Shown: positions 1-27,255 of the stretch, one piece after another | Position numbering within the stretch: position 1 is the stretch's first letter | How the letters are laid out: each line of letters begins with the position of its first letter | Virus record (IMG/VR): IMGVR_UViG_3300033999_000287 | Coordinates: 1 to 27,255 of that record | DNA from: a virus | Reading direction: 5' to 3' (one strand) | Length of the DNA stretch: 27,255 nucleotides | The notes under the pieces: generated by a model | The model's input: only the letters and a program-made list of their open reading frames with translations | Told to the model about the DNA's origin: nothing | The model's database searches: none | Made by a program: the position numbers and the translations under genes

Positions 1-2
1 AC

Positions 3-563
3 TTTACTCTGGACTTTGGCGATCCCACGGGGCGGATTCTCAGGCATCGGCCCTGGACGAGACCTCTGGAGGCGAACCAGGAGAACCCGGCCATTGGGGC
101 CTATGCCATCTTGTGGTGGAAGGACGGGTCCCAGCCCCTTGTGGAGTGGATGACGACTGAGCAAATCGAGGCCAATGCCGAACGGGGAGGCTCGTTTGGC
201 AACGACAATAGTCCCTGGGAGACGGACTGGGGCCAGATGGCCCGGAAAACTGTCCTGAAGCGGCTGCTCAACTACGTGCCTCTCGGAAAGGTGGCCAGCG
301 AGATGGTACGGCCGCCCAGTGACTGGCGGGAGGGGGACGCTCCATCGGGCGGCCCACGGGAGGAGGCCGGGGATAACGCGTCTTTGTTCGATCAGTATAT
401 GGCCTCGATCACCACGGCGGCCCCGGAGGGGATTGAGGCCGTGATTACGGCCATTCGGCAGGACGACCGCTTGGACCACGAAGAAAAAACGGAACTCTTC
501 AACGCGGCCACGGCCCGCAAGCGGGAACTGGTCAAAAGGAAACATGCGGAATCTGTGGCTTAA
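3..563 (+). CDS. recT: RecT-family single-strand annealing protein, 5' truncated by window edge
   Basis: The frame is open from the first bases of the window to the TAA at 561-563, so only the C-terminal ~186 residues are present. The pattern NPAIGAYAILWWKDG, then EWMTTEQIE, then PWETDWGQMARKTVLKRL followed by LLNYVPLG matches the conserved core of RecT/Bet-type annealing proteins, where a T-D-xx-x-M-A-x-K-T-V-x-R block precedes the C-terminal region. RecT proteins pair complementary single strands during phage recombination and replication. A TTG at 111 could be called as a start, but recognisable RecT sequence lies upstream of it, so the true start is outside the window. The last ~60 residues (from about base 330) are variable, acidic and polar, as is usual for the family. 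It lies directly upstream of the csrA-like gene on the same strand and begins the early/replication region. Confidence 0.88.
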   Translation, partial: FTLDFGDPTGRILRHRPWTRPLEANQENPAIGAYAILWWKDGSQPLVEWMTTEQIEANAERGGSFGNDNSPWETDWGQMARKTVLKRLLNYVPLGKVASEMVRPPSDWREGDAPSGGPREEAGDNASLFDQYMASITTAAPEGIEAVITAIRQDDRLDHEEKTELFNAATARKRELVKRKHAESVA

Positions 564-598
564 CACGTAGGGAATCTGCGAGAGAAAGGAGGAAAAGG

Positions 599-808
599 AT
601 GCTTGTTTTGACCAGGAAGGTGAATGAGCGGATCGTGTGCTCGAATGGGATGGTGATCACAGTCTTGGCGATCAATGGCTCATCGGTGCGAATTGGGATT
701 AAGGCCCCGCCCGATGTGACGATCTTGCGGTCGGAGCTGTGCCACCCAACTCGCGGAAGGGCGGAGAATGCCAATGAGTCGCACAGTCACAATCTGCGAA
801 CACGGTGA
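599..808 (+). CDS. csrA: Phage-borne CsrA/RsmA-like RNA-binding regulator
   Basis: The 69-residue product starts MLVLTRKVNERI and continues ITVLAI, then VRIGIKAPPDVTILRSEL. This is the CsrA fold signature: MLVLTRK strand 1, a G-x-x-I-x-I/V turn, and the VRIGIxAPxxVxVxRxEL strand with the RNA-contacting arginine. CsrA dimers bind GGA-containing hairpins, usually over ribosome binding sites, and alter translation and mRNA decay. A strong ribosome binding site (AGAAAGGAGG, 583-592) precedes the ATG, and the leader contains several GGA triplets, as expected for an autoregulated csrA; that regulation is inference. The gene follows recT by 35 bases and its 3' end overlaps the next small gene by about 35 bases. 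The tail after residue 50 (HPTRGRAENANESHSHN) is polar and not conserved. Family assignment is secure; the role in the phage is unknown. Confidence 0.9.
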   Translation: MLVLTRKVNERIVCSNGMVITVLAINGSSVRIGIKAPPDVTILRSELCHPTRGRAENANESHSHNLRTR

Positions 809-1013
809 ATGCGGTGTCTGTTACCGCTGTCGTTTGTGGCGCACAGCATCTGAGTTCGAGGCCCTGCGGGATGCCGTCGTACGGATGCGGGCGGCCCAGC
901 GGGCATACGTCCAGACCAAGGCCATCTCGGCCTTGCAGGAGGCCCAGGCGGCGGAGCGGAAGGTGGATAAGCTGCTCAAGCCGAAGGCCCCCGAACAACC
1001 ACGGCTCTTGTGA
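774..1013 (+). CDS. Small cysteine-rich hypothetical protein
   Basis: This 79-residue product is not recognised. Its N terminus has four cysteines in about 15 residues (C-EHGE-C-GV-C-YR-C), suggesting a small zinc-binding knuckle. The rest is a charged, alanine-rich stretch (residues ~25-70) likely to be one long helix or coiled coil. The ATG at 774 is preferred over the one at 768 because GCGGAG at 761-766 lies at a suitable distance; the difference is two residues. The gene overlaps the end of csrA, typical of compact phage early operons, and is followed closely by another small gene at 1040. A short DNA- or protein-binding early protein is possible, but this is inference. Confidence 0.55.
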   Translation: MSRTVTICEHGECGVCYRCRLWRTASEFEALRDAVVRMRAAQRAYVQTKAISALQEAQAAERKVDKLLKPKAPEQPRLL

Positions 1014-1039
1014 CTTGTACAAAGAAGGAGCCTTTGGGC

Positions 1040-1324
1040 ATGGCGGCATACGCGATTGAGGCCCGGAACGGATACACGATCGTCACCCTCTCTGGGAGGA
1101 AGGACCAATTCATCCTGGGGATGCGAAATGGCATGGCCTCGCAGCGGGAGGCCATGGAGATCTGGGCCAACTGGGCCTATGGCCTGGTCGAGGAGGGCGA
1201 GATCCCGCTCTACGTGGCGGAATCGCTGATCGACACTTTGGAGCGGCGGGCGGAAAGCTGCCTACCCGCCCCGATTCGGTGGCTGCGGAACTTGGGGACG
1301 AAGAAGGATAAGAGGACAGGATGA
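1040..1324 (+). CDS. Hypothetical early phage protein
   Basis: A 94-residue protein beginning MAAYAIEARNGY. The start at 1040 is chosen because AAGAAGGAG (1022-1030) sits nine bases upstream; a GTG at 1010 would add ten residues that run through this ribosome binding site. The N-terminal half reads as beta strands (YAIEARNGYTIVTLSGR), followed by a helical region (MASQREAMEIWANWAYGLVE) and a basic C terminus. No family is recognised. It lies between the cysteine-rich gene and the replication initiator gene, co-directional with both, so it probably belongs to the early operon. Confidence 0.55.
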   Translation: MAAYAIEARNGYTIVTLSGRKDQFILGMRNGMASQREAMEIWANWAYGLVEEGEIPLYVAESLIDTLERRAESCLPAPIRWLRNLGTKKDKRTG

Positions 1325-1396
1325 AATGACGGCAACGCAACTCTTAGTGCCTTCGGATAGGCACAATGCAGGAACGTCGCGAATCCGGTAATAATC

Positions 1397-2341
1397 ATGG
1401 ATGACTGGATTATTTTGACCTATGATATCGCCGACCGTCGCGAGGTGGGGATCATTGCCTCCCAGATGCGGCGTTCGCGATTTGAGGTGGTGGGGTATTT
1501 GGTCACCCTGTGGGGATGGTTTTCTCGAGAAACCCCCAACGGGCACGTGCAGATCGACGTGGCGACTCTCGCGGACGTCCTAGGGGTTCCGCGGCGCTTC
1601 CTCGACTGTCTCCTGGCCGTTGGCTGGCTTTCCGAGAACGACGGCATCTTACGTATTCCCCATTGGGACCGATGGCTCTCGCCGTCAGCAAAAGCCCGGC
1701 ATGCGGCGGCGTACTATCAGCGGTTTCGCCGGGCGCAGAATGGTGAGGAAGCTAAGATGAAAGCTGCACGCGCTCCCCCGGAACCTGTTCGACAAATGTT
1801 TGACAAATGTCAAACAAATGTCAAACATCCTTATAACGACGTCGACGACGACGAAAAAAGGGAAAAAGGGGGTCTGGGGGAAAAGGGGGAGGCCCCGGGG
1901 TCGTCGGACATTTGTCCGGACAAACGTCAGACGTCGGAAATCGTGGCGTGGTTTCGCACTTACGGGCGGATATGGGGCCCGCGGGGTCCGACCAGCAAGC
2001 GGGACCGTGCCCTGCTCTGGCGGGTCTGTGCCCTGGCGGCGGCGGGGGAAACCTGGGCCCAGGCCGCCCTGGAGGCGCTGGCTGCTGGGAATCCAACCCG
2101 GCCAGGGGCCTATCTCCAGAAGCTGACCCTGGAACTCGGGCCGCGGGATCCGCATGTCAGTCTGGTGCTGGCCGCGATCCCGGTTCCGGCCGAGATCCAG
2201 CGGGGTCCGCCGCCGGCGAGCACGCCGCGAGACGTGCCGCGCGACGAGCAGCCTCTCTCGCCAGAAGAGGCGCGGGCCCTGATCGCGGAGGCCATGGCCG
2301 TCATTGGTCGCGGTCAGAATGGAAACGGAAAAGACGGTTAA
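1397..2341 (+). CDS. Phage replication initiator-like protein (helix-turn-helix N-terminal, DnaD-like architecture)
   Basis: The 314-residue product begins MDDWIILTYDIADRREVG and has an N-terminal ~100-residue region (SRFEVVGYLVTLWGWFSRETPNGHV ... ADVLGVPRRFLDCLLAVGWL ... IPHWDRWLS) arranged like the winged-helix domain of phage replication proteins of the O/DnaD-like type. Next comes a polar linker rich in K, E, G and D (residues ~120-180), then a helical domain (SEIVAWFRTYGRIWGPRGPTSKRDRALLWRVCALAAAGETWAQ), and a proline-rich tail ending in PEEARALIAEAMAVI. The linker-coding DNA holds three 11-bp direct repeats (1791-1823), the place where lambdoid phages keep their origin inside gene O. 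No ATG with a strong Shine-Dalgarno is obvious; ATG 1397 is the natural start. Parts of the tail-coding DNA are duplicated downstream (2341-2520). Initiator function is inference from architecture, location and iterons. Confidence 0.6.
   Translation: MDDWIILTYDIADRREVGIIASQMRRSRFEVVGYLVTLWGWFSRETPNGHVQIDVATLADVLGVPRRFLDCLLAVGWLSENDGILRIPHWDRWLSPSAKARHAAAYYQRFRRAQNGEEAKMKAARAPPEPVRQMFDKCQTNVKHPYNDVDDDEKREKGGLGEKGEAPGSSDICPDKRQTSEIVAWFRTYGRIWGPRGPTSKRDRALLWRVCALAAAGETWAQAALEALAAGNPTRPGAYLQKLTLELGPRDPHVSLVLAAIPVPAEIQRGPPPASTPRDVPRDEQPLSPEEARALIAEAMAVIGRGQNGNGKDG
1791..1826 (+). repeat. 11-bp iterons inside the replication gene (candidate phage origin)
   Basis: The octamer ACAAATGT occurs at 1792-1799, 1803-1810 and 1814-1821, an exact 11-bp period (about one helical turn). 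The longer unit is GACAAATGTYW with variation in its last bases. Its reverse complement ACATTTGT recurs at 1908-1915 inside the near-palindrome GGACATTTGTCC, followed by GGACAAACGTC. The interval between holds a strongly purine-biased tract (1853-1897). Repeats with helical spacing within an initiator gene are the classic layout of a phage origin. The repeats force a biased peptide (FDKCQTNVK), which suggests the DNA rather than the protein is under selection. Confidence 0.5.
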
Positions 2342-2520
2342 TCCTGCGCCCGCGGAATCCGCAAGAGCGTCGAGCCCTGATCGCGGAGGCCGTGGCCCTC
2401 GCCGGAACTGCCTGTTCCGGCGGAAATCGAACACCCTCCAGGTCCCACGGCCAGGGTAAAGCCGCGACAAGCCGCGGTCAAAGAGCGGCCCCTTACGCCG
2501 CAAGAGCGTCGGGCCCTGGT
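2261..2520 (+). repeat. Degenerate repeated copies of the replication gene's 3' end
   Basis: The DNA encoding the tail motif P-x-E/Q-E-x-R-A-L occurs three times: at about 2261-2293 in the replication gene, 2359-2391 and 2498-2520. The 18-mer GCCCTGATCGCGGAGGCC is exact at 2276-2293 and 2374-2391. A second tail block (coding PVPAEI) at 2183-2197 recurs at 2414-2428. The copies after 2341 are in mixed frames (frame 1 around 2359-2403, then the zinc-ribbon gene's frame from about 2411), so the 2342-2518 gap is made of broken tail copies rather than an intact gene. Confidence 0.65.
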
Positions 2521-2521
2521 G

Positions 2522-2785
2522 ATGGTGAGAATTGTCGGAATGGAGACGGAACAGATGCTCGATCGCTGTCTAGCCTGTGGCAAGCCGATGGTGCGTTCCA
2601 AGGTGTTCATCCGTTACTGCTCGCCGGAGTGTGCCAGGGCCTTGGCCAAGCAAAACTACGATTGCAAACCAGCCAGCCGGCCCACCCTGGCGGAGCCCGG
2701 GACGCGGGCCAAGATTGAAGTCATGCAGCAACGAATAGCCAATCATGAGGAATGCTTTCACCCTCAAGACGCGCAACGGCAATAA
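2522..2785 (+). CDS. Small zinc-ribbon protein
   Basis: An 87-residue product with one clear metal-binding core: CLACGKPMVRSKVFIRYCSP followed by ECARAL, i.e. CxxC-(15)-CxxxC, resembling the short zinc fingers of phage and plasmid proteins. After this the chain is polar (YDCKPASRPTLAEPGTRAK) and ends in a short helix with a further HEECFH stretch. Start choice is uncertain: GTG 2519, ATG 2522 and ATG 2540 are all in frame and none has a strong Shine-Dalgarno. The frame is also open upstream, where it reads a broken copy of the replication protein's tail, so this gene may descend from a fusion with such a tail. RusA follows three bases after its stop. Confidence 0.6.
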   Translation: MVRIVGMETEQMLDRCLACGKPMVRSKVFIRYCSPECARALAKQNYDCKPASRPTLAEPGTRAKIEVMQQRIANHEECFHPQDAQRQ

Positions 2786-2788
2786 CCG

Positions 2789-3190
2789 ATGGGCAAAAGG
2801 TCGCCAAGCTTGATCAGTCTCCGCCTCCCTTATCCCCCCTCGGCAAACCGCATGTATCGCACATTTCGGGGCCGGACTACCTTAACCCAGGCGGTGCGGG
2901 ACTATCGGCGGCAAGTGGCCGAAGTTTGGTTCCAATCCCGAATCAAGGGCCAGCGGGGCTTTGACACAGGGGAACTCGCCCTGCGAATCAGAGCCTATCG
3001 GCCCGACAAGCGGCGGCGGGATGTTGATAACATCTTGAAGGTCCTCTGCGACGCCCTCCAGCATGCCGGCGTCATTGGCAATGATTCCCAATTTCGGGAA
3101 ATTGTGGTATCCTTCGAAGAAACCAAGCCGGGGGGCGAATTACGGATTGAAATCCGAAGACTGTCTCTATCTCAGAAAGGCCACGCTTGA
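2789..3190 (+). CDS. rusA: RusA-family Holliday junction resolvase
   Basis: The 133-residue product matches RusA endonuclease: an N-terminal PPSANRMYR motif (residues ~15-24), then RPDKRRRDVDNILKVLCDAL (~70-90), where the paired aspartates of the R-D-x-D-N block bind magnesium, then a further acidic residue in GVIGNDSQF (~94-102). RusA dimers cut Holliday junctions symmetrically, and phages use them to resolve branched DNA before packaging. Length is normal for the family (about 120-140). The gene starts three bases after the zinc-ribbon stop, suggesting translational coupling. Its last 14 codons, including the stop, are duplicated 81 bp downstream with differences that keep the encoded pattern (IEIRRLSLS against IKIRRFSLS). 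Confidence 0.92.
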   Translation: MGKRSPSLISLRLPYPPSANRMYRTFRGRTTLTQAVRDYRRQVAEVWFQSRIKGQRGFDTGELALRIRAYRPDKRRRDVDNILKVLCDALQHAGVIGNDSQFREIVVSFEETKPGGELRIEIRRLSLSQKGHA

Positions 3191-3306
3191 TAGAAGGCCT
3201 ACATGTCAAAACCGTGCAGGAAGCCGATTAAAATCCGGAGATTTTCCCTATCCCCGCAAAGGCACGCTTGATGGAAGGCGAACAGATCAAGACGGTGCGG
3301 GAATCG
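3145..3306 (+). repeat. Imperfect 81-bp tandem duplication across the rusA / next-gene junction
   Basis: 3145-3225 aligns without a net gap to 3226-3306. Each copy holds the end of a rusA reading frame with its stop (ending at 3190 and 3271) and then the beginning of the following gene (start near 3188-3193 in copy 1, aborted by TAA at about 3229; start at 3271 in copy 2). The unit is 81 bp, exactly 27 codons. Divergence preserves amino-acid pattern in both frames, so the copies look like related homologues joined by recombination rather than a very recent slip. Confidence 0.75.
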
Positions 3307-3531
3307 GAGGGGTTGAAAGAGATTCTCAAGGCCGCTCCGGTGGCCCTCTATCCGGTCCCCAAATGTGGCATTACGCCGCAGCAGGTCACGGCGGCCATGC
3401 AACTGGAACGGAGAAAGATTCCGATCCTGATTTGTGAAGATTGTTCCCCAGATGAAACTTATGTCGTGATCCCTCTTCGTGAACTCCCCTATTTCGTGGT
3501 GGAGCTCTATCGCGTGCTAGCGGGCCTCTAA
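3271..3531 (+). CDS. Hypothetical small phage protein
   Basis: An 86-residue product beginning MEGEQIKTVRESEG. It is not assigned to a family. The C-terminal half (ILICEDCSPDETYVVIPLREL, then PYFVVELYRVLAGL) looks like alternating strands ending in a hydrophobic helix; the CxxC-like pair is too small to call a zinc site. The ATG at 3271 is preferred to the TTG at 3268. Both ends of the gene are duplicated: its first ~12 codons have a copy 81 bp upstream after rusA, and its last ~22 codons with the stop have a copy 78 bp downstream. Confidence 0.55.
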   Translation: MEGEQIKTVRESEGLKEILKAAPVALYPVPKCGITPQQVTAAMQLERRKIPILICEDCSPDETYVVIPLRELPYFVVELYRVLAGL

Positions 3532-3615
3532 TCTGCCAGTCTCATGATCCGTCTTGGCGAATTTCCCTATTGCGTGGTGGAGCTCTATCGCCTGCTGGCC
3601 GCACTCTAATCTGCC
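3467..3615 (+). repeat. Imperfect tandem duplication (78-bp offset) of the preceding gene's 3' end
   Basis: 3467-3537 matches 3545-3615 with about 60 of 71 bases identical by hand alignment. Both copies encode the same C terminus with its stop, LPYFVVELYRVLAGL-stop against FPYCVVELYRLLAAL-stop, followed by the shared bases TCTGCC. The second copy has no start of its own and looks like a gene-end remnant. Confidence 0.8.
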
Positions 3616-3649
3616 GGCTGGTCGAGAAGGCCTGGGGGCGGGTGTTAGA

Positions 3650-3922
3650 ATGTCCGTCATGGAAACCCCAGCCCTACATCGAGCAACCCGGATTTACGAG
3701 GCCGCGGCCCGCGGACTGTGTGGGCGTGGGCTATTGTCCCAGCGCAAGGCGGCCAAGCTCTTGCGAATCAGTCGATATGCCGTGGTCCGGGGGCTGACTC
3801 GCAACGTGGATGATATCCCGCGGGTGGTGATTATCAGCCGCTGCCCGACCTGTGGGGGTCTTATACAGCGCCCCTGTCGGGCCTGTGCCCTTCGCCGAGG
3901 AAAGGAAAGGATTGAGGGATGA
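3650..3922 (+). CDS. Small helix-turn-helix protein with C-terminal zinc-binding cysteines
   Basis: A 90-residue protein. Residues ~29-52 (LLSQRKAAKLLRISRYAVVR, then GLTRN) read as a helix-turn-helix with the typical A-A-x-L-x-I/L-S turn. The C terminus has CPTCGGLIQRPCRACALR, a CxxC-(6)-CxxC zinc-ribbon-like pair. Together these suggest a small DNA-binding protein, perhaps a late-gene activator or an accessory packaging factor, but this is inference. ATG 3650 or 3659 may be the start; no strong Shine-Dalgarno is seen, and the longer open frame upstream runs through the duplicated gene end and is unlikely to be translated. The stop overlaps the next start by four bases (ATGA at 3919). Confidence 0.6.
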   Translation: MSVMETPALHRATRIYEAAARGLCGRGLLSQRKAAKLLRISRYAVVRGLTRNVDDIPRVVIISRCPTCGGLIQRPCRACALRRGKERIEG

Positions 3923-4287
3923 TGCCGATTCGCAAAGTCCTGGAACTGGTCCGAACCCTGATGAAATTCCCCCCCATTGAAGATGAGACGGCCCTGCGGG
4001 CGACTCTGCAGCAGGCAGGGGAGATTCTCCAGGCGATTTCGGCGATCACGCCTACCAAATTTGACGACTTGGCCCTCTCGGCCTTTGAGGTCCTGGTCAA
4101 CAATGATCAGGCCTGGGCCGTATTTTATACCCTGCTCAGATTTGTGGCCGCGGCCGATGATTTGTCTAAGCTGGTAGACCTCACCGGCTTGCCGGAAGAT
4201 CAGATTTTGCAATTGCGGGATGCGGTGCTTGATCAATCCATCGCAGCAGGGCTGAACAGCGGATTTGGCACGCCGCGAATGGCCTAG
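3919..4287 (+). CDS. Hypothetical helical phage protein
   Basis: A 122-residue product, mostly predicted helical and moderately acidic (FPPIEDETALRATLQQAGEI; KFDDLALSAFEVLVNNDQAW). No motif or family is recognised. It starts with two ATG codons at 3919 and 3922, the first overlapping the upstream TGA, which indicates coupling to the HTH/zinc gene. A very small gene with an excellent ribosome binding site follows at 4303. Position just before the lysis cassette suggests an early-to-late boundary gene. Confidence 0.6.
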   Translation: MMPIRKVLELVRTLMKFPPIEDETALRATLQQAGEILQAISAITPTKFDDLALSAFEVLVNNDQAWAVFYTLLRFVAAADDLSKLVDLTGLPEDQILQLRDAVLDQSIAAGLNSGFGTPRMA

Positions 4288-4302
4288 GAGGTTTAACGGC
4301 CA

Positions 4303-4365
4303 ATGGCGGAAGATGATCTGCAAGGCGGGACGGCGGCGATCCCCCCGAGCCCTTTTATTGACTGA
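4303..4365 (+). CDS. Possible 20-residue mini-protein
   Basis: ATG 4303 is preceded ten bases upstream by a perfect AGGAGG (4287-4292) that starts within the stop of the preceding gene. The frame encodes MAEDDLQGGTAAIPPSPFID and stops at 4363-4365. The ribosome binding site is among the best in this region and would otherwise serve no gene, since the next start is at 4384. It may be a leader peptide for the exported protein gene or a remnant. Protein-level evidence is lacking. Confidence 0.35.
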   Translation: MAEDDLQGGTAAIPPSPFID

Positions 4366-4383
4366 CTAGGAAATGGAGTGATG

Positions 4384-4971
4384 ATGCCCAAACGTCTGGC
4401 GGCTGTGGTCATCTTGAGCCTCGTGACGTCTGTGACGTCCTTTATGTCTGTGCTGGCTGATGAGGGCCTGCGGCTGGAAAAGCGGGATGGGGCCGTAGTC
4501 ATCGCGGCCGATGCCGCGGATATGGACGTCATCCCGCTGGGGAGTGACCGCTGGGCCCTTGTGCTGGCTGTCGGTGACCCTCCGCGGGTGCGGATTCTTT
4601 ATCTCCATCTTGAATTGAAACCCGGTCCCCCCGCTCCACCGCAACCCGATTTGCCGGAGGCCACTCGATTGGCTAGGGAGTGGCTATCTCTGGTGCCGCA
4701 AAAGGCCCGCGCCCGGGCCCCATTTCTGGCGGCAGCTTTCAATGGGGTAGCCGATGCCATCGAGGGCGGGCAACTCACGGATCTGCCAGCGATTATTGCG
4801 GCCAGTACGGCGGCCAACCGGGAGGCTGTGGGAGAATTCCGCAACGACTGGCTGGCCTGGTTTGAGCAACTGCGGGTCTATTTGAATGGGTTGGCGGAGG
4901 CCGGAAAACTCACCCTGCCGGCCGATCATGCCAGACTCTTTCGGGAGATTGCCAAGGGATTGAAAGAATGA
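4384..4971 (+). CDS. Exported protein of unknown function, upstream of the peptidase gene
   Basis: A 195-residue product with a clear Sec signal peptide: MPKRLAAVVILSLVTSVTS and a probable cleavage after VLA (about residue 25), before DEGLRLEKRDG. The mature part has a short beta-rich segment (VVIAADAADMDVIPLGSDRW ... RVRILYLHLEL), a proline linker (PGPPAPPQPDLPE), then a helical domain (residues ~90-195). There is no lipobox cysteine. GGAG at 4375-4378 supports an ATG at 4381 or 4384. Its 3' end overlaps the papain-like peptidase start by four bases (ATGA at 4968), so the two are probably co-translated. Possible roles are a periplasmic lysis accessory or a partner of the peptidase; neither can be shown from sequence. 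Confidence 0.6.
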   Translation: MPKRLAAVVILSLVTSVTSFMSVLADEGLRLEKRDGAVVIAADAADMDVIPLGSDRWALVLAVGDPPRVRILYLHLELKPGPPAPPQPDLPEATRLAREWLSLVPQKARARAPFLAAAFNGVADAIEGGQLTDLPAIIAASTAANREAVGEFRNDWLAWFEQLRVYLNGLAEAGKLTLPADHARLFREIAKGLKE

Positions 4972-5906
4972 CTACGGTTCCCCCACAATCGATTCTCTTC
5001 CTGGGCGGGTGGCGACATGATCCGGACCTGACATCGCGGATTTGCGCCGCCAATGGCCCGGCCGATCTCTACGCCGCGGCCCCGCACCTTAAGGATGGGG
5101 GCAAAGGGGCCCGCGTGATCCTCCTCAATGCGATGGCCGATCTGGAAAAGGGCTGGAGACCGTACCGGCCCCAGACCCGCGGAACATGCGTCGGGCGTGC
5201 TGGTGGTCGGGCATGCGACATCCTGGAGGCCCTCCAGGTCAAGGCCGGGGCGGACTGGGTGGCCCGCATTTCCAGTGAAATCGTTTATGGCTTTGCCCGG
5301 GTGGAAGTCGGCGGGCGGCGGATTCGGGGCGATGGGGCGGTTGTGGCCAATGCCGTCGAGGCGGTTCGGCGGTTGGGCGTGCTGCCCCGCGGGACCTATA
5401 CCGTCAACGGCCGGACATACATCATCCCGCCCGAGGACGACGACAGCTTGGCCGTGAAATGGGGCTGGGAGGGGGTGCCGGATGACCTGGAACCCCTGTG
5501 CCAGAAACACCTGGTCCGGGCCTGGGCCCCCATCACGAGTTATGAGCAGGCCCGCGATGCGATCGCGGCTGGCTATGTGGTCTGGTTCGGCACCAGTCAA
5601 GCCTTCTGGCGGTCCCTCCCCGCCCAACGGGATAGCCAGGGCTTTCTTCCCGCGCAAGGCAGAACGGCCCATAGCTGGCTGGCGGTGGGGGTAGATGACG
5701 CCCACCGGGAACCTCATTTGATCCTCGATAATCGATCCTGGGGGGATAGTTGGGTGGTCGGCCCGGATGGCGATTATCCTCTACCCCCGGGCTGTTATCG
5801 CTGTCGGGCGGCGGACTTCAATGGGGTGCTGCGTTATGGCGAGGCCTACGCCGTAGGTGATCTGGACGGTTTTCCTGTCAAGAAAGTGGATTATCTGCTG
5901 ATATGA
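4968..5906 (+). CDS. Papain-fold (C1-like) cysteine peptidase, candidate phage lysin
   Basis: The 312-residue protein shows the papain catalytic order. A glutamine and the nucleophile lie in PQTRGTCVGRAGGRACD (Q69, C74), the histidine in GRTAHSWLAVGVDD (H235) and the asparagine in LILDNRSWGDSW (N255), the last resembling the N-S-W-G box of C1 peptidases. Between them, ISSEIVYGFARVEVG and GAVVANAVEAVRRLGVLPRG match the substrate-cleft helices of the family. No signal peptide is visible. It sits between an exported protein and a holin-like protein with ATGA overlaps on both sides, so an envelope-degrading lysis function is the most economical reading. Planctomycete envelopes are protein-rich, so a protease rather than a muramidase would make sense. 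A capsid or tail maturation protease is the alternative. Confidence 0.72.
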   Translation: MTTVPPQSILFLGGWRHDPDLTSRICAANGPADLYAAAPHLKDGGKGARVILLNAMADLEKGWRPYRPQTRGTCVGRAGGRACDILEALQVKAGADWVARISSEIVYGFARVEVGGRRIRGDGAVVANAVEAVRRLGVLPRGTYTVNGRTYIIPPEDDDSLAVKWGWEGVPDDLEPLCQKHLVRAWAPITSYEQARDAIAAGYVVWFGTSQAFWRSLPAQRDSQGFLPAQGRTAHSWLAVGVDDAHREPHLILDNRSWGDSWVVGPDGDYPLPPGCYRCRAADFNGVLRYGEAYAVGDLDGFPVKKVDYLLI

Positions 5907-6094
5907 TGGAACTCCTTGCGGCGATCGTGATTGATTACCGGCTGCTGAGGCCCGATTATCGCTTGTCTGATCCGGTCCCCGTTGCCCCGCCGGCAGTGAA
6001 AGAGACTTTGGGGCCTGCGGTCAAGAGCTGCCCCGGCGGCCAATGCCCGGTCCCCAGAATCCGCTGGCGGCTGCTGCGCGGGAGGGGCCGATGA
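5903..6094 (+). CDS. Small protein in the lysis cassette
   Basis: A 63-residue product (or 62 from the second ATG) starting MMELLAAIVIDYRLLRPDYR. The first ten residues are hydrophobic but too short for a membrane span. The middle is proline-rich (PVPVAPPAVKETLGP) and the end is basic with a CPGGQC pair. It overlaps the peptidase stop by four bases and its own stop overlaps the next start by four (ATGA at 6091), so it fits a translationally coupled operon and is probably real. Function is unknown; a small lysis-timing or spanin-like role is only a guess from position. Confidence 0.5.
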   Translation: MMELLAAIVIDYRLLRPDYRLSDPVPVAPPAVKETLGPAVKSCPGGQCPVPRIRWRLLRGRGR

Positions 6095-6375
6095 ATGGGG
6101 GGGACCTAAGCGTCTGGAGTGGCCTGGTGCAGGCCGGATTCGCGGGCTTTGCCCTGGCCCTCCTCTGCTTCTGCGCATGGCTGGTGCGGATGATCATCAA
6201 GCTCATGCAGCAGACCCAAAGCGTGGTCCAGGCCAATACGGAGGCCATCACCAAGCAGATTGACCACCTTGCCATGATGAACAAACATGCCGATGATATG
6301 CGGCGGGATGTGCAACGCTTGCAGTACCTTCTGGAAGCACGTCCCTGTCTATTGCAAGAGGATCGTAAGAAATAA
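6091..6375 (+). CDS. Holin-like small membrane protein with C-terminal coiled coil
   Basis: A 94-residue protein with a short N terminus (MNGGDLSVWSG), one strong transmembrane segment at residues ~12-36 (LVQAGFAGFALALLCFCAWL, then VRMII), and a polar helical tail (KLMQQTQSVVQANTEAITKQ ... DDMRRDVQRLQYLLEA) likely to form a coiled coil. This layout is common for one-TM holins and similar phage membrane proteins. ATG 6091 is preceded by GGGAGGGG and overlaps the previous stop. The stop TAA shares a base with the small-terminase ATG (6375). Its place right after the peptidase supports a holin role by inference; a different membrane-anchored coiled-coil protein cannot be excluded. Confidence 0.55.
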   Translation: MNGGDLSVWSGLVQAGFAGFALALLCFCAWLVRMIIKLMQQTQSVVQANTEAITKQIDHLAMMNKHADDMRRDVQRLQYLLEARPCLLQEDRKK

Positions 6376-6498
6376 TGCCTAAGAAGAAGGCCGTCAGGAA
6401 GTCGGCCAATTCTGATGCCGCGAATGCCGCTGCCGGGAATGCCGCAAAAGAAAAAATGCCTAAGAAGAAGGCCGCCAGGAAGTCGGCCAATTCTCATG
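6375..6498 (+). repeat. 81-bp tandem duplication at the small-terminase 5' end
   Basis: 6375-6417 and 6456-6498 are nearly identical (about two differences in 43 bases), an offset of 81 bp or 27 codons. Each copy begins with ATGCCTAAGAAGAAGGCC. The bases between the two cores are alanine/asparagine-rich and weakly repetitive. Confidence 0.85.
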
Positions 6499-6920
6499 TC
6501 ACGCATGCCAGCAAACGCAGCATCACCCGAACAGACCTTCTTCAGGCGACGTTTCTGGGGCAGATTTCCCATCATGCCAATATTGCCACGGCCGCCCAAG
6601 AGGCCGGGATCGGCCGTTCCACCCATTATCTCTGGTTGAAAGACCCGGACTATCGCAAGCGATTTTTGGAGGCCCGCGAGACGGCCTACGACAAGCTGGA
6701 ATTGGAGGCCTGGAAACGGGCCTTTGCTGGCTCTGATCGCTTGCTGATGTTCCTCCTCATGGCCTACCGGGCGAAATTCCGCCCCGATGCCCAACCACCC
6801 CTTAGCAGTGGGGACGATCTGGCCGATATCCCTGATGAGCGGCTGGAGGTCGAGGCCCAGGAGGAAATCAAAAAGCTGGGCTTCAATAGCCTGAATGAAG
6901 TCTGGGAGGGGCGATCGTGA
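6375..6920 (+). CDS. Terminase small subunit-like protein
   Basis: The 181-residue product lies immediately before the large terminase. Residues ~50-105 (ITRTDLLQATFLGQIS; ANIATAAQEAGIGRSTHYLW; LKDPDYRKRFLEARETAYDK) form a helix-turn-helix of the type found in small terminase subunits, which recognise phage DNA at packaging sites. The C-terminal part is acidic. The N terminus holds a 27-residue tandem repeat: MPKKKAVRKSANS at residue 1 and MPKKKAARKSANS at residue 28, giving a strongly basic extension. The second copy also offers an internal ATG at 6456 that could start a shorter form. Start 6375 overlaps the preceding TAA. Confidence 0.7.
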   Translation: MPKKKAVRKSANSDAANAAAGNAAKEKMPKKKAARKSANSHVTHASKRSITRTDLLQATFLGQISHHANIATAAQEAGIGRSTHYLWLKDPDYRKRFLEARETAYDKLELEAWKRAFAGSDRLLMFLLMAYRAKFRPDAQPPLSSGDDLADIPDERLEVEAQEEIKKLGFNSLNEVWEGRS

Positions 6921-6921
6921 T

Positions 6922-8421
6922 ATGGCCCTTCGCCCCGATCAATTGCCTGCCATTGTCCGCGAGGCCTGGCGGCGGCGGGCCCGCCGTGAGCTGCTAGCCT
7001 TTACGACATGGACGATGCCCGATTATCGCGCCTTCTGGCATCATCGGCTGGTAGCGGAGTCGCTTGATCGCTGGCGGCGGGGAGATTGGCCCCATTTGAT
7101 CGTGGTCATGCCACCGCGACATGGTAAGACGGAACTGGTTTCGCGGCGGCTGCCGGCGCTGATTCTGGGGAATAATCCCGATGCCCGGATCATCATGGCG
7201 GCCCATACCGCGGCCCTTGCCGAAACCAATTCCCGGGATGTGCAGCGGATCATTGAATCCCCCGAATATCGCGAGCTATTTCCCTTACGATTGCCGGGGC
7301 GGGGGATGCGGGGCGGGCGATACAAGCGGACGGATGCCCATTTTGAAATCCCGGGGCGAAAAGGGTATCTCCGCGCAGTCGGTGTAGGGGGGGCAATTAC
7401 GGGCTTTGGCTTTGATTTCGGGATCATTGATGACCCAGTGAAATCGGCCGAAGAGGCGGAAAGCGAGGTCTTCCGAGACCGCGTATGGGAGTGGTTCATG
7501 CGGGATTTTTGGTCGCGGCGGGCCAAGGGGGCAAGGATTCTGATCACCATGACCCGCTGGCACATTGATGATCTGGTTGGGCGAGTGCTGCGAGAGGGGG
7601 CGGGGTTGGGGCAGTGGCACATCATCAGCTTGCCGGCCCTGGCCCCTGATAAGCCGGCAGAGTATGACCGAAGGGCACCTGGGGAGGCCCTCTGGCCGGA
7701 ATTTCTCCCGCAAACGGAACTCCAGCAAATGCGGGCCGTCGATCCGCGGGGATTCGCGGCCCTCTATCAGCAAGACCCCCTGGAGGCCGGCGGGACGGAG
7801 TGGCCAGGGGAGTATTTCGGAAAGTGGCTTTGGGTGCCGCGGAATGAGTGGCCCCCGCGGGAGGATTTGGGGCCCCTGGTCATGGCGATTGATCCCTCTC
7901 GGGGGCGGGAGGATTCGGCCAGCGATTTTGCGGCCATTGTGTGGGCGGGACAGCATAAAAAAAGCAAGCTGATTTACGTCGATGCGGATTTGGCTGTGCG
8001 GCCCCCCACCGAGACGCTTGATCGGGCCTTGGATTTATTTGAGCAATTGCGCCCCGATTTTGTCGGGGTGGAAGTCAACCAGTTTCAGATTCTCTTTGCC
8101 CAGGAACTGGAACGGCGGGCAAATGCCGGTTTCGATATCCGCTTGCCAATTGTCTATATCTCGAACTACATCCCCAAGATTCTGCGCATCCGGCGGCTGG
8201 GGCCCTGGCTGGCCGCGAAGGACCTTCGCTTTGCCGATTCCCCGGGGGCCCGCCTGGTCGTCGAGCAACTGAAACATTTTCCCCAGGGGCCCCATGATGA
8301 TGGCCCGGATGCCCTGGAAATGGCCCTCCGCATCATGACGGAACACGCCCCGCGGAAAGTGGAGTCATTGAGCTATCGCCCCGGGACCCGGGCCAGCGTG
8401 CCGTTCGACTGGGGGCGATAG
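6922..8421 (+). CDS. terL: Terminase large subunit (ATPase and nuclease)
   Basis: The 499-residue product carries both terminase domains. Counting from ATG 6922, the ATPase has Walker A in VVMPPRHGKTE (~62-71), Walker B in FGFDFGIIDDP (~162-172) and an ATPase coupling motif in ILITMTRWH (~206-214). The RNaseH-like nuclease has acidic motifs in LVMAIDPSRGRED (~319-331), FVGVEVNQFQ and PHDDGPDALE (~457-466). The enzyme docks on the portal, pumps DNA into the prohead and cuts it. An in-frame ATG at 6895 would overlap the small subunit; 6922 is preferred because GGGAGGGG (6904-6911) lies ten bases upstream and the small-subunit stop is two bases away. Length is normal. The stop at 8421 is followed by a duplicated piece of the convergent downstream gene. 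Confidence 0.93.
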   Translation: MALRPDQLPAIVREAWRRRARRELLAFTTWTMPDYRAFWHHRLVAESLDRWRRGDWPHLIVVMPPRHGKTELVSRRLPALILGNNPDARIIMAAHTAALAETNSRDVQRIIESPEYRELFPLRLPGRGMRGGRYKRTDAHFEIPGRKGYLRAVGVGGAITGFGFDFGIIDDPVKSAEEAESEVFRDRVWEWFMRDFWSRRAKGARILITMTRWHIDDLVGRVLREGAGLGQWHIISLPALAPDKPAEYDRRAPGEALWPEFLPQTELQQMRAVDPRGFAALYQQDPLEAGGTEWPGEYFGKWLWVPRNEWPPREDLGPLVMAIDPSRGREDSASDFAAIVWAGQHKKSKLIYVDADLAVRPPTETLDRALDLFEQLRPDFVGVEVNQFQILFAQELERRANAGFDIRLPIVYISNYIPKILRIRRLGPWLAAKDLRFADSPGARLVVEQLKHFPQGPHDDGPDALEMALRIMTEHAPRKVESLSYRPGTRASVPFDWGR

Positions 8422-8426
8422 CCTAT

Positions 8427-8558
8427 TTTTCGGCCGCTGCGACCTTAGGGAGTTTGCACTAACCTCTTCACTTCCTCTGTGCCATTCCCCTGGCGGCAAT
8501 AGATGATTTTCGGCCGCTGCGACCTTAGGGCGTTTGCAGTAACCTCTTCACTTCCTCT
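8427..8558. repeat. Direct repeat (80-bp offset) between terL and the HEPN-like gene
   Basis: 8427-8478 and 8507-8558 match at 50 of 52 bases, shifted by exactly 80 bp. On the minus strand both copies encode the end of the HEPN-like protein including its stop (EEVKRL-x-QTP-stop). The copy at 8507-8558 is the live gene end and the copy at 8427-8478 is a spare gene end next to the terL stop. Confidence 0.88.
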
Positions 8559-8938
8559 TCGATGTTGCGAAGGTATCGATCAACAAGGAGTGTTCTTACG
8601 TCCTGGAGAGGCATGTCATCTGTGAAGCGAGTGGAGTACCGTCCTTGGTCTGAGCGGGAAGTAAGATACCGCGCTATTTCGGAGGCCGCTTTTAGTGGTC
8701 TAAAACTTAGATAAATCGTTCGATATCGGCGGTTTTCTTTTAGTTTTTGGATCCGGCTTGCGTGGTCCGAAGAATGACCAATACCATCCCGATCGAAGAG
8801 GGCTTCCACAAGGTGCACGGCCGTATAAAAGGCAACCACCGCGATCCATTCGCAACAGCGCTGCGGGTCCTGGAGTAAGAAATCAAGGACGCTCCGGTTT
8901 CGATCGGCGAGTCGCAGATGATCATTCTTAGCTGGCAT
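8525..8938 (-). CDS. HEPN-like protein in a minus-strand two-gene cassette
   Basis: A 137-residue, largely helical protein. The segment CCEWIAVVAFYTAVHLVEAL (residues ~28-47), with a nearby histidine-rich turn and LKENRRYRTIYLSFRPLKAA, resembles small HEPN-domain proteins, which use paired helices with an H/R motif. RDGIGH (R50-H55) has the Rx4H spacing of the HEPN RNase motif, although its place right after the second helix is not the textbook position, so catalysis is uncertain. HEPN proteins are often toxins or defence RNases. The start ATG lies three bases after the upstream gene's stop, indicating coupling. It runs against the late operon between terL and the KTSC gene. Its 3' end is duplicated. 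It could instead be a non-catalytic helical-bundle protein. Confidence 0.55.
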   Translation of the reverse strand: MPAKNDHLRLADRNRSVLDFLLQDPQRCCEWIAVVAFYTAVHLVEALFDRDGIGHSSDHASRIQKLKENRRYRTIYLSFRPLKAASEIARYLTSRSDQGRYSTRFTDDMPLQDVRTLLVDRYLRNIEEEVKRLLQTP

Positions 8939-8941
8939 CGA

Positions 8942-9403
8942 TCAGAAGTTGATCACCACTTCTGGATTAACAAAGGAAAAGAGCGCCTCATTATCGGCAA
9001 CCGGCGGGAAAGCCATAACTGTTACTGGAATACCCCGTAGCTGCGGGTCGTCAGCAAGATGAAGCTCCAGTTCTGTCAATTCCTCTTCCAATTCAGGGTC
9101 AAATCGCGGTTCCTTCATGATAACTAGGAAGAGGAGGCTGTTATCGCGGGTTGTCAATATGGCGCGAGTGATCTTACCGGAGTCCCGTCTGTCGCGTTGC
9201 CACTCGCCCAATGTCTGACACAGAAGGCGAAAGGTTGCTTCTCGACGTTCTGTTTCGATATGGAGGGCACAAGCTTGGATGGCAGCCTCGATTGTGAGGG
9301 CAAAACGGTCCTGGTCACGGGGCGTTACAACAACCGTCCCGTCCTGGCCATAATTCAGTTGGACGAGGTTTCGTTGCTGTAAAGCTTTTTCCCCTAAAGA
9401 CAT
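8942..9403 (-). CDS. Unknown partner gene upstream of the HEPN-like gene
   Basis: A 153-residue product starting MSLGEKALQQRNLVQLNYG. ATG at 9403 is chosen because GGGAG lies eight bases upstream on the minus strand; a TTG at 9418 would add five residues. The chain has an N-terminal helix, a helical middle (FALTIEAAIQACALHIETER), then alternating strands and an acidic helix (RAILTTRDNSLLFLVIMKE; RFDPELEEELTELELHLADD), ending IPVTVMAFPP and a terminal beta segment. It lacks the GS-x10-DxD pattern of MNT nucleotidyltransferases that often pair with HEPN proteins, so it is not an obvious MNT antitoxin. The tight spacing to the HEPN-like gene suggests a functional pair such as toxin-antitoxin, superinfection exclusion or a lysogeny-expressed moron. 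Confidence 0.6.
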   Translation of the reverse strand: MSLGEKALQQRNLVQLNYGQDGTVVVTPRDQDRFALTIEAAIQACALHIETERREATFRLLCQTLGEWQRDRRDSGKITRAILTTRDNSLLFLVIMKEPRFDPELEEELTELELHLADDPQLRGIPVTVMAFPPVADNEALFSFVNPEVVINF

Positions 9404-9769
9404 ATCGGCAACTCCCAAATATCGTTTCTAACCCGCTGATCTGTTCGGCAGTTTTTGGCAACCGAGGCAACTATAAGTTGAGGGTCACCCAATGTCAATA
9501 CATGGATCGCACGCTCGATCCCCTGATATGGGGGGCGCTAGAACGCCGCTCACCCGTAACATTGGCTGATTGTCTTTGAATGGCTTATCTGGCGTTTTTG
9601 TGTTTTTCGTTATCGCTCGGTTGACGCCTGAGGACGAAGTGACTTTACCTATTTTACCTGAAATAGGCGCTTCTGAGCGCGCCCCGGGCAAGATAGATAA
9701 ACGTTGGCCGGTTGAGCTTTCCCCCACCAGCGGCCAGAAACGGAATATCGACCATGTACATTAAGGGCT
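9404..9769. promoter_or_regulatory. Divergent intergenic region with inverted repeat
   Basis: This 366-bp gap separates the leftward HEPN pair from the rightward structural genes, so it should hold outward promoters. A perfect 7-bp inverted repeat with 6-base loop lies at 9648-9667 (CCTATTT / AAATAGG), closely followed by a GC-rich stem-like stretch. A weak rightward promoter candidate is TTGACG at 9621-9626 with TTTACC 17 bases later. No Shine-Dalgarno-supported gene was found: the short frames at 9570-9764 (+) and 9485-9727 (-) have low-quality translations. Base composition is more AT-rich than the flanking phage genes. Confidence 0.35.
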
Positions 9770-10924
9770 ATGAGCAATGAATTCTCACCCCTCTTTCAGA
9801 TGGCGCATCGCCGCGCCCGGGACGCCGCTAAGGCCCTTTTTGCCCGGACACCGCTGGGAGAGATTCTGGAGTCCGGGCGGCGAATGAAGTCCCTCAGGCC
9901 CCGCGAGATGAACCGCATCTGGGGCTCGTTGACGCTTTGGGGTCCGACCCCCGAGGCCCTTCAGGGGATGATGGGAATCCGCCTGGGAAGCGTGGGCTAC
10001 GTCATCGAGCGTTACGCCAAGCGGAATGACGAGCTGGGCGACCTGGTCCGCGAGTGGTTAGGTTCCCTTGGTCCGGCCGGTCAGTTTTTGCTTTCCCTCT
10101 TTTCTGGGATCAATCGCGAGCAGGGATTGAGTAAGCAGGCCTGGCTACTCCAAGGGGCCATCAACTTCTTGCAGGCCTATGGATATGAGGTCTTACCCTC
10201 GCCGCGAAGCCTGCGGAAAGGGATCCCGGCCTTTGAGCGGGCCCGGGCGGCGGCCTGGGAGTGGCTGCGCCAGACCGGGGAGCTGGAGGCCCTAGTCTTT
10301 GGGCCGCCGGAAGTCAAACCGGAAGAGGTCTTCCAAAGACAATTTCAGGGACCCCAGATTGTGGCCGGGCGGGGCGGGGTCTTTGGCCCGCCCAAAGGCT
10401 TCGAGCATCTGCCGCCGGATCACCCCCTCTTTACCGGGGACTTCGTGGAGGTTGAGTCCTCGAACGTGCATAGCGTGGCCTATGACTATCGGGACGCGAC
10501 GCTTTTTGTGCGATTTCACGCCAAGCGATGGGACAAAGAGCTGCAGGATTACATCCCCGTGGGGCCCGGGCCAATCTATGCTTATTCGCACGTACCGGCC
10601 GAAATGTTTCTCGATCTCATGCGGGCCAATTCCCCGGGGCGGTGGGTCTGGGACCATCTCCGGATTCGGGGCACGGTGTCGGGCCACCGCTTCGATTATC
10701 GGCTGGTGGCGATTGCCGGGGGCTATGTCCCCCGCAAGGCGACGTTTGCCCCTTTGAAACCCGGGGAATACATGGGCCAATACGGAGAAGTCTTTATCCC
10801 GCGGGCCGTACAACAGCCCAGCGGAAAATGGCTGACGAGCATCAAGCCCTACGAGGTCGTTCGCACATTTAAGCCCCTACAGCCGATCAGCCCGCAAATG
10901 CAACCCTTGTTTGGAATAGGGTAA
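9770..10924 (+). CDS. KTSC-domain phage structural/accessory protein
   Basis: The 384-residue protein has an N-terminal helical region (residues 1-180) of unknown fold, then a KTSC domain at about residues 229-311. The KTSC pattern is VESSNVHSVAYDYRDATLFV, a strand pair with aromatic residues around GPIYAYSHVPAEMFLDLM, and SPGRWVWDHLRIRG, corresponding to S-S-N-I-x-x-I-x-Y, Y-x-Y-x-x-V-P-x-x-x-x-x-x-L and S-x-G-x-x-x-x-x-x-I-R-x of the family. KTSC domains occur in phage and lysyl-tRNA-synthetase-associated proteins and are thought to bind RNA or protein; the phage role is not defined. It starts the rightward structural block and lies four bases before the portal. AAGGG precedes the ATG. Confidence 0.68.
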   Translation: MSNEFSPLFQMAHRRARDAAKALFARTPLGEILESGRRMKSLRPREMNRIWGSLTLWGPTPEALQGMMGIRLGSVGYVIERYAKRNDELGDLVREWLGSLGPAGQFLLSLFSGINREQGLSKQAWLLQGAINFLQAYGYEVLPSPRSLRKGIPAFERARAAAWEWLRQTGELEALVFGPPEVKPEEVFQRQFQGPQIVAGRGGVFGPPKGFEHLPPDHPLFTGDFVEVESSNVHSVAYDYRDATLFVRFHAKRWDKELQDYIPVGPGPIYAYSHVPAEMFLDLMRANSPGRWVWDHLRIRGTVSGHRFDYRLVAIAGGYVPRKATFAPLKPGEYMGQYGEVFIPRAVQQPSGKWLTSIKPYEVVRTFKPLQPISPQMQPLFGIG

Positions 10925-10928
10925 CGCC

Positions 10929-12494
10929 ATGCCGGAAGAAATGATTTTCATCGACACACAGAACAAGCAGGAGGAGCGGCGGTCCCTGGAACAGGCCGGC
11001 GCGGACCTGACCAAGATGAAAGCCGCCCCCAATTTGGGGCAGCCCCCTGTGCCGCACATTCTCACCTTCGTGGGGGTCTCCGGTGGGGCAGGAAAGACCT
11101 ATCTCCCTTCCGATGAGGCCCTTCAGCATAGTTGGGCGAATGCCCAGTACATGCGGCAGGATGCGGCGATTATGGAACCCCTGGAGGTCCGCAAGCGGGC
11201 CGTGGCCCTGCTAGACTGGCACCTAGAAGCGGACGACCCGGATGATCCGCAGCAATCACGGATGGTCGAAGAAATGACCTGGGTCTTAGGCAAGATTCCC
11301 CGCCTCACGCAATATCGCGAAGTCTTGCTGGAGGCCATCTTTTACGGCCGCTATGCGATCGTCAATACCTGCCAGTGGATGTTCCGCAAGGGCAAGGCCC
11401 TGGTCGGCATCAATCGCTGGAGGCCCCTCCACGGGGATAAACTGGTCTGGCGGTGGGATGACGAATCGGGCGATTACGACCCGGAATCGGTCGGGATTCG
11501 GATTGGCCGGACCTCGGCCATGAGTGACACGCTCCGCCGCTGGGAGACCTGGGCCCAGGCCAACGGGGGCCAGATACTCACAACCCATTTTGGTGTGGCC
11601 TTTTTCCCGCCCCCGCATCTGCGTGATCTGATCGTGGTCCATCGGCACATGGTGGAGGATGGGGATTGGCATAACCCCAATAATGCCGCCCGCATTTTCG
11701 GCGTGGGTATCCGATCCCGGCTGTATTGGACCTGGTATCAGAAGCAAGAGGCCCTGGCCTGGCTGATGGAATATCTCGAACGGTCGGCGTTCGGGTTGGA
11801 GCTGTGGTACTATCCCGCGGGTTCGGAGCAGGCCAAGCAGGCCACGATTGAGGCGGCCACGGAGCGGATCGGCAATGCCCGCAATATCCTGGTGATTCCC
11901 CGCCCCGCGGGACCAGAAGGCCAGATGTTTGGGGTGGAAGTGATCGAGCGGAATATGGCCGGGGCCTCGGCCCTGAAAGACATCGTGATGGAGTATTTCG
12001 GCCACCAGATCAAGCGCTATATCCTAGGCCAGACATTGACTACTGAGGCCCACGCCACGGGCTTAGGGAGCAATCTGGCCTCGGTGCACCTGGATACATT
12101 CCTGCAAATCGTCAAGTACGACGCGCAGAATCTGGCCGAAACCCTGACCAGTGAATTGCTGGCCAAGCTGGTCAAATGGAATTATCCCTGGATGGCCGAG
12201 AATCCCTTGCGGCTGGTCATCGAAACGGAAAAACCCGATGCCCTGGAGCGTCTTCAGGCCATTCAGGCGGCCTATCAGATGGGTCTCAAGGTTCGCGCCC
12301 GGGATGTCTGGGAGGTGCTGGGATTGGCTGAACCCCGGGAACATGATGAGGTCCTGGCCATCAATCAGGGGGCGGAACGCCCAGCCCATCGGGCGCCGGC
12401 CGGGGAAGACCTTCTCCTGAACGGGGCGGGGGAGGTCCCCCCAGACCCTTTCTCCGGCTTGATCAACCACCCTCCTCTCGCCGGCACGGACTGA
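10929..12494 (+). CDS. Portal protein 1 (DUF935 / Mu gp29-like)
   Basis: The 521-residue product has the DUF935 portal pattern: LEVRKRAVALLDWHLEADD (~84-102) near the clip/stem region, FYGRYAIVNT, HGDKLVWRWD, RSRLYWTWYQKQEALAWLME, then the signature QIKRYILGQTLTTEAHATGL and GSNLASVHLD (~360-389). Portals form the dodecameric ring at one capsid vertex through which DNA enters and leaves. Residues 1-55 include GVSGGAGKTYL, which superficially resembles a P-loop but lies outside the conserved fold. A closely related second portal is encoded at 17767-20220: 52 of 64 residues are identical in the block beginning at residue 357 here and 342 there. The tail after residue 465 is proline-rich and has a C6 run at 12437-12442. 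Confidence 0.88.
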   Translation: MPEEMIFIDTQNKQEERRSLEQAGADLTKMKAAPNLGQPPVPHILTFVGVSGGAGKTYLPSDEALQHSWANAQYMRQDAAIMEPLEVRKRAVALLDWHLEADDPDDPQQSRMVEEMTWVLGKIPRLTQYREVLLEAIFYGRYAIVNTCQWMFRKGKALVGINRWRPLHGDKLVWRWDDESGDYDPESVGIRIGRTSAMSDTLRRWETWAQANGGQILTTHFGVAFFPPPHLRDLIVVHRHMVEDGDWHNPNNAARIFGVGIRSRLYWTWYQKQEALAWLMEYLERSAFGLELWYYPAGSEQAKQATIEAATERIGNARNILVIPRPAGPEGQMFGVEVIERNMAGASALKDIVMEYFGHQIKRYILGQTLTTEAHATGLGSNLASVHLDTFLQIVKYDAQNLAETLTSELLAKLVKWNYPWMAENPLRLVIETEKPDALERLQAIQAAYQMGLKVRARDVWEVLGLAEPREHDEVLAINQGAERPAHRAPAGEDLLLNGAGEVPPDPFSGLINHPPLAGTD

Positions 12495-12664
12495 CCGACG
12501 AAGCGGAACACGATGCTCGCGAAAAACTCCCCGAAGGAACGATCCATACCATCGGCGGAGAGCCGCGAATTCTCCTTAAGAGCCGCTGGCATCGCCTGCA
12601 AAAGCCGGTCGAAGAAATCGAAGAGTGGAAGCGGGGTTTCCTGGAGACGGGGTGGGCGGACTCT
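12491..12664 (+). other. Coding-like extension upstream of the metallopeptidase gene without a standard start
   Basis: The metallopeptidase frame stays open well upstream of its first usable codon (TTG 12665), and from 12491 it reads as ordinary protein: LTDEAEHDAREKLPEGT, then GGEPRILLKSRWHRLQKP, then EEWKRGFLETGWADSL. No in-frame ATG, GTG or TTG was found between 12362 and 12665; the only codon of start type at the right place is CTG 12491, which overlaps the portal TGA by three bases. The frame is -1 relative to the portal, and a C-CCC-CCA heptamer lies at 12437-12443. Translation could begin at CTG, follow a -1 shift from the portal, or the original start has been lost. Confidence 0.5.
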
Positions 12665-13342
12665 TTGTCGCAGCATCCTCTTCAAGAGATGCTCCGTAAG
12701 ACATGGGAACGCATCTCGGATGGCCTCGGGACTGGCACAAAGCGGCAACAGCGGGAAGCTAGGCGGCGAGTCTATCGGCAGGCGCTCGCACAAGCCTTAG
12801 TACGACTTTGGCCGCAGTTAGGGCAGGAGGCCCAACAGCAGTTAGCCCGCCGTCATGCCTTAATGATCGTCTGTACCGATCTTAACGAAGTCAGGGCCTG
12901 GAGGGACTTTCTTGATGAAAAGTTTCCTCCTAGCCACAAAAGCCAACTCCCGCAGTCCGGAAAACTCACGGCCTTCGTGCGGTGGTTGCCTTCGCCCAGT
13001 GGTCCCGAGGTCGCGGCCTTAATCATCGACGGACCGCCGGCAAGCGTGGATCAGAGCTATCTGCTAGCCCATGAGCTGGCGCATATTGTCATCCGTCGAG
13101 AAGAACGACCAATCCACAAGACCTCGGAATGGAAAGCGGCTTGGGAAACAGAGAAATGGCGTTTACGAGGGCTTTTCCCCGATAGGGCGATTACAGAAGA
13201 TGTTGCGAACTCTGTCAAAGAAAGCCTGGCTTGGGCGCTGGCTGTGGCCTGGTTGAATCCATCGGGGATGCGGCATCTTCCGAAGATGCAGGCCTTCCTT
13301 CGTCATCAAGGCCTAATAACTCGTCAAGACCGACTCGGATAG
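12665..13342 (+). CDS. Zinc metallopeptidase-like protein (HExxH) following the portal
   Basis: Counting from TTG 12665 the product is 225 residues, but coding character extends to 12491. A zinc-binding HELAH (residues 136-140) occurs in SYLLAHELAHIVIRREE, with a candidate third ligand glutamate in ANSVKESLAWALAVAW (~E186), the layout of gluzincin-type peptidases. The N-terminal half is helical and basic (KRQQREARRRVYRQALAQAL). In Mu-like phages the gene after the portal is MuF, which often carries variable C-terminal enzymatic or toxin domains, so this may be a MuF-position effector or a virion protease; no MuF motif was recognised. Its last 128 bases overlap the 3' end of a convergent gene (13215-13742). 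Confidence 0.6.
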   Translation: MSQHPLQEMLRKTWERISDGLGTGTKRQQREARRRVYRQALAQALVRLWPQLGQEAQQQLARRHALMIVCTDLNEVRAWRDFLDEKFPPSHKSQLPQSGKLTAFVRWLPSPSGPEVAALIIDGPPASVDQSYLLAHELAHIVIRREERPIHKTSEWKAAWETEKWRLRGLFPDRAITEDVANSVKESLAWALAVAWLNPSGMRHLPKMQAFLRHQGLITRQDRLG

Positions 13343-13742
13343 CTTCGGGGAAGAGTTCACAATCCTCAGGGGGTTCTTCAGGCACAATCTCCCATCCACA
13401 GGACTTGCGATAGTACTCAGAATAGGACATCCGGTCTTCCATGGGCACGGGGCCTTCGAGATAGCCCACATAGCAGGCCTCTTCGCCGGTTTCCGGGTTC
13501 CATTCCCAATTCCAGCGGACGATGGGCTTATCCATCTCGCTATCGCGAAGCATGATGTACCATTTGCCCTTAGGTCGGTTGGGATCGGGAAGGTAGTAAA
13601 TTCCCCCCGTCCGCCCGTAAATCACCCGTCGTCCCTGCTCATCAATGACCACTGGCCGGGGGAAGTAATAATCCAGCAGCTCAAGGATAAGATACCAGGT
13701 GTCCCTGTAAAGCTTGGCCAATCTGGAGAAGAGCCGCTTCAT
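13215..13742 (-). CDS. Lone minus-strand hypothetical gene within the structural operon
   Basis: A 175-residue product from ATG 13742 (MKRLFSRLAKLYRDTWYLIL); GAAGAGG lies about eight bases upstream. An earlier ATG at 13778 would add twelve residues. The N terminus is a basic amphipathic helix with hydrophobic face. The central part is rich in aromatic residues and strands (RRVIYGRTGGIYYLPDPNRP; KGKWYIMLRDSEMDKP; VRWNWEWNPETGEEACYVGY), followed by an acidic tail (PEEPPEDCELFPEAI). No family is recognised. It points against all surrounding structural genes and overlaps the end of the metallopeptidase gene by 128 bp, so at least one C terminus is probably extended. A moron or an immunity-type partner of the metallopeptidase is possible but unproven. 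Confidence 0.55.
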   Translation of the reverse strand: MKRLFSRLAKLYRDTWYLILELLDYYFPRPVVIDEQGRRVIYGRTGGIYYLPDPNRPKGKWYIMLRDSEMDKPIVRWNWEWNPETGEEACYVGYLEGPVPMEDRMSYSEYYRKSCGWEIVPEEPPEDCELFPEAIRVGLDELLGLDDEGRPASSEDAASPMDSTRPQPAPKPGFL

Positions 13743-13824
13743 GGTGACGCCTCTTCTGGTGACAGGCATGTGGGTCAATGCCGGCTGGCCGAGTTTTGCC
13801 TAACCAACCGCTTATATTATAGTC

Positions 13825-15135
13825 ATGAGCATTGCTGTTGCTAACAATTCTGCCTCGCAGGCGTCCCCCGTGCAGCGCTTCCCAGCGGATAAGTTTATCC
13901 ACATTCCGGCTGTGGTGGTGTTTGCGGAGCATTCTACCCAATTGCGTGATGGCACGCCGGTGACCTATGACCGGCAGGCCCTAGAGCAGATCGCCGCCAA
14001 TTGCAATCGACGGATTGAGGAAACGGGCAATTACGCCGCAGTCTGCGTCGGTCATACTGACAGTAGCCAAGGCGGCGATAAACCACTAATCGGATTTGCT
14101 GGGCCCTTTAGGGTAGAAGAGCGGAATGGGCGGGCCGTGATCGTGGCCGACTTGCACATCTTCAAGCAAGACAAGGAAAAGCTCCAGCGATACCCCCGGC
14201 CCAGTCCCGAGGTCTGGATACCCCGCGAGGGCTTCGACCCCCAGCGGATTTTCCTGGACCCCATTGCCATGCTGGGGGCCGAGATGCCGCGGCTGGACAT
14301 GGGGTTGACACTGCTCTACCAGGAGCGGGATGGGGAGACCCTGGTGGAGCGTTACGCCGCCGTGCTCCCCGCCGCCAGCAATACCTTTGTTCCGTCCAGC
14401 TCGAATTCGAAAAAGGAGGAATATGGCATGGCCAATGAAGAACTCGTACAGGAAATCATCCAGGCCCTGGAACAACTGGACTGGGTCCAGTGGACCAAAC
14501 GCAAGATGGCCGAGGAACAGGCCGCCAGTGGGGCCAACCAGGAAGCACGAGAACAATTACAAGAAAGGCCCTCAGACAAGGTCGACCCGGAGAAGGCCAA
14601 ACAGATCCTGGAAGATGGAAAAGTCCACGGCCAGCCCCTCACCGAAGAGCAGCGGAAGATGTTCGGGGCCGCGGCCGGCCGAGAGCGGGATTCCGCGGCG
14701 GACCTCCGCGAACGCTACCACCTCCTGCAGCAGCACCTGGAGCAACAGCGGACCGAGCTGGAGCGGCTACGGCAGGACGTGGAGCTGGAGCGGGCCTCCC
14801 GCGTCAACGCCGAACGCTATTCGCAATTGGTCCAGTTGCGGCAGTTGTACGCCTTCGACCTGGAGAAGGAGGTCGAGCGCTGCCGCTATTCACGGATGAG
14901 TGATGAGCAATTCCGCGACCACGTGGCAATCATCCGGGAGAACTTCCAACGGATTCCCGTAGGGGAGCGGCTGCCACCCCTGGGCACGGCGGTCGAGCTG
15001 GAGGAATCGCGGGAGAAGTACAGCGAAGATGTTCGGCGGCGGGCCCTGGCCATCGCCAAGGCCAAACGGGAACGAGGCGAAGACGTTAGTTTCGAGGAGG
15101 TCCTGGAGGCCGTGCGGGCTGGCAAGCAGGGATGA
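13825..15135 (+). CDS. Prohead maturation protease fused to scaffolding domain
   Basis: The 436-residue product has a protease half (1-~190) and a coiled-coil scaffold half (~202-436). The protease part has VCVGHTDSSQGG (H77) and YPRPSPEVWIPREGF (S127) with DPIAMLGAEMPRLD, resembling Mu gpI-type prohead proteases that use His and Ser. The second half is highly charged, with heptad-like stretches (RYHLLQQHLEQQRTELERLR and onward), typical of scaffolds cleaved out during capsid maturation. An internal ATG at 14428 (residue 202) has an ideal ribosome binding site, so a separate scaffold is likely also made. The decoration and major capsid genes follow. The start at 13825 is the first ATG after the convergent gene; no strong Shine-Dalgarno is seen. 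Confidence 0.78.
   Translation: MSIAVANNSASQASPVQRFPADKFIHIPAVVVFAEHSTQLRDGTPVTYDRQALEQIAANCNRRIEETGNYAAVCVGHTDSSQGGDKPLIGFAGPFRVEERNGRAVIVADLHIFKQDKEKLQRYPRPSPEVWIPREGFDPQRIFLDPIAMLGAEMPRLDMGLTLLYQERDGETLVERYAAVLPAASNTFVPSSSNSKKEEYGMANEELVQEIIQALEQLDWVQWTKRKMAEEQAASGANQEAREQLQERPSDKVDPEKAKQILEDGKVHGQPLTEEQRKMFGAAAGRERDSAADLRERYHLLQQHLEQQRTELERLRQDVELERASRVNAERYSQLVQLRQLYAFDLEKEVERCRYSRMSDEQFRDHVAIIRENFQRIPVGERLPPLGTAVELEESREKYSEDVRRRALAIAKAKRERGEDVSFEEVLEAVRAGKQG
14413..14430 (+). promoter_or_regulatory. Internal ribosome binding site and start for a separate scaffold protein
   Basis: AAGGAGG at 14413-14419 lies eight bases before ATG 14428, which is in frame with the protease-scaffold gene and begins MANEELVQEIIQALEQ. 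It falls exactly at the domain junction, after a serine-rich linker. Initiation here would give a ~235-residue scaffold, the arrangement known for lambda C/Nu3. Confidence 0.75.
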
Positions 15136-15176
15136 GTCAAGTCACAAGCGGATAACTCTCTGAAAGGAGATTGACC

Positions 15177-15590
15177 ATGGCGATTTTGAGTTTTCAGGCA
15201 TCTGCGAATATTGCCCCCAGCCGCTTCGTCAAGGTGAGCGGCAATAAACAGGTTGCGCACGCGGGAAATAATGGCGAGATCATCGGGGTTGCCCAGGAGG
15301 GCTCCAATCGGGCCCCCTTACAGGACATGGTCTCAACGGTCTATGCCGCGGAGACCGGGCAATCAGTGGCCGTCTATGGCCCGGGCGAGATGTGTCTCGT
15401 GGAGGCCGGGGGCACGGTCTCGGCGGGCCAGCTGCTCAAGTCGGACGCTGACGGCAGGGCCGTGGCGATTGCCACCACTGGGACCACGGTCCAAAACTAC
15501 GGGGCTATCGCCCTGGAGGGCGGGGCCAGCGGGGAAAAGATCCTCTGCCTGGTTGTGCCCCTCGGTAAGGTCCGGCCGGCCCTGAGCTGA
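15177..15590 (+). CDS. Capsid decoration protein (DUF2190-like)
   Basis: A 137-residue product beginning MAILSFQASANIAPSRFVKV. The repeated short strands and the pattern IAPSRFVKVSGNKQVAHAGN, then GEIIGVAQEG, then GGTVSAGQLLKSDADGRAVA and YGAIALEGGASGEKILCLV, match DUF2190/HK97-gpD-like decoration proteins, beta-rich trimers that bind the expanded capsid. AAAGGAGA (15163-15170) lies seven bases before ATG 15177, so the TTG at 15171 is not preferred. It sits between the scaffold and the major capsid gene, the usual place for a decoration gene. Confidence 0.78.
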   Translation: MAILSFQASANIAPSRFVKVSGNKQVAHAGNNGEIIGVAQEGSNRAPLQDMVSTVYAAETGQSVAVYGPGEMCLVEAGGTVSAGQLLKSDADGRAVAIATTGTTVQNYGAIALEGGASGEKILCLVVPLGKVRPALS

Positions 15591-15674
15591 AACGGTGAAG
15601 AGTGAACAGTGATGAGTGAAAAGTGACGAGGACCGAGTGATGAGTGAAGCCCTAAGAAAACTCATCATCCTCTG
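15591..15674 (+). repeat. GAGTGA-rich spacer with hairpin before the major capsid gene
   Basis: The 99-bp gap between decoration and capsid genes is filled with variations of GAGTGA / AGTGAACAGTGATGAGTGA. An 8-bp stem forms at 15638-15645 / 15660-15667 (TGATGAGT / ACTCATCA, 14-base loop), just before the capsid ribosome binding site (AAAGGAG near 15675). Similar purine-rich spacers occur elsewhere in this window. It may affect RNA stability or translation of the capsid gene. Confidence 0.45.
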
Positions 15675-15689
15675 AAAGGAGAAGATGCC

Positions 15690-16712
15690 ATGCCTCAAGT
15701 GATGCCTGCTGAATCGAATACCTATGTCCCGGTGGCCCTGGCCAAGGACAAGTTGGTCGTGGACTTCGCCCGGGACCCCAAGCGGTTCAAGGTCGCCCAG
15801 TACACCCAGGTCATCCCGGTGGAAAAGGATACGGGATATTACCTGTATCTAGACCCCGACGAGGCCGGCCGGATTCTGAACACGGATGCCCGGGACTTCG
15901 TCTGGTACGACGGGGCGGACGCCCCGCGGCGGCACAGCGGGACCCAGGAATTCGAATTCCGCCCCTATCGCACGACTCGCTACCAGTTTGACTTCACCCT
16001 GGGCTGGAAGTCTGTGCAGCATGCCTCCTGGGAGATTGTGGCCCGCCATGCCGCGGCCAAGGCCCAGCAGGCCATGACCTTGCGGACCCAGTTGGCGGCC
16101 AATGTGTTGCTAGATACCAGCCAGCACGCGCCCGGCCACGTGATCACTCCCACAGGGGCCTGGTCCACCAGCACGACGACAAACATGCACATCCAGAAGA
16201 CCCTCATCGCGGCCGCAGAAAAGATCCTGGATGACACCCTGGGGATGGTCACCAAGGACGACCTGGTGCTGGTGATGGGTACCGGGCTGGCCAAGACCAT
16301 TGCCACCGCCCCGGAGGTCGTCGAGCTGGTCAAGTACCAGGCGGGCTTCGACTTCATGCGGGGTGCCAGCGAGCGGACCAATGTCAGCTACGGCGTCCCG
16401 GAGAGCCTCTACGGGTTCAAGGTGGTGGTCGATGAGACCCGCAAGGTCACGACCAAAAAGGGCTCCAATAGCCGGACGGTCGCCTCCATCTGGCCCGCCA
16501 ACCAGGCCGTGCTGTTGGCCCGCCCGGGTGGGATGGAAGGGGCCGCGAACGTGATAAATTTTGCCGCGTGCTGCCTCTTCATGAACGAAGAGATGACGGT
16601 GGAGCAGAAGGACGACCCGGACAATCGGCGGCTGCAGGGTCGGGTGGTGGAGGATTACGACGTCCGCCTGGTGGCCCCCGCGGCGGCGGTCCTGATCAAC
16701 GGCATCACCTGA
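15690..16712 (+). CDS. Major capsid protein (HK97-fold expected)
   Basis: The 340-residue product has the position and character of a major capsid protein. Features include an N-terminal arm with QVIPVEKDTGYYLYLDPDEA, a long helix (WEIVARHAAAKAQQAMTLRT), MHIQKTLIAAAEKILDDTLG with KDDLVLVMGTGLAKTIATAP, the beta-rich GVPESLYGFKVVVDETRKVT, and a C-terminal VVEDYDVRLVAPAAAVLING strand typical of the A-domain end. Length fits the family. A good ribosome binding site (AAAGGAG) precedes ATG 15690. It follows protease-scaffold and decoration genes and precedes a DUF1320 connector. It may assemble uncleaved, since the scaffold is on the protease. Confidence 0.85.
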   Translation: MPQVMPAESNTYVPVALAKDKLVVDFARDPKRFKVAQYTQVIPVEKDTGYYLYLDPDEAGRILNTDARDFVWYDGADAPRRHSGTQEFEFRPYRTTRYQFDFTLGWKSVQHASWEIVARHAAAKAQQAMTLRTQLAANVLLDTSQHAPGHVITPTGAWSTSTTTNMHIQKTLIAAAEKILDDTLGMVTKDDLVLVMGTGLAKTIATAPEVVELVKYQAGFDFMRGASERTNVSYGVPESLYGFKVVVDETRKVTTKKGSNSRTVASIWPANQAVLLARPGGMEGAANVINFAACCLFMNEEMTVEQKDDPDNRRLQGRVVEDYDVRLVAPAAAVLINGIT

Positions 16713-16746
16713 GATAAGTCATCATTCCCAAGAAAGGACGGCGGCC

Positions 16747-17250
16747 ATGCTGGCGGAGGTGCAGGACCTGATTGACCGTTACGACCGCGGGCTGCTGGCC
16801 GATCTGGCCCGGGACGACGGAACGGCCGAAAGCGACCTGGCCCACAATCCACGGGTCCAGGCGGCCCTGGCGGGGGCTAGCGGTGAGGTGCGGAGTGCCA
16901 TTCTGCAGGGCAAACGCTATTCCCTGGAAGAGCTCCAGTCGCTCCAAGCCGATGACCTCGCGTATTTGAAGGACCTGGTCTGTGCCCTGGCCCTCCTGCG
17001 GCTGACGGCGGCCCGGGTGACCACAATCGGCGAGGAGACCTGGCGGGCCATCCGTGACGATGTACAGGGCAAGCTGGAACAACTGGCCAGCGGGCAGCGG
17101 ATTTTCGCCACGGCGGCGGCCCAGGAGGCCGGCCTACCCAAAGCCGATGGCCCGTTGTTAGTCGAGATGGACCGTCTAAACCTACTGGTTGATCGCTGCG
17201 CAGGAGGTTACTACCCCCAACGTGGCGAACGCTGGCCCAGGAATCGCTGA
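16747..17250 (+). CDS. Head-tail connector protein (DUF1320 / Mu gp36-like)
   Basis: The 167-residue product matches DUF1320: an N-terminal DLIDRYDRGLLADLARDDGT, then RVQAALAGASGEVRSAILQG with KRYSLEELQSL, then YLKDLVCALALLRLTAAR. This family is all-helical and sits on the portal as an adaptor in Mu-like and related phages. AAGAAAGGA lies seven to eight bases before ATG 16747. The C-terminal ~40 residues (GYYPQRGERWPRNR) are not conserved. Placement directly after the capsid gene is as in Mu (gp34-gp36). Confidence 0.82.
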   Translation: MLAEVQDLIDRYDRGLLADLARDDGTAESDLAHNPRVQAALAGASGEVRSAILQGKRYSLEELQSLQADDLAYLKDLVCALALLRLTAARVTTIGEETWRAIRDDVQGKLEQLASGQRIFATAAAQEAGLPKADGPLLVEMDRLNLLVDRCAGGYYPQRGERWPRNR

Positions 17251-17273
17251 AATCATGAGTAGGGAGATAACGT

Positions 17274-17765
17274 ATGGCAATCAGTATCCAAGTCTCCGGT
17301 GCGGTGCTGGTCAAGGTTGGTCCCACGGGCTGCCCCGATACGAACCTGGCCACCCTGGGCTATACGGCCAATGGCGTGAGAATCCAGGAGGAGGATTTCT
17401 ACGAGGAAGTCCACACCGATGAGCGGGGGGGGGATGCTGGTCCACCGGCGGAACTGATCTACCACGGCAAGCGGGTGCGGGTGACGCTGGAGCTGGTCAA
17501 GTGGGACGGGGCTGTGGCCGACCAGCTGGCGGCCCGGGTCTCTGTTACAACCGCGGAGCCCGGCGAGGCGCTAGTCATGCTGGGCGGCAATAAGGGCTTC
17601 CGCGTGGTCCTCAAATGCGCGGTAGGGAGCTGGGACCTCCCCATGGCCGTGGTTCGCGGCCAATTCGAAATGAACAAGGGTTCGCGGGCCAGTCGCCTCC
17701 TCCTGGCCTTGGAATGCTATCCCGACGCAAACGGCTACATCTACAAGCCATACACGGGAACCTGA
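17274..17765 (+). CDS. Virion structural protein, possibly tail-tube-like
   Basis: A 163-residue, beta-rich protein (MAISIQVSGAVLVKVG; LATLGYTANGVRIQEEDFYE; PPAELIYHGKRVRVTLELVK; FEMNKGSRASRLLLALECYP). The pattern G-Y-T-x-N-G-V, then P-A-E-x-x-x-x-G, then a T-L-x-L-V-K-x-D strand, resembles small virion proteins that some annotators call tube or joining proteins; this is tentative. GTAGGGAG precedes ATG 17274. The coding DNA holds a run of nine G bases at 17425-17433. The stop is one base before the start of portal 2. Confidence 0.5.
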   Translation: MAISIQVSGAVLVKVGPTGCPDTNLATLGYTANGVRIQEEDFYEEVHTDERGGDAGPPAELIYHGKRVRVTLELVKWDGAVADQLAARVSVTTAEPGEALVMLGGNKGFRVVLKCAVGSWDLPMAVVRGQFEMNKGSRASRLLLALECYPDANGYIYKPYTGT

Positions 17766-17766
17766 G

Positions 17767-20220
17767 ATGCCGGGTGACACGCTCTATCTGGTGGATAGCC
17801 AGGGGGTCCACGAGATTCCCGGCATGCCCCCCGGGAGGGGGCAATCGCTCTTTCCCCATGGGGCAGGCTTCATCAGTCTCTTCGGGGGCGGGGCGGCCCG
17901 AGTCTACTGGCCCTCAGATCAAGCCCTCACCCGGGCCAGGCAACACGCCGTGCTGATGCGGGCCGATGCCGCCGTGATGGAGTGCGTGGAGCTCCGGCAG
18001 CGGGCCGTGGCCCTGTTGGATTGGCGGGTGGAATGCGATAAGGAGAATGACCCGCAGTATACCGATGCCCGCGAGAAGCTTACGGCCATCTGCCAGCGGA
18101 TCCCCCGTTTTATGCAATACCGGGAGAATCTCCTGCATGCCCTCTGGTATGGCCGCTACGCCCTGGCCCACCGCTACCGCTGGGACTGGCTGGAGGGTGA
18201 GAAGCTGGTGGTTGTGGCCTCCTGGATGCCTATCCACGGGGACAAACTGGTCTGGAAGATCGAGGCCGATGCGGGGTCGATCCTGGATGGGATCGGGGTC
18301 CGGGTGGGAGGCGGGACGGGCCTTAGCGAGGAGGTCAAACGCTGGCAGGATGAGCACCGGGCCCAGATCGAGTCCACGGATTATGGCTGGGCCTATTTTC
18401 CCCCTCCAGGGATGCGGGAGCTGTTAATCGTCCATCGCCATTACATCGAGGATGGCGAATATGAGGAACCCCGCAACGCCGCACGGATCTATGGGGTGGG
18501 GCTGCGGGACCGGATCTATTGGACCTGGTACCAGCGGCAAGAGGCCCTGGCCTGGTTGATGGAGTTTCTGGAGCGTTCGGCCTTTGGGATCGAACTCTGG
18601 TACTACCCCGACGGGAATCCCCAGGGACGGGAGGAGATGAAACAGGCGGCCGCCGAGCGGGTGGGTCCCGGCAAGAATATCCTGCTCATCCCCCGCCCGC
18701 CCGGGGTGGAGGGGGCGGCCTATGGCGTGGAGCGGATCGAGCCCTCGATGGCCGGGGCCCAGATTCTCAAGGAGATCCTCACCGACTTCTTTGGCCACCA
18801 AATCAAGCGCTATGTCTTGGGCCAAACGCTGACCACCGAGGCCCACGCCACGGGATTGGGATCGAATCTGGCCTCGATCCACTTGGACACCTTTCTCCAG
18901 ATTGTCCGCTACGATGCCACCAATCTCCAGGAGACACTCACCGAGCAGTTGATCCGCCGCCTGGTGGCCTGGAACTGGCCCGGCCTGGACCCCACGGCCT
19001 TTCGCTTTGTCATCGAGGTGGAAAAGGAGGACGTGCGGGAGCGGGTGGAGGCCCTGCGGACGGCCTTCGATATGGGGCTCAAGATCAAGGCGGCGGAGGT
19101 GCGGGACATCCTCAAGCTCTCGCCAGTCGCCGAGGGTGAGGACTTCCTGCAAAATCCGGCCTATCGAGAATCGATGCAGGCTGCGCCACCCCCGGGGGTG
19201 GAAGCCTTCAGTGAGACAGGTGAGCGGGAACGCTACCGACGACCGCCATTCCCGTCCAATCCCTCGCGGGGGCAGACCTTCGTTTATGAAAAGAAGGTCT
19301 ATGCCTACATCCCCAATAAGGCCGGCCGCCTGCAGTGGCAGGTGGTTGGAGAGGACAGGCCGAGCCTAGGCCAGCAGGTCTTTGTCAGCCCGAACAGGGA
19401 ATCGGGCCTGAATTTCGCCCAGGCGCGGGAGAAAACTAAGGGCAGCGGGCAGGCCCGGATTCGCACCAGGGCGGCAGAGGTCTGCCAGGCGCACGGTCAT
19501 CCGGTCCGTCGGATGTGGGATGTAATTGGTGATTGGGACGGTGGTTCCGAGAATAGCCTCTTGATAGAATTGGAGAGGGTGCCGGTGGTGGATTTGGAGC
19601 GGATCGCGGCCCACCTGGGCAAGGAATTCGACCAGGAGGCGGTCGCGGTCTTTCGCAGCAGGCGGCAGGGAACGGACCTCCGCTGGACGGCCGGATTCCG
19701 CCTGCCAGCGGAGGAGGTGATTCCGGTCCTGGAGAAGCACGGGATCGGCAACCGCACCATCATCGAGAGACCAGGTGGCTGCCTGGTCCTGGTGTGTGGT
19801 GAAGCGAAAGACATCCGTCCCAGTGTGAACGAAGTTGTGAAAGAGCTGGGGTGTGTGAAAGAGTTTTCTAAAGGTGTCCGGGGCGATTTCCGCCTGGTCT
19901 GGCGGAACGAATACGACAGCATTATCGGTGAGACTGGAGAGAGGAGGGAACACATGGCCGATCTTGGTGAAGGTCGAGAGAGGGGGGAACAAACCCCTCA
20001 AGAACAGGTCCCCTGGTTCATGAACGATGAGATTGTCAACCAGCTATCGACCAAGTATCGCAATCTGGCCCTGACCCAGCGTAAGAGTTATTTGGCTAAG
20101 CGAGAGCGGAGTCCTGAGGAAAACGAACGTCTTTTCGAAGAGATAAAACAGGAGTTTTTGGCGCGGGGTGACGAGTGGGAAGAGCCGGAGGATGACGAAG
20201 ACGAGCAGATCATCCTCTGA
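17767..20220 (+). CDS. Portal protein 2: DUF935-like portal with large C-terminal extension
   Basis: The 817-residue product repeats the portal 1 architecture over residues ~1-460: ELRQRAVALLDWRVECDK, WYGRYALAHRYRWDW, IHGDKLVWKIE, RDRIYWTWYQRQEALAWLME, QIKRYVLGQTLTTEAHATGL with GSNLASIHLD. In the 64-residue block from residue 342, 52 residues equal portal 1. Residues ~480-817 have no counterpart in portal 1: RGQTFVYEKKVYAYIPNKAG, then an alpha/beta segment around IGDWDGGSENSLLIELERVP and LVLVCGEAKDIRPSVNE, then a highly charged tail (KRERSPEENERLFEEIKQEF). The ENSLLIE-containing segment weakly recalls a domain in phage structural proteins; its function is not known. Part of the tail-coding DNA (19934-19990) is purine-rich spacer-like sequence. 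It may form mixed rings with portal 1 or a separate connector. Confidence 0.8.
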   Translation: MPGDTLYLVDSQGVHEIPGMPPGRGQSLFPHGAGFISLFGGGAARVYWPSDQALTRARQHAVLMRADAAVMECVELRQRAVALLDWRVECDKENDPQYTDAREKLTAICQRIPRFMQYRENLLHALWYGRYALAHRYRWDWLEGEKLVVVASWMPIHGDKLVWKIEADAGSILDGIGVRVGGGTGLSEEVKRWQDEHRAQIESTDYGWAYFPPPGMRELLIVHRHYIEDGEYEEPRNAARIYGVGLRDRIYWTWYQRQEALAWLMEFLERSAFGIELWYYPDGNPQGREEMKQAAAERVGPGKNILLIPRPPGVEGAAYGVERIEPSMAGAQILKEILTDFFGHQIKRYVLGQTLTTEAHATGLGSNLASIHLDTFLQIVRYDATNLQETLTEQLIRRLVAWNWPGLDPTAFRFVIEVEKEDVRERVEALRTAFDMGLKIKAAEVRDILKLSPVAEGEDFLQNPAYRESMQAAPPPGVEAFSETGERERYRRPPFPSNPSRGQTFVYEKKVYAYIPNKAGRLQWQVVGEDRPSLGQQVFVSPNRESGLNFAQAREKTKGSGQARIRTRAAEVCQAHGHPVRRMWDVIGDWDGGSENSLLIELERVPVVDLERIAAHLGKEFDQEAVAVFRSRRQGTDLRWTAGFRLPAEEVIPVLEKHGIGNRTIIERPGGCLVLVCGEAKDIRPSVNEVVKELGCVKEFSKGVRGDFRLVWRNEYDSIIGETGERREHMADLGEGRERGEQTPQEQVPWFMNDEIVNQLSTKYRNLALTQRKSYLAKRERSPEENERLFEEIKQEFLARGDEWEEPEDDEDEQIIL

Positions 20221-20427
20221 GAGGCAAGAGGGAAGAGGGAATGGGAGAGGAGTGAAAAAAACCTCCCTCCTCACTTCTCTCTCCTCACTTATCCCCCCTT
20301 ACGGGGAGCCGACGGAATCCGACGCCTAGGAGGCCTCATGAAGGCTCATTCAGGAGCCGTGGCCGAGACATAAAGCCGCTTCAATTCATAACTTGTGACA
20401 TCCTTTTGGAGCCCTGAGGAGTGATTG
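20221..20427. terminator. Purine-rich spacer with hairpin between portal 2 and fibre gene
   Basis: After the portal 2 stop lies a purine-rich then pyrimidine-rich stretch able to form a 13-bp stem with wobble pairs (20243-20255 / 20271-20283) and a 15-base A/C-rich loop. No U-tract follows, so a classical intrinsic terminator is not shown; it could be an mRNA-stabilising or attenuating hairpin. The remaining ~140 bases hold no gene with a supported start except an 11-codon frame at about 20338. The fibre gene's ribosome binding site (GAGGAG, 20416-20421) ends the region. Confidence 0.35.
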
Positions 20428-22083
20428 ATGGTGAATGAAAAATTCACCATTGATGACTCCCGCTATGGTGTCCCAAGGCCCAAGATCGAGGCGGCTATAA
20501 TTGGCGCTATGGATATCTACAGCAGCACGAGCGATCATGGCCTATTTAATCTCCTGGGGAGACTCTTCGGCCTGGCCCGGGCCATCGATACGGCCCGCGG
20601 TGAGCCGGTCCAGAGCAAGCTCACAGCCCTCCAGGATCTCCTGGACCTCTGCCCCGAGGCCGAGCCCATCATTGCCGCGGAGGTGGGCTGGGAGTCCGCG
20701 GGGGGGAGTCTGCAATCGCAGATCAGCAACCTGGCCTGGCGGCTCATCCGCCGCTACATCCTGGAAAAGAATCTCACCTACCGCAGCCAGGGAGAGGCCC
20801 TACGACAGATTTTGTCGGACCTCATCGAGGGCGGGTACTACTTCACAGCCTCCACGCAAGGCGCCACAATCACGCCCAACGCGTCGAATCAGGGGGACCT
20901 CCTGTTGGGTGTGCACCTCAAGAATGGCCGCGGGGAAGCGGTCTTCGTCTATCCTGAAACCTGGTACATCACGGCCGGCGCCGGCGGCCTGACGATCGCT
21001 GGACAGCCCAGCGTGGGCCCCACGGAGCGGGTCTGGCCCAAAGGGTCCGGAATCTATCTTGGCTTGTTGGCGCAGTCGGTCGCTCAGTCCCTTCTCACCA
21101 ACGGCGATTTCGAGAATCTGGCCGGCCCGGATCAACCCGCCGCCTGGACGGTTCACACCGGTATCTGTGGCCAAACCATCCGCGTCACGAGCCCCGAGAC
21201 TCAAGAGATCACGCTCTCCGGCGGGCCCACGGGGGGCTATTTCGTCCTCACCTGGACGGACCCCAATGGACGCAACTGGCAGACCGAGCCACTCGGGCCG
21301 GACTGCACGGGTACACAGCTGGAGAATGCCCTCCGCCGCATCCCGGGCCTTGAGGGGGTCACCGTCAGCGGCAGCAATCCCTGGACGGTCACCTTTGAGG
21401 GGACCCCCGGGGATATCAACCAGCTGGGGGTTGTCAATCGTCTCAGCGGGGGAACCAATCCCCAGGTCACGATCACCACGACGCAGCCCGGGGATGTCCT
21501 CTCCTATTGCGGGCGGAGCCTCAAACTCGTGGGAAGTGGCAGTGAACAAACCTTGCTTTATCAATCCCTGGACTTGAAGCCCGGACAGCCCTATTTTCTC
21601 TTTGCCCGGATACGTCGCACGGCCACCGCCACGGGAGAAGTGCGGTTCGAACTGCGGCGTTCAATCACCGATTCGGCCCTCTCCGACTCGGCGGGCAACC
21701 TGAACCGCTTGAGTGTCGATTTGGGGAACGTTTCCACTACAGGCCATACGGGAGTTAATACAGTCTTCTGCCTCCCTGTGGACTATAGCGGGCCGGTCTG
21801 TTTTGTCATCCATGCCGCGACCCCCATCAACTCCGGGCAAGCCGTGGGCCTGGATGATTTGATCTTGGTAGAGGGGACGCCGGCCTACCTGGGCGGCCCT
21901 TGGCTGGCGGCCGCTGCGGGCTGGAAGGAGTTCCAGGGTGACCGCTGGACGGTCAACCTGAGCAATAATCTGGCCGGGGTCTGGCAGACGACCCTGGCCC
22001 GCTTTCTCCGCTGGTATGAGATCCTCAACCGGGCCCCGCCCAGCAGCGGGACGACATTGATCCCTGATAGCCTCGTATCTTAA
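20428..22083 (+). CDS. Fibre/receptor-binding-like structural protein with beta-sandwich domains
   Basis: A 551-residue protein. Residues 1-~200 form a helical/unknown virion-attachment part (DYSRYGVPRP-like start, LNYLLGRLFGLARA-type helices). From about residue 225 a NGDFENLAGPDQPAAWTV motif begins a carbohydrate-binding-module-like jelly roll. This continues at ~380-485 (LKPGQPYFLFARIRRTATAT; GLDDLILVEG), which is the usual second half of such a CBM. Inserted at ~259-330 is a repeat-type domain (GGYFVLTWTDPNGRNWQTEP; LENALRRIPGLEGVTVSGSN; WTVTFEGTPGDINQLG) of the sort seen in planctomycete surface proteins and phage fibres. A glycan-binding receptor protein is the likely role. ATG 20428 is chosen six bases after GAGGAG. 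Note that the short motifs quoted for residues 1-200 are approximate descriptions. Confidence 0.62.
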   Translation: MVNEKFTIDDSRYGVPRPKIEAAIIGAMDIYSSTSDHGLFNLLGRLFGLARAIDTARGEPVQSKLTALQDLLDLCPEAEPIIAAEVGWESAGGSLQSQISNLAWRLIRRYILEKNLTYRSQGEALRQILSDLIEGGYYFTASTQGATITPNASNQGDLLLGVHLKNGRGEAVFVYPETWYITAGAGGLTIAGQPSVGPTERVWPKGSGIYLGLLAQSVAQSLLTNGDFENLAGPDQPAAWTVHTGICGQTIRVTSPETQEITLSGGPTGGYFVLTWTDPNGRNWQTEPLGPDCTGTQLENALRRIPGLEGVTVSGSNPWTVTFEGTPGDINQLGVVNRLSGGTNPQVTITTTQPGDVLSYCGRSLKLVGSGSEQTLLYQSLDLKPGQPYFLFARIRRTATATGEVRFELRRSITDSALSDSAGNLNRLSVDLGNVSTTGHTGVNTVFCLPVDYSGPVCFVIHAATPINSGQAVGLDDLILVEGTPAYLGGPWLAAAAGWKEFQGDRWTVNLSNNLAGVWQTTLARFLRWYEILNRAPPSSGTTLIPDSLVS

Positions 22084-22106
22084 ACCGCAGACCATGGAGG
22101 ACAGCC

Positions 22107-22379
22107 ATGAATGCCATGTGGGGTAATGAGCCTGAAACAGGGACCTTGTCCACGCCGACCACACCACCACCGACGACCACGACGTCAGCACCGACGACAC
22201 CACCACCGACCAGCACGACGACTAACCCGTCGTGTTCCGGCGAGTGTTATTGGGTATGGATCGAGCCAACGTCATCATGGGTTCTGAGCTATGCAACGTG
22301 CTCAGACGGTTGCGGATGCATCACTCCGCCGCGGCCTGGCGAGTATCCCTACGAGTCTTACATAGGGGCCTGCTCATAA
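22107..22379 (+). CDS. Small Thr/Pro-rich (mucin-like) protein with cysteine-rich C-terminal domain
   Basis: A 90-residue protein with GGAGG at the proper distance from ATG 22107. Residues ~12-42 are a low-complexity run of T, P and S (TTTTSAPTTPPPTSTTTN). The C-terminal part (CSGECYWVWIEPTSSWVLSY, then ATCSDGCGCITPP) has six cysteines and a WxW motif. This is like short disulphide domains I have seen in planctomycete and phage surface proteins; the exact family is unnamed to me. The coding DNA of the Thr/Pro segment is a degenerate CCACCACCGAC repeat. It lies between the fibre gene and the glycosyltransferase genes and could be a virion surface protein glycosylated on Thr/Ser. Confidence 0.55.
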   Translation: MNAMWGNEPETGTLSTPTTPPPTTTTSAPTTPPPTSTTTNPSCSGECYWVWIEPTSSWVLSYATCSDGCGCITPPRPGEYPYESYIGACS

Positions 22380-22448
22380 TTTGGCAACGACTATCTTTGC
22401 AAAGTTCTGTTTCAATGTCGCTACAAATCAATGATTGAGGAGGGTTGA

Positions 22449-23456
22449 ATGAGACTCACAATTGGTATGGCGACCTATTCTGATTTCGACGGGACCTATT
22501 TCACCGTCCAGTCCCTGCTGCTGCATCACCAGGAGGCCCTCCAGGACTGCGAGATCCTGGTTGTGGATAATGCCCCCCATCTCCCCCTAGCCCAGACACT
22601 GCAGAACTATTGCCGCTCCGTGTCGTCTGATGAACGTCCGGTCCGCTACGTTCCCTTCGGACAGGCCGTGGGGACCAGCCCCGCCCGCAACGCCATTTTC
22701 CAGCATGCCACGGGCGATTATGTCCTGGTCCTGGATTGCCATGTCCTGCTGGCCCTAGGGAGTCTCCAGAGACTGCGGGAATACCTGGAGAGCCATCATC
22801 CCTGCGATGACCTCATCCAGGGGGTATTTTTGTCCGATGATTGCTATCAACTCTGGACGCATTTCGCCGATGTCTGGCGGGCCGAAATGTGGGGTATCTG
22901 GGGGACTGATCCCCGTGGCGAGGACCCCGACGGGGAACCCTTTCCGATCTTCGCCCAGGGTCTGGGCATGTTCTGCGCCCGCCGGGAGAGCTGGCTGGGA
23001 TTCCACCCCCTGGCCCGGGGGTTCGGCGGCGAAGAATGCTACATCCACGAAAAGTATCGCCGCGCCGGGCGACAGTGCCTGTGCCTGCCGGGCCTCCGTT
23101 GCGTTCACCGCTTTGCCCGCCCCGGGGGTGTGCCCTATCCCCTCAGCCAATGGAACAAGGTCCGGAACTATGTCCTGGAATTCCGCGAACTGGGCCTCTC
23201 TCTGGACCGGTTGTATCGACATTTCGTGGAGGGGATCGGCGAGGACCCTGGGGATGGTTCGCCCCCCCTGGAGCCTCTACACCGGGAAACTGGAGCAGGA
23301 ATCGGCCGCGGGACGCTTCCACGGTTCCCTCGTTTTGACCCGCCGGGCCTGGGAGAGGGTCCGTTGGCCAACCCACGGGCGGGCCGATTTCGATCAGGAA
23401 TTTATTCGGCGACTGCAGGAGGTCTGCGGCCCTCCGGCCGATCCCCTGGTCATTGA
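22449..23456 (+). CDS. Family 2-like glycosyltransferase, with out-of-frame tail
   Basis: The 335-residue frame begins MRLTIGMATYSDFDGTYFTV, the start of a GT-A fold, with ILVVDNAPHLPL as the nucleotide-binding strand, SPARNAIFQHATGDYVLVLD (the metal-binding D-x-D is replaced here by LDCHV), and a C-terminal part with ARGFGGEECYIHEKYRRAGR and HRFARPGGVPY. AGGAGG lies before ATG 22449. Residues up to about 268 look like true enzyme; beyond (from about 23250) the translation becomes a low-complexity P/G/R tail because it overlaps a second coding frame starting at 23254. Either the normal stop was lost by an indel at the C7 run (23262-23268) or the two genes overlap by 203 bp. Such enzymes transfer sugars to proteins or surface polysaccharides. 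Confidence 0.68.
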   Translation: MRLTIGMATYSDFDGTYFTVQSLLLHHQEALQDCEILVVDNAPHLPLAQTLQNYCRSVSSDERPVRYVPFGQAVGTSPARNAIFQHATGDYVLVLDCHVLLALGSLQRLREYLESHHPCDDLIQGVFLSDDCYQLWTHFADVWRAEMWGIWGTDPRGEDPDGEPFPIFAQGLGMFCARRESWLGFHPLARGFGGEECYIHEKYRRAGRQCLCLPGLRCVHRFARPGGVPYPLSQWNKVRNYVLEFRELGLSLDRLYRHFVEGIGEDPGDGSPPLEPLHRETGAGIGRGTLPRFPRFDPPGLGEGPLANPRAGRFRSGIYSATAGGLRPSGRSPGH

Positions 23457-23694
23457 GGCCCGCCCGGGATACGTCTTCCGCTACGCCTCCACGCGGGCCT
23501 ATCATGCCCAGCATTTCATGCAGGGGGCCGCGGATAAGACCTGGTATCACAGCGTAGGTGAGAGCATGCCGCCCCTGCCGCCGCGGGAACTCGTCATCAA
23601 ATTCGACCAGGAGACGGAGGCCATCCAGACACTGATGAGGGAAGAGGCCGGAGTGAGAAGGGAGAAGGGAGGAGGGAGGAGGCAGGGGGCATGA
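23254..23694 (+). CDS. Glycosyltransferase-like protein (C-terminal-type fragment or short gene)
   Basis: A 146-residue frame starting MVRPPWSLYTGKLEQESAAG. The pattern FHGSLVLTRRAWERVRWPTH, then ADFDQEFIRRLQEV, then VFRYASTRAYHAQHFM, resembles the late half of GT-A enzymes, where an acidic residue pair and an H-x-x-N/Q-like motif follow the acceptor site. GAGG about nine bases upstream could serve the ATG at 23254, so it may be a separate gene. Alternatively it is the displaced C-terminal half of the preceding glycosyltransferase after a +1 shift at the seven-C run. The last ~20 codons are a purine-rich spacer-like stretch (EEAGVRREKGGGRRQGA). The stop overlaps the next start by four bases. 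Confidence 0.5.
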   Translation: MVRPPWSLYTGKLEQESAAGRFHGSLVLTRRAWERVRWPTHGRADFDQEFIRRLQEVCGPPADPLVIEARPGYVFRYASTRAYHAQHFMQGAADKTWYHSVGESMPPLPPRELVIKFDQETEAIQTLMREEAGVRREKGGGRRQGA

Positions 23695-24218
23695 GGATCG
23701 ACATTTTGCATGTCATCACGCCCGTGTCTCGGCCAGAGAATCTTCCGCTCCTGGCTCAATCCCTGCGAGGCCTGTTGAGTATCCCCTGGCGCTGGTGGGT
23801 AGTCTTTGATCGAGCCGTTGCCAATTTGCCCCCTCAGCCGCCTGATTTGCCCGTGGCTTACTGGGATTATGGCCAGGAATCCCATTCCGTCGCCGGCTAC
23901 AGTCTCCGCAACGAGTGTCTGGAGCGGATCAATTCGGGGTGGGTCTATTTCCTCGACGACGATAACCTGATTTACCCCCATTTCGAAATCGTCTTTCTCT
24001 TGGCCCGCCGCTCGTTCCCGCAGGGCCAATGGTTCATCTTTCGGCAGGTCCGCCGCGACGGGAGCATCTATTTGCGGCCGCAATGCCCGCCACAAGTGAA
24101 CGCCGTGGACATCGGCCAGTGTGTCCTGCGGCGTGATTTGGTGAGGCCCACGGGAGAGCGGGTCCCACCCTGGGGCTTTTTGGCCGCCGCGGACGCCGAA
24201 CCCCGCCGACCAGAGTGA
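23691..24218 (+). CDS. Glycosyltransferase-like protein, possibly 3' truncated
   Basis: A 175-residue product starting MRIDILHVITPVSRPENLPL. The segment NECLERINSGWVYFLDDDNL followed by IYPHFEIVFLL has the D-D-D metal site of GT-A glycosyltransferases. Later INVDIGQCVLRRD-like sequence (VNAVDIGQCVLRRDLV) matches the acceptor region of similar enzymes. The end (FLAAADAEPRRPE) arrives where the family normally continues with an A-D-G-x-F segment, so the C terminus looks cut short, perhaps at the phage/chromosome border. ATG 23691 overlaps the previous stop. It is the last rightward gene of the phage-like block. Confidence 0.6.
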   Translation: MRIDILHVITPVSRPENLPLLAQSLRGLLSIPWRWWVVFDRAVANLPPQPPDLPVAYWDYGQESHSVAGYSLRNECLERINSGWVYFLDDDNLIYPHFEIVFLLARRSFPQGQWFIFRQVRRDGSIYLRPQCPPQVNAVDIGQCVLRRDLVRPTGERVPPWGFLAAADAEPRRPE

Positions 24219-24260
24219 ATGCAAAAACAGTTCGCCGGCCTTAAAAGCGGCGACGAACCG

Positions 24261-24482
24261 TCAGACCTTATCACGCCCGTCCAATCGCCGATGGAGGAGG
24301 CGAATCACGCCGGCCTCGAACGTCAGCTCGACCCCCAGGACGCCCCAGAACTTCGACCGCTCAGCCTCCCGGCAAAGCTCATCCAACCGCTCGTGGGCCA
24401 GAAGAATCATCCGCCGATTCGGATCGTCCGCAGGGCGAACATCATCCTGTGTCTTGACCGCCGTCACGTCACGTTTCGCCAT
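24261..24482 (-). CDS. Small hypothetical protein
   Basis: A 73-residue product (MAKRDVTAVKTQDDVRPADD ...) with GAGGTGG six bases before its ATG at 24482. The C-terminal half (FWGVLGVELTFEAGVIRLLH) has the G-x-L-x-V/T-x-F-x-x-G-x-I hairpin of short regulatory-looking proteins I have seen in phages and planctomycetes. It is reminiscent of YezD/DUF2292-type small proteins, but this is weak. It is convergent with the truncated-looking glycosyltransferase and co-directional with the 24538-25272 gene. Confidence 0.5.
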   Translation of the reverse strand: MAKRDVTAVKTQDDVRPADDPNRRMILLAHERLDELCREAERSKFWGVLGVELTFEAGVIRLLHRRLDGRDKV

Positions 24483-24537
24483 CCGTTGCCACCTCGTTGC
24501 TCACCTCCGACAAGTCGAGTGCCACGCCGTTTCAGGG

Positions 24538-25272
24538 TTACGGTAAATAATAAATTTCCACCTCATCCAGGCGGCCTTCGGCTTCCAACTTCCGTCGGAT
24601 GGCTTCGACCGCCGGCGGCAACTCCTTCATCCGGGAAAACGGTTTCCAACTCGCGAACAGCTCATCCATCCGGCGTTTCTCTTCCTCGGTTACGGGATGC
24701 TCCTTCCAAACTCGGTCGAGAATCCGATCGTCCTCTTCCGTAATCTCGCCCAACCATGAACAGTAGCGGGGGTACGGCGGAACTTCGGGGCGTTTCTCTT
24801 CGGCCATGGCCCGGCCCTCCCTTTGTCTCTCTTGTAAATAGTTCAGCAAACGTTGCACGTGGTCACTTCCTGGCCTCAAATTCATTATAACATCGACCGT
24901 CCTACCATGATCAAGCCAAAATTTCCGTCCCTTTACGGTTTGCATCAATTCCGACAGGCGGGTCGATTTCATCCCCAACTTTGCCAATTCGTCTTGCCAT
25001 TGTTCCAACCAGGTTCGCGGCAGCGGGGCGTCGAACCCCAGCCTGGCCAGGTAATAATAACCGATCTCCCGCGGCGAACGAAGTCCGGTCCCCTCGGCGT
25101 AGTCGGTGTCCAGGAGGGCGGCCTGGTGCAGCGATCGGACCAGCGACCGCGTCCCCAATCCGGCCCGTCGAAATTCCGGTTTCACATCGGCCCGAACGAG
25201 ACTCAACTTCAGACGCCCCGCCTCGTCCCTGAGTGCCTGAGCGGGGGCGTCTGGCCCCGGTGCGGCCGACAT
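24538..25272 (-). CDS. Protein with GNAT-like N-terminal segment and helical C terminus
   Basis: Counting from ATG 25272, 244 residues. The segment LSLVRADVKPEFRRAGLGTR (~23-42) resembles the acetyl-CoA-binding motif A of GNAT acetyltransferases (R-x-x-G-x-G/A), followed by a helix (SLVRSLHQAALLDTDY) and IGYYYLARLGFDAP, the usual end of the fold. A complete GNAT domain needs about 60 residues before motif A, while only about 25 are present, so the 5' part is missing or diverged. The rest (residues ~85-244) is helical with SRMKELPPAVEAIRRKLEAE at the end; its function is unknown. The open frame runs upstream to 25437, but that part translates a GC-rich chromosomal-type spacer and is rejected as coding. 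Confidence 0.5.
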   Translation of the reverse strand: MSAAPGPDAPAQALRDEAGRLKLSLVRADVKPEFRRAGLGTRSLVRSLHQAALLDTDYAEGTGLRSPREIGYYYLARLGFDAPLPRTWLEQWQDELAKLGMKSTRLSELMQTVKGRKFWLDHGRTVDVIMNLRPGSDHVQRLLNYLQERQREGRAMAEEKRPEVPPYPRYCSWLGEITEEDDRILDRVWKEHPVTEEEKRRMDELFASWKPFSRMKELPPAVEAIRRKLEAEGRLDEVEIYYLP

Positions 25273-25484
25273 TCCGACGTTGCGTCTCCCCACCCCGGGC
25301 TGACGCCAGGAGCTCGTGGGACGCTCCTCACCCCCCGCCCCTCTCCCGGGCAGGGCAAAAGGGATCGCACCCGCCCGCGAATCAGGGAATCTCGAATCGA
25401 GAGACGGTGATCGACGTGCTGACGTTCCCAAGATCATCAGCTGTGCGAGAAATCAAATCCCACAAGGACTCGGAAAAAAACATC
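25273..25484. other. Spacer between GNAT-like gene and IS630 element
   Basis: This 212-bp stretch has a low-complexity C/T-rich tract (CACCCCCCGCCCCTCTCCC near 25330) of the dispersed kind seen between genes in planctomycete genomes, and a short palindrome (TCTCGAATCGAGA, 25391-25403). No supported gene. It precedes the left end of the insertion sequence and probably carries the promoter of the leftward gene at 24538-25272. Confidence 0.35.
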
Positions 25485-25510
25485 TAAATAACTCCACAAA
25501 AACGCGGAAG
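25484..25510 (+). repeat. Left terminal inverted repeat of the IS630-family element
   Basis: The 27 bases here match the inverse complement of 26291-26317 except for a one-base difference in A-run length and a nearby base. The shared core CTAAATAACTCCACAAAAA is followed by CCGGAAG/CGCGGAAG. Confidence 0.85.
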
Positions 25511-26316
25511 GACTCTATGCGGATGCCACTTGAGGGTCTATGGAAGTCTCGATGGCAAAAGTGCTTTTGCATCCAATCCGTTCAAACGTCAGTTCGATCA
25601 ATTCCTCGATCGTTTGGCAGCGCTGATTGTGGGTAATTTCCTCATGCAGGTGCCACCAAACACGTTCGATCGGATTGGTGTGCGGAGCGTACTTGGGCAA
25701 AAAGTGGAGGACGATCCGGTGGCCCCCCACGTCAGAAACTTACGCAACTTGACACAGCCACGGGACGTGGCCTCCGCCAGACGATCTGCTCCCGATGCAA
25801 CCAGCGCCGGACCGTCTCGGCGCTGACCCGCACCCGGTGCACTTCCCACAACAGCAACACCACCGTGGCGCACGACCAACGACTTCGCAAGAATCCGAAA
25901 TCGCGTGGCGTTTTTTGGGTGACCCACCGGCCGACCAGGGTCGCCCACCAATAGAGGAAGACCAACGGTCGTCCCCGCCGGGTTTCGAGGACGTTGTCCA
26001 GACCTTCCCGCTCGAACCGATGTTTCCAGCGACGAATGGTATGGGTGCCGGTGTACAACATCGCCGCGATCGGGCTCCGGGCATAACCGTGAGCCGACAG
26101 AAGCGGGACATGGGCCCGCAAGCGGATGGGGGGATCGGTTGTTTTGTGATAAACGTTCAATAAGGTCTCGCGTTGCGAGGGCTGAAGATGGATACCACCC
26201 TCCATGGCTTGGTCTCCAGGGTTGCTCGTTGTTTCACTCCTGATAACCCTAACCAAGCCTATTTTTTTGCCCAGATCGTTCTTGTCAACACTTCCGGTTT
26301 TTTGTGGAGTTATTTA
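25485..26316. mobile_element. IS630-family element, internally deleted, with TA target duplication
   Basis: The two ends are inverted copies of about 25 bp: AAATAACTCCACAAAAACG at 25486-25504 and its complement in the segment 26296-26315 (CGTTTTTTGTGGAGTTATT with one extra T). TA directly flanks both sides (25485-25486 and 26315-26316) within CTA...TAG, the TA-target style of IS630. The element is about 830 bp, whereas IS630 members are usually 1.1-1.2 kb. The transposase inside is missing its middle. The element is therefore probably unable to move itself but could be moved in trans. Confidence 0.85.
25515..26205 (-). pseudogene. IS630 transposase, frame-broken with catalytic middle deleted
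   Basis: Two minus-strand pieces make up the remnant. The 5' piece (26205 down to about 25750) begins MEGGIHLQPSQRETLLNVYH and has the HTH region (RSPIAAMLYTGTHTIRRWKH) and VRVSAETVRRWLHREQIVWR. The 3' piece (25730-25515) reads GGHRIVLHFLPKYAPHTNPI then ERVWWHLHEEITHNQRC, the conserved C-terminal part of the DDE domain with its final glutamate. The two pieces are in different frames, and together cover ~245 residues instead of the usual ~345. The segment holding the first two catalytic aspartates is absent. The deletion junction lies around 25730-25755. This copy is not functional. Confidence 0.85.
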
Positions 26317-26317
26317 G
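26291..26317 (-). repeat. Right terminal inverted repeat of the IS630-family element
   Basis: Inverse complement of the left end (25484-25510), with matching outermost bases TAG against CTA. Confidence 0.85.
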
Positions 26318-26715
26318 CTCTCTCTCGCAACTGTTAGCTCTGTTTGGTCGATGTTATGTCCCCCGTAGGCTTGTCGACAGACCCCGGATTTCCCCGTGAT
26401 GGTTGTTTCATTCTACAAGAGTGTTCGGAGTCGATTGGTTGTTCGTCCTCGTAAAGATCGACACGAGAAACTCGGGCGTCGCATATGATCTTGAATCGTG
26501 AGGAGTTAAACCCCAAAGAGAGAGCAAAACCTTGTGTTGTTGTCAAGATGGTTTTTGCGTGGTGTCTCCCCAAATTGTTGTTCCCCCAAAAATCTTGTCA
26601 TTGTTCTCTTGTTTCGTTCGGGGTCTCTTTATTAGGATGAGGTTGTTGGGGATTTGGGCTCGAGATTTGATAACGATGCTTGGTTGACGGTCCCGCACCA
26701 CGGGGAGAGCAAGCT
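26317..26715. other. AT-richer intergenic region upstream of the zinc-protein gene
   Basis: About 400 bp with no supported gene. Composition is richer in T runs (e.g. 26580-26640) than the phage region, consistent with chromosomal regulatory DNA. Promoter-like TATTAG near 26631 has a TTGTTT about 15 bases upstream, a weak candidate for the gene at 26716. A GGGGAGAG at 26702-26709 is that gene's ribosome binding site. Confidence 0.35.
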
Positions 26716-27018
26716 ATGATTCGTTACATCTGCGATCTGTGTCGGCGAGAGATCGATCCAGCCCGCGAAGTGTGCTATCACGTGCAAATCCAGGTCTCTG
26801 CTGCCTTCGAGCCAGTTACAGAGGACGAGCCGGATGATCGCGACCATCTAGAGGAGATTCATGACCTTTTGGAAAGCCTCAATCAGATGGGGGAAGAGGC
26901 GTACGAATCGGCTCACGAAACCTTGCATTTCGATTTGTGCCCCCAGTGCCGTCGGCGATTTCTTCGCAATCCGTTGGGGCGCGATGCCGGAAAGCTGCTG
27001 GGTTTCAGCAAGAACTGA
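26716..27018 (+). CDS. Conserved planctomycete small zinc-binding protein
   Basis: A 100-residue protein starting MIRYICDLCRREIDPAREVC and ending GKLLGFSKN. It has CDLC near the N terminus and CPQCRRRFLRNPLG near the C terminus, two CxxC knuckles likely to bind one zinc. Between them are a beta hairpin (YHVQIQVSAAFEP) and an acidic helical region (EDEPDDRDHLEEIHDLLESL). I recognise this arrangement, including the FSKN ending, as a widely conserved hypothetical protein of Pirellulales-like planctomycetes, which supports the host assignment. ATG 26716 is preferred over an upstream GTG-type start because GGGGAGAG lies close by. Function is unknown. Confidence 0.8.
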   Translation: MIRYICDLCRREIDPAREVCYHVQIQVSAAFEPVTEDEPDDRDHLEEIHDLLESLNQMGEEAYESAHETLHFDLCPQCRRRFLRNPLGRDAGKLLGFSKN

Positions 27019-27255
27019 ACAGTGTTGTGATTGCATCGATGTCGGCAATGTGTGACTCTCCGCGAGTGCGGGAGCGGTTACCTCTGTGTGTCTGGCGAAC
27101 ACAGTTGCCGGCAGCATGCGATGGCCGAGAGAAGGCCCGATGGTTTCGTCACGAATGCGTCCTCGCTTTCCACCGCTGGTTAGTTCATGGTTTGGCCGAC
27201 CACGCTCTTCAAGATCTCGTCGTAGCCGTTACCGTCCTTTTAACCCGATTATCTT
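27019..27255. other. Intergenic sequence at the right edge, no supported gene
   Basis: No frame with a good start is seen. A weak inverted repeat (CTGTGT / ACACAG near 27083-27105) is present. On the minus strand the last bases before a TAA at 27180-27182 read as a short peptide resembling a protein C terminus (DGNGYDEILKSVVGQTMN), but an in-frame stop lies one codon before it, so it cannot be called a gene here. Confidence 0.3.

What the first reader, a model, noticed from the sequence alone, without database searches (positions are those of the whole stretch)
1791..1935. Helically phased iterons within the replication gene
Three ACAAATGT octamers spaced exactly 11 bp, an inverted copy 87 bp further in GGACATTTGTCC and a purine tract between. 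This is the lambdoid-style layout of an origin within the initiator gene, but with an 11-bp spacing much tighter than lambda iterons.
Basis: partly seen in the sequence, partly recalled or inferred. Interest (0 to 1): 0.55.

Follow-up and report, generated by a model that had tools for sequence, protein, structure and literature searches.

The report
Phage replication origin inside initiator gene
Short repeats spaced one DNA turn apart inside a phage's replication-starter gene look like that protein's own binding sites, the predicted start point for copying the phage genome, and similar layouts occur in many unrelated phages.

Summary
The 11-bp repetition was never reached in 20,000 codon-order shuffles, and is read in three frames, so the peptide is not repeated. 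The gene encodes a phage replication-initiation protein (PHROG 2509). In its model a confident winged-helix N-domain is followed by a disordered linker, and linker and boxes coincide.

Relatives support a DNA-level element. Two near relatives keep the box spacings although the peptide and one orientation change. In the wider family most members carry 10-12-bp-phased boxes of another sequence (usually GTAACGC) followed by a purine tract written in otherwise rare AGA/AGG arginine codons. Firmicute phages with an initiator not detectably related by sequence carry the same ACAAATGT boxes in the same place.

Best reading: an in-gene origin, boxes bound by the protein's own N-domain. Lambda, SPP1 and plasmid pSK41 work like this; the compact shared box-and-purine design is the new part. 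No binding or replication experiment was done.

The parts
1397..2341 (+). replication-initiation gene, 314 aa
   Evidence: phrog_2509 E=6e-19 and phrog_9474 E=6e-17, both 'replication initiation protein'; 69% identical relative L001
1427..1681 (+). codes for the predicted winged-helix DNA-binding domain (aa 11-95)
   Evidence: AlphaFold2 model, blocks of pLDDT 92-98 for aa 11-90; best structural matches RepA_N initiator N-domains 5kbj, 4pql, Z 6.1 over 76 residues
1592..1621 (+). codes for helix 66-75, the presumed recognition helix (starts Arg-Arg)
   Evidence: helix followed by two strands in the model; K/R at its first two positions in 6 of 6 ACA-box members against 3 of 71 GTAACG members
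1784..1918 (+). codes for the disordered linker aa 130-174, which overlaps boxes and tract
   Evidence: pLDDT under 50 at 130-155 and 157-174
1792..1799 (+). box 1 ACAAATGT
1803..1810 (+). box 2 ACAAATGT, 11 bp after box 1
1814..1821 (+). box 3 ACAAATGT, 11 bp after box 2
1853..1892 (+). purine tract with four runs of 3-5 G, kept almost letter for letter in L001 and L253
1908..1915 (-). box 4 ACAAATGT, inverted, 94 bp (start to start) after box 3
1920..1927 (+). box 5 ACAAACGT, 12 bp after box 4, forms a palindrome with it
   Evidence: I4
1922..2173 (+). codes for the helical C-terminal domain aa 176-259 (function inferred: replisome recruitment)
   Evidence: model helices 176-259

Best explanation
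It is the phage's replication origin, carried inside the gene of its own initiator. Shown here: the boxes, their helical phasing, the purine tract, their conservation as DNA, and their placement in the stretch that codes for a disordered linker between a predicted winged-helix domain and a helical C-domain. Inferred: several initiator molecules bind the boxes through the winged helix, side by side on one face of the helix because the boxes are one turn apart; the array bends the DNA and opens or loads onto the neighbouring purine-asymmetric tract; the C-domain then brings in the helicase and primase of the replisome. The boxes can sit in the gene because the linker tolerates almost any peptide.
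For: Initiator identity. Boxes confined to this gene in 27 kb. Repeat beyond 20,000 shuffles and in three reading frames. Boxes keep 11-, 94- and 12-bp spacings in L001 and L253 although the peptide differs and the second left-hand box is inverted. Family-wide: 45 of 48 non-redundant relatives, the window included, have at least 2 boxes of one class in the linker; GTAACG/CGTTAC averages 1.82 per gene at nt 350-400 and at most 0.02 per 50-nt bin from nt 450 on (96 genes); purine tract significant in 20 of 48 and placed at nt 297-456 in all 20; Arg codons AGR 0.81 at codons 130-140 against 0.11 at codons 0-100. ACAAATGT pairs 11 bp apart lie mid-ORF in 48 of 124 cases against 9 of 126 at all other spacings 8-34 (redundant: 20 protein clusters at 70% for the 11-bp cases). 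The first box stands in all three frames, 11, 6 and 3 of 20 genes. Precedents: SPP1 gp38 binds direct repeats inside gene 38 (PMC6316719, passages); lambda ori lies within O and its A+T-rich part has almost all purines in one strand (PMC5043065, passages); pSK41 Rep winged-helix N-domain binds four boxes within rep, whose ori-coded central linker is dispensable in trans (PMC5703833, passages).
Against: No binding or replication data for this protein. The tract is G-rich, about 45% A+T, not an A+T-rich unwinding region. Most relatives in the same family use a different box (GTAACGC), so ACAAATGT itself is not a family trait: 3 of 48. About a tenth of relatives (9 of 94) show no class with two boxes; VW-6S, PAN70, Olaya and CP2 gave no significant repeat. 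L289 has pyrimidines where others have purines. GC skew shows no switch near the gene. No helicase or loader was found beside it among the ten proteins scanned.
Confidence: 0.85

Rival explanations
1. The boxes are an operator: the initiator, or another phage regulator, binds them to control transcription of its own gene, with no role as origin.
For: Initiators often repress themselves (recalled). In relatives of the GTAACG class a second set of boxes lies further upstream, in the codons of the winged-helix domain (66 of 71).
Against: The boxes lie about 400 bp downstream of the start codon, no promoter is known there, and box-bearing linkers carry a purine tract in 20 of 48 relatives, as in known origins.
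Confidence: 0.08
2. The repeats are a by-product of the peptide: a charged, low-complexity linker whose codons happen to repeat.
For: With the peptide fixed, 8 of 20,000 codon draws gave three exact copies; such linkers are easily made by slippage.
Against: An 11-nt period changes frame at each copy, so the peptide has no repeat; frames differ between genes; relatives change peptide and keep boxes; AGR codons replace CGN mainly in the linker.
Confidence: 0.04
3. The boxes bind a host protein (for example a nucleoid or initiator protein of the host) rather than the phage initiator.
For: The box classes are shared by phages with initiators that are not detectably related by sequence.
Against: Phages of very different hosts share one box class, while relatives in one family differ; the presumed recognition helix varies with box class; N-domain and linker boxes agree in class.
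Confidence: 0.03

Closest known systems
Bacteriophage lambda ori within gene O
   Same: Array of repeats inside the initiator gene next to a tract with purines on one strand (PMC5043065, passages).
   Different: Lambda repeats are longer inverted repeats bound by O dimers (same paper for inverted repeats and dimers; length recalled); the window protein has no Pfam O-family match and its tract is G-rich.
RepA_N plasmid pSK41 (Rep boxes within rep)
   Same: Winged-helix N-domain, ori-coded linker that is dispensable in trans, helical C-domain (PMC5703833, passages); top structural matches of the window N-domain are RepA_N N-domains, Z 6.1.
   Different: Phage, not plasmid; no Pfam RepA_N match; Z 6 is modest and unrelated winged helices reach 5.7.
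SPP1 oriL within gene 38
   Same: Initiator binds direct repeats inside its own gene beside an unwinding element (PMC6316719, passages).
   Different: Repeat sequence and initiator family not compared here.
Phage_rep_org_N (PF09681) initiators of Streptococcus, Enterococcus, Lactococcus and Leuconostoc phages
   Same: Same ACAAATGT boxes, often 11 bp apart, at about codons 120-140, followed by CCAGAGATAGAGATAGAG or similar.
   Different: No detectable sequence relation of the N-domains (hhalign probability 0.3% and 1.6%).
PHROG 2509 / YdaU-like initiators (Pseudomonas, enteric, planctomycete elements)
   Same: The window protein's own family; boxes plus purine tract in the linker.
   Different: Most use GTAACGC boxes and (AGAGA/AGAAG)n tracts.

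Membership tests
PHROG 2509 replication-initiation proteins | Profile match of the protein | tested here: met
   E=6.2e-19 over aa 3-124
In-gene iteron origins | Helically phased initiator-type repeats within the initiator coding region | tested here: met
   Three boxes at 11 bp, two more at 94 and 12 bp
In-gene iteron origins | Initiator binds the repeats | not testable with these tools
   No binding data
In-gene iteron origins | Fragment supports autonomous replication | not testable with these tools
   Needs a plasmid test
Lambda O / ori lambda | O-family initiator (Pfam) | tested here: not met
   No Pfam family at E<=0.1 for the protein
Lambda O / ori lambda | A+T-rich, purine-asymmetric region beside the repeats | tested here: inconclusive
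   Purine asymmetry met, A+T-richness not (about 45%, direct count)
RepA_N initiators | RepA_N domain by sequence | tested here: not met
   No Pfam match; no PDB sequence match of the family profile
RepA_N initiators | Winged-helix N-domain of the RepA_N fold | tested here: inconclusive
   Best of 995 chains, Z 6.1, 76 residues, 2.8 A, but within 1 Z of CAP-type domains
Phage_rep_org_N (PF09681) | Profile match | tested here: not met
   Window protein no match; 8 of 8 Firmicute members match

The most novel reading that the evidence does not exclude
Phages of several phyla share one compact origin design, written into the linker of otherwise unrelated initiators: one-turn-spaced boxes from a small set of interchangeable classes (GTAACGC, GTCACGC, ACAAATGT, TGTCCGG), whose class switches together with the presumed recognition helix and with extra boxes in the N-domain codons, followed by a purine-repeat tract that acts as a sequence-specific single-strand loading site, comparable to the DnaA-trio of bacterial origins (analogy recalled).
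Probability: 0.4. Interest if true: 0.75.

Novelty: new variant of a known kind. Interest (0 to 1): 0.52.

Why it matters
Origins of most temperate phages are unmapped. If this design holds, the origin and initiator specificity of many hundreds of phages can be read from one gene, and the pairing of box class with a short helix gives a direct test of how initiators switch specificity. It also gives small, portable replicons for hosts that lack vectors.

Tried and rejected
Global enrichment of 11-bp pairs: rejected. In the all-spacing scan of IMG/VR, 11 bp is no peak (6 of 127 pairs); the excess exists only inside initiator-like genes.

Recognition helix 'Arg-Arg = ACAAATGT': weakened. After a further scan the rule became K/R at either position, with exceptions L478, L490 and L509, which have GTAACG boxes. 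The Fisher p of 3.5e-7 ignores shared ancestry, and the second set was drawn by similarity to L256.

GC skew: no information. PDB by sequence: nothing for either family. Foldseek on the window model: no match under E 0.001. The lag test finds nothing significant in VW-6S, PAN70, Olaya and CP2. In the Firmicute family the purine test passes in 15 of 29; its arginine codons are already AGR-rich elsewhere, so that test says little there.

Literature: nine of ten paper searches used; from titles and abstracts none listed a paper on this box-and-tract design. TP-J34's record marks '7 direct 6 bp-repeats' in its initiator gene, so the tract has been seen before; the passages read from its paper do not call it an origin (PMC3952083). 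I looked for the place of the Rac origin oriJ; the passage only says that it is active (PMC3945230), not where it lies; PMC11014345 passages did not say either.

Rows dropped: 7 genes under 450 nt, 1, 3. L335 was left out of alignment A3. L001 and L252 are the same contig, as are L256 and L471.

Full report
What is there. The window is a 27,255-bp virus record of IMG/VR. A 314-codon gene at 1397-2341 encodes a phage replication-initiation protein (phrog_2509 E=6e-19, phrog_9474 E=6e-17; no Pfam family). It lies between a RecT-type gene and a RusA resolvase, with terminase genes further on. Inside it are ACAAATGT at 1792, 1803 and 1814, an inverted copy at 1908 and ACAAACGT at 1920, and no other copy in the record. 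Between the two groups lies a purine tract at 1853-1892.

More than chance. Neither the count (0 of 100 shuffles) nor the lag-11 repeat (0 of 20,000 codon-order shuffles) is expected. Eleven is not a multiple of three, so each copy is read in another frame and the peptide (VRQMFDKCQTNVK) does not repeat. Holding that peptide and redrawing codons gives three exact copies in 8 of 20,000 draws.

Close relatives. L001 (69% identical protein) and L253 (80% over the stretch held) keep an 11-bp pair on the left, with the second box inverted, and a 12-bp inverted pair on the right; the distance from the last left box to the right pair is 94 bp in the window and L001. In L253 a further box lies 83 bp on and the pair box again 94 bp on. 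The tract between is nearly identical. Left of the tract the peptide differs (VRQMFDKCQTNVKHP in the window, AASNKCSTFVRRL in L001).

The family. A profile of the N-domain (A1) brought 80 viral and 49 genomic loci, including Pseudomonas, enteric bacteria and Planctomycetes. Of 130 genes, the window included, 7 were too short and the rest gave 48 non-redundant genes. At least two boxes of one class lie in the linker of 45 of 48: GTAACG 33, GTCACG/GTGACG 6, ACAAAYGT 3, TGTCCGG 3. These classes were chosen after reading the sequences, so the count is descriptive; the independent codon-shuffle test finds a significant lag in 16 of 48, at 12 bp (7), 10 (5), 11 (2), 21 and 23, some of them caused by the purine repeat itself. 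A purine tract is significant in 20 of 48, always starting at nt 297-456. Its arginines are AGA or AGG (44 of 54 at codons 130-140) where codons 0-100 use CGN (208 of 234), which points to selection on the DNA. In 96 genes GTAACG/CGTTAC peaks at nt 350-400 and again at nt 100-200, in codons of the winged-helix domain; the two groups of boxes agree in class in 66 of 71 GTAACG genes and 6 of 8 GTCACG/GTGACG genes.

Other families. Together with a control scan over all spacings (also stopped at its limit), 48 of 124 pairs at 11 bp lie in the middle of a 200-350-aa ORF against 9 of 126 pairs at other spacings. The 11-bp cases form 20 clusters at 70% identity; many look like PF09681 replisome organisers (8 of 8 scanned match), others have different N-termini. 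PF09681 relatives fetched without regard to boxes (80 loci, nearest to L024 and so biased to it; 19 non-redundant) show the same boxes or variants followed by CCAGAGATAGAGATAGAG or similar. PF09681-type phages A500, SM1 and phiARI0923 carry GTAACG boxes and 52A carries GTCACG/GTGACG boxes. So the same classes recur in two initiator families whose profiles do not match, although both models contain a winged-helix-like N-domain.

Structure. The model of the window protein (47 sequences, mean pLDDT 73) has a confident winged helix at aa 11-95, a long helix to 125, a linker under pLDDT 50 at 130-174 and a helical C-domain. Boxes and tract code for aa 132-177. The best structural matches of the N-domain are RepA_N plasmid initiators, including a Rep-DNA complex (Z 6.1, 76 residues, 2.8 A), though CAP domains follow at 5.7. 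In the Firmicute model the C-domain matches DnaD (2zc2, Z 11.5, 75 residues, 2.0 A).

Mechanism. In pSK41 the winged-helix N-domain binds four boxes in the middle of rep, the part coded by the origin is a dispensable linker, and the C-domain is DnaD-like and contacts primase (PMC5703833, passages). Lambda and SPP1 have origins inside their initiator genes too (PMC5043065; PMC6316719; passages of both). The window fits this plan. What opens first is less clear here: the tract is G-rich, and its four G runs, kept in both close relatives, could fold into a quadruplex on the opened strand; this is speculation.

Verdict. It is a new variant of a known kind. The wider regularity (a small set of box classes and a purine tract in the linker of several initiator families) was not found in print by the nine searches listed under Tried and rejected, which cover open-licence papers only.

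Noticed in passing
L003:11940-12080 (IMGVR_UViG_3300038403_000036): An unrelated viral contig with several ACAAATGT copies 11 bp apart (three in a row) in a stretch without a long ORF; possibly an intergenic origin of the same box class.
   Followed up: no
L007, L009, L015, L016, L027, L030: Several viral contigs carry AACACAAATGTAACACAAATGTAACA or a one-letter variant outside any ORF of 100 aa, another 11-bp repeat of the box.
   Followed up: no
L361, L359, L534 and GTAACG members, gene nt 120-215: A second box cluster in the codons of the winged-helix domain (peptide GNA..SVT = GGTAACGC..GCGTTAC; GHA..VT = GGTCACGC..GCGTGAC in the other class); agrees in class with the linker boxes.
   Followed up: partly
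L124:400-490 and L125:1490-1600 (phages ECP1, 683R2): O-like genes with an 11-bp repeat of another word (TTGTCCAACGG, lag 11, p=0.005 for 683R2).
   Followed up: partly
L289 gene nt 363-420: A relative whose tract after the boxes is pyrimidine-rich on the coding strand, an exception to strand asymmetry.
   Followed up: no
window 1859-1888: Four runs of 3-5 G in the purine tract, conserved in L001 and L253: a possible G-quadruplex (by eye).
   Followed up: no
window 10929-12494 and 17767-20220: Two ORFs in one record share a similar N-terminal stretch (LPSD.AL...RAVALLDW), perhaps paralogous portal-like proteins.
   Followed up: no
window 599-808: A CsrA-type regulator gene (PF02599 E=7e-19) in the early region of a phage.
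   Followed up: no
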